DNA of 64,000 bases from Chromatiaceae bacterium (GTDB lineage Bacteria > Pseudomonadota > Gammaproteobacteria > Chromatiales > Chromatiaceae). Shown piece after piece: positions 1 through 64,000 of this stretch. The stretch spans positions 1 to 64,000 of the forward strand of contig JALWWO010000022.1 of the NCBI GenBank assembly GCA_027078745.1. Reading direction: 5' to 3'. Below the pieces are notes generated by a model that was given only the letters and a program-made list of their open reading frames with translations, made no database searches and was not told the DNA's origin. How positions within the stretch are numbered: position 1 is the stretch's first letter; the number at the start of each line of letters is the position of its first letter. The translations under genes were made by a program, and so were the position numbers.

Positions 1-629
1 ACCACCTGATGGAGGAGGGCTTGTTGCTGTTCCTTCAGCAGTTCGACCAACCGGCGCTTGGCGCGAATGAGCCGGTCGATCTGGGCCGTTTTCCAGTCCA
101 AAAATCGGGCGATTTGGCGTTGTTCTTGGAGGGGGGGAACTAAAATTGGCATTGCAAGGAAATCATCATCCTTCAGCTGGTAGCGTGATCTCCATATCCC
201 TTTTGAACGAACTCTTAGCTCCCATTTGTAGGCGGCGCTTCGTAACAGGTAATTAAAGAAATGGTAGTCTGCTACATATTTTCGGACAGGTCTGTAGACA
301 CCGTATGCGGTACTGACGATTCCATGATACTCAGAGAATCCAAGCCCCTGCATCCATGCCCAGAGGCTGTTGATTACAAGGTCGCCTGGCCAGCAAAGCT
401 TATACCCCTTATACGATTCTGCTTGGAACATGGTTACATCGGTATTCCGGCGCAAAGATACGCCTTGTTGTTCTGAAACTGAAAGCAATTCTTCAGAACC
501 CGTTTCTGAGCGGATATCAAGCGGGCGAAATACGATCTTACCTCTAAGAAATTTCCAATTGCTAGGTATTACACTGAGCCAAGGCACGCCGGAATCCTTG
601 TATTCGGGATAGGGTTTTAATTCCACCAT
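1..629 (-). CDS. hsdS: Type I restriction enzyme specificity subunit HsdS (partial, 3' end outside window)
   Basis: The frame is open from an ATG at 629 to the window edge, giving about 209 residues. It starts MVELKPYPEYKDSGVPWL, the usual opening of HsdS proteins. The end of the visible part reads VPPLQEQRQIARFLD and then an amphipathic helix with AQIDRLIRAKRRLVELLKEQ. This is the classic junction between a target recognition domain and the central coiled-coil spacer. Only the first target recognition domain is therefore visible. HsdS directs the HsdM2S methylase and the HsdR complex to a bipartite DNA site. The ATG lies inside the last codons of hsdM (13 nt overlap), so translation is coupled. 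The second recognition domain and hsdR, if present, lie to the left of the window. Confidence 0.93.
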   Translation of the reverse strand, partial: MVELKPYPEYKDSGVPWLSVIPSNWKFLRGKIVFRPLDIRSETGSEELLSVSEQQGVSLRRNTDVTMFQAESYKGYKLCWPGDLVINSLWAWMQGLGFSEYHGIVSTAYGVYRPVRKYVADYHFFNYLLRSAAYKWELRVRSKGIWRSRYQLKDDDFLAMPILVPPLQEQRQIARFLDWKTAQIDRLIRAKRRLVELLKEQQQALLHQV

Positions 630-2746
630 GTCATCTTCCCCAGGATTTCATTCAGCAATCCTTCCGTTTCCCGCACCAGGGCCCGGATGTCGGCTTCGAT
701 CTCAGCCAGGTGGCGCAGAGGCGCGGGCTGGTAGAACTCGCGGGTAAAGCTGATTTCATAGCCGATCTGGGTCTTGCTGGCATCGATCCAGGCATCGGGC
801 ACATAGGGCGAGACCTCCCGCCGGAAGAAGGCCCGGATGCCCCCTTCTTCCAGCAGGGGAACTTGCTCGGTGTCGCGCAAGGCGGGGTCCGGTTCATATT
901 GGCGGACGGCGGGTTGACCCACCCCCCCGAACAGCCCGTGCAGGGGGTCGGGCGCGGTGCCTTTTTTGTGAACCTTCTTGATGACCGGCTGGGCGTTCTC
1001 GTCGGTCTCGCACAGGGTGCGCAGTAACTTTTCCCTCTTCGCCGTCCAGCGCAGCCCCAGGGCCTTGGCTTCCGCCTTCGCGCGGGCGAGAAATGCATTG
1101 TAGTCCAGAAGCGGCCCGGGGCCGAAGTGTTCGGCGAGCCGGTGCGCCAGGGCGGGCAGCTCCGGTTCCTTCCCCTGCTCGCAGGCTTGCTGGAGCGCCG
1201 CCAACCGCTCTTGGCTCAGGATCACCCGCAGGCGCAGGGGGCGTTCTACTGTGATCTTCCAATAGCCGAAGTGTTCGTTGGGAAATCGCTTGCTCTGCGC
1301 GGTCTCTCTGGGATGCACGACCAAATCGCAGATGCGCTGGATGTGTTCCGGCCCCAAACGGCAGTTCTTCTCACCCAGGTTCTTGCGCAACGGCTCGAAC
1401 CATTGGGTGGCGTCGATGAGCTGCACTTTCCCCTTGCGTTCAGGGGATTTGCGGTTGGTGAGCAACCAAATATAGGTGGCGATGCCCGTGTTGTAGAACA
1501 GCTTCTCCGGCAAGGCGATGATCGCTTCCAGCCAGTCGTTTTCGAGGATCCAGCGGCGGATATTGCTTTCCCCGGAACCCGCCTCGCCGGTGAACAGGGC
1601 GGAACCGTTGTGGACTTCGGCAATGCGGCTGCCCAGGAAGGTATGGTGCTTCATCTTCGACAACTTGTTGACCAGGAACAGCAACTGGCCATCGCTGGAA
1701 CGGGGAATCATCTTGTATTCGGGGTTGCCGGCGTGCGCCACCACGAAGCGGGGATCGCGCATGCCGTCCTTGCCCCCCAAGCGTTCCAGATCGGTTTTCC
1801 AGCTCTTGCCGTAGGGCGGATTGGAGAGCATGAAATCAAAGGTCTTTTCCGGAAAGGCATCGGCGGATAGGGTGGAACCGTGCCGCATGTTGTCCGCCGC
1901 CTCCCCCTCCCCCTTGAGCAACAGATCGGCTTTGGTGATGGCGAAGGTCTCCGCGTTGATCTCCTGCCCGTACAGATGGATCGATACCTGCTTGCCCCGC
2001 TGTTCCGCCAGTTGCCGCAATCGGTCCTCGGCCACGGTCAACATGCCCCCCGTTCCGCAAGCCCCGTCATAGAGCAGATAGGTGCCGGATTCGATCTGAT
2101 CTTCGATGGGCAGGAAGATGAGATCCGCCATGAGATGGACCACATCGCGGGGGGTGAAGTGCTCGCCCGCCTCTTCGTTGTTCTCTTCGTTGAAGCGGCG
2201 GATCAACTCTTCGAAGATGGTGCCCATGGCGTGGTTGTCCAGACCGGGCAGCCGCTCGGAGCCGTCGGGATTTCGCACCGGTTCGGGGCTGAGATTGATG
2301 CGGGGATCCAAGAATTTTTCGATCAGATGGCCGAGGATGTCCGCTTCTACAAGGGTTTCTATCTGGTTGTGGAATCGGAATTTGTCCAAGATCTCCCGGA
2401 CGTTGGGGGAGAAGCCTTCTAAATAGGCCTCGAAATCCGCCCGCAGTTGCTGCGCCCGCGCCCGGGCCTTGAGATCGCGCAGCAGGAAGGGAGAAGTATT
2501 GTAGAACGCTTGGCCGGCTTCCTGACAAAGGGCTGCATGCTGCTCGGCAATGCCCGCTTGGTCAAGCCGTGCTTTCATGGATAGCACCGCGGACTTGGTG
2601 GGCTCCAACAGGGCATCGAGCCGACGAATCACCGTCATGGGCAAGATCACATCGCGGTACTTGCCGCGCACATAGACATCGCGCAGCACATCATCCGCGA
2701 TGCCCCAAATGAAGTTCACGATGCGATTGTGGATCTGGCTGTTCAT
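617..2746 (-). CDS. hsdM: Type I restriction-modification system N6-adenine methylase HsdM
   Basis: A 709-residue DNA methyltransferase. An N-terminal helical HsdM domain (about residues 5-140) precedes the Rossmann methylase fold. The SAM-binding motif DGACGTGGML sits near residue 225 and the catalytic motif IV, NPPYGKSWK, near residue 308, which marks an N6-adenine methylase. Classical HsdM proteins have about 500-530 residues. This one has an extra C-terminal region of about 200 residues, as seen in the long HsdM subfamily. It should methylate the site chosen by HsdS and protect host DNA from HsdR. It is the first visible gene of its operon and overlaps hsdS by 13 nt. Nothing in the frame suggests decay. 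Confidence 0.96.
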   Translation of the reverse strand: MNSQIHNRIVNFIWGIADDVLRDVYVRGKYRDVILPMTVIRRLDALLEPTKSAVLSMKARLDQAGIAEQHAALCQEAGQAFYNTSPFLLRDLKARARAQQLRADFEAYLEGFSPNVREILDKFRFHNQIETLVEADILGHLIEKFLDPRINLSPEPVRNPDGSERLPGLDNHAMGTIFEELIRRFNEENNEEAGEHFTPRDVVHLMADLIFLPIEDQIESGTYLLYDGACGTGGMLTVAEDRLRQLAEQRGKQVSIHLYGQEINAETFAITKADLLLKGEGEAADNMRHGSTLSADAFPEKTFDFMLSNPPYGKSWKTDLERLGGKDGMRDPRFVVAHAGNPEYKMIPRSSDGQLLFLVNKLSKMKHHTFLGSRIAEVHNGSALFTGEAGSGESNIRRWILENDWLEAIIALPEKLFYNTGIATYIWLLTNRKSPERKGKVQLIDATQWFEPLRKNLGEKNCRLGPEHIQRICDLVVHPRETAQSKRFPNEHFGYWKITVERPLRLRVILSQERLAALQQACEQGKEPELPALAHRLAEHFGPGPLLDYNAFLARAKAEAKALGLRWTAKREKLLRTLCETDENAQPVIKKVHKKGTAPDPLHGLFGGVGQPAVRQYEPDPALRDTEQVPLLEEGGIRAFFRREVSPYVPDAWIDASKTQIGYEISFTREFYQPAPLRHLAEIEADIRALVRETEGLLNEILGKMTWWN

Positions 2747-2854
2747 GGAGATTCCTTATCTCATCATTTCATAGAGATGCAGCACCTCGGCGGGTCTGGA
2801 AAAAAATTGCCATCGAACCCATCCGCCGAGCTGCGGTCTGATGCGGGGTGCAAA

Positions 2855-2883
2855 TTGTTCTGGCAAGGGGTTTGCTGTAGAGT
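2855..2883 (+). promoter_or_regulatory. Candidate sigma-70 promoter for the metal efflux operon
   Basis: TTGTTC at 2855-2860 and TAGAGT at 2878-2883 are separated by 17 nt. Both are partial matches to -35 and -10 boxes. Transcription would begin near 2890, after the upstream ATG at 2884, which favours the ATG at 2911 as the start of the first gene. This is a match by eye only. Confidence 0.3.
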
Positions 2884-2910
2884 ATGCCGATTCGCAACCG
2901 GCGGGTTTGT

Positions 2911-3225
2911 ATGCTGCAACGTGCTCTTCTCTTCTGGCTGATCCTGTCCATGCTGGGCTACGGCCTGGCCCTGGCGATCGATGTGCACAGCGCCCAAATG
3001 CAGCCGGCTGCCTCCATCGTTGCCGCAGATGCAGGCGATCAAGACAAGCATGCGGGCCCCGCCTGTTGCGATCATTGCGTGCATGGTTCGGCCCATCTCC
3101 TGGGCTTGCACGCCGCCTTCGCGTTTCAGATCGCCCCCGCCGGCGCGCCGCTCCGCAGCGATGATCCGCCGGCGCTGCGGGCACCCCCGTTTCAAAAACC
3201 CCTGAAACCCCCCGCTCTGAGCTGA
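2911..3225 (+). CDS. Small His/Cys-rich exported protein of a heavy-metal efflux operon (CzcI/DUF2946-like)
   Basis: About 104 residues from the ATG at 2911; an ATG at 2884 would add nine residues. It begins with a hydrophobic segment (LQRALLFWLILSMLGYGLALA) typical of a signal peptide or anchor. A Cys/His patch, GPACCDHCVHGSAHLLGLH, follows around residues 50-68, and a proline-rich tail ends the protein. Short proteins with such a patch commonly precede czcBA-type genes and are thought to bind or sense metal in the periplasm. The adaptor gene follows 73 bp downstream on the same strand. Family assignment rests on size, export signal, metal-ligand patch and position, not on a firm sequence match. 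Confidence 0.6.
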   Translation: MLQRALLFWLILSMLGYGLALAIDVHSAQMQPAASIVAADAGDQDKHAGPACCDHCVHGSAHLLGLHAAFAFQIAPAGAPLRSDDPPALRAPPFQKPLKPPALS

Positions 3226-3298
3226 TTTTCCCTCGTTGTACGGGTCGCGGGCCCTTGCTCGCCGGCCGATCTCTCATTTTGCACTGGAAAATTCGCCC

Positions 3299-4435
3299 AT
3301 GAAAACGTTGATCTTACAACGGGCGGGCAGGGGGGTTTGCCTGCTCGTCCTAGCTCTCGCACCCTTTTGGAGCATCGCTGAAGAAGAGGGCCATGACCAC
3401 GGCGCACACGAGGAAGAAAACGTCGTTTCACTCGACCGCGCCCAGAGGGAGGCTGCCGGCATTCAAGTGATGCCCCTGGCGCCCAAGCCCCTGCCGGAAG
3501 AAATCGAAGCCCCGGGGGAAGTGCTATTGGATCTCTATGCCACCAGCCAGGTGACCCCCCGCATCGAAGCCCAGGTCGTGGCCCGGCTGGCCCGCTTGGG
3601 CGACCACGTGAAGAAGGGGCAACCCCTGGTCACGCTCTCCAGCGCGGAGATGGCCGATGCCCAGGGGGTGTTCATCATCGCCGCCCAGGACTGGCAGCGG
3701 GTGCGCCGGCTTACCCAGGAAATGATCTCAGAGCAGAAGCGGTTGGAAAGCCGAGTCGCCTTCCAACAGGCTTGGGCCAAGCTCTTGGCCTACGGCATGA
3801 CCACCGAGCAGATTCAGGCGTTGGCCCGCAACGAGGATGTCAGCCGCGCGGACGGCAGTTTCCAACTGCTCTCCCCCCAGGATGGCACCATCATTCAGGA
3901 TCGCTTCGTGGTGGGGCAGATGGTGGAACCCGGGGATCTGCTCTTCGAGATCACGGATGAATCTCGCATCTGGGTGGAAGCCCATGTAAATCCCTCCCAG
4001 ATGAAGCGGGTCAAGCCGGGGGCGCCAGCGCGCATCCTGGCGAACGGTGAGTGGTACGAAGGCCAGGTCATTCAAGCCCATCACCGCTTGGACGAAGCCA
4101 CCCGCACCATGCGGGTGCGCATCGAAGTGTCCAATCCCCAAGATCATCTGCATCCCGGTCTGTTCGTCACTGCCCACATCGCCGTGGGTGCTGCGGGTCA
4201 GCCGGTGTTGGTCCTGCCCCTGGAAGCGGTGCTGCGCAGCCCCGATGGGGATTGGCAAGTCTTTGTGGAGAAGGAGCCCGGCGAGTTCGCACCAGTGGAA
4301 GTGGAACTGGTGCGCCAGCTGCCCGGCCTCGCCGTGATCGAGGGGTTGGCCCCGGGCACCCGGGTGGTGACCCGCGGGGCGTTCTTCGTGCAGTCGGAGC
4401 TGGCCAAGTCCGGCTTCGCAATCCATAACCACTGA
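3299..4435 (+). CDS. Efflux RND periplasmic adaptor subunit, CzcB/CusB type
   Basis: A membrane fusion protein linking an inner-membrane RND pump to an outer-membrane channel. I place the start at the ATG at 3299, which gives MKTLILQRAGRGVC followed by a signal peptide. A TTG further upstream at 3236 would spoil the signal. After cleavage comes the His/acidic stretch EEEGHDHGAHEEEN, a probable metal-binding tail. The lipoyl/barrel-sandwich halves flank a short helical hairpin (residues about 60-190), followed by the beta-barrel region (FEITDESRIWVEAHVNP) and a membrane-proximal domain ending SELAKSGFAIHNH. The pump gene begins 10 nt after the stop, so the two are one transcript. No outer-membrane channel gene lies nearby. 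Confidence 0.92.
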   Translation: MKTLILQRAGRGVCLLVLALAPFWSIAEEEGHDHGAHEEENVVSLDRAQREAAGIQVMPLAPKPLPEEIEAPGEVLLDLYATSQVTPRIEAQVVARLARLGDHVKKGQPLVTLSSAEMADAQGVFIIAAQDWQRVRRLTQEMISEQKRLESRVAFQQAWAKLLAYGMTTEQIQALARNEDVSRADGSFQLLSPQDGTIIQDRFVVGQMVEPGDLLFEITDESRIWVEAHVNPSQMKRVKPGAPARILANGEWYEGQVIQAHHRLDEATRTMRVRIEVSNPQDHLHPGLFVTAHIAVGAAGQPVLVLPLEAVLRSPDGDWQVFVEKEPGEFAPVEVELVRQLPGLAVIEGLAPGTRVVTRGAFFVQSELAKSGFAIHNH

Positions 4436-4445
4436 GGGCAGCCCC

Positions 4446-7400
4446 ATGTTGAATCGACTCATCCGTTGGTCCGTTTCCAATCGGCTGCTGGTGGTCCTCG
4501 GCCTGCTGGGTGCCCTGGCGGGGGCTGCCCTGCTCATTCCGAAGCTTAATTTGGATGCCTTTCCCGATGTCACCAATGTGCAGGTGCAGATCAACACCGA
4601 GGCGGAAGGCCTGGCGGCGGAAGAGGTGGAACAGCTCATCACTTATCCCGTGGAGGCGGTGATGTATGCCCTGCCCGATGTGGAAGAGGTCCGTTCCATC
4701 TCCAAGACCGGACTTTCCGTGATTACCGTGGTGTTCAAAGAGGGCACCGACATCTATTTCGCCCGCCAACTGGTGTTCGAGCGCTTGCAGGCGGCGCGGG
4801 AGCGGATTCCCGAAGGGGTGGGCACACCGGAAATGGGGCCCAATACCTCGGGTTTGGGTCAGGTCTATCAATATCTTTTGCGGTCGGACGATCCGAAATA
4901 TGACGCCATCGCCCTGCGCAGCCTGAACGATTGGGTGGTGAAACTGCTGTTGCTGCCGGTGGACGGCATCACCGATGTGCTTTCCTTCGGGGGGGAGGTG
5001 CGCCAATACCAAGTTCAGGTCGATCCGCAAAAGCTGCTGGCCTATGGGCTGCGCATCGATCAGATCGCCCAGGCCATCGAGGATAACAACCGCAATGCCG
5101 GCGGCTGGTATCTCGACCGAGGGGCGGAACAGTTGGTGATTCGGGGCGTCGGCTGGGTGCGCTCGGGAGAAGCGGGCTTGCGGGACATCGCCAATGTGCC
5201 CCTCAAGGAAGAAGATGGGGTCGTGGTGCGGGTGCGCGATGTGGCCGAAGTGGCGTTCGGAGGGGAGATCCGGCAAGGGGCGGTGACCATGACCCGCCGG
5301 GGCCCGGACGGCGAGCCGGAGCCCCTGGGGGAGGTGGTGGCCGGCATCGTGCTCAAGCGCCTGGGTGCCAATACCAAGGCCACCATCGATGCCATCAAGG
5401 CCCGTCTGCCCGCCATCCAGCAGGCATTGCCGGCAGGGGTACAGCTGGAACCCTTCTATGATCAAGCGGATCTGGTGGAACAGGCGGTGAACACTGTGAG
5501 CCGGGCGCTGGTGGAAGCCTTCGTCCTCATTCTGGTGGTGCTGCTGCTCTTCTTGCTCAATATCCGCGCCACATTGCTGGTGCTGATCTCCGTGCCCCTG
5601 TCGGTGGGGCTGGCCCTGGCCGCCATGAGCTGGTGGGGCTTGTCGGCTAATCTCATGTCCCTGGGCGGGCTGGCTATCGCCATCGGCATGATGGTAGATG
5701 GCTCGGTGGTGATGATGGAAAACATCTTCAAGCATCTGTCCCGCCCGGATTCGGAACATGAAGAACGGGTTCAACAGGAGATCGCCCCGGGCGATCCGGA
5801 TCCCCATGACGCAGCCCGAGACCAGCACGGCATTCCCTTGCGCATCCAGGCGGCGGCTCAGGAAGTGGGCCGGCCGGTTTTCTACGCCGTGATCATCATC
5901 ATTTTGGTTTTCGCCCCCCTGTTCGCCCTGGAAGGGGTGGAAGGCAAGCTCTTCCAGCCCATGGCCATTTCCATCGTGCTGGCCATGGTGACTTCCCTTG
6001 TGGTGGCTTTGGTGGTGATGCCTGCCCTGGCTACCTACAGCTTCCGGCGGGCCATCCGGCACCGAGAAAGCCCCCTGTTCCGGCCCCTGGAATGGTTTTA
6101 CCGCCACAGCCTGGAACGGGCCCTGCGCATGCGCTGGCTGGTGGTGGGAGTCGCCCTAGTCCTGTTCGCAATGGCCCTCTGGCTGCTGCCGCGGCTGGGC
6201 ACTGAGTTTGTCCCCGAGCTGGAGGAAGGCACTATCAATATTCGGGTTACGCTGGCCCCTTCCGCCAACCTGAACACGGCGCTGCGGGTAGCTTCCGAAC
6301 TGGAACAGCGGCTCATGCAGTTTCCGGAAGTGACCTATGCGTCCAGCCGCATCGGCCGCGCCGAACTGGGGGGCGATCCCGAACCCGTCTCCAATATCGA
6401 AATCTATGTGGGACTCAAGCCAGTAGCCCAGTGGACCTCCGCCGAAAATCGGCTCGAACTGCAGAAGCAGTTTCAAGCGGCGCTCTCGATCCATCCGGGG
6501 CTGCTGTTCACCTTCTCCCAGCCCATCGCCACCCGGGTGGATGAACTGTTGTCTGGGGTCAAGGCCCAGCTCGCCATCAAACTGTTCGGCCCAGATCTGA
6601 AGGTGCTGGTGGAGAAGGGCAAGGCCATTGAGCAATTGGCCCGTCGGGTGCGGGGCACTCGCGATGTGGAGATGGAACAGATCGCCGGGGAAGCGCAACT
6701 GGTGGTGCGGCCCCAACGGGATCTGCTGGCCCGCTACGGCATCCCCGTGGCCCAAGTGATGGATCTGGTTTCCGACGGCATCGGCGGCACCACTGCCGGC
6801 CAAGTGATCCAGGGAAACGAACGCTACGATATCTATGTGCGCCTAGCCCCCCGTTTTCGGGAGGATGTGGAAACCCTGCGCAACCTGCTGCTGCAAGCCC
6901 CTGGCGGGGCCTGGGTGCGGCTGGGCGACGTGGCGGAAGTGGTCATCGAGTCCGGCCCCCCCCAGATCCGGCGCGACGATGTGCAACGCCGCGTGGTGAT
7001 TCAAGCCAATGTGGAAGGCCGCGATATGGGCGGCTTGGTGCAGGAGCTGCGGGCGCGCATCGATCGGGAAATCGATTTGCCCCCGGGCTACTCGGTGGTC
7101 TTCGGTGGCCAGTTCGAAAACCAGCAGCGGGCCCAACAGCGGCTGATGATCGTGGTGCCCCTCTCCCTGGGCTTGATCTTCCTGTTGCTCTACTTCGCCT
7201 TCCATTCCCTGGGCCAGGCCCTGTTGATCATGGTTAACGTGCCCTTGGCGCTCATCGGCGGCATCGTGTCCCTCTATCTCACGGGGCAATATCTCTCGGT
7301 GCCCGGCTCCATCGGTTTCATCGCCCTGTTCGGGGTGGCGGTGCTCAACGGGGTGGTGATGGTCAACGCCATCAATCAGAACCTGGCTGCCGGGGAATCC

Positions 7401-7625
7401 CTGGATCAGGCGGTCTTTCACGGCGCGCTCTCCCGACTGCGGCCGGTGCTCATGACGGCCTCCATCGCGGCCTTGGGGCTGATTCCCATGCTGCTGGCCA
7501 CGGGCGTAGGGTCGGAGGTGCAGCGCCCGTTGGCCACCGTGGTGGTGGGGGGGCTGGTCTCCAGCACCCTGCTGACGCTCTATGTGCTGCCGAGCTTGTA
7601 CGGGTTCTTTTCGAGGGCGAGATGA
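4446..7625 (+). CDS. Heavy-metal efflux RND transporter, CzcA/CusA family
   Basis: A proton-driven inner-membrane pump of 1059 residues, the full family length. It has twelve predicted membrane segments in the 1+5, 1+5 pattern, two large periplasmic porter regions, and the expected opening LIRWSVSNRLLVVLGLLGAL. The TM4 signature reads AIGMMVDGSVVMMEN. The conserved Asp is present, but the leading Asp of the DFG motif of zinc/cobalt/cadmium pumps is replaced by Ala-Ile-Gly. The substrate metal is therefore not decided by motif, and copper/silver or divalent cations both remain possible. The pump works with the upstream adaptor. A hairpin follows right after the stop. Confidence 0.93.
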   Translation: MLNRLIRWSVSNRLLVVLGLLGALAGAALLIPKLNLDAFPDVTNVQVQINTEAEGLAAEEVEQLITYPVEAVMYALPDVEEVRSISKTGLSVITVVFKEGTDIYFARQLVFERLQAARERIPEGVGTPEMGPNTSGLGQVYQYLLRSDDPKYDAIALRSLNDWVVKLLLLPVDGITDVLSFGGEVRQYQVQVDPQKLLAYGLRIDQIAQAIEDNNRNAGGWYLDRGAEQLVIRGVGWVRSGEAGLRDIANVPLKEEDGVVVRVRDVAEVAFGGEIRQGAVTMTRRGPDGEPEPLGEVVAGIVLKRLGANTKATIDAIKARLPAIQQALPAGVQLEPFYDQADLVEQAVNTVSRALVEAFVLILVVLLLFLLNIRATLLVLISVPLSVGLALAAMSWWGLSANLMSLGGLAIAIGMMVDGSVVMMENIFKHLSRPDSEHEERVQQEIAPGDPDPHDAARDQHGIPLRIQAAAQEVGRPVFYAVIIIILVFAPLFALEGVEGKLFQPMAISIVLAMVTSLVVALVVMPALATYSFRRAIRHRESPLFRPLEWFYRHSLERALRMRWLVVGVALVLFAMALWLLPRLGTEFVPELEEGTINIRVTLAPSANLNTALRVASELEQRLMQFPEVTYASSRIGRAELGGDPEPVSNIEIYVGLKPVAQWTSAENRLELQKQFQAALSIHPGLLFTFSQPIATRVDELLSGVKAQLAIKLFGPDLKVLVEKGKAIEQLARRVRGTRDVEMEQIAGEAQLVVRPQRDLLARYGIPVAQVMDLVSDGIGGTTAGQVIQGNERYDIYVRLAPRFREDVETLRNLLLQAPGGAWVRLGDVAEVVIESGPPQIRRDDVQRRVVIQANVEGRDMGGLVQELRARIDREIDLPPGYSVVFGGQFENQQRAQQRLMIVVPLSLGLIFLLLYFAFHSLGQALLIMVNVPLALIGGIVSLYLTGQYLSVPGSIGFIALFGVAVLNGVVMVNAINQNLAAGESLDQAVFHGALSRLRPVLMTASIAALGLIPMLLATGVGSEVQRPLATVVVGGLVSSTLLTLYVLPSLYGFFSRAR

Positions 7626-7630
7626 AGGAT

Positions 7631-7652
7631 GGGGCCGCGGAAGCGGCCCTTT
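7631..7652 (+). terminator. Candidate terminator after the metal efflux operon
   Basis: GGGCCGC at 7632-7638 and GCGGCCC at 7643-7649 form a perfect 7-bp GC stem with a GGAA tetraloop, six bases after the czcA-type stop codon. Only three T follow, interrupted by CC, so intrinsic termination would be weak. Confidence 0.5.
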
Positions 7653-7751
7653 CCTAGGCTCAGGATCCGATAGATAATTCGGCGGCACGGAAAGCAGGGT
7701 TCCCGTTCTTGGATGGGCTGTCCGAATGTGGGCCGGAGATGGGTTTAGCCG

Positions 7752-9203
7752 ATGAATCCCCGAACCGTTCAGAAAGTGTTGGGCGTGCTCCTCATGCTCT
7801 TCAGCCTCAGCATGCTGCCTCCCCTGTTCCTCGCTTTGTTCTTCCGCGATGGCACCGCCCTGCCCTTTCTCCTCACCCTGGGCTTGATCCTGGGGGCCGG
7901 TTTCCTCATCTGGCTGCCGGTGCGGGACCGGCGCCAGGAACTCCGGTTGCGGGATGGCTTTTTGGTGGTGGTACTGTTCTGGACGACCTTAGGGCTGTGC
8001 GGCGCCCTGCCCTTCCTCCTCGCCGAGCGTCCGGGCCTTTCGCTCACTGACGCAGTCTTTGAATCCCTGTCCGGCCTGACCACCACGGGGGCCACGGTCA
8101 TTCTCGGCATCGATGCGCTGCCTCCTGCCCTTCTCTTCTACCGGCAGCAGCTCCAATGGCTCGGGGGCATGGGCATCATCGTGCTAGCAGTGGCGGTCTT
8201 GCCCATGCTGGGCATCGGGGGAATGCAGCTCTATCGAGCAGAAACGCCCGGACCCATCAAAGATGCCAAGCTCACGCCCCGCATCACGGAAACGGCCAAG
8301 GCGCTCTGGTATCTCTATCTGATCCTGACGATCCTGTGCGCCTTCGCCTATTGGGTCGCAGGGATGACGCTTTTCGATGCCATCGGCCATGCCTTCTCCA
8401 CCGTGGCTATCGGAGGCTTCTCCACCCATGATGCCAGCATGGGCTATTTCGACAGCACGGCTTTGGAGATGGTCGCCGTGGTCTTCATGTTCTTGTCGGG
8501 AATCAACTTCGCCCTGCATTTCTTGGTCTGGCGGCGCAGGAATCCTTTGCTGTACTGGCGGGACAGTGAATTTCGGTTTTATGTACTGCTCTTGGTGTTG
8601 ATCACTGCTATCGTGGTCTTGAGCCTGTACTACACGGGCACCTATCCGGATTGGGCGGAGGCCTTCACCCAAGGCTTGTTTCAAACGGTTTCCATTGGCA
8701 CCACCACCGGCTTCACCACCGCCGCCTTTTACCATTGGCCCGGGTTCATCAGCATTTTGCTGCTCTTCAGCAGCTTTGTGGGGGGCTGTGCGGGAAGCAC
8801 CGGCGGGGGCATCAAGGTGATTCGCTTTCTCCTGCTCATCAAACAGGGCTTGCGAGAGATCAACCGCTTGATTCATCCCAACGCACAAATCCCCGTGCGC
8901 ATGGGGAGTCGCACGGTAGATCCGCAGGTGGTGGAAGCGGTCTGGGGGTTCTTCTCCCTCTATGTGGCTTCCTTCATCCTCATGTATCTGGTGCTGGCCG
9001 CCACCGGCTTGGATCTCATGACCGCCTTTTCTGCGGTGGCCGCCTGCATCAACAATTTGGGCCCCGGGTTGGCCTCCGTGGGCGCCCATTATGCGGATCT
9101 CAGCGACCCCGCTAAGTGGATCCTCTGCTTTGCCATGCTCCTGGGGCGATTGGAGATCTTCACCTTATTGGTGCTTCTCACCCCGGCCTTTTGGCGGCAC
9201 TGA
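7752..9203 (+). CDS. trkH: TrkH family potassium uptake protein
   Basis: A 483-residue membrane channel of the TrkH/KtrB family, which imports K+ together with a cytosolic TrkA-type regulator. The four pore-loop filters with their key glycines are visible in order: LTTTGATVI, STVAIGGFSTHD, IGTTTGFTTA and NNLGPGLASVG. About ten transmembrane segments surround them, and the length is normal. No trkA is next to it, so the regulatory subunit must be encoded elsewhere. The gene stands alone on the plus strand, about 125 bp after the metal operon. It ends 6 bp from the convergent end of the next gene. Potassium uptake is a first response to osmotic shock. Confidence 0.95.
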   Translation: MNPRTVQKVLGVLLMLFSLSMLPPLFLALFFRDGTALPFLLTLGLILGAGFLIWLPVRDRRQELRLRDGFLVVVLFWTTLGLCGALPFLLAERPGLSLTDAVFESLSGLTTTGATVILGIDALPPALLFYRQQLQWLGGMGIIVLAVAVLPMLGIGGMQLYRAETPGPIKDAKLTPRITETAKALWYLYLILTILCAFAYWVAGMTLFDAIGHAFSTVAIGGFSTHDASMGYFDSTALEMVAVVFMFLSGINFALHFLVWRRRNPLLYWRDSEFRFYVLLLVLITAIVVLSLYYTGTYPDWAEAFTQGLFQTVSIGTTTGFTTAAFYHWPGFISILLLFSSFVGGCAGSTGGGIKVIRFLLLIKQGLREINRLIHPNAQIPVRMGSRTVDPQVVEAVWGFFSLYVASFILMYLVLAATGLDLMTAFSAVAACINNLGPGLASVGAHYADLSDPAKWILCFAMLLGRLEIFTLLVLLTPAFWRH

Positions 9204-9209
9204 GCCGCA

Positions 9210-10070
9210 CTAGCGCCGATACCCGGGACCCGTGCCTCGGTCGAGGAGCATTACGATGCTGAAGAGCAGGAACAGACCGGTAGAGGCGATGGCGATCATC
9301 AGGATCTGTTGTTCCATGCTGATTTCCCCTTGTGTGCTGTTTTCATAAGCCTGATACAGGGAGAAGAGTTCTAGGCTCGCCTCATCGATCCGGCTGTCGG
9401 TGATCCTCGCGAGCAGTTTTTCCAAGGGGATCTTGTATTTCAACAGCACCTGAACATGGGCGGCATATTCTCGCAGTGTGGCGGCTACTGCTTCTGGGTA
9501 GGCAGACTCCTTCTCGAGCAAGCTATTGATGCGGGTCTCCAGGACCATGGCCAACCCACTGTTGGGTTGCTTCATGAAGTTGGTGATCTCCTGCTGAATC
9601 GTTTCCACCTCCTTCACCAGATCGGACAATCCCGCCTGGGTGGCTTCTCGAATCAGCTGGTGCTCTACCTGAGGCAGGTAGATCGCGGAGTTCCGCACGA
9701 TGGCATAATAGGATTTGAATCGCTCGATGTCCTTCTCCTTGCTGTCGAAGTAGCTCAGATAGGCCTGTAATACCCCACTGAGCGACCTAGGCATCTGATC
9801 AGAATTCAGTTCGCTATCTAGCAAAGCCTGCTTCGCCTCGCGAATCTTAGGCAAGAGCTCGGCCATCTGGTCGAAATTGGAAAGGGGCTCGCTGTAACTC
9901 TGCAGGGCGGCTAAGCTCCAGTGCGTGTTCAGCTTCTGCAAGGTTTTGATCCGATCCATGTTTTCGGTGAATTCTCGGTCTTCCCCGCTCTCCCAGGTCC
10001 AGAGCACATAGCCCAATGCCAGGCTGAGCAGCAATGCTAGGATCAGTCCAATCAATGGTATCGTTCTCAT
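9210..10070 (-). CDS. Membrane-anchored all-helical sensor-like protein (DAHL-domain type)
   Basis: 286 residues: an N-terminal membrane segment (IPLIGLILALLLSLALGYVLW), about 225 periplasmic residues predicted to be almost entirely helical, and a C-terminal membrane segment near residues 255-277. The tail after it is short and basic (DRGTGPGYRR). The layout matches the periplasmic part of sensor kinases with a double all-helical ligand-binding (DAHL) domain, but no kinase, cyclase or HAMP module follows. It may sense a ligand and signal through a partner, or scaffold the peroxidase. Its start overlaps the stop of the cytochrome peroxidase gene by 4 nt (ATGA). The family call is from memory of the fold pattern and is moderate; two-TM architecture and helicity are read from the sequence. 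Confidence 0.6.
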   Translation of the reverse strand: MRTIPLIGLILALLLSLALGYVLWTWESGEDREFTENMDRIKTLQKLNTHWSLAALQSYSEPLSNFDQMAELLPKIREAKQALLDSELNSDQMPRSLSGVLQAYLSYFDSKEKDIERFKSYYAIVRNSAIYLPQVEHQLIREATQAGLSDLVKEVETIQQEITNFMKQPNSGLAMVLETRINSLLEKESAYPEAVAATLREYAAHVQVLLKYKIPLEKLLARITDSRIDEASLELFSLYQAYENSTQGEISMEQQILMIAIASTGLFLLFSIVMLLDRGTGPGYRR

Positions 10071-11047
10071 AGCCCTTTCCCCTTATACTCACCGACCAAG
10101 GACTTGATGAAGGCCACGATCGCCTCCTTGTCCTCATCCGGTGCCGTTCGGCCTAACTGGAATTCAAACATAATGTCCACCGCCTCCCGCAAGGTCTTCG
10201 CGTTGCCATCGTGGAGATAGGGAGGCGTAACCGCAGCCATGCGCAAACTCGGCACTTTAAACATGTGCTTGTCTAGCTCATTGCCGGTTACATTGTAGCG
10301 GCCTAAATCCGCCTTGGTGAGATTTCCCCGCTTTCCGAAGTAGTCATTGACCACGCCGAAGATCTGAAAGAGATTGCCCCCCACGTTCACCCCCTGATGA
10401 CAGGAGACACAGCCATATTGCTTGAATAGCTCGTAGCCTCGTTTTTCCTGTTCGTTCAAGGCTTTTTCGTCTCCCTTCAGATAGCGATCAAAAGGGGAAT
10501 TGGGCGTGATGAGCGAACGTTCGAACTCCGCGATGGCATCTTTCACATTGTCCGGCGTGATTCCGTCAGGATAAATGGCATCGAACTGGGCTTTGTAGTC
10601 TGGATCCGATTGCAAGACTGCGATCACCTCGGGCCAGGTCATGCCCATCTCCTTGGGATTCTGGATGGGACCATCGATCTGCTCTTCCAGGGTTGCTGCC
10701 CGGCCATCCCAGAACAGCCGGAACAAAAAGATGGAATTGAACACGGTGGGAGAATTGATCGGGCCTTCCTGACCGAACACCCCGATAGAATGCTTTCTGC
10801 GATCCACGCCCCCCAGATCGAGAATATGACAGGAAGCGCAGGAAACCTTTTTGTCCTTGGACAAACGGGTTTCATGATAGAGCGCTCTGCCCAATGCGAC
10901 CTTTTTCGGATCCACCGCCACCGTTTCCGGAATAGGTTGGATGGGTTCGTTTCGCAAGCGGTCTTCCTCGGAAAAGCTCGGAAAGCTGGCCATTCCAAGG
11001 GACAGGAAGAGGGAAATGCCTAAGTAGGGAAGGGCGCTCGGCTTCAT
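10067..11047 (-). CDS. Di-heme cytochrome c peroxidase (CcpA/MauG family)
   Basis: 326 residues with an N-terminal signal peptide (LPYLGISLFLSLGMASFPSFS). Two c-type heme sites are present: VSCASCH near residue 75 and YGCVSCHQG near residue 220. Conserved peroxidase motifs such as NSPTVFNS and LFWDGRAATLEEQ follow the first heme, and FKVPSLRMAAVTPPYLHDG lies near residue 265. The enzyme reduces hydrogen peroxide in the periplasm with electrons from a small cytochrome or azurin. The first heme is the high-spin peroxidatic site in this family. The gene sits between a tandem-thioredoxin gene (50 nt upstream) and the helical sensor-like gene (4-nt overlap). Confidence 0.93.
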   Translation of the reverse strand: MKPSALPYLGISLFLSLGMASFPSFSEEDRLRNEPIQPIPETVAVDPKKVALGRALYHETRLSKDKKVSCASCHILDLGGVDRRKHSIGVFGQEGPINSPTVFNSIFLFRLFWDGRAATLEEQIDGPIQNPKEMGMTWPEVIAVLQSDPDYKAQFDAIYPDGITPDNVKDAIAEFERSLITPNSPFDRYLKGDEKALNEQEKRGYELFKQYGCVSCHQGVNVGGNLFQIFGVVNDYFGKRGNLTKADLGRYNVTGNELDKHMFKVPSLRMAAVTPPYLHDGNAKTLREAVDIMFEFQLGRTAPDEDKEAIVAFIKSLVGEYKGKGL

Positions 11048-11096
11048 CTTTCAGCTCCAGATTTACCCGGGTTATGCAACAGGCGGTCTCGCGGTT

Positions 11097-12107
11097 TCAA
11101 AGGGATCGATGGGCCCGCCATTGTCCATAGGTCTCCTTGCGGTATGCACCGCTGTTGATATAGTCCAGCACAGTGCGAAGGCGATAAAAGCGCACCACCG
11201 AATCCACCCGAAGGATCTCCTTTCCCTCGGGATCGAAAAAGAGCAAAGAGGGCGTGTAAAAAATACCCAGGTCTTCCGCCCATTTCCGAGCGGTCGTCCG
11301 TTCCCCCGCAGGCGTGACCACCGGCATATCGGATCGGAGATCGAGTTGCACACTGTCCAATGCGAAGAACTGCTGCCGGATCTCCGGTTCCCGCAAGACC
11401 TGGCCATGCAGCACATCGCAGGCATGGCAGTCCCCTCGCTCAAAGAAAACGACTAGCGGGCGATCGGAGGGATAGCGGCTTCGATCCAGGTTGAAGGGGG
11501 GAGGACTGAAGAAATCTTCGTCGTTGAGGTCCTGGGCATCGAACACCATGCGGTTCTCCCCGCGCGCGAGATAGTCCCGAAAGGATTCCCGCAGGTAATA
11601 GCCATTGACCACATATTCGAGGGCGGCTTGAAAGGGATAGGGCGGATAATAGCCCCGCAACCGCAGGGCCTCCCGTCCCTCTGCATCGTAGAAAAGCAAC
11701 GAGGGCGTAAAGTTCAAGCCCTTGGCGAGGGTGAATGCGCGTTCGGTTCGAACGGTGCCGTCCAGATCGATCACTTCCCGCACCCCCCAGATGTCGATGG
11801 GGATCACATCGAAGTGCCGCTTGGTATATTCCGCAATGTCCCGCCGCCCGAAATTCACCTGCATCAGCTTGTGGCAATAGGCGCAGCGCCGTTGGCCGAA
11901 GTAAACGATGATCCCCCGTTTACCCGCTGCGAGCGCTTCCTGCAAATCTTCCCCCAAATCCAGAAAGCTTTCCTTGAACCAATCCGGATGTTCCAAAAGC
12001 TGGGCCCGCGGGGAATCATCGAAGTTATAGATCGCCTCTGAATCTGCGCCGGCGAATCCCCAGGTATACCAGAAAGACAGCAGCAGAAGGAGGCTGCGGG
12101 GATTCAT
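11097..12107 (-). CDS. Exported protein with two thioredoxin-like domains (SoxW-like)
   Basis: 336 residues with a signal peptide (LLLLLSFWYTWGFAGA). Two thioredoxin folds lie in tandem. The first has the active site FGQRRCAYCHKL near residue 75 and the cis-proline stretch NFTPSLLFYDAEG. The second has FERGDCHACDVL near residue 226 and the matching stretch FYTPSLLFFDPEG. Both keep CxxC, so both may be redox active; CAYC and CHAC differ from the CGPC of reducing thioredoxins and resemble thioredoxins acting on hemes or sulfur carriers. The neighbours suggest it keeps heme-binding cysteines of the peroxidase reduced or handles peroxide damage. The gene follows the PII stop with no gap. Confidence 0.85.
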   Translation of the reverse strand: MNPRSLLLLLSFWYTWGFAGADSEAIYNFDDSPRAQLLEHPDWFKESFLDLGEDLQEALAAGKRGIIVYFGQRRCAYCHKLMQVNFGRRDIAEYTKRHFDVIPIDIWGVREVIDLDGTVRTERAFTLAKGLNFTPSLLFYDAEGREALRLRGYYPPYPFQAALEYVVNGYYLRESFRDYLARGENRMVFDAQDLNDEDFFSPPPFNLDRSRYPSDRPLVVFFERGDCHACDVLHGQVLREPEIRQQFFALDSVQLDLRSDMPVVTPAGERTTARKWAEDLGIFYTPSLLFFDPEGKEILRVDSVVRFYRLRTVLDYINSGAYRKETYGQWRAHRSL

Positions 12108-12458
12108 CTAAATCTCTTCCTCCACCAAGCCCACGAGCTTGCGGACCTGGTGATTCACCCCCACCGCATCTTCCACATCCAGTTGAAAGGCGATGCCCGA
12201 GTTGGGTTTTTCATCGAACTTCGCCACCTGCGCGATGGTTTCCAGGATGGTCCGGCTCAGATGCTCTTCCACCAAGAGCAAGATCACATCCCGCCGCATC
12301 TCCAGGGGCAGCCCAAAAAAGGTTTTCCGGTGCTCCACGCCCTCGCCTCGGGCATGGCTGATGACGGTGGAGCCGGTGGCGCCTGCCTTGCGGGCAGCTT
12401 CTAAAACCGATTTGGTGGTGCTGTCTTCTACAAAGGCCAGGATGAGTTTGAAATGCAT
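12108..12458 (-). CDS. Divergent PII-like (GlnB family) signalling protein
   Basis: 116 residues of the right size and pattern for the trimeric PII ferredoxin-like fold: MHFKLILAFVED at the start, then SVLEAARKAGATGSTVISHARGEG, and LLVEEHLSRTILETIAQVA. These correspond to the first beta strand, the first helix with the strand entering the T-loop, and the second helix. The region equal to the T-loop (GVEHRKTFFGLPLEM) lacks the uridylylated tyrosine motif of GlnB. This is an atypical PII rather than a nitrogen sensor of the Gln type. PII-like proteins next to transporters usually gate them by binding nucleotides. Here the transporter is the DUF1538 pair just upstream, 44 nt away. The downstream thioredoxin-like gene starts directly after this stop. 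Confidence 0.85.
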   Translation of the reverse strand: MHFKLILAFVEDSTTKSVLEAARKAGATGSTVISHARGEGVEHRKTFFGLPLEMRRDVILLLVEEHLSRTILETIAQVAKFDEKPNSGIAFQLDVEDAVGVNHQVRKLVGLVEEEI

Positions 12459-12502
12459 GGGTCTTTATCTCTCTCGCAAGGGTTCTGGCAGTGTCTGAAT
12501 GC

Positions 12503-13273
12503 TCATGATTGTCGTTTCGCCAGATATTCGCTGAGCTGCGCATAGCCCATGACCGTCATCATGGGAAACAGGCTGGCAAAGGCGATCAAGCCAAAGCCGT
12601 CCAGCAAGGGATTCCGGCCGGGAATATGGGTGGCCAATCCGAGACCCAAGGCAGTTACCAAAGGCACGGTTACGGTGGAAGTGGTCACCCCGCCGGAATC
12701 ATAGGCTAGGGCGATGATGGCTCGGGGTGCAAACCAGGTTTGGACCAAGACCAGCACATAGCCGACGATGATGTAGTGTGCCAGAGACGTGCCCGTGACA
12801 ATGCGGAAGGTGCCCAAACTGATGCCCAACGCGACGCCCAAGGCCACGGCGATGCGCAGCCCCCAGGGATGGATGACGCCGGCGGAAACCTGTTGGGCTT
12901 TGATGGCAACCGCGATGAGGGAGGGTTCCGCCACCGTGGTGGAAAAGCCGATGCAGAAGGCAAAGAGATAGACCCAGAAAAATGCATGCCAGTGATGAGT
13001 TTTAGTCTCCCCTTCAGCAAAGCCCAGGAACTCCGAAGCCGTGAGCTGTTGCGCCATGAGCTTCCCCAAGGGGAACAGGGCCCGTTCCAATCCCTCCAGA
13101 AAGAACGCCAAGCCCAGGAGCACGAACAGAAAGCCCAAGAGCACCTGCTTGAAATTGGGGATGGGGCGGCGCAGCACGACCACTTGAAAGCCCACCAGAA
13201 TGGCGAGGATGGGCAAGATGTCGTCGACGGTAGCCAACAAAGAGGACCACAGGGAGAGGAAAGGATCGTTCAT
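12503..13273 (-). CDS. DUF1538 membrane protein, second of a pair (UmpB type)
   Basis: 256 residues with about seven hydrophobic segments. It carries the family signature [20 protein letters not shown] near residues 187-206, followed by [19 protein letters not shown]. The upstream gene carries nearly the same signature, so the two are paralogous halves that probably assemble together. From memory, a DUF1538 pair called UmpAB in a Halomonas was reported as a Na+(Li+)/H+ antiporter; I cannot check this here. The gene overlaps umpA-like by 4 nt (ATGA) and is followed by the PII gene. That makes a regulated ion transporter in the inner membrane the best guess. Confidence 0.85.
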
Positions 13274-13995
13274 AAGAGGATGCCGTAGCCCATGACAAAG
13301 ATAATGGGCGTGAGGGAAGCGAAAGCGATGAGTCCGAAGCCATCGGTCATGGGGTTTCTGCCCTCGATGCTGGAAGCGAGCCCCACCCCCAGGGCGGTGA
13401 CCAAGGGCACTGTGATAGTGGAGGTGGTCACCCCGCCGGAGTCGTAGGCGATGCCGATGATCTCTTCCGGTGCGAAGGGGGTGAGCAGCACCACCCCCGC
13501 ATAGCCCAGGATGATCAGATATTGAATGGGCCAGCCCCGCAGGATGCGCAGCACACCGATGACGATGGCCAAGCCCACGGAGAGGGCCACCGTGTACCGG
13601 AGTCCCTCGGCATACTCTTCTCGGGCTTGGGCATGATCGGGGATCATGCCGCCGGTCGCAGCCACCTCCGCCGCCTCGTCAGCGATGGCGATGAGAGCGG
13701 GTTCCGCCACCGTGGTGCCGAAGCCCAGGGCAAAGGCAAACAGCAGCAACCAGAGGACGCTGCCCTTAGCGGCGAAATCCCAGGCCATGCCTTCCCCGAT
13801 GGGAAAGAGTCCCAGCTTCAGCCCCTGCACGAACAGCGTCAGACCGACGACCACCAGTACCACCCCCCAGAGCAGTTCCCCCAGATTGGGGATGGGCTGT
13901 CCGAGGACCACCAGTTGAAAGAAGGCGATCACCCCCAGGATGGGGAGTAGATCTCGGAGGCTGTCCAGCAGGGTGCGGAGAAACTGTAGCCACAT
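13270..13995 (-). CDS. DUF1538 membrane protein, first of a pair (UmpA type)
   Basis: 241 residues with about seven hydrophobic segments. The signature [20 protein letters not shown] near residues 181-200 and [19 protein letters not shown] match the second DUF1538 protein almost residue for residue. [21 protein letters not shown] is likely another conserved membrane hairpin; its partner has [20 protein letters not shown] at the same place. Two such inverted or parallel halves are expected to form one transport path. The start lies 5 nt after the stop of the deacetylase-like gene, without an obvious Shine-Dalgarno sequence, so it is probably translated by coupling. Substrate is inferred from memory of UmpAB only. 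Confidence 0.85.
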
Positions 13996-14000
13996 GGGAT

Positions 14001-14930
14001 TTAGGGTTGACCGATGAGGGCGTCCAGATGGGCGCTCACAGCACGCCCCAGGGCGTTCAGATGATAGCCCCCTTCCAGACAGGAGAGGATGCGCCCTTGG
14101 GCATGTTTCCCCGCCAGATACTGCAATTCCCGGGTGATCCAGGCGTAATCCGATTCCCGCAAGTTGAACTGGGCCATTTCATCCTCCGCATGGCCGTCAA
14201 AGCCGGCGGAGATCAAGATCATCTGGGGCGCGAACTCGTCCAGTAGCCCGAGCCAATGGGTTTCCACCGCCTTTCGGAACTGGGGGCCGTCCGTACCTCG
14301 GGGCAGGGGAATGTTGAGGATATTCGATGCGTTGTTGCCGGCACCGCTGCCCGGGTAAAAGGGATGTTGGAAGCTGGAGCAGAAGCGCACTCGTTCATCT
14401 CCCGCGAAGATGTCCTGGGTGCCGTTGCCGTGATGCACATCGAAATCTATGATGGCGATTCGTTCCAGCCCATAGACCGCCAGAGCATGGGCGGCACCCA
14501 CCGCCACATTGTTGAAGATACAAAAGCCCATGGCGCGGCGCCGCTCTGCATGATGGCCCGGGGGTCGCACGCAGGCGAAAGCGACTTGATGGCGGTTGCT
14601 CATGACCAGATCCACCCCCAACACCGCCGCCCCCGCCGCCCGCAGGGCAGCGGGCAGGCTGTGAGCATTCATGGCGGTGTCCCCGTCGAGCCATCGGAGT
14701 TCGTCCCCTTCGGGCGCCGCATCGAAGATTTCCCGAATATAATCCGGATCATGGACCCGCGCGAGCTGGGCTTCCGTGGCCGCCGGTGCCTCATAATGGG
14801 TGAGCAGGCTATCCAGCCCGGCGGCGATCAGCCGATCTGCGATGGCATCCAATCGTTCGGGGCATTCGGGATGATGCGGCCCCATCCTGTGTGCTCGGCA
14901 CAGGGGATGGCCGATGAAGGCCAGGCTCAT
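14001..14930 (-). CDS. Histone deacetylase superfamily enzyme (AcuC/AphA-like)
   Basis: 309 residues, the usual length of bacterial zinc-dependent deacetylases. The catalytic elements are all visible: [16 protein letters not shown] with the His-His dyad near residue 142, the zinc site [14 protein letters not shown] near residue 180, and [13 protein letters not shown] near residue 260. [13 protein letters not shown], with the transition-state region, closes the domain. The enzyme removes acyl groups from lysine or from polyamine-like substrates in the cytosol; the substrate cannot be read from sequence. It is the first gene of a seven-gene minus-strand run with the DUF1538 pair, PII, thioredoxin-like protein and peroxidase. 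It is divergent from the GDT1 gene. Confidence 0.92.
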
Positions 14931-14995
14931 GGTCTCTCTCCCGTGGCTTGCCGACTCCTTCTATTAACACAGAACCCAGAGGAAAGGATAGCCGG

Positions 14996-15265
14996 ATGGA
15001 CTGGAAAATGCTGACCACAGTTTTCATCACCGTCTTCATCGCGGAGCTGGGGGACAAGACCCAGCTCGCCACCCTGTTGTTCGCCGCCGATCAGTCGGTG
15101 AACAAGTGGCTGGTCTTTCTGGGGGCTTCCCTCGCCCTGATCCTCACCTCTGCGTTGGGGGTGCTGGGGGGGGCCTTCATCGCCCAGCACCTGAACGAGC
15201 GCACCCTTCATCTCGTGGCGGGCATCGGTTTCATCCTCATCGGTGCCTGGACTCTCTGGAAATGA
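14996..15265 (+). CDS. TMEM165/GDT1 family membrane protein (single-repeat form)
   Basis: 89 residues with three hydrophobic segments and the family motif AELGDKTQLATLL near residues 15-27 in the first one. Eukaryotic GDT1 proteins contain this unit twice. Bacterial forms like this one have one copy and work as dimers. Relatives move Ca2+ or Mn2+ out of the cytosol in exchange for protons, so manganese export is a likely role. The ATG at 14996 is chosen because AGAGGAAAGG precedes it by about 8 nt. The radA start lies 11 nt after the stop, so the two are probably co-transcribed. Confidence 0.88.
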   Translation: MDWKMLTTVFITVFIAELGDKTQLATLLFAADQSVNKWLVFLGASLALILTSALGVLGGAFIAQHLNERTLHLVAGIGFILIGAWTLWK

Positions 15266-15276
15266 GGCGCTGAACC

Positions 15277-16629
15277 TTGGCGAAGTCCTCGATGCGGTTT
15301 CGCTGCGAGGCATGCGGTGCCCAGTTGCCCAAGTGGGCGGGGCGCTGTCCCGAATGCGGGGCTTGGAACTGCATTCAAGAAGTGCCAGAAAAACCCGCGC
15401 CCGCCTCCCGCGCTGGCTATGCGGGGATGGAAACGGCGGAGATCCTCCCGCTCGCCCGCATCCCGCCGGAACAGGCGGTGCGGCGAGCTACCGGCATCGG
15501 CGAATTAGATCGGGTGCTGGGGGGCGGGCTGGTGCAAGGTTCCGTGGTGCTCATCGGGGGGGATCCGGGCATCGGCAAATCCACCTTGCTCTTGCAGGCG
15601 AGTGCCGCCCTGGGTCGGGAGGCCTCCGTGCTCTATGTGACCGGCGAGGAATCCCCCCAGCAGGTGAGCTTGCGGGCCCATCGCCTGGGGGTGCGGGAAA
15701 AGGGAGTGCACTTGCTCGCGGAAACCCAGGTGGAACGGATTCTCCAGCACCTCACCGACCGACCGCCCCGCGCCCTAATCTTGGATTCCATTCAGACCCT
15801 GTTCACGGATCGCTTGGAATCCGCTCCTGGCTCCGTGTCCCAGGTGCGGGAGAGCGCCGCCCAGATCGTGCGCTGGGCTAAAGGCACAGGCACGGCGGTC
15901 TTCCTGGTGGGGCATGTGACCAAGGAAGGGGCTTTAGCGGGTCCTCGGGTGCTGGAACACATGGTAGATACGGTGCTCTATTTCGAGGGGGAGCCGGGCA
16001 GTCCTTATCGGTTGGTGCGGGCGGTGAAAAATCGCTTCGGGGCGGTGAACGAGCTGGGAGTCTTCCTCATGACCGATCAGGGCTTGAAGGAAGTGCCCAA
16101 TCCTTCCGCGATCTTCCTAGCCCGCCACGATCGACCGGTGCCCGGCAGCGCGATCCTGATCACCCGAGAGGGTACCCGCCCCCTGATGGTGGAAGTGCAA
16201 GCCCTGGTGGATGAAAGCCCTTTGGCGAATCCTCGGCGGGTCGCCCTGGGTCTGGATCCAAACCGGCTGTCCATGCTCCTAGCGGTGCTCCACCGCCACG
16301 GGGGCGTGCCCCTGTTCGATCAGGATGTGTTCGTGAATGTGGTGGGAGGCGTGCGCATCCAGGAGACCGCCGCCGATCTGGCGGTGTTGCTGGCGGTGCG
16401 CTCCAGCTATCGAGATGTGCCCTTGGATCTGCAACTGGCGGTCTTCGGGGAACTGGGCTTGAGCGGAGAGATTCGCCCGGTGCCCAATGGACCGGATCGA
16501 CTGCGGGAAGCGGCCAAGCACGGGATGAAGCGGGTGATTGCCCCCAAAGGCAATGTGCCCAAGGGGGGCGTTGCTGGGCTAGAGATCCTGGAGGTGCGGA
16601 CGCTGCGGGAGGCCTTAGAAGGGCTTTAG
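15277..16629 (+). CDS. radA: DNA repair protein RadA
   Basis: 450 residues of the RecA-like branch-migration ATPase that helps finish homologous recombination. The N-terminal four-cysteine zinc finger (CEACGAQLPKWAGRCPECG) is followed by the Walker A motif GGDPGIGKSTLL near residue 94. The RadA-specific KNRFG motif is near residue 252, and a Lon-protease-like C-terminal domain closes the protein. The start is a TTG at 15277, giving MAKSSMRFRC. It matches the MAK opening of known RadA and has GAGG upstream at a proper distance. An ATG at 15292 is the alternative. Confidence 0.96.
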   Translation: MAKSSMRFRCEACGAQLPKWAGRCPECGAWNCIQEVPEKPAPASRAGYAGMETAEILPLARIPPEQAVRRATGIGELDRVLGGGLVQGSVVLIGGDPGIGKSTLLLQASAALGREASVLYVTGEESPQQVSLRAHRLGVREKGVHLLAETQVERILQHLTDRPPRALILDSIQTLFTDRLESAPGSVSQVRESAAQIVRWAKGTGTAVFLVGHVTKEGALAGPRVLEHMVDTVLYFEGEPGSPYRLVRAVKNRFGAVNELGVFLMTDQGLKEVPNPSAIFLARHDRPVPGSAILITREGTRPLMVEVQALVDESPLANPRRVALGLDPNRLSMLLAVLHRHGGVPLFDQDVFVNVVGGVRIQETAADLAVLLAVRSSYRDVPLDLQLAVFGELGLSGEIRPVPNGPDRLREAAKHGMKRVIAPKGNVPKGGVAGLEILEVRTLREALEGL

Positions 16630-16720
16630 AGATGCCTTAGTTCCGCCGATACTCGGATCAGGCCAGATCCGTTATCATCGTTTTTATTTCCAAACCCCTG
16701 TCCAATCCACAAGGATCCGA

Positions 16721-16759
16721 GCGATGGGTCTGTTCAAGCAAGCGATGGGTCTGTTCAAG
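16721..16759 (+). repeat. 21-bp tandem duplication at the start of the small LRR gene
   Basis: GCGATGGGTCTGTTCAAG occurs at 16721-16738 and again at 16742-16759, a period of 21 bp. Each copy carries an ATG in the same frame, so the protein begins MGLFKQAMGLFKK. The ribosome binding site AAGGA at 16711-16715 serves the first ATG. Confidence 0.9.
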
Positions 16760-17095
16760 AAGCTTTTTGGGCCTGACCGAAAAATCCTAATAGCCCTGAC
16801 CGCTAGACTGGGCGTCAAACCTAGAGAAGTCGAATACGATGATCGGGGCCATCTGATCCTGCTCGACCTGTCTGAATTAAAGCTGACCCAGCTGCCCCCC
16901 GAGATTGGCCAGCTCAGCAATCTGAAGGAGCTTCGTGTTTTCTTGAATCCACTCACCGAACTACCGGCGACCATCGGCCAGCTCAGGAATCTGAAAAAGC
17001 TTTTCCTAAACGGCAACCCCCTCCAAACCCCGCCCCCCGAGATCGTCCAGCAGGGCACCCAGGCCATCCTAGCCTACCTGCGCGGCTTGCAATAG
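16724..17095 (+). CDS. Small leucine-rich repeat protein
   Basis: 123 residues. After a basic amphipathic start (MGLFKQAMGLFKKLFGPDRK), residues 45-105 hold about three leucine-rich repeats of 23 residues with the bacterial consensus LPPEIGQLSNLKELRVF. The end, NPLQTPPPEIVQQGTQAILA, is the motif that in ROCO-type proteins closes the LRR array just before the Roc GTPase domain. Here the frame stops directly after it and I see no Roc or COR sequence downstream. It may be a free-standing adaptor or a cut-down ROCO relative. It is related to the larger LRR protein at 41.6-42.9 kb. Nothing recognisable follows up to 17332. Confidence 0.8.
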   Translation: MGLFKQAMGLFKKLFGPDRKILIALTARLGVKPREVEYDDRGHLILLDLSELKLTQLPPEIGQLSNLKELRVFLNPLTELPATIGQLRNLKKLFLNGNPLQTPPPEIVQQGTQAILAYLRGLQ

Positions 17096-17332
17096 GTACC
17101 TGCGGTTTTCAGTGCAAGGCCAGCTCCTCGGCGACAGGTGCCGATCCTGCGGGGCCTGTGCTGCCTGCTTGACCCGATGCAGCAGCGCTGGTCGGGACTC
17201 CACAAGATCTTGCCCCCCGGAGGCAATAATCCTGTGGCTATGCGATACACACCGGAAGCGATACCAGCTTGAACCGCTGGTTCTCTAGGGGCATTTGCAC
17301 CGGCTAAAGCCCATTTTTTCTAGGGCGGTCGC

Positions 17333-17959
17333 TCAGCGATAGACCTGCAACCGATCCCCTTCGATGCGGTGGGGAAGGTGTTGCAGGGGCCGATCCCCCC
17401 GAGCAATGCAAGCGCCGGTGGGGAGATCGAACGCCCAGCGATGCTTGGGACAGGTCAGTTGGGTTCCTTCCAGATCGGCTTGGGTCAGGGGGGTGCCCTG
17501 ATGGGGGCAGCGGGCCTCATAGACGCGGATCGCCTCCGCCGATCGATGGACGAAGAAAGCCCCCCCTTCTCCCGAGAGGTAGCGCGTTTCCCCCACAGGA
17601 AAATCATCCAACGCCCCCAGATCCCGCCATTCCGGCGAAGCGTCCAAGCGGTCGGGATGGAACTCCGGCAGATCCATCTGCAACAGAAGATCCACCGCCC
17701 AGACGATTTTCGCCAATCCGAGCGCGGGAAAGGCCATGAGCAGGGCATCGAGGATTTCTTGGGCGCTGGCCCCATTCCGCAGGGCCCGTCGGACATATTG
17801 TTTGAAGCCCGCTTCCGTCTGCACCGCCACCTTGGTGATGACGGAGATCAAATCGCGGGTCTTGATATCCAGGTGAGTGCCTACCTGTTTGAGAAAGCTG
17901 AAGTAAGCGCCCATGGCTTCGGGGCGCACTTTGAGAAGATAGTTCAGGGCATCGCTCAT
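17333..17959 (-). CDS. Carboxymuconolactone decarboxylase-like domain fused to a Rieske [2Fe-2S] domain
   Basis: 208 residues. Residues 1-100 resemble the all-helical CMD/AhpD fold (KTRDLISVITKVAVQTEAGF, then GASAQEILDALLMAFPALG). This part has no cysteine at all, so the CxxC redox centre of AhpD is missing. Residues 105-208 form a Rieske ferredoxin domain with the cluster ligands CPHQGTPL and CPKHRWAFDLPTG, the CxH...CxxH pattern. Rieske ferredoxins carry electrons to oxygenases. The fusion suggests electron transfer to, or sensing by, the helical domain. The quinone reductase WrbA lies 43 nt upstream on the same strand, a plausible electron-donor context. The function is unknown. Confidence 0.85.
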   Translation of the reverse strand: MSDALNYLLKVRPEAMGAYFSFLKQVGTHLDIKTRDLISVITKVAVQTEAGFKQYVRRALRNGASAQEILDALLMAFPALGLAKIVWAVDLLLQMDLPEFHPDRLDASPEWRDLGALDDFPVGETRYLSGEGGAFFVHRSAEAIRVYEARCPHQGTPLTQADLEGTQLTCPKHRWAFDLPTGACIARGDRPLQHLPHRIEGDRLQVYR

Positions 17960-18002
17960 GGATCGTTTCCCTTTGGGTTGAGAGACTGCCCCAAAAAGAT
18001 GG

Positions 18003-19584
<1,582 letters not shown>

Positions 19585-19626
19585 CGAGTGGTTCTCTCCA
19601 GCGTGAAAAAATTCAGTATAAGCAAA

Positions 19627-19929
19627 TCAGGCAGGCAGCACCTTGCGGAAGGGTTTAACCTGTACTTCCTGATAGACTTCTGCTTGTACATAGGGATCGG
19701 CTGCCGCCCAAGCTTGGGCGGCGGCGAGATCGGGAAATTCCGCAACGATGAGAGAACCCGTGAATCCCGCTTCCCCTGGGTCCTCGCAATCGATGGCAGG
19801 ATGGGGGCCCGCCAAGACCAGCCGACCTTCCTGTTGCAAGGCTTGCAAGCGGGCCAGATGATCAGGCCTCGCCCGCAGGCGGCGGGGTAGGGCATCAGGC
19901 CGATCGGTGGCGATGATGGCATAGAGCAT
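19627..19929 (-). CDS. yciI: YciI family protein
   Basis: 100 residues, the standard YciI length, with a ferredoxin-like alpha/beta plait. It starts [18 protein letters not shown]. The conserved His-Asp region is [20 protein letters not shown], and the GPHP motif follows. [20 protein letters not shown] and [17 protein letters not shown] close the fold. Members are thought to be small dehydratases or hydrolases with a His/Asp pair, but no substrate is settled. It probably shares a transcript with the parvulin gene downstream. Confidence 0.93.
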
Positions 19930-20019
19930 CTCAGGGTCTCCCAGTTGCCGAAGCGCAATGACAGGTGCGCGCGATCATTGCGTAATGGTCGACCATTCTA
20001 AGGCAAAAAGGGTTCCCCG

Positions 20020-20601
20020 ATGTTTTTCCCCGTCGATGACCACCTCCGCCGCCGGGCCAAATCCCCCCATGAACTGGCCATGGTCAATCTGCTGCTCATC
20101 AATCTGTTGATGCTCATCGCCCTGCTCGCCGGCAGCTTTTTGCCCAAGGATTCCCCCCTGAGCCCTTATAAATGGCTCGGTGTCTGGGTGCCCCTGTGCC
20201 TCTCTCTGAGCATCATCGCCTATAGCTTCCTGCGAGCGGCCCGAGCCCGGGCTCGGGAACCCTGGTTTGTGGCTGCCCATTGGAAGCTCGCGGTGGGTCG
20301 CTATCAAACCCTGCTCCTGGCCTATGGGCTGGGCATCGGGTTGATCGGCCTTGATTGGCTGCTCTCCCTGAGTCAGAAGAGCCGGGGGATGCAAGAACTG
20401 CTCTTCCTCGCCCTGCAACGGGTCGCCGTAGCCCCGATCCTCATCGCCCTGATGGTCCTCATCCTGCTGGAATCCGGTGCGCTCTATCAGGCAGGGCGGG
20501 GGGAGGTACCGGATGGACTGGTCAAGCGATTTCCCCCGCCGGAAGATTTGCCCCGCGCCCCTAACCCAATTTCCGGCGCCAATCCAGAAGCGCAGGCGTA
20601 G
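20020..20601 (+). CDS. Uncharacterised small membrane protein
   Basis: 193 residues with four hydrophobic segments, roughly residues 20-42, 51-70, 98-115 and 130-152. The ends are charged and Pro-rich. I recognise no domain. The pattern, with the basic loop RAARARAREPW after the second segment, suggests cytosolic termini with a positive-inside loop. It stands alone on the plus strand. Its last 41 nt overlap the convergent polysaccharide deacetylase gene. The coding bias and the intact frame speak for a real gene; the role is unknown. Confidence 0.7.
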   Translation: MFFPVDDHLRRRAKSPHELAMVNLLLINLLMLIALLAGSFLPKDSPLSPYKWLGVWVPLCLSLSIIAYSFLRAARARAREPWFVAAHWKLAVGRYQTLLLAYGLGIGLIGLDWLLSLSQKSRGMQELLFLALQRVAVAPILIALMVLILLESGALYQAGRGEVPDGLVKRFPPPEDLPRAPNPISGANPEAQA

Positions 20602-21319
20602 GGGCTTGTTTGACCAAGAGCTTCCAGGCATAGCCGATCAAATTATCCCCAAAAGAGATGGCTTTGCGGGGCAGGGCCAGGGGATGATCTTCTCGGGTCG
20701 CCGCCCCGCGCAAGCAGGTTAGGGCGCTCCGATAGCCGATCTCCTGAGCCATCTGCAAACTGGTCTGATCGAAGCTGCCGAAGGGATAGCAGAGATGGGG
20801 GACGGCTTCCCCCAAGAGGTCTTCTAAAGCCGCCTTGCTGTCCGCAAGCTCCCGCCATTTCGTCCGGTCATCCACTTCCCCCAGCCGCACATGATGGGCA
20901 CCGTGGGAACCGATGCGGATGCCGGCCTGCCGGATTGCCCGCAGCTGGGCACCGCTGAGCAATCGGGGCACGGGTCGGCCTGGCTCCTTCGCAAACCAAT
21001 CCGCCCGCTTGCCCAGATATTGGCTGATGGCGTAGAGGACGGCGGGAAAATCGTAGCGGCGGAGCACGGGCAGGACCTCTTGGAGAAAACTTTCATAGCC
21101 ATCGTCGAAGCTGAGCACCACCGATCTAGGGGGAATGGGCTGCTTGCCGGCCAGACCTGCTAGGGCTGCTTCCAGATCCAGCACCCGAAAGCCCCCATGA
21201 TGGAGAAAGGCCATCTGGCGGGCGAAGCGATCTCGGTCGCAATAGTTCGCCCGATGGGTCTTCATGGGCGCGAACCGGCCCACCTGATGGTACATGAGGA
21301 TGGAGAGAAAACCCGCCAT
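20561..21319 (-). CDS. Polysaccharide deacetylase family protein
   Basis: 252 residues of the NodB-like carbohydrate esterase 4 fold. FLSILMYHQVGRF at the start is the typical opening. Motif 1 is VVLSFDDGYESFL near residue 68 (the Asp pair for catalysis and metal), and motif 2 is RIGSHGAHHVRL near residue 136 (the metal His pair). The late motif LCYPFGSFDQTS is near residue 177. No signal peptide is seen, so it may act at the cytosolic face or be poorly defined at its start. It would remove N-acetyl groups from a sugar chain. It is the last gene of the glycan run and its start overlaps the stop of the upstream GT4 gene. Confidence 0.9.
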   Translation of the reverse strand: MAGFLSILMYHQVGRFAPMKTHRANYCDRDRFARQMAFLHHGGFRVLDLEAALAGLAGKQPIPPRSVVLSFDDGYESFLQEVLPVLRRYDFPAVLYAISQYLGKRADWFAKEPGRPVPRLLSGAQLRAIRQAGIRIGSHGAHHVRLGEVDDRTKWRELADSKAALEDLLGEAVPHLCYPFGSFDQTSLQMAQEIGYRSALTCLRGAATREDHPLALPRKAISFGDNLIGYAWKLLVKQAPTPALLDWRRKLG

Positions 21320-22383
21320 CAGCCGGCCAACCGGTCGTAGAGCTGCAAATACTGCTGCAAGATCGCCGCCCGGCTGAATTCCCCCTGCACCCGCTTCCAG
21401 CCCTGTGCGGCCAGTGCTTTCCGCAGATCCTCATCTTCCAGCACCGTTTGAATGCCCTGGGCCAGGGCTTTCGGCGCTTCGCAGGGCACACACCAAGCAT
21501 CTTCCCCGTGGCGGGTGATCTCCCGCGCCCCTCGGAAATGACTGGTTACCAAGGGCTTCGCCCAAGCCCAAGCATCCAGGATCACATTGCCCAGGGTCTC
21601 CGTTTCCAAGGATGGAAAGACCACCAGATCGGCCAGTTGGAAGAAGGGGCCGGGATCATCCTGCCAGCCTGCCCAGAACAGCACCGGTTCCAGATCGTTT
21701 TCTCGGGCCTGCCGTCGCAGGGCCAATTCCAGCGGGCCATCGCCCAAGAGGAGCAGCCGCCAGGGGCGGCCGGCGATCTCCCGAGGCAATCGGCCTAGGG
21801 CCTCGAACAGGATGGAAAACCCTTTGACCGGCACGAAGCGGCCGGCGCTGAGGAGCAGCCAGGCTTCCGAAGGCAATCCTAGCCTTTGGCGAAACTGGGC
21901 GAGCTGGGCAGCCTTCATGGGGTGCACCGGCTCCACGAAGTTGTAGATCTGATAGACCCGTCGGGCGGGCAAGCCCTGCTGGATCATCCAATCGCATAAC
22001 CCCTTGGTGTTACCGATCCAAGCATCCGCATGGCGATAGGGATGAAGGGCATAATAGCCGCCTAACCGCGCGATGTGCGGAATGCCTGGGGTGCGGGTCA
22101 GTCGGGTGGCCCTGCCCATGTAGGTCTGCACGAGATCGGGCTGTATCCTTCGGATCAGACGTTGTAAAGACCCGCGAGACCAAGGATCCCAGACCGTGGC
22201 GAAGGGCAGGGTGTGGACGGGCAGTTCCCCGAAATCCTGAGCGGCCAGCTCGCTGCCCGCCCGCACCGCTGCTTGCACCGGTGCCCCCTCGTCCGCCAAT
22301 GCCCGAACGAATCTCAGAAACCAGCGCTCCGCTCCACCCATGCGGCGGCTGCCGATGAGCTGCAAGCTGCGGGGCGAACTCAT
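21319..22383 (-). CDS. Glycosyltransferase family 4 protein
   Basis: 354 residues with two Rossmann halves of the GT-B fold. The N-terminal part has the phosphate/acceptor region IGSRRMGGAERWFLRFV. The C-terminal part has RFVPVKGFSILFEALGRLP, LLLGDGPLELALR and the donor-binding signature VVFPSLETETLGNVILDAWA, where the ETETLGNVILDA stretch equals the EX7E motif. It would add a sugar from a nucleotide donor to a growing glycan on the cytosolic membrane face. Start and stop overlap its neighbours by a few bases on both sides, so it is translated together with the second GT4 and the deacetylase. Confidence 0.92.
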   Translation of the reverse strand: MSSPRSLQLIGSRRMGGAERWFLRFVRALADEGAPVQAAVRAGSELAAQDFGELPVHTLPFATVWDPWSRGSLQRLIRRIQPDLVQTYMGRATRLTRTPGIPHIARLGGYYALHPYRHADAWIGNTKGLCDWMIQQGLPARRVYQIYNFVEPVHPMKAAQLAQFRQRLGLPSEAWLLLSAGRFVPVKGFSILFEALGRLPREIAGRPWRLLLLGDGPLELALRRQARENDLEPVLFWAGWQDDPGPFFQLADLVVFPSLETETLGNVILDAWAWAKPLVTSHFRGAREITRHGEDAWCVPCEAPKALAQGIQTVLEDEDLRKALAAQGWKRVQGEFSRAAILQQYLQLYDRLAG

Positions 22384-23459
22384 GGCACCAACTCCCTATA
22401 AACCTGAAGATTGCCCGCTACCATGGCATCTAGGGAAAATTCCGCCCGCATCTTCTCCTGACCTCGCTGGCCCAGCCTTCGACCCAGTGCGGGATCCGCC
22501 AGGATCCGAGCGATGGCCGCCCCTAGGGCCTGGGCATCCCCAGGCGGCACCAACAGGCCGTTGCCCTCCGATTCCACCGCCTCGGGAATGCCCCCGACTC
22601 GGCTGGCCACGATGGGTACGCCGGCGCTAGCCGCTTGCAACAGGGACACTCCCAAGCCTTCTTTCAGGGCGGGATGCACCAAGAGTTCCAGACAGGGGAG
22701 GATTTCGGGGAGATCCGGCCGGAAGCCGTAGAGCTGCACCCGCGCCCCCAGCCCCAACCGGTGAATCGTCTGCCGGAGGTCGTTTTCCAGGGAACCTTGG
22801 CCAAAGAACCCCACCCGCAGATCGGGAAAGGCTTGGAACAGTTCGGGCAGGGCTTGGAGCAGGTAGCGATGCCCCTTTCTGGGAATGAGCTGGGCGACCA
22901 CCCCCAGCAATCGGCTGCCGACGGGCAGGCCGAGCTTGGAATCAATCCGTTCCCGCTGACAGGGGCGGGCAAAAGCGGCGGCATCCACCGCGCTGCGCAC
23001 CACCCGCAGCTTCTCCGGCGGCAGCCCTTCGGCGAGCAGGATTTCCCCGATGCCCTGAGAGATGGCGATCACCCGATCATAAAGCCGGTACTTCAGGGCC
23101 ACCCAACGGGGGGATTCCGGATTGTCCACTCGGCGGGAATGGATCACTGGCAGGCCAGCCAAACGGCCAGCGATGCCCCCGAGCACATCCGCCCCTGACC
23201 GGCTGTGCAGATGGACCAGATCCGGCTGAAAGCGGCGGAGGATGCCCAGGATGCGCGGGATCAGGGCCAGATCCAGATCCCCATGCATGGGGAGGGGAAA
23301 GACCTGGGCGAAGTCCGCCGCTCGCTGAGCCAGGGCAGCGCCTCGGGGACAGATCAGCCCGTTTTCCAGCCCGCGCCCCTGCAAGCCGGCCAGGAGATCG
23401 AGCACTTGTTGGGCACCGCCGTAGAGATGGCGGCCCGCTTCCACGTGCAACACTCTCAT
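22380..23459 (-). CDS. Glycosyltransferase family 4 protein
   Basis: 359 residues from the ATG at 23459, giving MRVLHVEAGRHLYGGAQQVL, the usual opening with the glycine-rich loop. A longer frame to 23513 would run into the upstream gene. The C-terminal half shows QLIPRKGHRYLLQALPELF, VGFFGQGSLENDLR, LLVHPALKEGLGVSLLQAA (EX7E) and SRVGGIPEAVE. This is a standard retaining GT4 enzyme. The start overlaps the stop of the heptosyltransferase-like gene (ATGA), which supports the choice. It probably builds the same glycan as its neighbour. Confidence 0.92.
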   Translation of the reverse strand: MRVLHVEAGRHLYGGAQQVLDLLAGLQGRGLENGLICPRGAALAQRAADFAQVFPLPMHGDLDLALIPRILGILRRFQPDLVHLHSRSGADVLGGIAGRLAGLPVIHSRRVDNPESPRWVALKYRLYDRVIAISQGIGEILLAEGLPPEKLRVVRSAVDAAAFARPCQRERIDSKLGLPVGSRLLGVVAQLIPRKGHRYLLQALPELFQAFPDLRVGFFGQGSLENDLRQTIHRLGLGARVQLYGFRPDLPEILPCLELLVHPALKEGLGVSLLQAASAGVPIVASRVGGIPEAVESEGNGLLVPPGDAQALGAAIARILADPALGRRLGQRGQEKMRAEFSLDAMVAGNLQVYRELVP

Positions 23460-24517
23460 AACCATTGCCGCGCCGCCGCCAGGACTTCCGAGACGGAAAT
23501 CGCCCGCATGCAATCGAACCGCCCCCCGCAGCTGGGCCGCCGCTTGCAGGGGGAACAGGGTAGGGGATGATAGAGCACGCGGGCCTGGTCCGTTCCCGTG
23601 TGCCGATAGGGGCAGGTGGCCCCGAACAACAGCAGGGTGGGGCGGCGAAAGGCGATGCCCAGATGGCCCAATCCCGTGTCCACGGCGATCACCAAGCGGC
23701 TGTGCTGGGTCAGGGCGGCGGCTTCCCCCAGGCGGGTCTTGCCCACCCAGTTACGCAGCTGGGGCGCGCGGGCGCAGAGCCGCGCCGCCGCCGCCCGATC
23801 TCCAGGCCCACCCAGGAGCACCACAGGTAAGCCCAAGGATTGCACCCCCGCCGCGAGGGCTGCCCAGCGGTCTTCCAACCAATGCTTCTGGGGTCTCGTG
23901 GTGAAGGGGCAGAACAGGGCATAGCCTGTTTCCAGTCCCTCTTGCTGGATCAGGGTTTGGGCAAAGGCCTGATCTTCCGGAGAGGGATGGATGGATAGGG
24001 CGAAATCCTCCAGGGGCAATCCTAATTGCTCGGCAAGATACCGGTATTCGGAAGCGATCCAGTCCGAATCGCCCCCCCGAGGCAGGCGGTGGGTCATGAG
24101 CCACTGACTGCCCTCCCGGGCCCCCAAGCCGATGCGCGTTTCCGCACCGGAGAACCAGGCGAGCAGACCGCTCTTCAACAAGCCCTGAAGATCCAAGACC
24201 AGATCGAACCCTGCCCCCCGCAACTCGGTTCGGAAGTCTCGGACCGATTGAAACAGGGTGAAAAACTGCCGCGTGCGTCCCAACTGTTTCCAACGACTTA
24301 GAGGCACCGGAATCACCTGATGGAGCCGGGGATGGCTCTGGAGCAGGGATTGATAGTCTTCCTGGACCAACCAACTGATCCGAGCCTCGGGCCAGCGGCG
24401 ATGCAGGGCCTCCAGGAGGGGAGAGGCGAAGACGAGATCCCCGATGGCGCTCAGGCGCACCAGCAGAATGCGGCGGGGCGCTGGCTCAAAACTGGAAGTA
24501 ATAGAATTCCGCTTCAT
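23456..24517 (-). CDS. Heptosyltransferase-like glycosyltransferase family 9 protein
   Basis: 353 residues from the ATG at 24517 (MKRNSITSSFEPAPRRILLV). The GT9 opening RLSAIGDLVFASPLLEALHR is near residue 20, LVLDLQGLLKSGLLAW near residue 105, and VAVDTGLGHLGIAFRRPTL near residue 275. A cysteine-rich C-terminal stretch, PCSPCKRRPSCGG, follows. Family members add L-glycero-D-manno-heptose to the LPS inner core. The LPS role fits the neighbouring acyltransferase and glycosyltransferases. The gene overlaps the end of the MBOAT gene by 32 nt and the next GT4 by 4 nt. Confidence 0.93.
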   Translation of the reverse strand: MKRNSITSSFEPAPRRILLVRLSAIGDLVFASPLLEALHRRWPEARISWLVQEDYQSLLQSHPRLHQVIPVPLSRWKQLGRTRQFFTLFQSVRDFRTELRGAGFDLVLDLQGLLKSGLLAWFSGAETRIGLGAREGSQWLMTHRLPRGGDSDWIASEYRYLAEQLGLPLEDFALSIHPSPEDQAFAQTLIQQEGLETGYALFCPFTTRPQKHWLEDRWAALAAGVQSLGLPVVLLGGPGDRAAAARLCARAPQLRNWVGKTRLGEAAALTQHSRLVIAVDTGLGHLGIAFRRPTLLLFGATCPYRHTGTDQARVLYHPLPCSPCKRRPSCGGRFDCMRAISVSEVLAAARQWL

Positions 24518-25886
24518 CACCGCCCCCGACCAGCACCACCAAAGCCACCAAGGCCAAGCCCGCTGCCACCGCATACCAACGATTGGGCTGCAATCGCGCC
24601 AAGGCGATCTTCTGGCTCGTGGGTCCCAGGATCGCCAGGAGCAGGGCACCCAGCACCCAGAGGGCATCTTCCCCTTCGGGCCAGCCTGCCCAAGCGCTGC
24701 CGTCGTGCATGGCCTGCCAGAACACGCCGGCGGTGGAAAAGCTGTCCGCCCGGAAGAGCACGGTGATTTCCACCCAGAACAAGAAAGTCAGGAACCAGCC
24801 CAGCCCCCGAGGCAGGTGCCAACCGGTGCGGCGGAATCCGGCGTTCACCAACAGCCCGATGCCGTGCGCCAGGCCCCAGGCGGCAAAGGTCCAGGCGGCC
24901 CCGTGCCAAAGCCCCCCTAAGAACATGGTGAGCAATACGGCGAAAATCTGGGGATGGGGCAGAACGCGCAGCTTCGCCAAGGGCACGAACAGATAATCCC
25001 GCAGAAAGCGGGTCAGGGTGATGTGCCACCGCTGCCACAGGGCTTGCAGGGAATGCGCTCTGTAGGGGGCGTTGAAGTTCACGGGCAGCCGGTAGCCGAA
25101 CAGCAAGCCCAACCCGATGGCCATATCCGAATAGCCGGAAAAGTCAAAATAGATCTGTCCGCTAAAGGCCAGGGCACCCAGCCAAGCTTGGGTTAAGTGC
25201 AACGTGCCCTCCGAAGCGGCGGCCGCAAAAGTGGGATCTACAATTTCCGCCAGCCGATCGGCGATGAGCACCTTTTTCATCAGGCCCAGGCAGAACAGAA
25301 CGCTGCCTCGGCTGAACCGTTCCCAAAAACCCGCCCGCAGGGGATCTTGGGAAAACTGGGGGATCAGCTCATAATGGCGGACGATGGGGCCTGCGATGAG
25401 CTGGGGAAAGAAGGTCACATAGGCAGCGTAGTGCAGCAGATCATATTCCCGCCCCCGATTGCGCCACACATCCACCAGATAGGAAATCTGCTGGAAGGTG
25501 TAAAAGGAGATGGCCAGGGGCAGGGCCGGGGCAATGAGGCTGAAAGCGGTGCCCGTGAGATCGCCGATCTCCCCCAAGAGCCAGCCCGCATATTTGTAAT
25601 AGCCCAGCAAGCCCAGGTTGAAGAGCACGCCCAAGCAGAGGAAAAACCAGCGCCGGCGGCTCCGCTTGGGACTGTGAACCATGGCCCGAGCCAGGAAGAA
25701 ATTGACGAGCACGGAACCCAGGAGCAAGGGCAGGTACTTGGGATTCCACCAGCTGTAAAAGAACAGGGAGGCGAGCACGAGCCAGCCCAAAGCGGCCTTT
25801 TCCCCCCCTCGCTTCCAGAGCCATAGAAAGCCCAAAAAACAGAGGGGCAGGAACAGCAGGATAAAAGGCTGGGAATGGAACAGCAT
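24486..25886 (-). CDS. MBOAT family O-acyltransferase (AlgI/PatA-like)
   Basis: 466 residues with about ten to twelve membrane segments. It opens MLFHSQPFILLFLPLCFLGF as in AlgI. The conserved QLIAGPIVRHYELIPQ is near residue 165, and FDFSGYSDMAIGLGLLFGYR near residue 249. The catalytic His lies in LGGLWHGAAWTFAAWGLAHG near residue 323. Such proteins move acyl groups across the inner membrane to sugars of alginate, peptidoglycan, LPS or other glycans, often with a periplasmic SGNH/AlgJ-type partner. No such partner is visible here. A free acyl carrier protein gene lies 24 nt upstream, a likely acyl donor. Confidence 0.93.
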   Translation of the reverse strand: MLFHSQPFILLFLPLCFLGFLWLWKRGGEKAALGWLVLASLFFYSWWNPKYLPLLLGSVLVNFFLARAMVHSPKRSRRRWFFLCLGVLFNLGLLGYYKYAGWLLGEIGDLTGTAFSLIAPALPLAISFYTFQQISYLVDVWRNRGREYDLLHYAAYVTFFPQLIAGPIVRHYELIPQFSQDPLRAGFWERFSRGSVLFCLGLMKKVLIADRLAEIVDPTFAAAASEGTLHLTQAWLGALAFSGQIYFDFSGYSDMAIGLGLLFGYRLPVNFNAPYRAHSLQALWQRWHITLTRFLRDYLFVPLAKLRVLPHPQIFAVLLTMFLGGLWHGAAWTFAAWGLAHGIGLLVNAGFRRTGWHLPRGLGWFLTFLFWVEITVLFRADSFSTAGVFWQAMHDGSAWAGWPEGEDALWVLGALLLAILGPTSQKIALARLQPNRWYAVAAGLALVALVVLVGGGDEAEFYYFQF

Positions 25887-25910
25887 GTCCGCAGCGCGGA
25901 GAACCTCGGC

Positions 25911-26234
25911 CTAAGCAGTCTTGCCCGCTTCCAGCGCCGCTAAGAGATAATCCATCAGATCTCCCAGGGTGCGAGGGGTCGCGTCATCCGACTCAAAGAA
26001 ACTAGAATCCAGGAGGAGCTCCGCCCCGAATTGCTCAGCGAGCTTTTCTTCCAGGATCATCTGAAAGGACACGATGGCTAGAGAATCCAGGGAAGCCCCT
26101 TCCCCGGACAGTCGGGCTTCGGGGGATTTCTCCAGCCCTTCCAGGGCGTCTAGTTCTTCATTGAGGACATCGACGGATGCATACACCAGCGCTTGAATCT
26201 GTGCCCGCTGATCCTCTGCGTTCGACGCGGCCAT
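25911..26234 (-). CDS. Acyl carrier protein-like protein
   Basis: 107 residues from the ATG at 26234. It is preceded by a strong ribosome binding site (GAGGAGG about 5 nt away), which decides the start over a longer frame. GEGASLDSLAIVSFQMIL around residue 50 contains the DSL phosphopantetheine serine followed by helix II, as in ACPs. Acidic residues are abundant and the length is slightly above the usual 80. Family members carry acyl chains on a 4'-phosphopantetheine arm. The position between BatD (20 nt upstream) and the MBOAT acyltransferase (24 nt downstream) suggests it hands an acyl group to MBOAT. No dedicated acyl-ACP synthetase is adjacent. Confidence 0.85.
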   Translation of the reverse strand: MAASNAEDQRAQIQALVYASVDVLNEELDALEGLEKSPEARLSGEGASLDSLAIVSFQMILEEKLAEQFGAELLLDSSFFESDDATPRTLGDLMDYLLAALEAGKTA

Positions 26235-26254
26235 GAAAACCTCCTCAGAGTGCT

Positions 26255-27970
26255 TCAGTCGGAAAATCGGGGGTTGAGCTCGGGCAATCGAGGCCGCTGG
26301 AACCATGAACGGCGCTTTGCCCAGAATCCTTGCCTGCGGTGTACTTCCCGGCTGAACGCCTTCTTCCAACGTTGAAAATCGATATCTTGTCCCCCGTAGA
26401 GGGCAGCATCGAGCTGCTGCATGAGGCGTTCGATCTGCGCCCGATCCGCGCCAGGGCGCAGGGCGAGGATCTGCCCCACCATCCCGGGCAAAGAGGGCTC
26501 TATCGCTAGATTGAGCTGGCGACAGGTGGTTTCCTGAAACCGTTTTGCCCAGGCGGCGGGATCGGATTCCCGATTCGCCTGGCGCACGCAGCGGAGAAAG
26601 CGCTTTTCCGGAGATTGCGCCGGCATGAGCTTCTGGCGCAGCCGATCCAGCGCAGGTCCAGGGTGCAGACGGCCCAAGGCCCGGGCCAAGTTGCGCTGAG
26701 CCTGCGCGCCCAAGGCCTTCACACCGGTGCGCAGTTGGTCCAAGAGAGGGGTTTCACCAACGGGTTGTCCTTCGCGCCAGCCCCGATACCAGACTCCGCC
26801 CCAGTAGCCGAGCAGCACCAGGCCCAAACCTAACAGGGGCAGCCAGAAACCGCTGCTGCGCCCCTGATCTTCATCCGCCATTGAAAGGCCGAAGGGAGCA
26901 CTCTCCCCCTTGGCTTGCACCAAACGCACGGGCAACGTGGCATATTCCCGCCGCCCTTGTTCCACATTCCACCAGGGAATGCGGATCTCTGGCAGATGGA
27001 GCCGACCGCCGGAGCGGGGCACTAAGGTATAGTACTCGGTGCGCCGCCCCTGAATCCGCTTTCCGTCGCTGGAAAGCTTGCCTTCCGTCAGGGTCTGTTC
27101 CCGATACACCCGAAAATCCGGGGATTTCAGATAGGGTTCCAGGCTGGGCAACTGGCTGCCGGTGGCCCCGAGGGCTCTGAGTTCCAGCATGAGGGTGACC
27201 GGCTGCCCCTCCTCTACCTCGCCTTCCGCATCCAAACTGGCCCGCAGGGATAGATCTTGCAGGGGCAGCCAGGGCCGCACGGAGCGCATAGCGGGCCGCA
27301 CTTGTAGAGAGAGCTGCTCTCCGCTCGTCGCCTTATAGCGCTGGCTTCCTCCGTAATAGGCATTGCCGGCGATTTCCCCGCTGACGCTGATGGGGGGCAG
27401 ATCGAGGGTCCCTGGTCGCAAAGGAGTCAAGATATAGACGATTTTGTTGACGATCTCGTTTTGCCCCTCCGCACCCGTGCGGATGCTCGCGCGGGGTTCC
27501 GTGAGCTTTCGGAAGAGGAAATCATTAGTGCTGGGAAATTCCGGGGTCGCCGTGGCTAGATTTCGGTCGCTGATGACTCGCAAAGTTAAGAGAATATTTT
27601 CCTGCACATAAGGATGCTGATCCGAGACTTCGATTTCCAATCGGGGCGGCTGCGGGGCCTGGGTGCGTCTGGGCTGCGGGTAGGGGTTATAGCGCTGTCC
27701 TTGCCAAGTGGGATAGCTGGGATTGGGCGGATAGGGTGAGCCCCAGCCGGTGGGCATTCGGGGTTGCATGGGATAGCCTGCAGGGGGAACCCCGCGGGCA
27801 TTGCTGGGTCCCTGCGGGCGGAATTGCCAGCCTGGCGGAGGTCGAGGTTCCGAACGATCCCCAAAGGGGAAGCTGAAGCTGATGGCCTGAGCTTGCCCCC
27901 AGCACAAGAGGAGCACGCATCCTAGAAGAGTACACCGCTGAGGATGAGAAAAGGGGAATCGAATCACCAT
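26255..27970 (-). CDS. batD: BatD family protein
   Basis: 571 residues. A signal peptide is followed by an unusual proline-rich stretch (about residues 38-105, rich in PPP, PYP and NPY). Immunoglobulin-like BatD domains follow (RLEIEVSDQHPYVQENILL, TPLRPGTLDLPPISVSGEI). A membrane segment near residue 365 is GFWLPLLGLGLVLLGYWGG, and a cytosolic helical tail of about 190 residues ends the protein. BatD proteins belong to the Bacteroides aerotolerance operon and are thought to act with BatA/B membrane VWA proteins and MoxR in stress survival. It overlaps the end of batC by 7 nt. The proline-rich linker is longer than I would expect. Confidence 0.9.
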   Translation of the reverse strand: MVIRFPFSHPQRCTLLGCVLLLCWGQAQAISFSFPFGDRSEPRPPPGWQFRPQGPSNARGVPPAGYPMQPRMPTGWGSPYPPNPSYPTWQGQRYNPYPQPRRTQAPQPPRLEIEVSDQHPYVQENILLTLRVISDRNLATATPEFPSTNDFLFRKLTEPRASIRTGAEGQNEIVNKIVYILTPLRPGTLDLPPISVSGEIAGNAYYGGSQRYKATSGEQLSLQVRPAMRSVRPWLPLQDLSLRASLDAEGEVEEGQPVTLMLELRALGATGSQLPSLEPYLKSPDFRVYREQTLTEGKLSSDGKRIQGRRTEYYTLVPRSGGRLHLPEIRIPWWNVEQGRREYATLPVRLVQAKGESAPFGLSMADEDQGRSSGFWLPLLGLGLVLLGYWGGVWYRGWREGQPVGETPLLDQLRTGVKALGAQAQRNLARALGRLHPGPALDRLRQKLMPAQSPEKRFLRCVRQANRESDPAAWAKRFQETTCRQLNLAIEPSLPGMVGQILALRPGADRAQIERLMQQLDAALYGGQDIDFQRWKKAFSREVHRRQGFWAKRRSWFQRPRLPELNPRFSD

Positions 27971-29709
27971 GGTCTTGTTTCACGCAATCGCCCACCGGCT
28001 CTGCGCATTTGCTGCATCTCTTCTAATAGGAACTGATTGCGGATGAGTAAGGAGGGATCCCCCTCTACCTGCTGCAACCGCTGTTCTAAGATCGCCATCC
28101 CCGGGCCCGCCACCGGAATGCCTCCCAGTGCAGAACCGCCCGCAGCGGACTCCTTCATCGCCTGACCCATCTGGGGTTCCTCCCCGAGCTGATCGAACTG
28201 TTCCACTGCCTCCGCTGCGCTTTCTTCCGGCAAGGCTTCCGGCGGTGTGATCTCTGCAGCCTGGTCCTGTTTTCCACCACCGGACTCGGGTTCTCGGGCA
28301 TCTTCCTGGGAAGCGCCTTGCTGGTCTTGCTCACGCTGCTCTGCTTCTGAGGGCTTTTCAGCCGACTTTTCCTGCTGTCCTTCTCCAGCAGCTTCTTGCT
28401 CCTGATCGCCGCCTTCCTCCGCCGGTTCCTGATCGGGTTTTCTCTCTACCTCCCCTGGATCCTCGGGGTTCCGCAATTCCTCTCCGCCGCGGTGCTCCTG
28501 ATCCTTGGGCGCCTCACCGGATTCCTCCTCCGGCTTCTCCTGGGAGTCCGATTCGTCCTCTGAGTTCGGTTCCAGTTGCTGATCGGAGGGTCCTGAGTCC
28601 TGATCTGTCTGTTCCTGGACATCTTCCGGCTTCCGTTCCCCTTCTGAGGGCTGCTCCCCTTCGGAGGGTTCGGTCTGGGATTGCTCGCCCTGGGATTCTT
28701 CTTCCTGTTGTGTTGCGGATTGTCCTGGCTCCTCTTGCTGCTGGGCGTCTCCACCTTCTCGCGCCTGATCCGGTTGAGACTGACTGCCCTGGGATGCCTG
28801 CTCCGGCTTTTCCTCTCCCTGAGCGTTTTCTGTCTGCGCCCCCTCCCCCTCGGATTGACTATCCGAGGATTGCCCAGAGGATTGTTCGGATTGCTGTTGC
28901 TGATCCGACTGCTGCTGTTGATCTGATTGCTGCTGTTGATCCGATTGTTGCTGTTGATCCGATTGCTGCTGTTGATCCGATTGCTGCTGTTGATCTGATT
29001 GCTGCTGCTGATCCGATTGTTGCTGTTGATCCGATTGTTGCTGCTGATCCGATTGTTGCTGTTGATCCGATTGCTGCTGTTGATCTGATTGCTGCTGCTG
29101 ATCCGATTGTTGCTGTTGATCCGATTGTTGCTGCTGATCCGATTGTTGCTGTTGATCCGATTGTTGCTGCTGATCCGATTGTTGCTGTTGATCCGATTGT
29201 TGCTGTTGATCCGATTGCTGCTGGTCCGATCGCTGCTTTGGGTGCTCTTTCCGCTCTTCCCCTACCCCCTCGTTTTTTTCCTCCCCTTCCTGGGCCTGGT
29301 CTTCTTGGAACGGTTCCTGCTCCTGCTGGCTGAGGAGACTGCGGAGGAGGTCGAGATTATGCCGCGCGTCTTCGTGGTTGGGATCCACCTGAAGCACAGC
29401 TTCATAAGCCGCGATGGCTCCCGCAAGATCTCCGAGCTGAACACGGGTATTGCCCAGATTGTAGGTGGCATCCAGGCTCATCGGGCCGGATCGGGCTTGG
29501 GCGAAGGCTCGGGCGGCCGCTTCAAAGCGGCCTGCTCGGTAGAGGGCAACTCCCCGGCGGTAGGGATCGGAGAAGGTTTCCGCCGCTCGGTCGAATTCTC
29601 CTCGCTGGAAGTACTCATAGGCTTCCTGTTCCTGATTGAGGAACCAACTCCCCGAGAGATCGGCGGAAAAGAGGACTGCCCAGAAGCCCAGGAAACTGAA
29701 CCGGTTCAT
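27964..29709 (-). CDS. batC: BatC-like TPR protein with a long SDQQQQ repeat
   Basis: 581 residues from the ATG at 29709. A signal peptide is followed by two or three TPR motifs (AYEYFQRGEFDRAAETF, ATYNLGNTRVQLGDLAGAIA). A very long low-complexity region of Gln, Glu, Ser and Pro fills about residues 145-510. Its first third is an almost perfect run of SDQQQQ units. The C-terminus, PSLLIRNQFLLEEMQQ, recalls the end motif of VWA/TPR Bat proteins. The TPRs would contact BatA/B on the periplasmic side while the acidic, disordered part acts as a spacer or brush. ATGA overlap with batB. Confidence 0.85.
   Translation of the reverse strand: MNRFSFLGFWAVLFSADLSGSWFLNQEQEAYEYFQRGEFDRAAETFSDPYRRGVALYRAGRFEAAARAFAQARSGPMSLDATYNLGNTRVQLGDLAGAIAAYEAVLQVDPNHEDARHNLDLLRSLLSQQEQEPFQEDQAQEGEEKNEGVGEERKEHPKQRSDQQQSDQQQQSDQQQQSDQQQQSDQQQQSDQQQQSDQQQQSDQQQQSDQQQQSDQQQQSDQQQQSDQQQQSDQQQQSDQQQQSDQQQQSDQQQQSDQQQQSDQQQQSDQQQQSEQSSGQSSDSQSEGEGAQTENAQGEEKPEQASQGSQSQPDQAREGGDAQQQEEPGQSATQQEEESQGEQSQTEPSEGEQPSEGERKPEDVQEQTDQDSGPSDQQLEPNSEDESDSQEKPEEESGEAPKDQEHRGGEELRNPEDPGEVERKPDQEPAEEGGDQEQEAAGEGQQEKSAEKPSEAEQREQDQQGASQEDAREPESGGGKQDQAAEITPPEALPEESAAEAVEQFDQLGEEPQMGQAMKESAAGGSALGGIPVAGPGMAILEQRLQQVEGDPSLLIRNQFLLEEMQQMRRAGGRLRETRPW
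28880..29232 (-). repeat. Tandem 18-bp repeat encoding (SDQQQQ)n
   Basis: On the minus strand the unit is TCGGATCAACAGCAGCAA with C/T and A/G changes at third codon positions, repeated about 19 times without a frame break. The Gln codons alternate between CAA and CAG in a few variants (GATTGTTGCTG versus GATTGCTGCTG on the plus strand). The repeats therefore fall into subtypes that recur in blocks, a sign of unequal exchange rather than simple slippage. Every unit is a multiple of three, so copy-number change keeps the frame. Confidence 0.95.
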
Positions 29710-30725
29710 GGTCGTTTCCTCCGGTGCGCGCGGAAATCGGGGAGGAGCAGGAGGGCGAGCAGAAACAACGGCAGATAGAAGCGCTCGTTCCAAATGCGGG
29801 TGCGCTCCTCCCCGGGCTTGGCGGGCAGATTGGAGACGGCTGCTGCGGCGAGCAGTGATTCCGTGTCGCTGTCCCGATAGGAGGCCCGTTGATACAGACC
29901 CTCGCCCGCATCCGCTAACCGCTGCAGCAATTCTTCCCGCAGCTGGGTAGTTACGGGCTGGCCAGTGGTACGATCCAAGAGCCAGCCGCCGGAAGGTCCG
30001 GGCACCCGCACCGGCTCCGGTTTGCCGATGCCCAGGGCATGGAAGCGAATGCCTGCCCGAGCCAGTTCAGCGATGCGCTTTTCCAAGCCGGGTTCGTCAA
30101 AATCCCCATCGCTGATCAACAGGATGGCCCGAGCGCTGTCCTCCGGCAGGCTGTCCAGGAGCATTTCCGCCCGATCCAGGGCGAGATGGAGGCGGCTCCC
30201 CTGCAGGCGCACCAGATCAGTGGACAGAGCGGGTAGGCGGTTGAGGATCGTATAGGTGTCCTCGGTGATGGGGGAGAGCACATGGGGCACAGAGGCGAAG
30301 GCGATCAATCCCAAGCGCACCTGCCGGTTCTGCAGGATGAGATCCTGAATTTCCTGCCGCGCCCGCCCCAAGCGGTTTGGGGCCACGTCATCCGCCTGCA
30401 TGGATCGGGAGATATCCAGCAGAATCAACAGATTATTCCCCGGATGAAAGAGCCGGATGTCTTCATAGTCCCATCTGGGTCCCGCCATAGCAATGATGAG
30501 CAGGGTCCAGAGCAGGGACCACCGGAGAAAACGTCCCCAGCGTTCACGGGCCTTGAGGGTTCTCGTGCCCGTGAGATGGGGCAACAGATGGGGATCCGCA
30601 TAGCGGTGCACTGGCCCCCGCACCGCCTTTGCGGCGCTGCGCCACAGCCAGAGACCTACGGGCAAGATCGCCCAGAGCGCCCAGAACCATTCGGGCTGCG
30701 CGAAGTGAAATTGGGTTTCAGCCAT
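29706..30725 (-). CDS. batB: VWA domain membrane protein BatB
   Basis: 339 residues from the ATG at 30725 (MAETQFHFAQPEWFWALWAI). Longer frames would run deep into batA. Two N-terminal membrane segments precede the von Willebrand A domain. Its MIDAS motif is LLDISRSMQADDVAP near residue 95, and ILLISDGDFDEPGLE is near residue 200. A final membrane segment (LPLFLLALLLLPDF) and a basic tail follow. MIDAS proteins bind a divalent metal and protein ligands. The paralogue batA overlaps by 8 nt. Together with MoxR and BatD they form a membrane complex of unsettled function. Confidence 0.92.
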   Translation of the reverse strand: MAETQFHFAQPEWFWALWAILPVGLWLWRSAAKAVRGPVHRYADPHLLPHLTGTRTLKARERWGRFLRWSLLWTLLIIAMAGPRWDYEDIRLFHPGNNLLILLDISRSMQADDVAPNRLGRARQEIQDLILQNRQVRLGLIAFASVPHVLSPITEDTYTILNRLPALSTDLVRLQGSRLHLALDRAEMLLDSLPEDSARAILLISDGDFDEPGLEKRIAELARAGIRFHALGIGKPEPVRVPGPSGGWLLDRTTGQPVTTQLREELLQRLADAGEGLYQRASYRDSDTESLLAAAAVSNLPAKPGEERTRIWNERFYLPLFLLALLLLPDFRAHRRKRP

Positions 30726-31749
30726 GGGTTGCTCCCCGCAGCAAGCGTTTGCGCCCCTCTGGGAACAGGCCGATGCCCAGCAGGGCAAAGAGCGCGACCC
30801 CCAAAGGGATGCGATACAGGGGGGTAGGCAAGAAGGCGGTGCGAGATTCCGCTTCCGTTTTTTCCAACTGATTGATGCGGTCGGAGATCTCTTCCAAGGC
30901 CCGGGTGTCGGTGGCCCGGAAATAGGCACCGCCGCTGATGGCAGCGATGCGCCGCAAGGTCTCTTCATCCATGGTGAGATCGTCCCGATAGACGATAGTG
31001 CCCTCCTCGATGATGGGAATCTGTTCCTGCTCACTGCCCACCCCGATGACATAGATGCGCACCCCGAAGGCCCGTGCCAGGGCGGCGGCTTCCAAGGGAG
31101 CGAAGCTGCCGGCGGTGTTATCTCCATCTGCGATGAGGATCATGACCCGAGAGCCTTCCGGGCGTTCCCGCAGCTTCTTGGCACCCAGAGCGATGGCATC
31201 CCCCAGGGCAGTGCCCTGGCCGGCGATGCCGGAAACCACCCCGTCCAGGAGCTGGCGCACGGCCAGGCGATCCACGGAGAGGGGGGAGAGCACGAAGGCT
31301 TGACTGCCGAAGATGATCAGGCCGATCCGGTCCCCCGCTCGGGCATCCACGAAGCGCCCCATAACCCCTTTGACCACCGACATGCGGGTGACCTGACGGC
31401 CCTGGGCGGTGAAATCCAGGGCATCCATGGAATGGGAAGTATCTACTGCCAACATGAGGTCATAGCCTGGGGTGCTGATCTCCGTGTGAGGCGTGAGCCA
31501 CTGGGGGCGCATGAGGGCCAGCACCAGGGAGAACCAGAGCAGATAGAGCAACAATCGATAGAGCCAGCCGGAAAGGGGGCGCTTGGGTCGCCGCGCCTGA
31601 TAAGCCTGGCGTAGGCTGTCCAGTTGAGGATAGAGCAGGGTGATCCGTTGTCCCGCTAGGACCTCCGGTTGGGTCTGGGGCCAGAAATAGGGCACGAGAA
31701 AGGGCAGGGGGAACAGGATCGCTGCCCAAGGCCAATAGAATTCAAACAT
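30718..31749 (-). CDS. batA: VWA domain membrane protein BatA
   Basis: 343 residues with two N-terminal membrane segments (WPWAAILFPLPFLVPYFWP and LYRLLLYLLWFSLVLAL). A VWA domain carries the MIDAS motif VDTSHSMDALDF near residue 103 and later VMILIADGDNTAGSF near residue 203. A C-terminal membrane segment (IPLGVALFALLGIGLF) ends it. The order and overlaps (8 nt with DUF4381 upstream, 8 nt with batB downstream) are those of Bat/MoxR operons. Confidence 0.93.
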   Translation of the reverse strand: MFEFYWPWAAILFPLPFLVPYFWPQTQPEVLAGQRITLLYPQLDSLRQAYQARRPKRPLSGWLYRLLLYLLWFSLVLALMRPQWLTPHTEISTPGYDLMLAVDTSHSMDALDFTAQGRQVTRMSVVKGVMGRFVDARAGDRIGLIIFGSQAFVLSPLSVDRLAVRQLLDGVVSGIAGQGTALGDAIALGAKKLRERPEGSRVMILIADGDNTAGSFAPLEAAALARAFGVRIYVIGVGSEQEQIPIIEEGTIVYRDDLTMDEETLRRIAAISGGAYFRATDTRALEEISDRINQLEKTEAESRTAFLPTPLYRIPLGVALFALLGIGLFPEGRKRLLRGATHG

Positions 31750-32254
31750 CCGGATCCTCCGCAGCGATCCATGCGTGCAAAGCTTCTATGAGGGGGTACA
31801 GGGCTTCCTTCTGAGCACCGGCACCCGGCGGTGCATAGGGGATTTCCAACAGCACCTGACCTTGTTGCATCCAGTCGAACCCTCGGGGGTCCTTTTCCTT
31901 CAACCAGGCCAGCCAGGCCGCGCCGGTGAGCCCTGCACAGGCGGCTCGCCCGAAGCGGGCCATGGCGATGCGCCGGATCAGTTCGGAGAGTTCGGCGGCA
32001 GTCTGCTTGGGTGGCTGCTTCCCCGCCCGCCGCCGCAGCTCCCGCAGCTGGCGCGCTGCATCCCAACGCCAAGTGCCCAGGCGGAAGACGGGAATCGGGG
32101 GGATGCGCAGCCAGATAGCCTTGCGCCAGTACCAGAGGGCGCTGAGCAGTCCTAGCAGTCCGGCAGCCACCAGCCACCAGCCCGGCGCCGGCGGCCACCA
32201 GGGCACGCCGGGAATGCCGTGAATATCGCGCAATCCTTCGATGCCGGAAACCAT
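31742..32254 (-). CDS. DUF4381 domain-containing membrane protein
   Basis: 170 residues. The Pro-rich start GIPGVPWWPPAPGWWLVAAG leads into one membrane segment (about residues 24-42), typical of DUF4381. A basic cytosolic helical part follows, with QLRELRRRAGKQPPKQTAAELSEL cut here only for description, then MARFGRAACAGLTGAAWLAW. DUF4381 proteins occur between DUF58 and VWA genes in MoxR operons and have no known activity. The gene starts 2 nt after the DUF58 stop and overlaps batA. Confidence 0.85.
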   Translation of the reverse strand: MVSGIEGLRDIHGIPGVPWWPPAPGWWLVAAGLLGLLSALWYWRKAIWLRIPPIPVFRLGTWRWDAARQLRELRRRAGKQPPKQTAAELSELIRRIAMARFGRAACAGLTGAAWLAWLKEKDPRGFDWMQQGQVLLEIPYAPPGAGAQKEALYPLIEALHAWIAAEDPDV

Positions 32255-32256
32255 GA

Positions 32257-33174
32257 TTAAACCGTCCTCGCCCGCGCGCGCTGTTCCAAATGGCGGATCA
32301 AGCTCAGGTGGATTTCCTCATCTGTGCGAATGGGCAGCAGGATCACATTGAGCCGATAGGCCATGGCCTGGAGCAGTTCCCGCCGTTCCTGCCAGATCCG
32401 ACGGTAGCGCTGGCGCGCCTGGGGATCATCCGTATCGATCTCCACCAAAGTGCCATCCGTGCCCGTGAAGGTGACGACCCCCATGGCGGGAATCTCCCAG
32501 TCCGCCGGATCGTCCACCGGCAGCAGGGCTACGGAATTCCGCTGCACCAAGGTGCCCAGGATGCGTTCCAGGTCCACGGGATCTCGGTTGAGATCCGCGA
32601 TGACGAAGATCAGAGAACCCGTGGGGATGCCGCTCGTCGCCCGCTGCAAGGCACCGGCCAAGCAGTCGATGGAAGGGTTCTGAATCGCCCCGGGCACGGT
32701 CAGGGCGCGCAGCAACCGCCAAAGGGCCCGACGACCCCGAGCGGGGCGGAAGTGCTGCAGACCCGCTTCCGGATCCCCGAACACGAGCCCCCCCACCCGA
32801 TCGTTGAGGCGGCTCGCCGCCCAGCCGATGAGGGCGGCCGCCCGCGCCGCCTGGATGGATTTGAAGGTGCCCCTTGTGCCGAAGCTCATGTGTGGCCCTT
32901 TGTCCACGCACAGGACCACACACCGTTCACGCTCTTCTCGGAAAACCTTGAGATGGGGTTCGTTGACCCGCGCGGTCACCTTCCAATCCATATATCGGAT
33001 ATCGTCCCCTTCCCGATATTCCCGCACTTCCTCAAAGTTGACCCCCGCCCCCCGAAACACAGACGCATAGAGGCCCGCGAAGGTGGAATTGACCAGATGA
33101 TGAGATGCCATGCCCAAGCTGCGGGCTTGGTGGCGCAGTTCTAGGAGATCGTCGAGGCGTGGATACAGACTCAT
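32257..33174 (-). CDS. DUF58 domain-containing protein
   Basis: 305 residues. The DUF58 core VRE-YREGDDIRYMDWKVTAR is near residue 52, with EVREYREGDDIRYMDW as the signature. VCVDKGPHMSFGTRG near residue 90 is the degenerate MIDAS-like strand of this VWA-related domain. No signal peptide or membrane segment is visible. DUF58 proteins accompany MoxR ATPases and may be their clients or adaptors. The moxR stop lies 40 nt upstream. Confidence 0.92.
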   Translation of the reverse strand: MSLYPRLDDLLELRHQARSLGMASHHLVNSTFAGLYASVFRGAGVNFEEVREYREGDDIRYMDWKVTARVNEPHLKVFREERERCVVLCVDKGPHMSFGTRGTFKSIQAARAAALIGWAASRLNDRVGGLVFGDPEAGLQHFRPARGRRALWRLLRALTVPGAIQNPSIDCLAGALQRATSGIPTGSLIFVIADLNRDPVDLERILGTLVQRNSVALLPVDDPADWEIPAMGVVTFTGTDGTLVEIDTDDPQARQRYRRIWQERRELLQAMAYRLNVILLPIRTDEEIHLSLIRHLEQRARARTV

Positions 33175-33214
33175 GGAGGCAGGAACTGAGAAGCCCGAGC
33201 GGTTCCAAAGGCCA

Positions 33215-34171
33215 TCACGGAATGGCCACCAGGTGCAACAAGCGCTTGATGAACTCGTCCGTGGTGATGCCTTCGGCTTCCGCCTCGAAGGTGAGGAGCA
33301 ACCGATGGCGGAGGATCTCCGGCGCTACGGCTTGAATATGGTGGGGGGCTACGAATTGATCTCCATCCAGCCAGGCCCGGGCCCGGGCACAGCGGGCCAA
33401 GGCGATGCTGGCGCGGGGAGAAGCCCCGAACCGACACCAGCGCCCCAGATCGGGATCATAGAGCTTAGGATTGCGGGTAGCCTGGATCAAATCCACGATG
33501 TAATGGTTGAGCTTGGGATCCAGATAGAGATTCGCCACCTGGCGGCGCATGGCGAAGAGTTCCGCTTGGCTCAACCGCTTGGCCGGCGGGCTGTAGCTGC
33601 TCTTCTGCTGGGCCTGATCCAACTCCAAGATCTTAAGCTCTTCTTCCCGAGACGGATAATCCACCACCGCTTCCATGAGGAAGCGATCGAGCTGGGCTTC
33701 CGGCAGATGATAAGTGCCTTCTTGTTCCACTGGGTTCTGGGTGGCGAGGACCATGAAGAGCTTGGGCAGGGGATAGGTCCGCTGTCCCACGGTGATTTGC
33801 TGCTCTGCCATGGCTTCCAGCAGGGCGGATTGGACCTTGGCCGGCGCGCGGTTCACCTCGTCCGCCAATAAGATATTGTGGAACAGGGGGCCCGGGCGGA
33901 ACTCGAATTCCCCCTTCTCATGGCGGTAGATGTCCGTGCCGATGAGATCCGAGGGCAGCAGATCCGGCGTGAACTGGATGCGGTGGAAGTCCCCTTCCAG
34001 GGATTCGGCCAGGGCTTTTACTGCCGTAGTCTTAGCCAATCCGGGCATCCCCTCTACCAGAAGATGCCCATCGCTCAACAGGCAGATCAACATGCTGTCG
34101 ATAAAGGCCCGTTGGCCGATGATGCGCGAGGCGATGTGGTCGCGCACGGGTTTGAGATCCGCAGGGGTCAT
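33215..34171 (-). CDS. MoxR family AAA+ ATPase
   Basis: 318 residues. The Walker A variant LVEGMPGLAKTTAVKALA is near residue 36, and the Walker B ILLADEVNRAPAKVQSALLE near residue 100. The MoxR sensor region MVLATQNPVEQEGTYHLPEA is near residue 135, and a lid domain with RFGASPRASIALARCARARA near residue 240. MoxR AAA+ proteins are chaperone-like and help assemble or activate VWA-containing partners. It opens the Bat-type operon and is divergent from typA with 177 bp between the starts. Confidence 0.94.
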   Translation of the reverse strand: MTPADLKPVRDHIASRIIGQRAFIDSMLICLLSDGHLLVEGMPGLAKTTAVKALAESLEGDFHRIQFTPDLLPSDLIGTDIYRHEKGEFEFRPGPLFHNILLADEVNRAPAKVQSALLEAMAEQQITVGQRTYPLPKLFMVLATQNPVEQEGTYHLPEAQLDRFLMEAVVDYPSREEELKILELDQAQQKSSYSPPAKRLSQAELFAMRRQVANLYLDPKLNHYIVDLIQATRNPKLYDPDLGRWCRFGASPRASIALARCARARAWLDGDQFVAPHHIQAVAPEILRHRLLLTFEAEAEGITTDEFIKRLLHLVAIP

Positions 34172-34348
34172 ATTGGGTTCAATCTACTTTGAGCAAAGGG
34201 AGAATCCGAGATACCGCCGGTTGTTCTTTTTCCCGTTCGACGGCAAGAGCAAAGATCGTACATCCTGACGAGTTTTAAGGGAACTTGCAAGCCCAGATCG
34301 AAGCATTCGTTGTACTATGCTCATTTCTGAACAACTCGTGCAGTTCCT

Positions 34349-36172
34349 GTGATCGAAAAACTACGCAATATCGCCATCATCGCCCATGTGGATCACGGCA
34401 AGACCACGTTGGTGGACAAGCTGTTAGAGCAGTCCGGTACCTTGGGGGAACGCTTCGGGCCGGTGGAGCGGGTCATGGATTCCAACGAACTGGAGCGGGA
34501 ACGAGGCATCACCATTCTGGCCAAGAACACGGCGATCCGCTGGCGGGACTATCGCATCAATATCGTGGACACCCCAGGCCATGCGGATTTCGGGGGGGAA
34601 GTGGAGCGGGTGCTCTCCATGGTGGATTCCGTGCTCCTGCTGGTGGATGCCCAGGAAGGTCCCATGCCCCAAACCCGATTCGTCACCCAGAAGGCCTTCC
34701 GCCACGGACTCAAGCCCATTTTGGTGGTCAACAAGATCGACAAGCCCGGGGCGCGTCCGGACTGGGTCATCGATCAGGTGTTCGACCTCTTCGACCGCCT
34801 GGGGGCCACCGATGAACAGTTGGATTTTCCCATCCTCTACGCCTCTGCCCTGCACGGCTATGCGACGCGGGAAGATACGGTGCGCAGCGGCGACATGACC
34901 CCCTTGTTCGAAACCATCGTAAGCCATTGCCCCGCGCCGGCGGTGGATCCGAACGGCCCCTTTCAGATGCAAGTTTCCACCCTGGACTACAACCCCTTCG
35001 TGGGGGCCATCGCCATCGGCCGCGTTCAGCGGGGTACCCTCCGGCCCAACGCGCCCCTGGTGTTGGTCAAGGCTGACGGCACCCAACGGCGAGCCAAGGC
35101 TGGCTTGATCTACGGCTATTTAGGGTTGCAGCGCCGCGAAGTGGAGCAGGCCCAGGCGGGGGACATCGTGGCCCTCAGCGGCATCGAGGCCCCCAATGTG
35201 TCCGATACCCTGTGCGACCCGGACCAGGTGGAACCCCTGCCCCCGCTTCAGGTGGATGAACCTACGGTCAGTATGACCTTCCAAGTGAACACCTCCCCCT
35301 TCGCCGGCCGGGAGGGCCGTTATCTCACCTCCCGCCAGCTCCGAGAGCGCCTGGAGCGGGAGTGCCTCCACAATGTGGCCTTGCGGGTGGAATTCGGGGA
35401 AGATCCCGAGAAATTCCGGGTTTCCGGACGGGGAGAACTGCATTTGGCCATCCTGCTGGAAAACATGCGTCGGGAAGGCTATGAACTGGCGGTCTCCCGC
35501 CCCGAAGTGATCTTTCGGGAAATCGATGGAATGCGGTGCGAACCCTATGAGCAACTCAGCGTGGATGTGGAGGAATCCCATCAAGGTGCGGTGATGCAGG
35601 CCCTCGGGGAGCGCAAGGGGGTGCTCAAGAACATGATGCCCGACGGGCGGGGGCGGGTGCGCTTGGATTACGAGATCCCCGCTCGGGGGCTCATCGGCTT
35701 TCAGAACGAATTCCTGACCCTGACCTCGGGCACCGGCCTGAAATACCATGTGTTCGATCATTACGGCCCGGCGACTCCGGGGGACATCGCCCCCAGGCGC
35801 AACGGGGTGCTCATCTCCAACAGCCAGGGGAAGACCTTGGGCTATGCCTTGTTCAACCTACAGGAGCGGGGGCGCTTGTTCGTGGGGCCCGGGGAAGAAG
35901 TCTATGAAGGGCAGATCATCGGCATTCACAGCCGCAGCAATGATCTCACGGTGAACCCACTGAAAGCCAAACAGCTGACCAACATTCGAGCGGCGGGTTC
36001 GGACGAGAACATTTTGTTAACGCCTCCCATCCGGTTTAGTTTGGAACAGGCTTTGGAATTCATCGAAGAAGAGGAATTGGTAGAGATCACGCCCCAAGCG
36101 ATCCGCCTGCGCAAGCGCTTTCTCAAGGAGCACGAGCGGAAGCGAGCGGGGCGGCGGAAGGCAGGCAACTGA
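34349..36172 (+). CDS. typA: Ribosome-associated GTPase TypA/BipA
   Basis: 607 residues starting with GTG at 34349, giving [20 protein letters not shown] as in E. coli TypA. G motifs are [10 protein letters not shown] (G1), the RGIT switch I threonine in [28 protein letters not shown] (G3) and [14 protein letters not shown] (G4). EF-G-like domains III and V and the unique C-terminal domain follow ([20 protein letters not shown]). It helps 50S subunit assembly and growth at low temperature or under stress. cysZ starts within the stop region. Confidence 0.97.
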
Positions 36173-36921
36173 TGGGCCTGCCAGGCTCCGGCCCGAGTTA
36201 TCTGTTGCGCGGGATGGGTTTGATCGCCCGTCCTGGCTTGCGGCGCTTCGTGCTGATCCCCCTGCTCATCAACAGCTTGTTGTTCTCGGCAGCCTTCTTC
36301 TTTGCCCTGAATCGGATCGAAGATTGGATCGCTTGGATCGAACAGCAGCTCTCCCTGCCGGAAGCATTGAGCTGGCTGCAAACCCTGCTGGAATGGGTGC
36401 TCTGGCCCCTGTTCCTGGCGCTGCTCCTGCTCCTAGTAATCTATAGCTTCACCCTGGTGGCGAACCTCATCGCCGCCCCGTTCAACAGTCTGCTCGCCGA
36501 ACGGGTGGAAGCGCTGCTCCAGGGTCGTTCCCCAACGGGGAGCCTGAGCCAGGCTTTTTGGTCCTGGATACCCGGGCTCTTCGGAGAACTCCGCAAGCTG
36601 TTCTACCTGCTCTTCTGGTCAGCATTCTTCCTGATCCTGTCCCTTCTGCTACCTTTGGTGGGCTCCTTGTTCTGGTTCGCCTTCAGCGCCTGGATGATGG
36701 CCTTGCAGTATCTGGACGTTCCCATGAGCAATCACGGATTGCAGTTTCGGGAGATACGCCAGCGGCTGCGCCAACGTCCTTGGCTCGTCCTGAGCTTCGG
36801 CGCTGGAGTGCTGGTGCTCAGCCTGGTGCCTCTCCTGAACTTCCTCACCATGCCCAGCGCGGTGGCCGGCGCCACGGCGCTTTGGGTGGATCACTGGGAT
36901 GCCGAAAGCCAGAGGACCTGA
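36172..36921 (+). CDS. cysZ: CysZ-like sulfate uptake membrane protein (EI24/CysZ family)
   Basis: 249 residues with the CysZ pattern. PSYLLRGMGLIARPGLRRFV at the N-terminus is followed by membrane helices near residues 22-45, 65-100, 135-165 and 200-230. FTLVANLIAAPFNSLLAERV near residue 95 is the family core, and YLDVPMSNHGLQFREIRQRL near residue 180 is also conserved. CysZ brings sulfate into the cell for cysteine synthesis. It overlaps the typA stop by 1 nt. The last 31 nt overlap the convergent sugar phosphorylase gene. Confidence 0.9.
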   Translation: MGLPGSGPSYLLRGMGLIARPGLRRFVLIPLLINSLLFSAAFFFALNRIEDWIAWIEQQLSLPEALSWLQTLLEWVLWPLFLALLLLLVIYSFTLVANLIAAPFNSLLAERVEALLQGRSPTGSLSQAFWSWIPGLFGELRKLFYLLFWSAFFLILSLLLPLVGSLFWFAFSAWMMALQYLDVPMSNHGLQFREIRQRLRQRPWLVLSFGAGVLVLSLVPLLNFLTMPSAVAGATALWVDHWDAESQRT

Positions 36922-38639
36922 TAGGGGGTGAGCCGAAGTTCTCCCAGGGTCTCTCCGGCCGCATCCCAGTGTTGGATCAGTTCGTGCCAGTTCGCTCGCC
37001 CAAAGTCTTCTCCGAAGGAGGCGGTGGCGATTTCCTGGGGCTCTGGGCTGAGGTTAGCCAGGACGAGAATGCGTTGATTCCGATCCGGTGCCCACCGCCA
37101 GAAGCCGAAGAACTGAGGGGGGAGCGGTAGCACCTGCTGTCCCCCATCTGGATGGAAGGCCGGTTGCAGCGCCCGCAGGCGCAGCAGGCGCACGAGCTCT
37201 GGCAAGATCCGGTTCGCCGGCCGGTGCGGATCCGCCAGCAGCCCTTCCAATTCCTGCTCATTCCACTTGCGCCGGTTGAGGGTTCGGGGCTGTCCGGTCT
37301 GTTCGAATCCCGCCAACCAGTTGGGAGCACCGATCAGGCTGTTGAAGTAGAAGCCCGGGATACCCTGCAAACTCATCATCAGGATCTGGGAGCAGAGAAA
37401 GCGGGCCACGCCCAAATTGCTGCCCGGTTGCCCGGGAAAGCCCAGGGCATCGAAATAGCTGATGTTGATTTCATAGGGGGCTTGGGTACCGTCGGGCTTC
37501 GCCCGATAGGACACTTGCCCGCCCTTGTGCTGCATGGCGGCGATGAATGCTTCCAGCTCCTCTTCCGGCAGCAGCCCTTCTAGGGGCCGTACCCCCACCC
37601 CATCATGGGAAGCGGTGAAGTTGAAATAGGTGCAGCCCGGCGGTGGGGGCGTCAGTTCCGCTGCCCAGCGCTGGAGATAGCGCCCATCGCCGGTTTCCAG
37701 GGCGTGGAGCAGCAGGGGGGGCAAGCTGAACTGATAGACCATATGGGCTTCCTGCCCGTCCCCGAAGTACCGAATGTTCTCGGCATGGGGCACATTGGTT
37801 TCCGTCAGCAGGCGCACCTGGGGAGCGAGGAGTTCCAGCACATCCCGCAGCAATCGCACGATCTCATGGGTTTGGGGCCGGTGGATGCAGTCCGTGCCCG
37901 GCTCCTTCCACAAATAGGCGATGGCATCCAGGCGGATCACCCGCGCGCCCTGCTGCACATAGAAGAGCAGCAGATCGAGGAATTCGAAGAGTACATCGGG
38001 ATTGCGGAAATTCAGGTCGATCTGATCATGGCTGAAGGTGGCCCAGACCAAGCGCTCTCCATAGGGGGTCTGCACCGGCCTTTCTAAGGGCTGGGGACGG
38101 GGGCGGACCACCTGGCTCAGATCCATGTCCGGCGAGATCTCGATGAAGAAATCCCGCTCGGGCGCCAAGCCGTTGGAATAGTTGCGGAACCAGTTGCTCT
38201 TGGCGGAAACATGGTTGATGACCAGATCCACCATGAGCCGATAGCGCTCCCCCAGCGCCCGGATCTCCCGCCAGGAACCCAGCCGTTTATTCACCCGCCG
38301 ATAGTCGATGACTGCGAAGCCGTCGTCAGAGCTGAAGGGGAAGAAAGGCAGCACATGCACCGTGGAAATGGCATCCCCCAGATGCTGTTCTACAAAGCGG
38401 TGCAAAGTGCGCAAAGGGGGCTCGTCCTCGCGGCTGACCATATCCCCATAGGTGATGAGCACCGCATCCCGTTGATCCCAGTCATCGATGGGATGGCGGG
38501 TGAGATGTTCCAGACCATAGCGCAGCACGAGCAGTTCGAATCGGCTGAGCAGCCGAGGGACTGCGGATTTTCCATAGAGCCGTTCAAATCGGGCGCTGAG
38601 ACGGTCGAAAACCGCGCGATCCAAAATCCACATGATCAT
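36891..38639 (-). CDS. GH13 sugar phosphorylase (sucrose / glucosylglycerate phosphorylase type)
   Basis: 582 residues of the GH13_18 fold; the ATG at 38633 (MWILDRAVFDRL) is equally possible. Residues VHVLPFFPFSSDDGFAVIDY near 98 match the sucrose phosphorylase active-site loop. The catalytic nucleophile lies in VIRLDAIAYLWKEPGT near 240, the acid/base Glu in LLTETNVPHAENIRYFG near 282, and the third Asp in NFTASHDGVGVRPLEG near 347. No signal peptide is seen, so the enzyme is cytosolic. Phosphorylases of this group split glucosides with phosphate; members next to a solute synthase often act on glucosylglycerate. The gene overlaps the GT4 gene upstream by 4 nt. Confidence 0.9.
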   Translation of the reverse strand: MIMWILDRAVFDRLSARFERLYGKSAVPRLLSRFELLVLRYGLEHLTRHPIDDWDQRDAVLITYGDMVSREDEPPLRTLHRFVEQHLGDAISTVHVLPFFPFSSDDGFAVIDYRRVNKRLGSWREIRALGERYRLMVDLVINHVSAKSNWFRNYSNGLAPERDFFIEISPDMDLSQVVRPRPQPLERPVQTPYGERLVWATFSHDQIDLNFRNPDVLFEFLDLLLFYVQQGARVIRLDAIAYLWKEPGTDCIHRPQTHEIVRLLRDVLELLAPQVRLLTETNVPHAENIRYFGDGQEAHMVYQFSLPPLLLHALETGDGRYLQRWAAELTPPPPGCTYFNFTASHDGVGVRPLEGLLPEEELEAFIAAMQHKGGQVSYRAKPDGTQAPYEINISYFDALGFPGQPGSNLGVARFLCSQILMMSLQGIPGFYFNSLIGAPNWLAGFEQTGQPRTLNRRKWNEQELEGLLADPHRPANRILPELVRLLRLRALQPAFHPDGGQQVLPLPPQFFGFWRWAPDRNQRILVLANLSPEPQEIATASFGEDFGRANWHELIQHWDAAGETLGELRLTPYQVLWLSASQ

Positions 38640-39907
38640 TCCGAAAGGTTACGAAGGTTTTGAATCAAAAGCCGCAAGCTCTTTTCGAGCACCCTGTAGC
38701 TGAAATAGCGCTGAGCCACCTGATAATTTTGCTCCACCAATTCAGCTCGATATGCCCCATCGTCCAGCAGGCGGCGGGTTTCCGCGACGACCTGCCGGTC
38801 AATGAAGCCGTCCAGGGAAGGCAATCGGATGCCCTTGGATTCGATGTCCCGGATGTAGACGGGATAGCGGCCCACCACCACCGGCTTGCGGAAATAGATG
38901 GCTTCCAACAGGGCGTTGCCGAACCCCTCCCGCAAGCTCGGGAAGGTGACCAGGTCTGCATGGGGATAAAGGTCGTTGAGCACATAGACCTTCTGTCCCT
39001 CACTGTTGATTTGACGCCGTTCAGCGACTCGACTTCCGAAGAAGGAAAGGGGTACGCCTTCATCTTGGGCCAGATCTCGGATCTGTCGGCAATACTCCAA
39101 ACCCTCATCCCCTGCCGGATGAGAGATCACCAGCTTGCAGCGGGGATCGCGCAAGCGCCGGATCAGATGAATGGCTTGTTCGATACCCTTGCGGGGAATC
39201 ACGCGGGTGGGTTGCAGAATGAGCAGATCCCCTGGGGCTAAACCGATCTGTTCCCGCACGTCCGCCGCATATTCGTCCGGCTGCGGCGGGGGATTGTCGA
39301 AATCCAGCACATTGGGAATCAACAGGCTGGACACCCCTTTGCGCCAGCTCAGCTGTTCCCAAGCGGCCTGGTTGATGACCACATGTTGGAGATTGGGCAC
39401 CCGCGGGGGAAAGGCCATCTCCAGGTAGTCCTCCACGGCGGAGATCTGAAAGCGCCGCCGCTCCCAGTAGAAATCATGGTGATGGGCGATGGCGGGCATC
39501 TGGGTTTCCAACAAAAACTCCGTGATGGCCACGCCCAAGGGGATGTGCATGGGAATGGTCAAGGCGTTCTGGACGATGAGCAGATCCAGATCAAAGCGAT
39601 CCCGAAAATCGTAGAGGGTTTCCTTGAGGTAATCGCTCAGGGCGCGGATGCGGCGGCTCACCGCCGGGGAACGCTTGGTATGCCCCCAGATGCGGTCGTT
39701 GATCCAGCGATTTTCCGGATGGCCGAAGAAGGCTTCGGGGATACATAGGCTGGTTTTAGGATCCCGATCCAACAATCCACCGTACCAGAAGTTTACATGC
39801 TGGTCGCTCTCCCAGAGTACTTCCGCCCATTTCGCCGCTTCCAGGGAAACCCCATCGGTGCCGGCGAAACGGGTGGATACGAAACCGATGTTAGCAGGCG
39901 TTTTCAT
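38636..39907 (-). CDS. Glycosyltransferase family 4, probable mannosylglucosylglycerate synthase-like
   Basis: 423 residues. It begins with NIGFVSTRFAGTDGVSLEAA and then AKWAEVLWESDQHVNFWYGG. This opening, to my memory, marks the MggA-type enzymes that transfer mannose to glucosylglycerate in the compatible-solute route, and similar trehalose-related GT4 proteins. The C-terminal donor site reads VTFPSLREGFGNALLEAIYF (EX7E). It overlaps the phosphorylase gene by 4 nt, so they are one unit. Together they could make or recycle a glycosylglycerate osmolyte. The exact donor and acceptor are inferred. Confidence 0.72.
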   Translation of the reverse strand: MKTPANIGFVSTRFAGTDGVSLEAAKWAEVLWESDQHVNFWYGGLLDRDPKTSLCIPEAFFGHPENRWINDRIWGHTKRSPAVSRRIRALSDYLKETLYDFRDRFDLDLLIVQNALTIPMHIPLGVAITEFLLETQMPAIAHHHDFYWERRRFQISAVEDYLEMAFPPRVPNLQHVVINQAAWEQLSWRKGVSSLLIPNVLDFDNPPPQPDEYAADVREQIGLAPGDLLILQPTRVIPRKGIEQAIHLIRRLRDPRCKLVISHPAGDEGLEYCRQIRDLAQDEGVPLSFFGSRVAERRQINSEGQKVYVLNDLYPHADLVTFPSLREGFGNALLEAIYFRKPVVVGRYPVYIRDIESKGIRLPSLDGFIDRQVVAETRRLLDDGAYRAELVEQNYQVAQRYFSYRVLEKSLRLLIQNLRNLSE

Positions 39908-40126
39908 GCTTCATTGTTCTTGTTGCTAGTAAGAAACTACCCTCTGTGTGGCCGCTATTTTTCCCTCATCCTCCTTGATTTTATATTTCCTGCATGAGCC
40001 GATCTATCTAGATGAAGTCTCGATCGCTTGTAGATCGCCTATAACTAGCCTTCCCATTCTCCCAGACTGTTCTGGCGGGTTCGGTTCGGATAGCAGCATG
40101 ATCTTCTCCCGGCAGGCGATCAATTG

Positions 40127-40386
40127 TTATGCGGCTGATTCTTGCTCTATATCCCAATCGGGGAAAAGCAGAACAGCTGGATGACATTTAGTGCCCTAGC
40201 TAATACTTTGGCTCGCTCAACACCCAACTGAACTCTATTATGTTCAATCACTGAAATAGTAGACTGGGGAATCCCGGTAAGATTAGCCAACTCATTTTGG
40301 CTAAGCCCTTGAAGCTCACAAATAATTTTTACAGACTCCCCCACAGAAACCTTTACCGTTCTTGTAGCCTTTTCATAGGCTTTCAT
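40127..40386 (-). pseudogene. higA: HigA-type antitoxin, XRE family, with a one-base frameshift near its end
   Basis: Starts at the ATG at 40386 (MKAYEKATRTVKVSVGESV) and holds a helix-turn-helix, GLSQNELANLTGIPQSTISV. The frame as sequenced leaves the family pattern after LARALN and stops at 40147 with an odd tail. In the next frame, CHPAVLLFPDWDIEQESAA runs to a stop at 40127 and is the expected end. Adding one A to the AAA at 40187-40189 (coding GCACTAAATGT to GCACTAAAATGT) restores LARALKCHPAVLLFPDWD. Antitoxins of this type bind and neutralise the upstream toxin and repress the operon. The DNA-binding part is intact; the tail may be lost. A sequencing error in the A run is also possible. 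Confidence 0.85.
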
Positions 40387-40387
40387 G

Positions 40388-40669
40388 TTACTTCCTCCGA
40401 TAATCATCGGGTGTAATGCTTCCCGCCTGAACCAGAACTTTGTCGCCTTCTATTTTGTAGATCGCCCGATATTGCATATTGAGTCTCGAAGAGCGGTATC
40501 CTTTCCATTTTCCAGAGAGGGCTTCATCCTTGAAACCCTTGATTCTTCTGAGACCCTGAGGCCAAGATATAGCTACAATGTCCTTCCATTTCTCATATCG
40601 TTTAAGCACCTCGATGGGGGCAGCCTTAAGGCTTCTAGCGACTCGTCTGTGTTCGTAGATCGTCCACAT
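40388..40669 (-). CDS. higB: RelE/ParE-superfamily toxin (HigB-like)
   Basis: 93 residues, complete, with the RelE fold pattern: MWTIYEHRRVARSLKAAP, DIVAISWPQGLRRIKGFKDE, LSGKWKGYRSSRLNMQYRAI and YKIEGDKVLVQAGSITPDDY. Basic residues around RSSRLNMQYR suit an mRNA-cleaving or ribosome-bound toxin. The gene precedes its antitoxin by one base, the HigBA order. The start codon lies inside a perfect operator-like palindrome. If the downstream antitoxin is truly frameshifted, the toxin is probably kept silent, or the partner still binds through its first 60 residues. Confidence 0.9.
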   Translation of the reverse strand: MWTIYEHRRVARSLKAAPIEVLKRYEKWKDIVAISWPQGLRRIKGFKDEALSGKWKGYRSSRLNMQYRAIYKIEGDKVLVQAGSITPDDYRRK

Positions 40670-40703
40670 ACCATAAATAATATAGTTATTTTTGGTATGT
40701 CAA
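40667..40703 (-). promoter_or_regulatory. Promoter and palindromic operator of the higBA pair
   Basis: Two 14-bp arms, 40667-40680 and 40686-40699, are inverted repeats with 13 of 14 matches around a 5-bp centre; the outer ends read CATACCA and TGGTATG. The minus-strand -35 box TTGACA (40698-40703) is perfect. TATTAT at 40677-40682 is a good -10, but 15 nt apart. The operator thus covers both boxes and the toxin start codon. Autoregulation by the HTH antitoxin is the obvious reading. Transcription would begin at or next to the ATG, making a leaderless or near-leaderless message. Confidence 0.8.
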
Positions 40704-40719
40704 GACGCACCTCGACCTA

Positions 40720-40902
40720 TTACCGCATAATAAGAGAATTTGCCTTGCCCATCGACATCTCCTGGAGTTCTTGGGCGCTCTGATGGCGGTCTTTGGCCCG
40801 AAACCCCAGGCCAAAGCCGCCGCTATCCAACAGGGCTTCGATGCGGTACTCGTGCAGTTCATAGCCCAGGGGCAGGGCGTTGAGATGGGTTTGACTGGTC
40901 AT
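40720..40902 (-). pseudogene. Ser/Thr protein kinase remnant with the catalytic core deleted
   Basis: The 60-residue frame starts MTSQTHLNALPLGYELHEYRI and the beginning of a glycine loop (EALLDSGGFGLG), as bacterial Hanks kinases do. It jumps at once to FRAKDRHQSAQELQEMSMGK, which is the C-terminal edge of a kinase domain (subdomain XI, the DRPQ-type Arg). About 230 residues with the catalytic Lys, HRD and DFG motifs are missing. An internal deletion is the simplest explanation. The remnant ends in a stop at 40720, just before the toxin promoter. It is probably not functional. Confidence 0.75.
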
Positions 40903-40927
40903 GATCTGCTGCCTCTACCGATGGTTG

Positions 40928-41391
40928 TCAGTACACCCAGAGGTCTGCAGGGTAGTTGTCGTCCTCTCCCAGATCGTTCCGGCGGCCTTGGGCTTCCATG
41001 GCTTCCAACCATTGCTGGGGGGGGTCGCGTTGGCAAAAGCGGCTTCCATCTCCCTTTCCAGCACGGTTTCCCAAAAACCCTCGGTGCAGAGCAAGAAGGC
41101 ATCCCCTGAGGCGATTTGGATCTGCTTCCGCACCCGGAAGCGGTTCGGCTTGCCATCGCCCAGATTGGCCAACAGCCGGTTGCGGTCCGGGTGGTTTCGG
41201 ATTTCGTCCGCTGTGATCTCTCCGGCGGCAAGCAGCATCTGCGGTACGCTGTGATCCTTGGTCTGCTCCAGAATCCGACCCTGCCGGAAAAAATACAAGC
41301 GCGAATCCCCCACATGCCCCCAGACCGCCTGATGACCGCGAGCCAGCAGCATGACCGCGAAAGCCGCTGGCCGAGCGGGATGCTGTGCCAC
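40928..41391 (-). pseudogene. PP2C-type phosphatase remnant (N-terminus missing, frameshifted)
   Basis: One frame gives GHQAVWGHVGDSRLYFFRQG, KDHSVPQMLLAAGEITADEI and SGDAFLLCTEGFWETVLERE, which are clear PP2C motifs. The first motif (DGMGGH) is absent. In CTEGFWE the usual metal-binding Asp of the DG pair is Glu. After NATPP the frame breaks. The proper end PPQQWLEAMEAQGRRNDLGE followed by DDNYPADLWVY lies in the neighbouring frame and stops at 40928. The break coincides with a run of eight C (coding strand, 41017-41024). The protein would lack essential parts and is almost surely dead. Confidence 0.75.
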
Positions 41392-41642
41392 TGGCGGCCG
41401 ACCTGTTGATGTTCCACAACAGCACTGTCAGCAGCAACAGCCGGAGACCTGGCTTGCGCGGACTGGGCTGCGATGGCATGAAGAGGGTCAGGGCGGTGGT
41501 GTTGTCCTGGTTTGGAATCTGTCGATCTTCCACCGCATCGCAGCGCTGTTGCGCGGCTTCCTGGGCGGTGGTCGCCGCCCCCAGCAGTCGGATTTCCCCC
41601 TCCGTCAGGCTGTGGATGCCGTCGCTGGCCAGCAAAATGGGT
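41392..41642 (-). pseudogene. C-terminal remnant of a second PP2C-type phosphatase
   Basis: Directly after the LRR stop, without an ATG of its own (a TTG at 41635 is possible), the frame reads ILLASDGIHSLTEGEIRLLG and later CDAVEDRQIPNQDNTTALTL. This is the last third of a PP2C domain with its DG and DN metal residues. A basic stretch and one hydrophobic segment (PRKPGLRLLLLTVLLWNI) follow before the similarity ends. The first two thirds of the domain are missing and the LRR gene sits exactly where they should be. That points to a recombination junction near 41640. Confidence 0.7.
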
Positions 41643-42911
41643 TCAGCGTTGGTCGTTCAATTGTTCCCGAAGCCTTTGTTGCACCGCAGCAGGCAGAGAG
41701 CGAATACTGTCCGGCAGTCGGCGGAGTCGATTCTTGCGAAGATCAACCCTATCAGGGTTCAGCTTGCTGAGCCTCCCGATGCTGTCCGGCAGTTCGGTGA
41801 GTTGATTCCCGTAAACCCAAAGCTCCTTTAGATTCCTGAGCTGGCCGATGCTGTCCGGCAGTTCGGTGAGTTGGTTAGAGGAAACAAAAAGCACCTCCAG
41901 ATTGCTGAGCTGACCGATACTCGCCGGCAGTTCGGTGAGCTGATTCCCGTAAACCCAAAGCGCCTTTAGATTCCTGAGCTGGCCGATGCTGTCCGGCAAT
42001 TGGGTGAGTTGATTCTCGTAAACCCAAAGCGCCTTCAGGTTGATGAGTTTGCCGATCTCGGGCGGCAGCTCGGTCAGTTGGTTGAAAGCTAGGTGAAGCC
42101 CTTCCAGATTTTCGAGCTGGCCGATGGTCGCCGGCAGTTTGGTGAGTTGATTCTCGGAAACATAAAGGCGATTCAGATTCCTGAGCCGGCCGATCCAATC
42201 CGGCAGTTCGGTGAGTGGATTGTTGGAGACATAAAGCTCCTTTAGATTCCTGAGCTGTCCGGTGCTCGCTGGCAGTTCAGTGAGTTGGTTCTCGTAAACC
42301 CAAAGCACCTTCAAATCCCTGAGCCGGCCGACGCTGTCTGGCAATTGGGTGAGTTGATTGTTGTAAACCCAAAGCACCTTCAGATTCCTGAGCTGGCCGA
42401 TCCAATCCGGCAGTTCGGTGAGTTGATTAAAGGAAACATTCAGCTTCTCTAAGTTTGTGAGCCTCCCGATGCTGTCCGGCAGTTCGGTGAGAGGATTATT
42501 GTAAACACTGAGGATCTCTAAGTTACTGAGCTGGCCGATGGTCGCCGGCAAGGATGTTAGCCCTAGCCCCGATAGATCCAGCTCTTCCAGAGCGGCCAAT
42601 TGTTGCAGGTCTCGGGGCACGCGGCTTTCGGGAATGTCATGAGCCTCCGCCCAGGCGATGAGCTGCTTCAGCCCTTGTTCTTGTTCCGGTATCAGCGGTG
42701 GCTTCTGTCGATCGACGGCAAGCCATAGGGAGGCTACGGCGATCAGGAGGACCGCCAAGGCGGTGGACCAGCGTTGCCAAAAAGGCGGGTTCGGAGCGGA
42801 TTCCGGCGTTTCTTCTTTTCGATCGGGTTCTGCCCTCGTCTTGCCCATCAACCGGTCCTGAAAGGCTCGGGCGATTTGGGGGCGATCTTGGCCCGAAGAC
42901 CCCGGCCCCAA
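41643..42911 (-). CDS. LRR protein with a membrane segment and a leftover kinase tail
   Basis: 422 residues. The first 40 residues (GQDRPQIARAFQDRLMGKTR) match the C-terminal end of a Ser/Thr kinase domain, not a normal start; the same tail occurs in the remnant at 40.8 kb. A membrane segment follows (WSTALAVLLIAVASLWLAV, residues 49-67), then about 13 leucine-rich repeats of 23 residues (LPDSIGQLRNLKELWVYGNQ). The frame is open and the repeats are well kept. The parent was probably a kinase-TM-LRR receptor whose catalytic domain was lost. The frame has no good ribosome binding site at 42911, so expression is doubtful. Confidence 0.75.
   Translation of the reverse strand: MGPGSSGQDRPQIARAFQDRLMGKTRAEPDRKEETPESAPNPPFWQRWSTALAVLLIAVASLWLAVDRQKPPLIPEQEQGLKQLIAWAEAHDIPESRVPRDLQQLAALEELDLSGLGLTSLPATIGQLSNLEILSVYNNPLTELPDSIGRLTNLEKLNVSFNQLTELPDWIGQLRNLKVLWVYNNQLTQLPDSVGRLRDLKVLWVYENQLTELPASTGQLRNLKELYVSNNPLTELPDWIGRLRNLNRLYVSENQLTKLPATIGQLENLEGLHLAFNQLTELPPEIGKLINLKALWVYENQLTQLPDSIGQLRNLKALWVYGNQLTELPASIGQLSNLEVLFVSSNQLTELPDSIGQLRNLKELWVYGNQLTELPDSIGRLSKLNPDRVDLRKNRLRRLPDSIRSLPAAVQQRLREQLNDQR
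41760..42570 (-). repeat. 69-bp repeats of the LRR array
   Basis: The DNA of the LRR array is itself repetitive, with about 12 units of 69 bp. Plus-strand blocks such as GTCCGGCAGTTCGGTGAG and ATTCCCGTAAACCCAAAG recur almost unchanged at multiples of 69 bp (for example near 41789, 41858, 41927). Near-identical units like these favour gain and loss by recombination. Confidence 0.85.
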
Positions 42912-42924
42912 TCCATCGCTTTGA

Positions 42925-43143
42925 TCAAATCCGTGTCAGATCGCAGCCGCGTTTGAAAATCGCGACGAGCAATTTACCTGTTGCGGTGGATAGGCGCGCT
43001 AAGTAATTGCCAATTCGATTGATAACCGTAACAATCCATTGATGGGCCCTTTCCAAGATATCCAATAATCCGGTCAATAGCTGCTCAAAGAATTCCTGGA
43101 GTCCCTTTGCTGCGTCTTCCAATCGTTGTATGAATTCATCCAT
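42925..43143 (-). CDS. Small amphipathic hypothetical protein
   Basis: 72 residues, starting MDEFIQRLEDAAKGLQEFFE, then HQWIVTVINRIGNYLARLST. It is wholly helical and amphipathic, with an AAGG ribosome binding site before the ATG. I recognise no domain. It stops 14 bp before the LRR frame begins, at the suspected deletion junction, so it may be the front part of a longer gene that once led into the signalling cluster. It could be a membrane-surface or coiled-coil protein. Confidence 0.5.
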   Translation of the reverse strand: MDEFIQRLEDAAKGLQEFFEQLLTGLLDILERAHQWIVTVINRIGNYLARLSTATGKLLVAIFKRGCDLTRI

Positions 43144-43222
43144 ATTGATGGCCTTAAACTAACCGGTTATTGAAGGAACGCCAGCGACTGGGGCAGTCCG
43201 AGCTAAGCGCCCTGTTCTGCAA

Positions 43223-43435
43223 TTATGCAATTTTCGTAAATTTATGCGTTTGTTCTTCTATAGACTTGACAAGCGCTTGCATCGAATCCACTTCCTTTTC
43301 CTCGAAATAGGCTTCACCGCATTGCGTACATATCCACGCTGGGATCTCATCAATACTCCCATGAATACCTTTTCTATCCATATGAAAAGGCACAATGCCA
43401 GGCTTCCTTTCTGCTTGGCAGTACATGCATTTCAT
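43223..43435 (-). CDS. YgiT-type zinc finger protein (antitoxin-like)
   Basis: 70 residues with two CxxC pairs, MKCMYCQAERK and WICTQCGEAYFEEKEV, spaced as in the N-terminal zinc domain of MqsA/YgiT. The helix VDSMQALVKSIEEQTHKF follows. The DNA-binding HTH of full MqsA is absent; short forms like this are common partners of DUF4258 or RelE-like toxins. The start overlaps the stop of the DUF4258 gene (ATGA). The frame is intact. Confidence 0.85.
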   Translation of the reverse strand: MKCMYCQAERKPGIVPFHMDRKGIHGSIDEIPAWICTQCGEAYFEEKEVDSMQALVKSIEEQTHKFTKIA

Positions 43436-43755
43436 CTTTTTCTCCGCGACTCAAAATCATCAGTCCATTGGTCAAGATCTGGAACATAGGTAGTGATGAC
43501 TGCTAAATATCCTTCCTTTGGCGAGCATACAACATATAATGCGCTTACATCCTCACCATACCCAAGCATAAGGCAGCTATGCCCTCTCCTATCTTCAGGA
43601 GAGTCTTCAATAATTTTCCCTTCAAATAGAACCTTTCGCACATCAGCCGCACTTATCCTGCAGTCGGGGCGCATCATCTATCTGGCTGCATGAGGCAAGA
43701 AAAGTAGTTTTTCCGTTGCCTCCTCTCTCACTAATTTTATAACTGTTGGTTGCAT
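43432..43755 (-). pseudogene. DUF4258 protein (probable toxin) interrupted by an in-frame stop
   Basis: An ATG at 43755 starts MQPTVIKLVREEATEKLLFL, which continues PHAAR and then meets TAG at 43678-43680. Directly after the stop the frame goes on with MMRPDCRISAADVRKVLFEG and RRGHSCLMLGYGEDVSALYV to a stop at 43432. Together they form a normal DUF4258 protein, in which His and Arg after LPHA are expected near the start. A single C to T change (CAG to TAG) would explain the stop. Translation could restart at the ATG pair at 43677/43674 and give 81 residues without the first helix. DUF4258 proteins pair with YgiT-type antitoxins, as here. Confidence 0.75.
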
Positions 43756-43868
43756 TTACCCGGCTCCATTTTCTAGCCGAACAGCAGGTTGGTCTGAATC
43801 CTCGCGCAGGACCTTAAACCGATTCCACCTAAGGGAGGAGTGTAGTGCAAGGAATTAGGGGTTTCCAA

Positions 43869-44531
43869 TCAATGGGCCTCTCGGCCCAATCGCGCATCCA
43901 GTTGGGCGAGGCGTTCCGGCGTGCCGATATCCCACCAATCGCCGGAATACCGTTCGGCGCTCACTTGATCCCGCCGCATGGCCTGCCGCAGCAGCGCCCC
44001 AAGAGGAAAGGGATCGGGCCGGCAGCCGCAGAAGAGATCGGGATGATAGATCCCCAGCCCACTGAAGGTATAGCCGGGTCTGGGGCGAGCAAGCCCCGCT
44101 TCCAAGGAAAAATCTCCCGCCGGATGATGGGGCGGATTGTTTACCAAAACCAGATGGGCGAGGGAGCCCACCGGCAGCCGAAGGCGGTGCAGGGGGTAAT
44201 CCATCCAGATATCCCCGTTGGTCACTAGAAAAGGCCCGGGGCCGAGCATGGGTAGGGCCTGCACGATGCCCCCGCCGGTCTCCAAGGGGGGATCTTCCGG
44301 GGAATAGCGAATGCGCACCCCCCAGCGGCTTCCATCCCCCAATCGGGTTTCGATCTGGTGCCCCAGATAGGCATGGTTGATGACCAGTTCCCGAAAGCCC
44401 GCCTGTTGCAACCGCTCGATCTGGTGGACGATCAGGGGTTTGCCTCCCGCTTCCAGCAGGGGCTTCGGCGTGCGATCCGTCAGGGGGCGCATCCGCTCGC
44501 CCCGTCCGGCTGCCAGGATCATGGCTTTCAT
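43869..44531 (-). CDS. murU: Nucleotidyltransferase, MurU-like (N-acetylmuramate-1-phosphate uridylyltransferase)
   Basis: 220 residues from the ATG at 44531, giving [20 protein letters not shown], the nucleotide-binding loop of sugar-nucleotide transferases. [40 protein letters not shown] and [11 protein letters not shown] follow, and [18 protein letters not shown] is at the end; all match MurU. MurU makes UDP-MurNAc directly from recycled MurNAc-1-P. Its usual partner, the kinase AmgK, is not next to it. The start overlaps the dusA stop (ATGA). A mannose- or glucose-1-phosphate transferase cannot be excluded. Confidence 0.85.
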
Positions 44532-45493
44532 GGCAGAGCCTCGAAGAGCAATTCCACCCCAGCCCCGGGCCGCTGGGCACCTTCCGTCAGATGCCGCCGC
44601 CACCGGCGGGCGCCAGGCTGCCCGTTGAACAGGCCCAGCAGATGGCGGGTCATGGCTTGCAGGGGCACGCCGTCGGCCAGTTCTTCCTGAGCGAACTGGG
44701 CGAATTCGGCGATGACCTGGGCGCGGGTGGGGATGGGATGGGGATCGCCGAAAAACCGCCGATCCGCTTCCGCCAGGATCCAAGGATTTCGATAGGCTGC
44801 CCGTCCGATCATCACGCCCTCAAAGGGTTTGCCCAAGGCTTCCGCCTGATCCAGATCCTGAATGCCCCCGTTGAGGACTATGGGCAGCTCAGGGAAATCC
44901 CCCTTGAGCCGCCGCACCAAGTCATAGCGCAGGGGCGGGATCTCTCGGTTCTCCTTGGGGCTCAGGCCCTGCAACCAAGCCTTGCGGGCGTGGACGATGA
45001 GCAGATCGCAGCCCGCATCCGCCAGAATCCGAGTGAGCTGATACAGGTCTTCATAGCGATCTCGGTGATCGATCCCGATGCGGGTCTTCACCGTTACAGG
45101 AATGTCTACTTCCGCCTTCATGGCGGCGATGCAATCCGCCACCCGTTCGGGTTCCGCCATGAGACAGGCACCGAATCGACCGGATTGCACCCGATTCGAG
45201 GGGCAGCCCAGATTGAGGTTGATCTCGTCATAGCCCCAGTCCGCGCCCAGACGAGCGCATCGGGCCAACTCTTCGGGATCACTGCCCCCCAGTTGCAAAG
45301 CGATGGGATGTTCTTTGGGATCAAAGCGCAGAAACCGCGCCGGATCGCCGTGCAGCAGGGCGCCGGTGGTCACCATCTCCGTATAGAGGCGCACATGACG
45401 GCTGATGAGCCGCAAAAAGAACCGGCAGTGCCGATCCGTCCATTCCAGCATGGGCGCGATGGACAGGGGACTAGGGCAGATTGAGCGGTTCAT
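44528..45493 (-). CDS. dusA: tRNA-dihydrouridine synthase DusA
   Basis: 321 residues from the ATG at 45493 ([20 protein letters not shown]). The FMN-binding TIM barrel shows [15 protein letters not shown] near residue 36 and [20 protein letters not shown] near 60. The catalytic Cys is in [20 protein letters not shown] near residue 89, and [13 protein letters not shown] is near 125. These mark DusA, which reduces U20/U20a in the D-loop of tRNAs. The start overlaps the end of the upstream SYLF gene by 23 nt. Confidence 0.96.
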
Positions 45494-46187
45494 CTCGCCA
45501 ATATTTCGTGCCCGTGAGCTGGGCTGCCACCTTCCAACCGGAATCAGTGAGCACGAAGATCGCCTTGCCCGCCCGGTCGAAGGGCAAGCGGAGTTGCTCC
45601 TTCTCATCCCCCATCAGGACTCCCGCTTCCGCGCCGCCGGTCAGGCCCCGATCCAAGAATTGCTGCAAGGCAGCTTCCGTAGCGAAGAGGATCACAATCT
45701 GGCGTTGAAAGCCACCTAAGCCGAAGCTCAGTCCCAAGCCCCCCGTGGCCATTTTCATATAGATGCGTTCTTCCGTCTTGCGATTCACCAGCACCCCCCG
45801 CCCGTAACCAGCGGTGAGGTAGAAGCTCGCTTCCAGGGCGTCGAATACCCCATAGCCCAAGCTCTGCTCGAACAGGGCTTGGGCTTCGGGCTTTTCTTGA
45901 AACAACGCTTTCAGGGTCCTTTCGACGATGCGGTCCAATCGGGCGCGGATTTCCTCTGGGGTGCCTTCATCGCTCAGGGTTTCTTGGGCCGCGTCCAGCT
46001 GTTCCTGAACGGAGGCGCTCGCCTGGTCGATGGCTTCGCCCGTGCGGTCCGCCAGCTCGCCCAAGGTCTGGGTGAGGCTAGAGGCACCCGACTGGATGCG
46101 CTCCACCCATCCTTGGGCGGTGCTGATCAGGGGGAAGCCTAGCAAGCCCCATAGGAGGCATTTTCTCAAGGAGGTAGGTATTAACAT
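45471..46187 (-). CDS. SYLF/YSC84-domain exported protein
   Basis: 238 residues from the ATG at 46187 (MLIPTSLRKCLLWGLLGFPL), preceded by AAGGAGGTAGG-like sequence further inside the argA end. A signal peptide is followed by a helical part (residues 25-105) and the SYLF domain (GYGRGVLVNRKTEERIYMKM, ATGGLGLSFGLGGFQRQIVI, TGGAEAGVLMGDEKEQLRLP). SYLF domains bind phosphoinositides in eukaryotes and lipids in bacteria. The protein is likely periplasmic and lipid-associated. It overlaps the argA stop by 7 nt. Confidence 0.88.
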   Translation of the reverse strand: MLIPTSLRKCLLWGLLGFPLISTAQGWVERIQSGASSLTQTLGELADRTGEAIDQASASVQEQLDAAQETLSDEGTPEEIRARLDRIVERTLKALFQEKPEAQALFEQSLGYGVFDALEASFYLTAGYGRGVLVNRKTEERIYMKMATGGLGLSFGLGGFQRQIVILFATEAALQQFLDRGLTGGAEAGVLMGDEKEQLRLPFDRAGKAIFVLTDSGWKVAAQLTGTKYWRDEPLNLP

Positions 46188-47500
46188 GCTTTGATGAAGA
46201 CCTTCGCATTGCGCTGGAAATTGTAGAGGGATCGCTTTTCCATGGGCAGATCCTCTAAGCGCGCCGCTCGGAATCCCCGCTCCAGGAACCAATGGGCCGT
46301 TTGGGTGGTGAGCACGAAGAGCGCGGTGAGCCCCTGTTGCCGAGCGACCTGAAGCAAGTGTGCTAGCAGCCGATCGCCCCGCCCCTGCCCGCGGTATTCG
46401 GGATGTACCGCGAGACAGGCCAGTTCTCCCATGCGATCTTGCGGATAGGGGTAGAGGGCAGCGCAGGCGATGATGAGCCCATCCCGTTCCAAGAGAAAGA
46501 AGCGCTGGATCTCCATTTCCAACCGCTCTCGGGAGCGTCGCACCAGAATACCGCTGGCTTCTAAGGGCGCGATGAGTTCCAGAATACCGCCCACATCCTC
46601 GATCTGCGCTTGGCGCAGGGTTTCAAAAGGGGTTGCCGCGATCAAGGTGCCGATGCCCTCTCGGGTGAAGAGTTCCCGCAGCAACGCGCCGTCCTGATGG
46701 CTGCTGATGAGGTGGACGCGATCCACCCCTTCATCGCAGGCCGCAGCCCCTTCTTTCAACGCCTGATGCAGATCCTCAGGCAATTCCGGAGCGGCTTCGA
46801 GCCGGTGGGGGACTTCTCGGCTGAGCAGATGGGAAACCAGCTGGCCCTTCTCCAGGAACCCGGGTTCTTCCAATAGAAAGATCAGCTTGTCCGCCCGCAG
46901 GGCGATGGCCACTGTGCGGGCGACTTCCGCTGCGCTCAGGTTAAACACTTCGCCGGTAGGGGAATAGCCCAGGGGGGAAATCAGCACGATGGCGCCCGCA
47001 TCTAATCGTTGCCGAATGGCGGAATGATCGATGCGCCGCACGGTTCCCGTGTGCTGATAATCGATGCCCTCCAGCACCCCCAAGGGTTTCGCGATCACAA
47101 AGTTGCCGGAAGCCAGGGGGATGCGAACGCCTGCCATGGGGGAGGGCGCCAAACCTTGGGAGAATTTGGCTTCGATCTCCACCCGCAAGACCCCGATCGC
47201 TTCCTTAACGCACGCCAAGGCAACTGCATCGGTGATGCGCAGGCCCTTTGCATAGCGGAAATCCCGCTGGCGGCGGGCCAATCGAGCTTCGATCTGGGGG
47301 CGCGCTCCGTGAACGAGCACCAGACGGATGCCCAGGCCGTGGAGCATGGCGAGATCGTGGACCAGATCGCCGAAGCAATCCTCCTCGATCACCTCGCCGC
47401 CAAAGCTGATGACGAAGGTGCGGCCTCGATGGGCATGCACATAGGGTGTGGCATGGCGCAACCAGCGGACGAATCCGTCTCTCCGCCCGAGATCTTCCAT
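46181..47500 (-). CDS. argA: Amino-acid N-acetyltransferase (N-acetylglutamate synthase) ArgA
   Basis: 439 residues. The N-terminal half is an amino acid kinase-like domain (GRTFVISFGGEVIEEDCFGD, LVLVHGARPQIEARLARRQR) which binds arginine for feedback inhibition. The C-terminal GNAT domain has YPQDRMGELACLAVHPEYRG and then QGRGDRLLAHLL, the acetyl-CoA loop. ArgA makes N-acetylglutamate, the first step to arginine. It starts at the base after the pilR stop, so it is co-transcribed with the type IV pilus regulators. Confidence 0.96.
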   Translation of the reverse strand: MEDLGRRDGFVRWLRHATPYVHAHRGRTFVISFGGEVIEEDCFGDLVHDLAMLHGLGIRLVLVHGARPQIEARLARRQRDFRYAKGLRITDAVALACVKEAIGVLRVEIEAKFSQGLAPSPMAGVRIPLASGNFVIAKPLGVLEGIDYQHTGTVRRIDHSAIRQRLDAGAIVLISPLGYSPTGEVFNLSAAEVARTVAIALRADKLIFLLEEPGFLEKGQLVSHLLSREVPHRLEAAPELPEDLHQALKEGAAACDEGVDRVHLISSHQDGALLRELFTREGIGTLIAATPFETLRQAQIEDVGGILELIAPLEASGILVRRSRERLEMEIQRFFLLERDGLIIACAALYPYPQDRMGELACLAVHPEYRGQGRGDRLLAHLLQVARQQGLTALFVLTTQTAHWFLERGFRAARLEDLPMEKRSLYNFQRNAKVFIKAC

Positions 47501-48856
47501 CTATTCGATGCCGAGCTTGTTCAGACGATACCGCAGGGAACGGAGGGTCATGCCCAGCTTTTTGGCGGCGGCCGTCCGATTCCAATGGGTTTCTTCCAAG
47601 GCCCGCAAGATCGCCTGCTTTTCCACTTCCCCCAGATAGTCTTCCAAAGGCTGGGTTTCCTTGGGCGGGGCTAGGGCGGTGGCCTGTGGCTTTGAGGCCA
47701 GCGCGGATGGAGATAGGAAGAGATCCGGCGCATCGATCACATCGGTTTCCGCCAGGGCCAAAGCTCGTTCCAGAATGTTTTCCAGCTCCCGCACATTGCC
47801 CGGAAAGGCATATTCCTGCAGGGCTTTTTGGGCGGCTTTCGTGAGCTGGGGCGGTTTGGGCAGCCCGTTTTCCCGGGCGATGCGGGCCAAAAACACTTCT
47901 GCAAGCAGGGGAATATCTTCGGGGCGTTCCCGCAGGGGGGGAATGCGCAGGTCGATCACATTGATCCGGTAGAACAGATCCTGGCGGAAGCTGCCCTTCT
48001 CCACGGCGGCCGCGAGATCCTGATGGGTAGCGCTGATGATGCGCACATCCACGGGGATTTCCCGATGCCCCCCCACGGGTCGCACCCGCTTTTCCTGGAT
48101 CACCCGCAGGAGCTTGACTTGAGCTTGTAGGGGGAGATCGGCGATTTCGTCTAAAAACAGGGTGCCCCCATCGGCCGCTTGAAACAGGCCCTGCTTGTCG
48201 CTGACGGCACCGGTGAAACTGCCCTTCTTATGGCCGAACAGCTCGCTTTCCACCAATTCTTGGGGAATGGCGCCGCAGTTGACCGGCACGAAGGGACGCG
48301 CCGCCCGCGGGCTCTGCTGATGAATGAGCCGCGCAGCGAGTTCCTTGCCTGTACCGCTCTCCCCGTGGATATAGATGGGCGCCTGGCTGCGGGCGAGCTT
48401 GGCGATGAGCCGTCGCAACTCTCGGATAGCTTTGGAATTTCCTAGAAGCTGGAGGGTGTTGTCCGCTTTGGCTTTCCCCGAATCTTTGCGGTCCAGGCGA
48501 AGGGCAGATTCCACCAGCCGCCGCAGCACATTCAGATCCACCGGTTTAGACACGAAATCAAAGGCTCCCGCTTTCATGGCCTCCACTGCGGAATCCATAT
48601 TGCCGTGGGCGGTGATCATGGCCACCGGCAGTTGGGGAAATTCGCGGGCGATGCGCCGTACCAGCTCGATGCCGTTGCCGTCGGGCAAACGCATGTCCGT
48701 CAGGCACAGATCAAAGGCTTGCCGATCCAACAGACGGTTTGCAGTGGCTAAATCCATGGCAGTGGTGCACCGAATCCCCATACGGGTTAGGGTGATCTTC
48801 AGGAGTTCCAAGAGGTCGCGTTCATCATCCACGACCAATGCATGGGCCTTGCTCAT
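47501..48856 (-). CDS. pilR: Sigma-54-dependent response regulator PilR
   Basis: 451 residues in three domains. The receiver (residues 5-120) has the phospho-Asp in FDLCLTDMRLPDGNGIELV. The AAA+ domain has Walker A YIHGESGTGKELAARLIHQQ, the sigma-54 contact loop GSFTGA (the variant GSFTGA for GAFTGA is common in PilR), and GGTLFLDEIADLPLQAQVKL. The C-terminal Fis-type HTH is NRTAAAKKLGMTLRSLRYRL. PilR activates pilA transcription with RpoN when phosphorylated by PilS. pilS lies 80 nt upstream. Confidence 0.95.
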   Translation of the reverse strand: MSKAHALVVDDERDLLELLKITLTRMGIRCTTAMDLATANRLLDRQAFDLCLTDMRLPDGNGIELVRRIAREFPQLPVAMITAHGNMDSAVEAMKAGAFDFVSKPVDLNVLRRLVESALRLDRKDSGKAKADNTLQLLGNSKAIRELRRLIAKLARSQAPIYIHGESGTGKELAARLIHQQSPRAARPFVPVNCGAIPQELVESELFGHKKGSFTGAVSDKQGLFQAADGGTLFLDEIADLPLQAQVKLLRVIQEKRVRPVGGHREIPVDVRIISATHQDLAAAVEKGSFRQDLFYRINVIDLRIPPLRERPEDIPLLAEVFLARIARENGLPKPPQLTKAAQKALQEYAFPGNVRELENILERALALAETDVIDAPDLFLSPSALASKPQATALAPPKETQPLEDYLGEVEKQAILRALEETHWNRTAAAKKLGMTLRSLRYRLNKLGIE

Positions 48857-48936
48857 GGTGTTTCAATGGTTGGGGAGAATAGCTGAAAAGTCTACTCGTC
48901 TGGACCAGGAAGGGAAAAGCCCCTGCAAAGGGGGTT

Positions 48937-50526
48937 TTACAGGGTGGGGAGCACGAGTTGAAAGCAATTCCCCTGGGGTTCCAAGGGCAGATAGCTAAGC
49001 CGGATGCCGTTTGCCTCGCTCAGTTCCAGGGCGATATAGAGCCCCAAGCCCGTGCCGGTCACACTAGTGGTAAAGAAAGGATTGAAGATTTCCTTGGCGA
49101 TGGCTGGCTCGATCTGGGGGCCCGTGTCCCGCACCTGAAGGAGAACGGACTGTTGATCCTGGGCGAGCGCGGCCCGCAGATGCAGCTGGGCTGTATCCCC
49201 GCCATGTTGCACCACATTGTCGCAGAGATTGAACAGGATCTGCCGCAGATGGCGAGGATCCACTGCGACTTCCGGCAAGTTCTCCTCGATGCTGAGCTTC
49301 CACCGTTCTCGGGGTAGATTATCCAATTCTAAAAATTCTTCGGCGAACTCTTGCAGCCAGGTTTGCAAGGCGATTCGCTGGATCTCCGGCTGATTGCGCT
49401 GGGACAGCTGCAGTACGCTCTCGATGATCTCATCGATGCGCTTGGTGTTGCGCACGATGATCTGGAGCAACTGTTGTTCCTCCAATTCCAGGACGGGTGA
49501 TTCCAAGAGCAACTGACCCGCATGGGTGATGGCGCTCAGGGGATTGCGGATATTGTGGGCGATGCTGGCAGTAAGCCTGCCCAGGGAAGCCAACTTGATC
49601 TGCTGGGCTTCCTGAATCAGGGCTTGCTTATCCCGCAGGAACACCACCAGGGCGCAGGTGGGGCAGTCTCCGATGGGCAGAAAGGAGGGCTCGATCTCCC
49701 GATTTTGAATTTCCACGGTGTTCGGGGAGGTAGGTTCTCCAACGCGCAGATGGCGTTCGATCCAATCCCACAGGGCGGGGCTGAGGGTGCGCAGGTGGGG
49801 ATGGTGCTTCGTGTCCGAGGGGATGCCGAGCAACTGGGCGGCCGCCCGATTCAACATTTGGATGTGGCGGCGTTCATCCAGCACGAGAATCCCTGTGTTG
49901 ATCTGCTGGATGATGAATTCGTTGAGCTTGGAGAGGTCAGCGATGTTCACCAGCCGGCGGGCGGCCAAATGCTCCGTCTCCTGAATGCGGCGATAGAGCA
50001 CATGGGCCAGCAGGGCCACGGTGAAATAGGTCAGGCCCAACAAGCCCGTGCGGGTATAGCTGCCTGAAGCCTGGGACAGAGATAAGGTGGTATAAGTCTG
50101 TTCCGCCAGCACCGAAAGGGTGGCGATGGCGGCGAAGAGCAGGGATTGGCGACCCTCCAACAGCAGGGCACCGGCGGCCACCACGATGGCGAGAATGAGG
50201 CTATACCCGCTTTCCACCCCCCCGTTTCCGTGCATGAGCAGGGTGAAAGTCAAGATGTCGATGAACACACTGGTCTGCACCAGCCAGGTTTTGCCGAGCT
50301 TCCGAAGCCGCGTCAGCAATAGGCTGAGCAGGACCAGGAGCAAATAGGTAAACGAGATGGCAACGCTGAGGGACTTATCTGCGTTGACGAGCCAGTCGTT
50401 CGCAAAGGGGGAGAGATAGGCAAACACTAGCCCCGCCGCCAAGCAGAGCCGGTAAAAGGCGAACCATTCCAGCACTGCCCAACGGGGATATTTTTCTTGG
50501 GTTTGGGATGCAGCCGGATCTTCCAC
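48937..50526 (-). CDS. pilS: Sensor histidine kinase PilS
   Basis: 529 residues. Six membrane segments (residues about 20-195) precede a PAS domain (EFIIQQINTGILVLDERRHI). HisKA has the H-box SIAHNIRNPLSAITHAGQLL near residue 315, and HATPase_c follows with LFNLCDNVVQHGG (N box) and GTGLGLYIALEL (G2 box). The overall form is that of PilS, which senses pilin levels and phosphorylates PilR. Unusually the residue after the phospho-His is Asn instead of the conserved Glu/Asp used for phosphotransfer. The start is 1 nt after the upstream regulator stop. Confidence 0.92.
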   Translation of the reverse strand: MEDPAASQTQEKYPRWAVLEWFAFYRLCLAAGLVFAYLSPFANDWLVNADKSLSVAISFTYLLLVLLSLLLTRLRKLGKTWLVQTSVFIDILTFTLLMHGNGGVESGYSLILAIVVAAGALLLEGRQSLLFAAIATLSVLAEQTYTTLSLSQASGSYTRTGLLGLTYFTVALLAHVLYRRIQETEHLAARRLVNIADLSKLNEFIIQQINTGILVLDERRHIQMLNRAAAQLLGIPSDTKHHPHLRTLSPALWDWIERHLRVGEPTSPNTVEIQNREIEPSFLPIGDCPTCALVVFLRDKQALIQEAQQIKLASLGRLTASIAHNIRNPLSAITHAGQLLLESPVLELEEQQLLQIIVRNTKRIDEIIESVLQLSQRNQPEIQRIALQTWLQEFAEEFLELDNLPRERWKLSIEENLPEVAVDPRHLRQILFNLCDNVVQHGGDTAQLHLRAALAQDQQSVLLQVRDTGPQIEPAIAKEIFNPFFTTSVTGTGLGLYIALELSEANGIRLSYLPLEPQGNCFQLVLPTL

Positions 50527-50527
50527 G

Positions 50528-51157
50528 TCAGCGGCGGCAAGTGGGTTGTTGGGTCGTCAGATACATGCGCACCAGTTCCGCCAGAGAATGCGCGTTCATC
50601 TTGTCCATGACTTTGGCCCGATGCGCTTCCACTGTCTTCACGCTGACCCCCAGGGCGCTGGCGATCTCCTTGTTGGCTCGTCCTGCCACCACCTGTTCCA
50701 TGACTTCATGTTCCCTTGGGGTCAGGGTTGCCAGGCGCGCTTGGATCTCCGCCCGCTGAATGCGCTGCACCCGATCCCGCGCTTGCAGATCCAAGGCTTG
50801 CTGAATGCTGCGCAACAGATCCTCATCGTTGAAGGGTTTTTCGATGAAATCGAAGGCGCCCGCCCGCATGGCTTCCACCGCCATGGGCACGTCCCCGTGC
50901 CCCGTGATCAGGATGATCGGCAGCCCCACTTCATCCCGAGCCAGATGGGCTTGCAGTTCTAAACCGCTCATGCCGGGCATCCGCACGTCCAACAGCAGAC
51001 AACCCATGCGAACCTGCCAGGGATCTACCTGGGCGAGAAAATCCTCTGCCGATGCAAAAGTCTGCACCGGCAAACCGGCGGATTCCATGAGCCAAGCCAA
51101 GGAATGGCGCATGGCAGCATCGTCATCCACCACGAAGATCATCGCTTCATTGTTCAT
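50528..51157 (-). CDS. FixJ/NarL-type response regulator
   Basis: 209 residues. A receiver domain has FVVDDDAAMRHSLAWLMESA at its start, the phospho-Asp in GCLLLDVRMPGMSGLELQAH near residue 57, and FDFIEKPFNDEDLLRSIQQA. A LuxR HTH follows (TPREHEVMEQVVAGRANKEI, ASALGVSVKTVEAHRAKVMD). These are typical of FixJ or TtrR type regulators with cognate PAS kinases. No separate kinase stands next to it; PilS is the nearest sensor, but PilR is already its partner. The gene overlaps the ubiA stop by 4 nt. Confidence 0.93.
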   Translation of the reverse strand: MNNEAMIFVVDDDAAMRHSLAWLMESAGLPVQTFASAEDFLAQVDPWQVRMGCLLLDVRMPGMSGLELQAHLARDEVGLPIILITGHGDVPMAVEAMRAGAFDFIEKPFNDEDLLRSIQQALDLQARDRVQRIQRAEIQARLATLTPREHEVMEQVVAGRANKEIASALGVSVKTVEAHRAKVMDKMNAHSLAELVRMYLTTQQPTCRR

Positions 51158-52050
51158 GCCGCGTAATCTAGGAGCAAGCCGAGGAAGATCAACATGCCCA
51201 GGTAGTTGTTTTTGAGAAAGGCTTCGAAGCAGCCCACCGGATCCCGATTTCGGATGAGATATTGATGATGCAGGGCGAGCAGGGCCGCGCCGCCCAATCC
51301 TGCAAAATACCAGAAGCCCCGCTGGGTCAGCAGGCCTATGAGGCTCATCAGGCCGAAGAACAAGAGCTGCAACAACCCGATGATCAGGCGATCATAGCGG
51401 CCAAACAGAATGGCGCTGGATTGGATGCCCGCCTTCAGGTCATCTTCCCGATCTACCATGGCGTACTGAGTATCGTAGATCAGCGCCCAGACGACCGTAG
51501 CCGCGAAGAGCAACCAGGCCACCGGCGGAATCTGTCCGGCGACAGCGCTGTACGCCATGGGCACCGCCCAGCCGAAGGCAGCCCCTAGAAAGAGTTGGGG
51601 AAGCTGGGTGTAGCGCTTTGTGAAAGGATAGAGAACTGCCAGCGCCAGGGCGACCCCGGACAGCGCGACTGTCGTCCAATCCAGCAGGAGCACGAGCAAA
51701 AAGGCCAGGAAGCTGAGCACTCCGAACACCGCCAGCGCTTCCCAGGGCTGGATGAGCCCTGCGGCCAGGGGCCGTTCCTTGGTGCGGGCAACCTGGCCGT
51801 CCAGATGGCGATCCGCAAAATCGTTGATGGCACAACCGGCGGAGCGCATGAGCACGACGCCCAAGATGAAGATGAGCACGACGCGCCAGGGGGGATGGCC
51901 GGCCCCCGCCAACCACAGGGCCCAGAGGGCAGGCCACAGGAGGAGAAAGATTCCGATGGGCCGATCCAGCCGGATCAACCGGAGGTAGAGTTGCAGCTTA
52001 GCCCGCCAGCCGGAAGCAGAAGGCGTGGAAACAGGGATTTTTGGGGTCAT
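51154..52050 (-). CDS. ubiA: 4-hydroxybenzoate octaprenyltransferase UbiA
   Basis: 298 residues with about nine membrane helices. The two Asp-rich motifs are NDFADRHLDGQVARTKERPL near residue 82 and YDTQYAMVDREDDLKAGIQS near residue 198. These bind the Mg-prenyl diphosphate. LQLYLRLIRLDRPIGIFLLL opens the family core. The enzyme attaches the polyprenyl tail to 4-hydroxybenzoate in ubiquinone synthesis. No ubiC gene is adjacent. It leads the run of ubiA, the response regulator, pilS, pilR and argA. Confidence 0.96.
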   Translation of the reverse strand: MTPKIPVSTPSASGWRAKLQLYLRLIRLDRPIGIFLLLWPALWALWLAGAGHPPWRVVLIFILGVVLMRSAGCAINDFADRHLDGQVARTKERPLAAGLIQPWEALAVFGVLSFLAFLLVLLLDWTTVALSGVALALAVLYPFTKRYTQLPQLFLGAAFGWAVPMAYSAVAGQIPPVAWLLFAATVVWALIYDTQYAMVDREDDLKAGIQSSAILFGRYDRLIIGLLQLLFFGLMSLIGLLTQRGFWYFAGLGGAALLALHHQYLIRNRDPVGCFEAFLKNNYLGMLIFLGLLLDYAA

Positions 52051-52069
52051 GACAGCGCGCTATGGATAC

Positions 52070-54181
52070 TCAAACTCCCGCAAGATGCTCCCGATCTCGG
52101 AACCAACGTCGAATCAGAGGGGATACAGCGTCCTCGCGCTGGTGCAACAGGATCTCAGCGATCTTTCGAGCCTGAGGCAACAGGGGGGCTTGGGCCACGG
52201 GATCTGCGATGCGAAATTGTACCGCACCAGCCTGGCGGGTGCCCAGCACTTCGCCAGGTCCCCGCAGCTGCAAATCTTTCTCCGCCAAGAGAAAACCGTC
52301 CGTGGTCTGGCGCAGCAGCTCGATCCGCATTCGGGACAATTCGGACAAGGGCGAACGGTAGAGCAGTACACAATGGCCCTCCTGCGTACCCCGCCCGATC
52401 CGTCCCCGAAGCTGATGGAGTTGGGCTAAGCCCAAGCGCTCTGGATTTTCCACGATCATCAGGCTCGCATTGGGCACATCCAAGCCCACTTCGATAACGG
52501 TGGTGGCCACCAGGAGATCCAGTTCCCCGCTGCCGAACGCCGCCATGAGGGGGGCCCGTTCTGCGGGCGGCATCCGACCGTGCACCAATCCGATCCGCAG
52601 ATCCGGCAGGGATTCCCGCAGATTCTGCGCACATTCCTCAGCAGCTTGAGCTTGCAGGACTTCCGATTCCTCCACCAGCGTGCAAACCCAGTAGGCCTGA
52701 CGCCCCTGCAAGCAAGCGTTCCGTACCCGCTGAATGACCTCTTCCCGTCGGGCATCGGGCACGGCCACCGTCTTCACCGGTTTGCGCCCCGGGGGCAGCT
52801 CGTCCAAGATAGATAAGTCTAGATCCCCGTAGCTGGTCATGGCCAGGGAGCGGGGAATCGGGGTTGCGGTCATGATGAGCTGATGGGGTACCTGCCCCGA
52901 TTTCCGCCCCTTCTCCCGCAGCTGCAACCGCTGATGCACGCCGAAACGATGCTGCTCATCCACGATGACCAGACCCAAGTTTGCGAAAGCAACTTCCCGC
53001 TGAAACAGGGCATGGGTGCCGATGATGAGGGGAATTTCTCCCGACGCGATGGCCGCCAGCTTCGCTCGCCGGTCCCGACCCCGATGGCGACCGGTCAACC
53101 AGAGGCACCGGACGCCCAAAGGCTGTAGCCATTGCTGCAAGGTGCGATAGTGCTGTTCGGAGAGCAATTCCGTAGGGGCCAAGATGGCTACTTGATAGCC
53201 CGCATCCACCGCTTGCAGGGCAGCCAGGGCAGCCACGACCGTCTTGCCGGAGCCCACATCCCCTTGCAACAGGCGCAGCATGGGGACCGGCTGGGCCAGG
53301 TCTTCGGCGATCTCCGCGACTACCCGTTTTTGTGCGGCGGTGAGGGGAAAGGGCAGATGCCCCAGGAGCTTCGCCGCCAATTTTCCGTCGTGCCGCAGCG
53401 CCGGCGCTGGGGCAGTGCGTCGCCGCTGCCGCATCCGCTGCAAGCTCAGCTGATGGGCGACCAATTCTTCCAGGATCAGGCGGCGATGGGCTGGTGTGCG
53501 CCGCTCGGAGAGCAGCTCGAGGGGGCTGTCCGGTGGGGGATGGTGGACAAAGCGCAGGGCTGCTGCCAAGCTGGGCAGCTGAAATTCCGCCACCACCGAA
53601 GGGGGCAGCGCTTCTTCCAAGGGATATGCATCGAGCAAGCGCAAGGCTTGGGCCACCAGATTTCGCCAAGCGGTTTGGGAAATGCCGGAAATGCTGGGAT
53701 AGACAGGGGATAGGCTGGATTCCACCGGCGGCGTTTGCCCTGTCTTCAACAACCGATATTCCGGATGGATCATTTCCAAGGATCTGGGCCCAAGCCGCAC
53801 TTCTCCGAAACAGCGCAGCCGCCGCCCAGGCCGCAGCAGGGCCAATTGGTTGCGCCCGAAGTGGAACAGGCGCAGGAGGAGCATGCCCGTACCGTCACCT
53901 AACCAGACCTGAAGTGAGGGCCGGGCACCCCGCGCGATGCGGGCTTCGTAGATCTCCCCCACCACCTGGGCTTCCATGCTTGGGCGCAGATCAGCCAAGG
54001 GCAGGATGCGGGTGCGGTCCTGATAGCGCAGGGGCAGATGAAGCAGCAGATCGAACAGGCTGTGCAAGTTTCGCTTTGCCAACCGTTCCCGCAAGCTTGG
54101 CCCCACCCCCTGCAACCGACTGATGGGCAAGCTGGCAAAGGAGGGGACGGAATCAGGATGGATTGGGGAAGAAAGGTTCAT
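52070..54181 (-). CDS. recG: ATP-dependent DNA helicase RecG
   Basis: 703 residues from the ATG at 54181. The wedge/OB domain for fork binding has ISRLQGVGPSLRERLAKRN at its start. Helicase motifs include LLQGDVGSGKTVVAALAALQ (Walker A), VIVDEQHRFGVHQRLQL (DEQH box), LIMTATPIPRSLAMTSYGDL and VEVGLDVPNASLMIVENPER. RQTTDGFLLAEKDLQLRGPG near the end is typical of RecG. The enzyme rewinds stalled forks and Holliday junctions. The start could also be a GTG-like site at 54196, but the shorter form fits the family better. Confidence 0.96.
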   Translation of the reverse strand: MNLSSPIHPDSVPSFASLPISRLQGVGPSLRERLAKRNLHSLFDLLLHLPLRYQDRTRILPLADLRPSMEAQVVGEIYEARIARGARPSLQVWLGDGTGMLLLRLFHFGRNQLALLRPGRRLRCFGEVRLGPRSLEMIHPEYRLLKTGQTPPVESSLSPVYPSISGISQTAWRNLVAQALRLLDAYPLEEALPPSVVAEFQLPSLAAALRFVHHPPPDSPLELLSERRTPAHRRLILEELVAHQLSLQRMRQRRRTAPAPALRHDGKLAAKLLGHLPFPLTAAQKRVVAEIAEDLAQPVPMLRLLQGDVGSGKTVVAALAALQAVDAGYQVAILAPTELLSEQHYRTLQQWLQPLGVRCLWLTGRHRGRDRRAKLAAIASGEIPLIIGTHALFQREVAFANLGLVIVDEQHRFGVHQRLQLREKGRKSGQVPHQLIMTATPIPRSLAMTSYGDLDLSILDELPPGRKPVKTVAVPDARREEVIQRVRNACLQGRQAYWVCTLVEESEVLQAQAAEECAQNLRESLPDLRIGLVHGRMPPAERAPLMAAFGSGELDLLVATTVIEVGLDVPNASLMIVENPERLGLAQLHQLRGRIGRGTQEGHCVLLYRSPLSELSRMRIELLRQTTDGFLLAEKDLQLRGPGEVLGTRQAGAVQFRIADPVAQAPLLPQARKIAEILLHQREDAVSPLIRRWFRDREHLAGV

Positions 54182-54183
54182 GG

Positions 54184-54212
54184 TTGCAGGCGGCAAATCC
54201 CTTACCTATGCT
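54184..54212 (+). promoter_or_regulatory. Candidate promoter for yjbQ
   Basis: TTGCAG at 54184-54189 and TATGCT at 54207-54212 are 17 nt apart in the short divergent gap between recG and yjbQ. Both boxes are imperfect. Transcription would start near 54219, 30 nt before the ATG at 54249. Confidence 0.3.
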
Positions 54213-54248
54213 GCACATGCTCTGTTCAAGATAAAAGATTGCTCCGCG

Positions 54249-54665
54249 ATGATCCATCAAGAACGCTTCCGCGTCGAAACCGCCGGGCGGGGACTCTACG
54301 AACTGACTGCCCGGGTGCAAGGGAAAGTTAAAGCCTCGGGAATCCGCACGGGGCTTTGTCATCTGTACCTGCACCACACCAGCGCCGCCCTGATCCTCTG
54401 CGAAAACGCCGATCCCTCTGTGCGCACGGATCTAGAAACCTTCTTTCAACGGCTGGTGCGCGATGGAGATTCCGCCTTCACCCATCGCAGCGAGGGGCCA
54501 GATGACATGTCCGCCCATATCCGCAGCATCCTGACGGGCACAGCCCTCAGCCTGCCCATCACAGAAGGGCGCTGTGCCCTGGGTACCTGGCAGGGGATCT
54601 TCCTCTACGAACACCGCAGCGGCGCTCATCAGCGCCGTTTGACCCTGACTTTGAACGGGGAATAG
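54249..54665 (+). CDS. yjbQ: YjbQ family protein (UPF0047)
   Basis: 138 residues from the ATG at 54249 (MIHQERFRVETAGRGLYELT), exactly the family length. An upstream ATG at 54123 lies inside recG and adds unrelated residues. The signature is LCHLYLHHTSAALILCENAD near residue 49, and SEGPDDMSAHIRSILTGTAL is near residue 82, with LGTWQGIFLYEHRSGAHQRR at the end. The trimeric protein has weak thiamine-phosphate synthase activity in some species; its real role is unsettled. It is convergent with mltB with 3 bp between the stops. Confidence 0.94.
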   Translation: MIHQERFRVETAGRGLYELTARVQGKVKASGIRTGLCHLYLHHTSAALILCENADPSVRTDLETFFQRLVRDGDSAFTHRSEGPDDMSAHIRSILTGTALSLPITEGRCALGTWQGIFLYEHRSGAHQRRLTLTLNGE

Positions 54666-54668
54666 GGT

Positions 54669-55802
54669 TCAGAGCGCTTGACCCAACCGGTTGGAGAGCT
54701 GCTTGGAAAGATAGGAGTTCGATGCCTCCTGTTGATAACGCTTGCGGATGCGCTGGGCGAGCTGATGCACCACCATGGCATAATAGCTGCTGTGGTTGTA
54801 GCGGGTGATGACGTAGAAATTGTTCAGCCCTAGCCAATATTCATAGCCCCCGGCAGCATCCAGGCGGATGAGGCGGAGGCCCTCTGTTACAGCCAGGGGC
54901 TGGCTGGGCTGGACGCCGTAGCGCTGGAGTTCCTCCAAGGAATAACGGGTATCATAGCCGGTCTTCAAGGCGCTGACTCTTGTGCCCTGCACCTTCGCAG
55001 GGACCACAACGGGCGCACCCTTCTGCCAGCCGTGGGCGGCGAAATAATTCGCCACGCTGCCGATGGCATCGACAGGATTCCAGAGATCCCGACGGCCATT
55101 GCCGTCGAAATCCACCGCCCATCGGTGAAAGCTGGAGGGCATGAACTGCCCATAGCCCATGGCCCCGGCATAGGAACCCTTCGGGGCCAAAGGATCTAGA
55201 CCCTCCTCACGGGCCATCACCAGAAAAGCCGCCAATTCATCGGTGAAGAAGGCAGAACGGCGGGGATAGTCAAAGGCGAGGGTGGCTAGGGCGTCGATGA
55301 CCCGATGCTTGCCCAACACCCGACCATAGCGCGTTTCCACCCCGAGGATGGCCACTACATATTCCGGCGGCACTCCGTAGCGCTGTTCCGCCCGTCGGAG
55401 CGCCTGCTCGTAACGTCGCCAGAATCGTGCTCCGTTGCTCACATTAGCCGGCGTCAGGAATGTTGCCCGATAGCGCGTCCAAGCGCCGGTAGGTCCTGTG
55501 TTCTTCTGCCTTTTGGGCCGGTTGACGAAGCGGAGAATCCAGGGCTGCCGCTCCACCTGGGCCAGCAGCTTGCGCAGAGCTTCTGGATCGAAGTGTTCTT
55601 CTCGGGCCATGCGCTCGATGAAGGCCTGGGCAGCTGCGTGATGCACATAGTCTCCCCGCAGGGGCTGAGCGCGGGGAGCAACTGCACGAAGCGGGGCGCC
55701 GGAGGAATCCCGCACTTGGGGTTCCAGGGCGGAACCGCAAGCGATCAGAAGAAAGGGTAACCCTACGGGCAGCCAGGGGCGCAGGCTGGGGAAGGCAATC
55801 AT
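54669..55802 (-). CDS. mltB: Membrane-bound lytic murein transglycosylase B
   Basis: 377 residues. A lipoprotein signal with lipobox LLIACGS puts the Cys near residue 22, so the protein is tethered to a membrane leaflet. The catalytic Glu lies in VVAILGVETRYGRVLGKHRV near residue 158. LDPLAPKGSYAGAMGYGQFM and AVDFDGNGRRDLWNPVDAIG follow, as in MltB. The C-terminal part has YWLGLNNFYVITRYNHSSYY. The enzyme cleaves peptidoglycan strands to 1,6-anhydro products during growth. The length is slightly above E. coli MltB. Confidence 0.95.
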   Translation of the reverse strand: MIAFPSLRPWLPVGLPFLLIACGSALEPQVRDSSGAPLRAVAPRAQPLRGDYVHHAAAQAFIERMAREEHFDPEALRKLLAQVERQPWILRFVNRPKRQKNTGPTGAWTRYRATFLTPANVSNGARFWRRYEQALRRAEQRYGVPPEYVVAILGVETRYGRVLGKHRVIDALATLAFDYPRRSAFFTDELAAFLVMAREEGLDPLAPKGSYAGAMGYGQFMPSSFHRWAVDFDGNGRRDLWNPVDAIGSVANYFAAHGWQKGAPVVVPAKVQGTRVSALKTGYDTRYSLEELQRYGVQPSQPLAVTEGLRLIRLDAAGGYEYWLGLNNFYVITRYNHSSYYAMVVHQLAQRIRKRYQQEASNSYLSKQLSNRLGQAL

Positions 55803-55846
55803 GAAAAAGTGCCTTAGTGCTTATCTGTTAGGGATCATAGAATATC

Positions 55847-56572
55847 TTAGACAGAAGGCAACCATTCCAAGAGCGGGATCTGTTCCTGTTTCCACTGTTG
55901 CTGCGGTGCAGGTTGGGTGCAGAGGTGTTTCAGCACTTGGAGAAATTGGGGGCGGGGCATCTGCATTGCTCCCATGCGGGACAGGTGCTCGCTCGCCACT
56001 TGACAATCGATCAGCCCATAGCCCCAGGCGTCCAGCACTTGACAGAGGGCGACCAGCGCCAGCTTGGAAGCATTGCTCGCTCGGCTGAACATGGATTCCC
56101 CGAAGAACATCCGACCTAGGGCGACCCCGTAGAGTCCCCCCACCAGGGTTTCTCCCTGCCAGACCTCCACCGAATGAGCCCAGCCCGCTCGGTGCAGTTC
56201 TTGATAGGCAGCGATCATTGCATCCACCAGCCAAGTGTCCCGCGTATCCCTGCGAGGGGCGGCGCAGCCCAGGATGACGCCGGAAAAATCCTGATCCAGG
56301 CTGATGCGGAAGGGCTGCTTGCGGATCAGCTTGCGCAGGCTGCGGGAGAGGTGCACCCGCCGGGGGATCAGAACGGCGCGGGGATCCGGCGACCACCAGA
56401 GGATGGGTTCCCCCGGATTGAACCAGGGAAAGATGCCGTTTCGATAGGCATTGAGGAGCCGCGGCACGCTCAGATCACCCCCGATGGCCAACAGTCCGTT
56501 GGGTTCCGTCTCCGCCTGATCCACTGGCGGGAAGGGTTCTGTGGGCTGGTCGGGATCCAGAAAGGTGATCAT
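55847..56572 (-). CDS. aat: Leucyl/phenylalanyl-tRNA--protein transferase Aat
   Basis: 241 residues, the normal size, with the conserved NAYRNGIFPWFNPGEPILWW near residue 40 and SPDPRAVLIPRRVHLSRSLR. The GNAT-like C-terminal fold shows GWAHSVEVWQGETLVGGLYG and FFGESMFSRASNASKLAL. The enzyme puts Leu or Phe on proteins that start with Arg or Lys and so marks them for ClpAP. recJ lies 72 nt upstream on the same strand. Confidence 0.96.
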   Translation of the reverse strand: MITFLDPDQPTEPFPPVDQAETEPNGLLAIGGDLSVPRLLNAYRNGIFPWFNPGEPILWWSPDPRAVLIPRRVHLSRSLRKLIRKQPFRISLDQDFSGVILGCAAPRRDTRDTWLVDAMIAAYQELHRAGWAHSVEVWQGETLVGGLYGVALGRMFFGESMFSRASNASKLALVALCQVLDAWGYGLIDCQVASEHLSRMGAMQMPRPQFLQVLKHLCTQPAPQQQWKQEQIPLLEWLPSV

Positions 56573-56644
56573 TTTCTGCCAGATCGCAGGCGCTCAGAAG
56601 CCCGGGGAAGAGAGACGGAGCCCGAGAGATCCGCACGCGCTCGC

Positions 56645-58399
56645 TCATCCCAGGCATTCCAGATGAACCAGAAGCAGTTGGGGGCTGAGCACCCCCCGGA
56701 ACTCATTCACATCCAGATGATAGGCCAGATGGGCCCGCGTTCCCACTTCCGGCACCGGGCCTTGCCAGTAAAAGGCGACGGCATCCAGCGGGAACCCGCC
56801 GGACACCGACCGCACCCGCAGGCGCAGATGGACTTGCTCCTTGCCGATGCGCTGTTGTTGCAAAATGTGAAATTCCCCGTCGAACAGGGGTTCGGGAAAA
56901 TCCTTGCCCCAGGGGCCTGCCTGCCGCAGGAGCTGTGCCGTGTAGAGATTGAAATCCCTGGGGCTGAGCGCTCCATCGGAGAGCAGAATGCGCGCTCGGG
57001 GTGCCTCCCCGAGCACCTGCCCGACCGCTTCGGAGAAGGCTGCTCGAAAGGCCGGAAATTGGGCTTCCGAAAGCTGCAGGCCCACCGCCATCGCATGGCC
57101 GCCGAACCCAGCGATCAGCTCGGGATGTCGTCGGTCGATCTCCCCCAGCAGATCCCGCAGATGCAGACCTTCGACGGAACGACCGGAACCCCGCAACGTC
57201 CCCGCGCCCGCGGGAGCAAAGGCGATGACGGGGCGATGCCAGCGTTCCCGCATTCGACTCGCTAGGACGCCGGTCAACCCCTGATGCCAATCCGACCGAT
57301 AGAGACAGAGCCCAGAGGGCAGGGGGATTTGGCGCTGTTCCAAGTCCTGCAATTCGGTTTCCGCCTGGCGCTTCATATGCCCTTCAATCCGACGGCGCGT
57401 CCGATTGAGCCGATCCAGTTCCTTGGCCAAGGCGCTGGCTTCCGGCTCTTCGGCGAGCAGGCAGGCCACACCTAAGGACATGTCGTCCAGTCGGCCGGCC
57501 GCATTGAGCCGAGGCGTCACGGCAAAGGTCAGATCCTGGGCGACTGCTCGGTCGGGATTGCGACCGGCAATCCGGAGCAAGGCGCGGATGCCCGGATTGC
57601 CCCGAGGGGAACGAATCCGGATCAATCCTTGATGCACGAGAATGCGATTGTTCCGGTCCAGGCTCACCACATCCGCCACCGTGCCCAAGGCTACCAGATC
57701 CAGCAATCTGCCCAGATTGGGTTCCGGACGTTTGGCATGAAACCAGCCGCGGGCTCGAAGCTGAGCCCGCACTCCGGTCAACAGGTAAAAAATGACCCCC
57801 ACGCCGGCGAGGTGCTTGCTGGGGAAGGGATCGCCCGGGCGGTTGGGATTCACGATGGCTTCCGCCGCCGGCAGCGCTTCCCCGGGCAGATGATGATCCG
57901 TGATGATGACGGGGATGCCCAGGTCGTTCGCTTGCGCCACCGCCGTTTGGGCAGCGATGCCGTTGTCCACGGTGATGAGGAGATCCGGTTGCAGGGCTTG
58001 GGCCGCTTCCAGCACCTGGGGGTTCAGCCCATAGCCTGAATGAAACCGGTTAGGAATCAGATAGTCCAGCCGTTCCGCCCCCAGCGCCCGCAGGCCCCGC
58101 ACCGCCACCGCCGTGCCCGTGGCGCCGTCCACATCGTAATCCCCTATGATGAGCAGCTTGTCCCCCCGCTGGATCGCATCGGCGATGCGTTCCCCAGCGG
58201 TCCGAAGGTCCAACAGCCCATCGGCGGGATGCAGATCCTGGAGGGCAAGGCGATAATCCGCTTCGGTGCGGATGCCCCGAGCGCTGTAGATCCGTCGGAG
58301 CAGGGGGGGGAGAGTTCGAGGCAACTGGCGCTCCGCCGCTGGGTCGGGAACGCGGCGGCGGATCTGCACCGGCGGGGGCACTGGGGAACCTGCGGCCAT
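56645..58399 (-). CDS. recJ: Single-stranded-DNA-specific exonuclease RecJ
   Basis: 584 residues from the ATG at 58399 (MAAGSPVPPPVQIRRRVPDP). Longer frames run into the tRNA gene. DHH-phosphoesterase motifs are LLIIGDYDVDGATGTAVAVR near residue 82, LLITVDNGIAAQTAVAQAND and VIITDHHLPGEALPAAEAIV. The DHHA1 motif GFGGHAMAVGLQLSEAQFPA is near residue 430, and an OB-like C-terminal domain follows. RecJ degrades single strands 5' to 3' in recombination and mismatch repair. The region before the start, 58400-58496, holds no gene. Confidence 0.96.
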   Translation of the reverse strand: MAAGSPVPPPVQIRRRVPDPAAERQLPRTLPPLLRRIYSARGIRTEADYRLALQDLHPADGLLDLRTAGERIADAIQRGDKLLIIGDYDVDGATGTAVAVRGLRALGAERLDYLIPNRFHSGYGLNPQVLEAAQALQPDLLITVDNGIAAQTAVAQANDLGIPVIITDHHLPGEALPAAEAIVNPNRPGDPFPSKHLAGVGVIFYLLTGVRAQLRARGWFHAKRPEPNLGRLLDLVALGTVADVVSLDRNNRILVHQGLIRIRSPRGNPGIRALLRIAGRNPDRAVAQDLTFAVTPRLNAAGRLDDMSLGVACLLAEEPEASALAKELDRLNRTRRRIEGHMKRQAETELQDLEQRQIPLPSGLCLYRSDWHQGLTGVLASRMRERWHRPVIAFAPAGAGTLRGSGRSVEGLHLRDLLGEIDRRHPELIAGFGGHAMAVGLQLSEAQFPAFRAAFSEAVGQVLGEAPRARILLSDGALSPRDFNLYTAQLLRQAGPWGKDFPEPLFDGEFHILQQQRIGKEQVHLRLRVRSVSGGFPLDAVAFYWQGPVPEVGTRAHLAYHLDVNEFRGVLSPQLLLVHLECLG

Positions 58400-58496
58400 A
58401 AAAACAACCTGCTGACTGGCTGAAAACGCCTCTGTTACCCGTCCGCCGGTCGCCATCGAATGCTGTTTCAGCAGCAACCGCGCAGCTTGCTTGAGT

Positions 58497-58583
58497 TGGT
58501 ACCGGGGGCCGGACTCGAACCGGCAAGGTGTCGCCACCGGTGGATTTTGAGTCCACTGCGTCTACCAATTTCGCCACCCCGGC
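58497..58583 (-). tRNA. tRNA-Leu (CAA)
   Basis: 87 nt with a CCA end in the DNA. The acceptor 5' side is GCCGGGG; the D-arm region GGCGAAATTGGTAGACGC is typical of bacterial tRNA-Leu. The anticodon stem-loop is GTGGA-CTCAAAA-TCCAC, with anticodon CAA reading UUG. A type II variable arm follows with stem GGTG/CACC, and the T-loop is TTCGAGT. The first acceptor pair is G1-U72, because the 3' side reads CCCCGGT before ACCA. Most Leu tRNAs have G1-C72 here. Confidence 0.97.
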
Positions 58584-58593
58584 AAGCTTGCGT

Positions 58594-58621
58594 ATTATAT
58601 CTCATTTCCCTGACCTGAAAA
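58594..58621 (-). promoter_or_regulatory. Promoter of tRNA-Leu
   Basis: On the minus strand a perfect -10 box TATAAT (58594-58599) and a -35 box TTTTCA (58616-58621) are 16 nt apart. Transcription would begin near 58587, just before the mature tRNA at 58583. It is divergent from queA. Confidence 0.75.
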
Positions 58622-58640
58622 GCCCAGAACAGCCATTCGG

Positions 58641-59666
58641 ATGCGCCGTTCCGATTTTCACTTCGCATTGCCTCCCGACCGCATCGCCCAATACCCTCTA
58701 AAAAATCGATCCGCCAGCCGACTGCTGTGCCTGGACGGGCGCGGCAATCGCCAGGATCGCCGATTTTGGGAACTGCCCGATCTCCTGCGCCCAGGGGATC
58801 TGTTGGTCTTCAACAATACCAAAGTGCTGCGGGCGCGGTTCTTCGGTCGCAAGGCCAGCGGCGGCCAGGTGGAAATCCTGTTGGAACGCCTGCTCAGTGC
58901 TCGGGAGGCGCTGGCCCAGATCCGCGCGAGCAAAGCCCCCAAGCCCGGCACCCCACTCTATCTGGCCGGCGGAGAACCCTTGCGCTGCGAGGGGCGAGCG
59001 GGAGATCTTTTCCACCTGCGGGCGCTGGAAGAAGATTTCTCCCATCTCATGCAGCGCCAGGGCCATATGCCCTTGCCCCCCTACATTCGGCGACCCGATG
59101 GACCCAAGGATGAGGCACGCTATCAGACGGTCTATGCGAGTCGGGCGGGGGCAGTAGCTGCCCCGACCGCCGGTTTGCATTTCGATGCGGCCTTGCTGGA
59201 GCGACTGAAACAACGGGGCATTGGATTCGCCCAGATTACTTTGCACATCGGTGCGGGCACTTTTCAGCCGGTGCGAGTGGAAAACCTGGACGAACATCAG
59301 ATGCATGCAGAATGGTTGGAAGTGGATGAAACCGCCTGCCAGCAGATCCAGGCCGCCCGCGCTGCCGGCGGGCGAATCATCGCCGTGGGCACTACCAGCG
59401 TTCGCAGCTTGGAAACCGCCGCTGCGAACGGGACGCTCCGGCCCTATCGGGGGGAAACCCGCCTGTTCATCCGCCCAGGCTATCGATTCCGCGCGGTGGA
59501 TGCCCTGATCACCAACTTCCACCTGCCGGAATCCACCCTGCTGATGCTGGTCTGCGCCTTCGGGGGGCGGGAATCGGTGCTGGCCGCCTATGCCCATGCG
59601 GTGGAGCAGGGCTATCGCTTCTTCAGCTATGGGGATGCCATGTTCCTCAGCCGTCGGGCACCCTGA
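58641..59666 (+). CDS. queA: S-adenosylmethionine:tRNA ribosyltransferase-isomerase QueA
   Basis: 341 residues, typical length. The family opening is [40 protein letters not shown] is near residue 52 and [20 protein letters not shown] near residue 158. [20 protein letters not shown] and [18 protein letters not shown] complete the pattern. QueA moves the ribosyl part of SAM onto preQ1 in tRNA to form epoxyqueuosine. No tgt gene follows, as it usually does; hrpA starts 4 nt after the stop. Confidence 0.97.
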
Positions 59667-59670
59667 AATT

Positions 59671-62600
59671 ATGTCCCTTCCTGAAGAACCCCACAACTTT
59701 CCCACTGCGCAGGATCTGGCAGATTGCCTCTTGCAAGATGTGCCCGGGTTGCGGCGGCGCATGCAGGGGCTGCGCCGTCGGCAGCAGCGGAATCAGCCCA
59801 TTTCAGAGGGCCTGGCCAAGCTCTGGCAAGATCTGGAAAGCTCCCGCCGCATCCGCCGGTTGCGGCAAGCTCAGGTGCCTGAAGAAATCTCATATCCCCC
59901 CGAACTGCCGGTGATCGAGCGGAAAGAAGAGATCGCGCGGGCCATCGAAAGACATCCCGTGGTGATCCTGTGCGGGGAAACCGGTTCCGGAAAGTCCACC
60001 CAACTGCCCAAGCTCTGTTTGGAGCTAGGACGGGGGATAGCGGGCCGCATCGGCCACACCCAACCCCGCCGCATCGCTGCCCGCAGCCTGGCCAGCCGCA
60101 TCGCCCAGGAGTTGGGCACGGAGCTGGGCACCCTGGTGGGCTATCGGGTGCGCTTTCACGACCGCGTGCGGCCGGAAACCGCTATCAAGCTCATGACGGA
60201 CGGCATGTTGCTGGCGGAGATCCAGGGAGATCGCTGGCTGCAAGAATATGACACCCTCATCATCGATGAGGCCCACGAGCGCAGCTTGAACATCGATTTT
60301 TTGCTGGGCTATCTGCGGGGCCTGTTACCCAAGCGTCCGGATCTCCGGCTCATCATCACCTCCGCCACCATCGATCCCCAGCGCTTCGCTCAGCATTTCG
60401 CTGATGCGCAGGGCAAGCCTGCGCCTATCCTGGAGATCTCCGGCCGCACCTATCCGGTGGAACTGCGCTATCGCCCGCCGGAAGAAGAGAACGCCGGCGA
60501 GCGGGACCCCAGCATGCAGCAAGCCATCTCCCAGGCCGTAAAGGAACTGGCGAGTGCCGTGCCGGGGGATCTGCTGGTCTTCCTCTCGGGAGAGCGGGAG
60601 ATTCGGGAGACTGCTGAGACCTTGCGGAAGCAGCATCCCCCTTCCACGGAGATTTTGCCCCTCTACGCCCGCCAGAGTCGGGAAGAACAGGCGAAGATCT
60701 TTCAACCCCACGGCACCCGACGGGTGGTGCTGGCCACCAATGTGGCGGAAACCTCCCTGACGGTGCCCGGGATTCAGGGGGTGATCGATCCGGGTTTCGC
60801 CCGCATCAGCCGCTATTCCCACCGCACCCGGGTGCAGCGCTTGCCGGTGGAACGGATCTCCCAGGCCGCCGCAAATCAGCGCAAAGGACGCTGCGGGCGG
60901 GTAGCAGCAGGAATCTGCATTCGGCTCTACAGCGAGGACAATTTCAACGCTCGGGCACCCTTCACCGAGCCGGAGATTCAGCGCACCAATCTGGCGGCAG
61001 TGATCCTACAGATGAAAGCCCTGGGCTTCGGGGAGATCGAAACCTTTCCCTTCGTGGACCCGCCGGAGCGGCGGTTGATCGCCGACGGCTATCGAACCCT
61101 GGTGGAACTGGCCGCCCTGGACGGCCAAAATCGGCTCACGCCCCTGGGTCGGCAGCTCGCCCGCTTGCCGGTAGATCCCCGGTTGGGGCGGATGCTCCTC
61201 GCGGCGGCGGAAACCGGCTGTCTGCGGGAGGTAACCATCATCGCCGCCGCCCTGAGCATTCAGGACCCCCGAGAACGCCCCCTGGACCAGCAACAGGCCG
61301 CAGACGAGATCCATGCCAGCTTCCATCACGAAGATTCGGATTTCCTCGCCTTGCTCAAGCTCTGGGATTTTCTGGCGGAGGAACGCCGCCACCGGAGCAA
61401 GAATCAGTTCCGCAAGCTGTGCCGCCGTCATTTCCTCTCCTATAACCGGGTGCTGGAGTGGCAGGACCTGCACATTCAGTTGCGCGCCCAGCTCGCGACC
61501 CTGGGCTTTCGGGAAAACGAGCAGCCCGCGTCCTATGAAAGCATCCATCAAGCCCTGCTCCGGGGGCTGCTCAGCCACATCGGCTGTCGGGGGGAAAACG
61601 GGGAATATGAGGGAGCCCGCGGCAGTCGCTTCTTCATCCATCCCAGCTCGGGACTCTTCCAGAAAAAACCCAAGTGGATCATCGCTGCCGAGCGGGTGGA
61701 GACCAACCGCACCTATGGCCGGTTGGTGGCGCGGGTGCAGCCGGATTGGATCGAGCGGGCCGGGGCCCACCTCTTGCAGCGCACCTATTCGGAACCCCAT
61801 TGGCAGGCCCGATCCGGTCAGGTAGCTGCCTTCGAGCGGGTGCGCCTGTTCGGCTTAACCCTGGTGGCCAAGCGGCGGGTGAACTACGGGCCCATCAACC
61901 CGACGGAGTCCCGAGAAATCTTTCTGCAATCCGCCCTCACCGAGGGGGATTTCCACAGCCGCGCCCCCTTCTGGCGGCACAATCGAGAGCTCATCGAATA
62001 CGTGCAGTATCTGGAAGCCAAGTCGCGACGGCGGGATCTGCTGGTCTCAGAAGAACAGATCTATGCCTTCTATGCGGCCCGGGTGCCGGAGGGCATCTAT
62101 GCCAAGCCCCAGTTCGAGCGATGGTTGCGCCAGGCGACCCGCAAGCATCGGAGGATCTTGCATATGGAGCTGGGGGATCTCCTCCGGCCGGAAGCGCAGG
62201 GCATCGATCAGCAAGCCTTTCCCGATCATCTTCAAGTGGGGGCGACGGCTTTGCCCCTGGAATATCATTTCAACCCGGGCCATGTGGCGGACGGTCTGAC
62301 CCTCGTGGTGCCCCTGCCCCTCCTCCATCAAGTCTCCTCAGCTCGCTGCGAATGGCTGGTACCCGGGCTGTTGCAGGAACGGATTCTGGCCCTGTTGCGG
62401 GGCCTGCCCAAGCAGATCCGCAAGCAGTTGGTCCCCCTCCCGGACCGGGCCGCCCGCCTAGCCAATCAGCTGCGACCCGGCGACCGCCCTTTGATCCAGG
62501 CCTTGCGCGAGGGCATCCAGGCCCAAACCGGTTTGCAGATCTCCGAAAGCCTGTGGGATGAAACCGCCGTCCCCCCCCATCTGCGGATGAAGTTCCGGCT

Positions 62601-63594
62601 GGTGGATGGGCAGGGGAAAACCCTCGCCCTATCGGAAGATCTGAATGCCCTCAAGCACCGCTTCGGTTCCGGTGCCAGGGCAACCTTCTCTCAATTGCCC
62701 AGCGGTCAGGAGCTAGAACGGGAGAATCTCCGGCGCTGGGATTTCGGGGATTTGCCCGAGCACATCGAGCTAGAGCAGGGGGGCATTCGGATGCGGGGCT
62801 ATCCCAGCCTCATCGATCAGGGGGATCGGGTGGCACTGCGGATTCTGGATGCGCCGGAGCGGGCGGAACAGGCCTTGCGGGCCGGTTTGCGGCGGCTATT
62901 CCTCCTCCGGCTCGGGAAGTCAGGCTTACGGAATCTGCGGAATCAATTCCCCGCCCTGGAAAAACTGCGCCTGTACTACGCCAAAGCCCCGGCGAGATCG
63001 GGAAAGCCAAAGGATCTGGAGGAAGAATTGATCGCCCTGCTGTTGGATCGGGCTTTCCTGTCCGCAGGTTTGGTGCGCACCCAAGCCGCTTTCGAAGCGA
63101 GATGGGCGGAGGGCGCACCGCGATTGCCGGCATTGGCGGAAGAAGTGTATCAGCTCGCCCAAGAAATCCTGCGTCACTATCATGCAGTGCGCCAGCGGCT
63201 CGCCCCGCTCAATCAACCCCGTTGGCGCCCTTCCACTCAGGATGTTGCCCAGCAATTGGATGGATTGATCTTTCGGGGCTTTCTAGAAGAAATACCCTAT
63301 GCCCGGCTGCAACAGTATCCCCGCTATCTCCGAGCGGTGGAGATGCGTTTGGAAAAGCTCCCCCTGAACGCCGCTCGAGATCGGAAATTGCTGGAGACAC
63401 TCCGCCCGCTGTTGGATCGCTGGCAGGAACGCGCGGAAGCCGCGCGGCAAGCTGACCGACCGGACCCCCGCTTGGAGGAAATCCGCTGGATGCTGGAGGA
63501 ACTCCGGGTGTCCTTTTTTGCCCAATCCTTGGGTACAGCCTATCCGGTCTCCTGCAAACGCATAGAAGCCCGTTGGCGGGAACTGGGACTCTAG
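59671..63594 (+). CDS. hrpA: ATP-dependent RNA helicase HrpA
   Basis: 1307 residues from the ATG at 59671 (MSLPEEPHNFPTAQDLADCL), close to the 1300 of E. coli HrpA. Walker A is LCGETGSGKSTQLPKLCLEL near residue 106, and the DEAH box LIIDEAHERSLNIDFLLGYL near residue 198. LVGYRVRFHDRVRPETAIKL, RVVLATNVAETSLTVPGIQG and KGRCGRVAAGICIRLYSEDN follow. The large C-terminal DUF3418 domain has WIIAAERVETNRTYGRLVAR. HrpA resolves stalled, colliding ribosomes in E. coli. Its TAG stop overlaps the TAG stop of the convergent DUF192 gene within a CTAG. Confidence 0.96.
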   Translation: MSLPEEPHNFPTAQDLADCLLQDVPGLRRRMQGLRRRQQRNQPISEGLAKLWQDLESSRRIRRLRQAQVPEEISYPPELPVIERKEEIARAIERHPVVILCGETGSGKSTQLPKLCLELGRGIAGRIGHTQPRRIAARSLASRIAQELGTELGTLVGYRVRFHDRVRPETAIKLMTDGMLLAEIQGDRWLQEYDTLIIDEAHERSLNIDFLLGYLRGLLPKRPDLRLIITSATIDPQRFAQHFADAQGKPAPILEISGRTYPVELRYRPPEEENAGERDPSMQQAISQAVKELASAVPGDLLVFLSGEREIRETAETLRKQHPPSTEILPLYARQSREEQAKIFQPHGTRRVVLATNVAETSLTVPGIQGVIDPGFARISRYSHRTRVQRLPVERISQAAANQRKGRCGRVAAGICIRLYSEDNFNARAPFTEPEIQRTNLAAVILQMKALGFGEIETFPFVDPPERRLIADGYRTLVELAALDGQNRLTPLGRQLARLPVDPRLGRMLLAAAETGCLREVTIIAAALSIQDPRERPLDQQQAADEIHASFHHEDSDFLALLKLWDFLAEERRHRSKNQFRKLCRRHFLSYNRVLEWQDLHIQLRAQLATLGFRENEQPASYESIHQALLRGLLSHIGCRGENGEYEGARGSRFFIHPSSGLFQKKPKWIIAAERVETNRTYGRLVARVQPDWIERAGAHLLQRTYSEPHWQARSGQVAAFERVRLFGLTLVAKRRVNYGPINPTESREIFLQSALTEGDFHSRAPFWRHNRELIEYVQYLEAKSRRRDLLVSEEQIYAFYAARVPEGIYAKPQFERWLRQATRKHRRILHMELGDLLRPEAQGIDQQAFPDHLQVGATALPLEYHFNPGHVADGLTLVVPLPLLHQVSSARCEWLVPGLLQERILALLRGLPKQIRKQLVPLPDRAARLANQLRPGDRPLIQALREGIQAQTGLQISESLWDETAVPPHLRMKFRLVDGQGKTLALSEDLNALKHRFGSGARATFSQLPSGQELERENLRRWDFGDLPEHIELEQGGIRMRGYPSLIDQGDRVALRILDAPERAEQALRAGLRRLFLLRLGKSGLRNLRNQFPALEKLRLYYAKAPARSGKPKDLEEELIALLLDRAFLSAGLVRTQAAFEARWAEGAPRLPALAEEVYQLAQEILRHYHAVRQRLAPLNQPRWRPSTQDVAQQLDGLIFRGFLEEIPYARLQQYPRYLRAVEMRLEKLPLNAARDRKLLETLRPLLDRWQERAEAARQADRPDPRLEEIRWMLEELRVSFFAQSLGTAYPVSCKRIEARWRELGL

Positions 63595-64000
63595 GGCGCT
63601 TTTTCCTCATAAGTAAAGCGACAATCGGCACGGATTCCGTGCCGAGCGGCAAAACCGCCCCGGATTTCGATGACATACTTTACAGGTGATAGGGAAGCAT
63701 AGCGCTGGTCGGACAGGGGCTGTGTGTTCGCGGCGATGTGCCGGATGCGCCCCTGCGCATCGGCGAACAGCATGTCCAGGGAATCCGGCGTGTTGCGCAT
63801 CCAGAAGATTCGCGGGGCCTCATCCGGGTAGAGGAAGAGCATCCCCGTATCTTCTCGGGGCAAGCGCCGGTACATCAAACCTCGGGCACGGGCTTCGGGG
63901 GTATCGGCGATTTCCACTTGGATGCGGGCGAGGAGCTGGCCCTCAGGCCCCCAGAAGCGCAGCACCGCATCGGGGTGGAATTCCTGGGAAAGTGCGAGCC
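63591..64000 (-). CDS. DUF192 domain-containing protein (partial, 5' end outside window)
   Basis: At least 136 residues are visible and the frame stays open to the window edge, reading LALSQEFHPDAVLRFWGPEG, as after a signal peptide. A GTG at 63965 is not the likely start. The DUF192 core is EARARGLMYRRLPREDTGML near residue 40 and FLYPDEAPRIFWMRNTPDSL, with VKYVIEIRGGFAARHGIRAD near the end. The domain is small and beta-rich; members are exported and of unknown role. It ends convergently on hrpA. Confidence 0.9.
   Translation of the reverse strand, partial: LALSQEFHPDAVLRFWGPEGQLLARIQVEIADTPEARARGLMYRRLPREDTGMLFLYPDEAPRIFWMRNTPDSLDMLFADAQGRIRHIAANTQPLSDQRYASLSPVKYVIEIRGGFAARHGIRADCRFTYEEKAP

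Follow-up and report, generated by a model that had tools for sequence, protein, structure and literature searches.

Within the window, the 64,000-nucleotide stretch of DNA analysed here from a genome of 2.18 Mb, seven genes lie in series on the minus strand. They encode a histone-deacetylase-like enzyme of 309 amino acids (14001..14930; Pfam Hist_deacetyl, 299 bits, 6e-89), a UmpA-like and a UmpB-like DUF1538 membrane protein (13270..13995 and 12503..13273; Pfam DUF1538, 236 and 229 bits, 3.7e-70 and 4.3e-68), a PII-like protein of 116 amino acids that passes the Pfam P-II gathering score (12108..12458; 43 bits against a cut-off of 25, 6.1e-11), a double thioredoxin-fold protein of 336 amino acids (11097..12107; Pfam Thioredoxin_2 in two stretches and Thioredoxin_7), a di-heme cytochrome c peroxidase of a DAHL-paired subfamily (10067..11047; Pfam CCP_MauG, 202 bits) and a DAHL receptor of 286 amino acids without an output domain (9210..10070; Pfam DAHL PF19443, 3.1e-29). 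The open reading frame coordinates confirm the positions of all seven genes and the predicted junction spacings of 5, -4, 44, 0, 49 and -4 nt, and a Pfam domain match supports each of the original gene labels. A TrkH potassium transporter gene on the plus strand (7752..9203; Pfam TrkH, 2.2e-99) converges on the DAHL gene.

The original prediction read the run as a coupled ion-homeostasis and peroxide-defence unit. We rejected the idea that the seven genes form one system on the basis of gene order in other genomes: relatives carry the parts at separate places, and the full order, whose uniqueness the prediction had itself named as speaking against its reading, was found nowhere else among the loci examined. 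The run consists of separate units set end to end, namely the deacetylase, the UmpA-UmpB-PII trio, the double thioredoxin and the peroxidase-DAHL pair. A tight gene run in a single small genome need not equal one system.

The UmpA-UmpB-PII trio recurs in 39 of 40 same-family loci, the 40th of which stops at a contig edge, bearing out the proposed link between PII and the DUF1538 pair; none of the other genes of the run was found in those 40 UmpAB loci. UmpB matches are present in 133 of the 194 family genomes. The description of the pair as UmpAB-type holds for membership of the DUF1538 family and is a family-level label, because both proteins fall below the NCBIfam equivalog cut-offs (381 of 490 bits for the UmpA-like protein and 341 of 500 for the UmpB-like protein). 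A DUF1538 pair also makes up the UmpAB Na(Li,K)/H antiporter of Halomonas zhaodongensis, as set out in PMC5484666, from which the window proteins are separated by these scores. They differ too in having a PII-like gene next to them, unlike the H. zhaodongensis pair as presented there; a term search of the main text of that paper returned no instance of 'P-II', 'PII' or 'nitrogen regulatory'.

The two remaining single genes are both common in the family. The histone-deacetylase-like enzyme, with matches in 167 of the 194 genomes, is outside the conserved modules: it was absent from all 40 UmpAB loci, and in at least ten genomes it shares a contig with UmpB, on the opposite strand and 12.6-15.6 kb away. 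The double thioredoxin-fold protein (matches in 165 of the 194 genomes) is probably secreted, judging from its N-terminal hydrophobic stretch. It had been proposed to maintain the peroxidase, a role rejected for lack of linkage, as 67 named double-thioredoxin loci, several of them short, gave no match to the peroxidase or to any other gene of the run.

Conservation of the peroxidase-DAHL pair

The helical DAHL protein, by contrast with the thioredoxin, belongs with the peroxidase, as had been suggested for this kinase-less protein: a di-heme peroxidase gene lies upstream in 86 of 96 testable DAHL loci. In the first set of loci the peroxidase is upstream on the same strand in 57 of 59, the other two running off the contig. 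A further 39 testable loci comprise 29 with a peroxidase, one with a remnant and nine without a peroxidase match (L337, L352, L353, L354, L355, L360, L362, L366 and L367). These nine are mostly weaker DAHL matches; the DAHL domain therefore does not always need a peroxidase. Within these two sets, all phylum matches above the Pfam cut-off were examined, with the window genome excluded, and 57 of 66 had a peroxidase, seven had none and two lay at a contig edge. Ten phylum matches under the Pfam cut-off and part of the family matches stand outside the linkage counts, and L233 and L269, which are one place, were counted once.

Stop and start codons overlap by 4 nt in 84 of 105 peroxidase-DAHL pairs, window included, and because the same overlap recurs so often, the ATGA overlap in the window is more than chance. 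This set of 105 pairs, also used for receptor outputs, overlaps the 96-locus linkage set only partly. It includes the two pieces of L407 as two entries, and the overlap, output and residue counts cover the loci found by our own DAHL profile, which missed L352, L354, L355, L357, L359, L360, L361, L364 and L367. Not all of the paired peroxidase genes are intact, those of L238/L290 and L283/L398 being broken or partial. Named carriers of the pair are Gloeocapsa PCC 7428, Vitreoscilla filiformis, Agrobacterium vitis and Rhizobium sullae. The peroxidase and DAHL proteins are WP_089418282.1 and WP_089418281.1 in V. filiformis ATCC 15551, and WP_015191243.1 and WP_015191242.1 in Gloeocapsa PCC 7428.

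We compared distances between peroxidases with those between their DAHL partners in 100 of the 105 pairs, the set also used for the peroxidase tree, from which L238, L398, L405 and L407 were excluded as short or split. The correlation of 0.666 exceeded all 500 within-genome shuffles (mean 0.608, maximum 0.661). In genomes with several modules, the nearest partner was concordant on both sides in just 12 of 28 modules.

The peroxidase and DAHL genes form a two-gene module that is widely conserved and in which stop and start codons usually overlap, and the helical DAHL protein makes up half of that part of the run which is best conserved and least described. Literature searches, which were thin for subscription journals, found no paper on the pairing, and it is not described in the portions consulted of PMC9796306, PMC6405878, PMC2909971, PMC3770913, PMC7726332 and PMC10094543.

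Heme residues of the paired peroxidases

The window peroxidase has two CXXCH heme sites (C70-C73-H74 and C213-C216-H217) and keeps W113, Q123, E133, H279 and M293, whereas the distal-histidine position is occupied by V90. M293, W113, Q123 and E133 align with their counterparts in 1iqc; we take M293 to be at the Met ligand position of the electron-transfer heme, and the other three presumably correspond to the conserved peroxidase Trp, Gln and Glu. Part of these residue roles, and the role of the distal histidine in di-heme peroxidases, is covered by PMC10094543.

The same pattern extends to the paired peroxidases as a group. They share the two CXXCH hemes and the Met, Trp, Gln and Glu positions with classical di-heme cytochrome c peroxidases, but differ from them in the pairing of the gene with a receptor and in two residues: the distal heme histidine is present in none of 102 paired sequences and a neighbouring loop Trp in none of 103, whereas 21 hand-picked unpaired controls have the histidine in 16 cases and the Trp in 19. 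The peroxidases of L357, L359 and L361, left out of the pair counts, also have no histidine at the distal place. Position 293 is Met in all 101 paired sequences that have a residue there, as in the aligned classical peroxidases. The catalytic Glu is not universal, being found in 86 of 103 paired sequences and missing from two of the three aligned peroxidases from named strains. A peroxidase of this type, to judge by its residues, need not require reductive activation.

The best PDB match of the window peroxidase is 9qdt (342 bits); the scores to 3o5c and 1iqc are 279 and 264 bits. As 9qdt also has no distal histidine, absence of the histidine may extend beyond the paired enzymes. The best NCBIfam models, MbnH (187 of 363 bits) and MauG (155 of 444), both match below their cut-offs, and the window enzyme has Met293 where MauG has a Tyr heme ligand (PMC6405878).

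Architecture and outputs of the DAHL receptors

The window DAHL protein matches PF19443 with 102.7 bits (gathering cut-off 38) and keeps the conserved DAHL positions D67, N127, P133 and H205. Two putative membrane helices span residues 4-27 and 252-280, regions in which the structural model has low confidence and where membrane helices are expected. The tail after the second is about ten residues long, and Pfam recognised no output domain. Over residues 10-278 the protein also matches the VirA-like kinase model PRK13837, although with 35 of 647 bits and no kinase domain it is not a sensor kinase of that type.

A medium-confidence single-sequence model of the protein (mean pLDDT 69.8) resembled McpS, TorS and TorS-TorT entries with Z scores of 15.8, 14.6 and 13.0. 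The TorS entries span Z 12.8-14.6, to be read against a check of the tool in which predominantly helical models lacking any clear match typically had a best Z of 14. Foldseek E-values were 0.0086 or worse, and a PDB sequence search gave nothing convincing (E of at least 0.61).

Among the 105 paired receptors, 54 carry a histidine kinase, 38 GGDEF-EAL and three GGDEF, and in ten no output was recognised. Parsimony places at least eight output changes on the peroxidase tree, just one of which is forced by its well-supported branches. The receptor half thus carries different outputs across bacteria while the peroxidase stays. We considered whether the nine other output-less frames form a class of their own. 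This was rejected, as in six of them the remainder of the receptor is encoded in a different frame or follows an insertion (L238, L254, L265, L350, L365 and L407); L259 runs off its contig, and only PAS domains are kept in L333 and L398.

The peroxidase as a candidate co-sensor

We consider it probable, on balance, that the run is a series of separate units in which the paired peroxidase serves as the dedicated periplasmic co-sensor of the DAHL receptor. With no distal histidine to displace, the peroxide-binding heme would be permanently open. If the heme reacted with H2O2 or took up a different ligand, the state of the peroxidase would change, and the peroxidase could then signal by contact to the helical DAHL domain in the way that TorT signals to TorS; the receptor would relay the signal to a kinase or c-di-GMP enzyme. 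The 4-nt overlap may keep the two proteins in a fixed ratio. A more tentative extension, which we put at somewhat below even, is that in at least one cyanobacterium as well as many Pseudomonadota the paired peroxidases are not detoxifiers but an oxidant-sensing subunit, the always-open di-heme site reading periplasmic H2O2 and contacting DAHL receptors that feed kinases or c-di-GMP enzymes, and that the output-less version in the window may pair with a full receptor encoded elsewhere in the genome. A physical pairing would give a role to peroxidases annotated merely as 'cytochrome c peroxidase', a candidate signal to DAHL receptors, and a periplasmic oxidant sensor to phosphorelays and c-di-GMP signalling.

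Known systems offer partial parallels. The sensor kinase VirA has a sugar-binding partner, ChvE, and the PRK13837 match recalls this arrangement, from which the window differs in having no kinase domain and a heme peroxidase as partner. TorS must bind TMAO-loaded TorT before it phosphorylates its regulator (PMC6814406). Like TorS-TorT, the DAHL module has a gene for a dedicated periplasmic partner next to the receptor gene, and its modelled helical periplasmic sensor domain may resemble that of TorS; however, a di-heme peroxidase takes the place of the binding protein, the two genes lie on one strand and overlap whereas those of TorS and TorT are divergent, and the outputs include c-di-GMP enzymes. 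A DAHL sensor domain is shared with the Campylobacter receptor Tlp10, which PMC9796306, citing others, describes as a DAHL chemoreceptor, but Tlp10 is a chemotaxis receptor that is said there to detect several ligand classes, malate included.

On another view, which we regard as unlikely but worth weighing, the two genes belong to one regulon: the peroxidase acts purely as an enzyme, the DAHL receptor controls either that enzyme or the stress response it serves, and the two proteins do not touch. Enzymes and their regulators are often neighbours, and a response-regulator-like gene adjoins at least five modules of the histidine-kinase type (L229, L230, L335, A. vitis and V. filiformis, two of them Pfam-checked). 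Sensor kinases likewise occur in operons of SHP, another heme protein (PMC2909971). However, in 41 of the 105 pairs the receptor output is GGDEF or GGDEF-EAL, which does not directly regulate an adjoining gene; the peroxidase partner is constant while outputs change; and in sequence the paired peroxidases are distinct from the unpaired controls.

Alternatively, the peroxidase might modify the DAHL domain or make its ligand rather than dock to it. MauG oxidises tryptophans of a partner protein (PMC6405878), and MbnH and MauG are the best, albeit below-cut-off, NCBIfam matches of the window enzyme. This is improbable given the invariant Met in place of the MauG Tyr ligand, and the listed conserved DAHL positions include no invariant Trp, Tyr or Cys; the nearest to one is residue 66, which among 105 sequences is Tyr 85 times and Phe 15 times. 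It is more doubtful still that the whole run acts as one functional unit in this genome while relatives keep it apart: the gaps are short and a scan found no excess of terminator-like sites (four against 5.5 expected), but the parts are kept apart in other genomes.

The closest kin of the window receptor have kinases, whereas the window protein ends just past the second putative membrane helix, and the TrkH gene lies 6 nt behind its stop codon, where relatives hold the kinase part. The kinase half therefore appears to have been lost in the window, TrkH taking its place. The remaining receptor may be a recent remnant, or may act through another protein, such as the other DAHL receptor that this genome encodes. 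Relocation of the kinase or regulator within the genome was considered and rejected, the L229 kinase part and its adjoining regulator having only ordinary similarity to window-genome proteins (28-41% and 25-39% identity, respectively).

The seven-gene run and its components across the family

Seven minus-strand genes span 14930-9210 of the window, separated by gaps of 5, -4, 44, 0, 49 and -4 nt as first described, and the labels proposed for them agree with Pfam: a deacetylase, two DUF1538 proteins, a PII-like protein, a double thioredoxin fold, a di-heme peroxidase and a DAHL protein. For UmpA and UmpB, NCBIfam sets equivalog cut-offs that neither DUF1538 protein reaches. On the opposite strand, a TrkH gene terminates 6 nt past the stop codon of the DAHL gene. 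At the other end of the run, a gene for a single-domain GDT1-like cation antiporter of 89 aa (14996-15265) is divergent from the deacetylase gene and is followed by an ORF resembling RadA by eye.

We surveyed 194 genomes from the same family as the window gene by gene. UmpB matches occur in 133 of them, and 40 UmpB loci (L099-L138), each from a different genome and all ranking high among these matches, were taken; 23 are full 19.5-kb stretches and the remainder are cut by contig ends. UmpA, UmpB and PII genes lie together in 39 of these loci, and the 40th (L123) stops at a contig edge. The PII-like gene behind the DUF1538 pair is likely to encode a regulator of this type of antiporter. The main text of the paper characterising UmpAB does not contain the terms P-II, PII or nitrogen regulatory (PMC5484666). 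In one locus (L104, contig C274 of genome G099) an extra UmpB-like copy adjoins the trio. At an E-value of 1e-4, the 40 loci contained no match to the deacetylase, double thioredoxin, peroxidase, DAHL, TrkH, GDT1 or RadA proteins.

The double thioredoxin has matches in 165 of the 194 genomes. A set of 67 named double-thioredoxin loci from another collection, several of them short, gave no match to the other nine query proteins at 1e-5, a threshold at which one of these loci (L098) failed to match the thioredoxin itself. The deacetylase has matches in 167 of the 194 genomes; at least 10 of these carry it on the UmpB contig, 12.6-15.6 kb away and on the other strand. None of the loci examined apart from the window showed the full run, and the proposal that its genes form one system was not borne out. 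The observation made in the window is itself right; what is new is the peroxidase-DAHL module.

Linkage of the peroxidase and DAHL receptor genes

Matches to the window DAHL protein in other genomes mostly adjoin peroxidase matches, and the earliest loci retrieved mostly show a receptor gene whose start overlaps the end of the peroxidase gene by 4 nt. With the Pfam DAHL model as query, 64 of the 194 family genomes gave a match, 60 of them exceeding the cut-off; a phylum-wide sample of 299 genomes gave 57, with 48 exceeding it. We cut out the 59 best-scoring DAHL loci. A di-heme peroxidase match precedes the DAHL gene in 57 of them, in the same orientation, and the contig ends too early in L269 and L291. 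Because this set is biased towards the best scores, we added every other phylum match that exceeded the cut-off, together with a small number from the family. These gave 39 further testable loci, of which 29 have a peroxidase, one has a remnant and 9 have none. In total, 86 of 96 testable loci contain a peroxidase gene, a few of them broken or partial (L238/L290, L283/L398), and one more contains the remnant; four additional loci were not testable. In the phylum sample alone, excluding the window's genome, a peroxidase is present in 57 of 66 loci and absent from 7, and 2 end at a contig edge. The remnant (L239, about 9875-10042) lies beside an intact DAHL kinase gene, which suggests that the peroxidase partner was lost there.

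With our own profiles, 105 of 112 DAHL reading frames in long loci have a peroxidase, and 84 of these 105 pairs overlap by exactly 4 nt. This set includes the window, partly covers the same places as the earlier counts and contains one gene in two pieces (L407). The two genes are linked.

The pair also occurs in named public genomes. It overlaps by 4 nt in the cyanobacterium Gloeocapsa sp. PCC 7428; Vitreoscilla filiformis likewise shows 4-nt overlaps, and there a response regulator follows; in Agrobacterium vitis F2/5 the genes are 56 nt apart and again precede a response regulator. In Rhizobium sullae the pair is unannotated (L446, ORFs 2898-3917 and 3914-6418). Plasmid records with a peroxidase match number 305, of which a minority were examined. 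Our searches of an open-access library yielded no published account of the pairing. Behind the Gloeocapsa pair lies a gene for a sugar ABC substrate-binding protein (L444, 8722-9909), an arrangement beside a DAHL receptor that recalls VirA and its partner ChvE.

Active-site residues of the paired peroxidases

The peroxidatic heme of classical enzymes bears a distal histidine, which is displaced when the enzyme is activated by reduction; the loop carrying it is stabilised by a tryptophan close by (PMC10094543). The window peroxidase has valine in place of this histidine. As judged from aligned sequences, the paired enzymes share this mark: the histidine is absent from all 102 paired relatives with a residue there (103 aligned, one gapped) and the tryptophan from all 103, with a histidine one residue later in three. 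Among 21 hand-picked unpaired controls from 20 loci, in which our DAHL profile found no DAHL gene, the histidine is present in 16 and the tryptophan in 19; the unpaired peroxidase of the window's own genome (L266) has both. The paired relatives largely keep the heme sites, W113 (103/103), Q123 (90) and E133 (86), and M293 is present in all 101 with a residue there. The three named cases that were aligned, from Gloeocapsa, V. filiformis and A. vitis, also lack both histidine and tryptophan. Valine likewise occupies the distal-histidine position in 9qdt, the nearest chain in the PDB, and the mark is therefore not proved exclusive to paired enzymes.

The DAHL receptor and the truncated module of the window

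By similarity to a few Pfam-checked examples, the outputs of the 105 paired receptors comprise 54 histidine kinases, 38 GGDEF plus EAL, 3 GGDEF alone and 10 with none recognised. GGDEF-EAL outputs predominate within the window's family (37 of 52 paired receptors) and kinases in other families (48 of 53). Mapped onto a tree built from 100 paired peroxidases, the type of output must have changed at least 8 times, although strongly supported branches force only one change. Peroxidase and DAHL-domain distances correlate (r 0.666), a value reached by none of 500 shuffles of DAHL domains among modules of the same genome (mean 0.608, maximum 0.661), a control for species relatedness. The effect is small: across 12 genomes with several modules, peroxidase and DAHL domain share their nearest neighbour in only 12 of 28 modules. 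Response regulators beside two kinase-type modules (L229, 1263-2225; L447, 6699-7772) combine a receiver domain with an extended C-terminal region that matches nothing in Pfam.

In the window, the DAHL protein stops roughly ten residues past its second helix, and no further receptor piece was found behind its gene. The peroxidase paired with it groups with the peroxidases of two kinase-type modules, L229 and L230 (SH-aLRT 99). Neither a close copy of the lost kinase nor one of the regulator that adjoins the kinase gene in L229 was found in the window's genome (2,183,729 bases, 24 contigs), which carries a full module on contig C8 (L247), whose DAHL protein has PAS, GGDEF and EAL domains. Most other short DAHL proteins show clear signs of breakage or truncation. 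Four DAHL positions are conserved, namely D67 (103 of 105), N127 (101), H205 (94) and P133 (93); unpaired DAHL proteins are mixed, L337 lacking D67, N127 and H205 and others keeping most. Because the window protein keeps all four, its sequence argues for either function or recent loss.

A single-sequence model of the window DAHL protein (mean pLDDT 69.8) is nearest to the sensor domains of McpS (Z 15.8) and TorS (Z 14.6), scores Z 13.0 against TorS in complex with TorT, and has weak Foldseek E-values (0.0086 and up). We infer that the peroxidase may serve as a periplasmic co-sensor for the DAHL receptor, on the model of TorT and TorS, with peroxide as the candidate signal and a possible role for the truncated window copy. 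The overlapping genes would fix the ratio of peroxidase to receptor, which would suit such a system. In one locus (L365, 4237-5520), a DAHL receptor is split by a gene that looks like a transposase, which separates the second helix from the PAS-kinase part.
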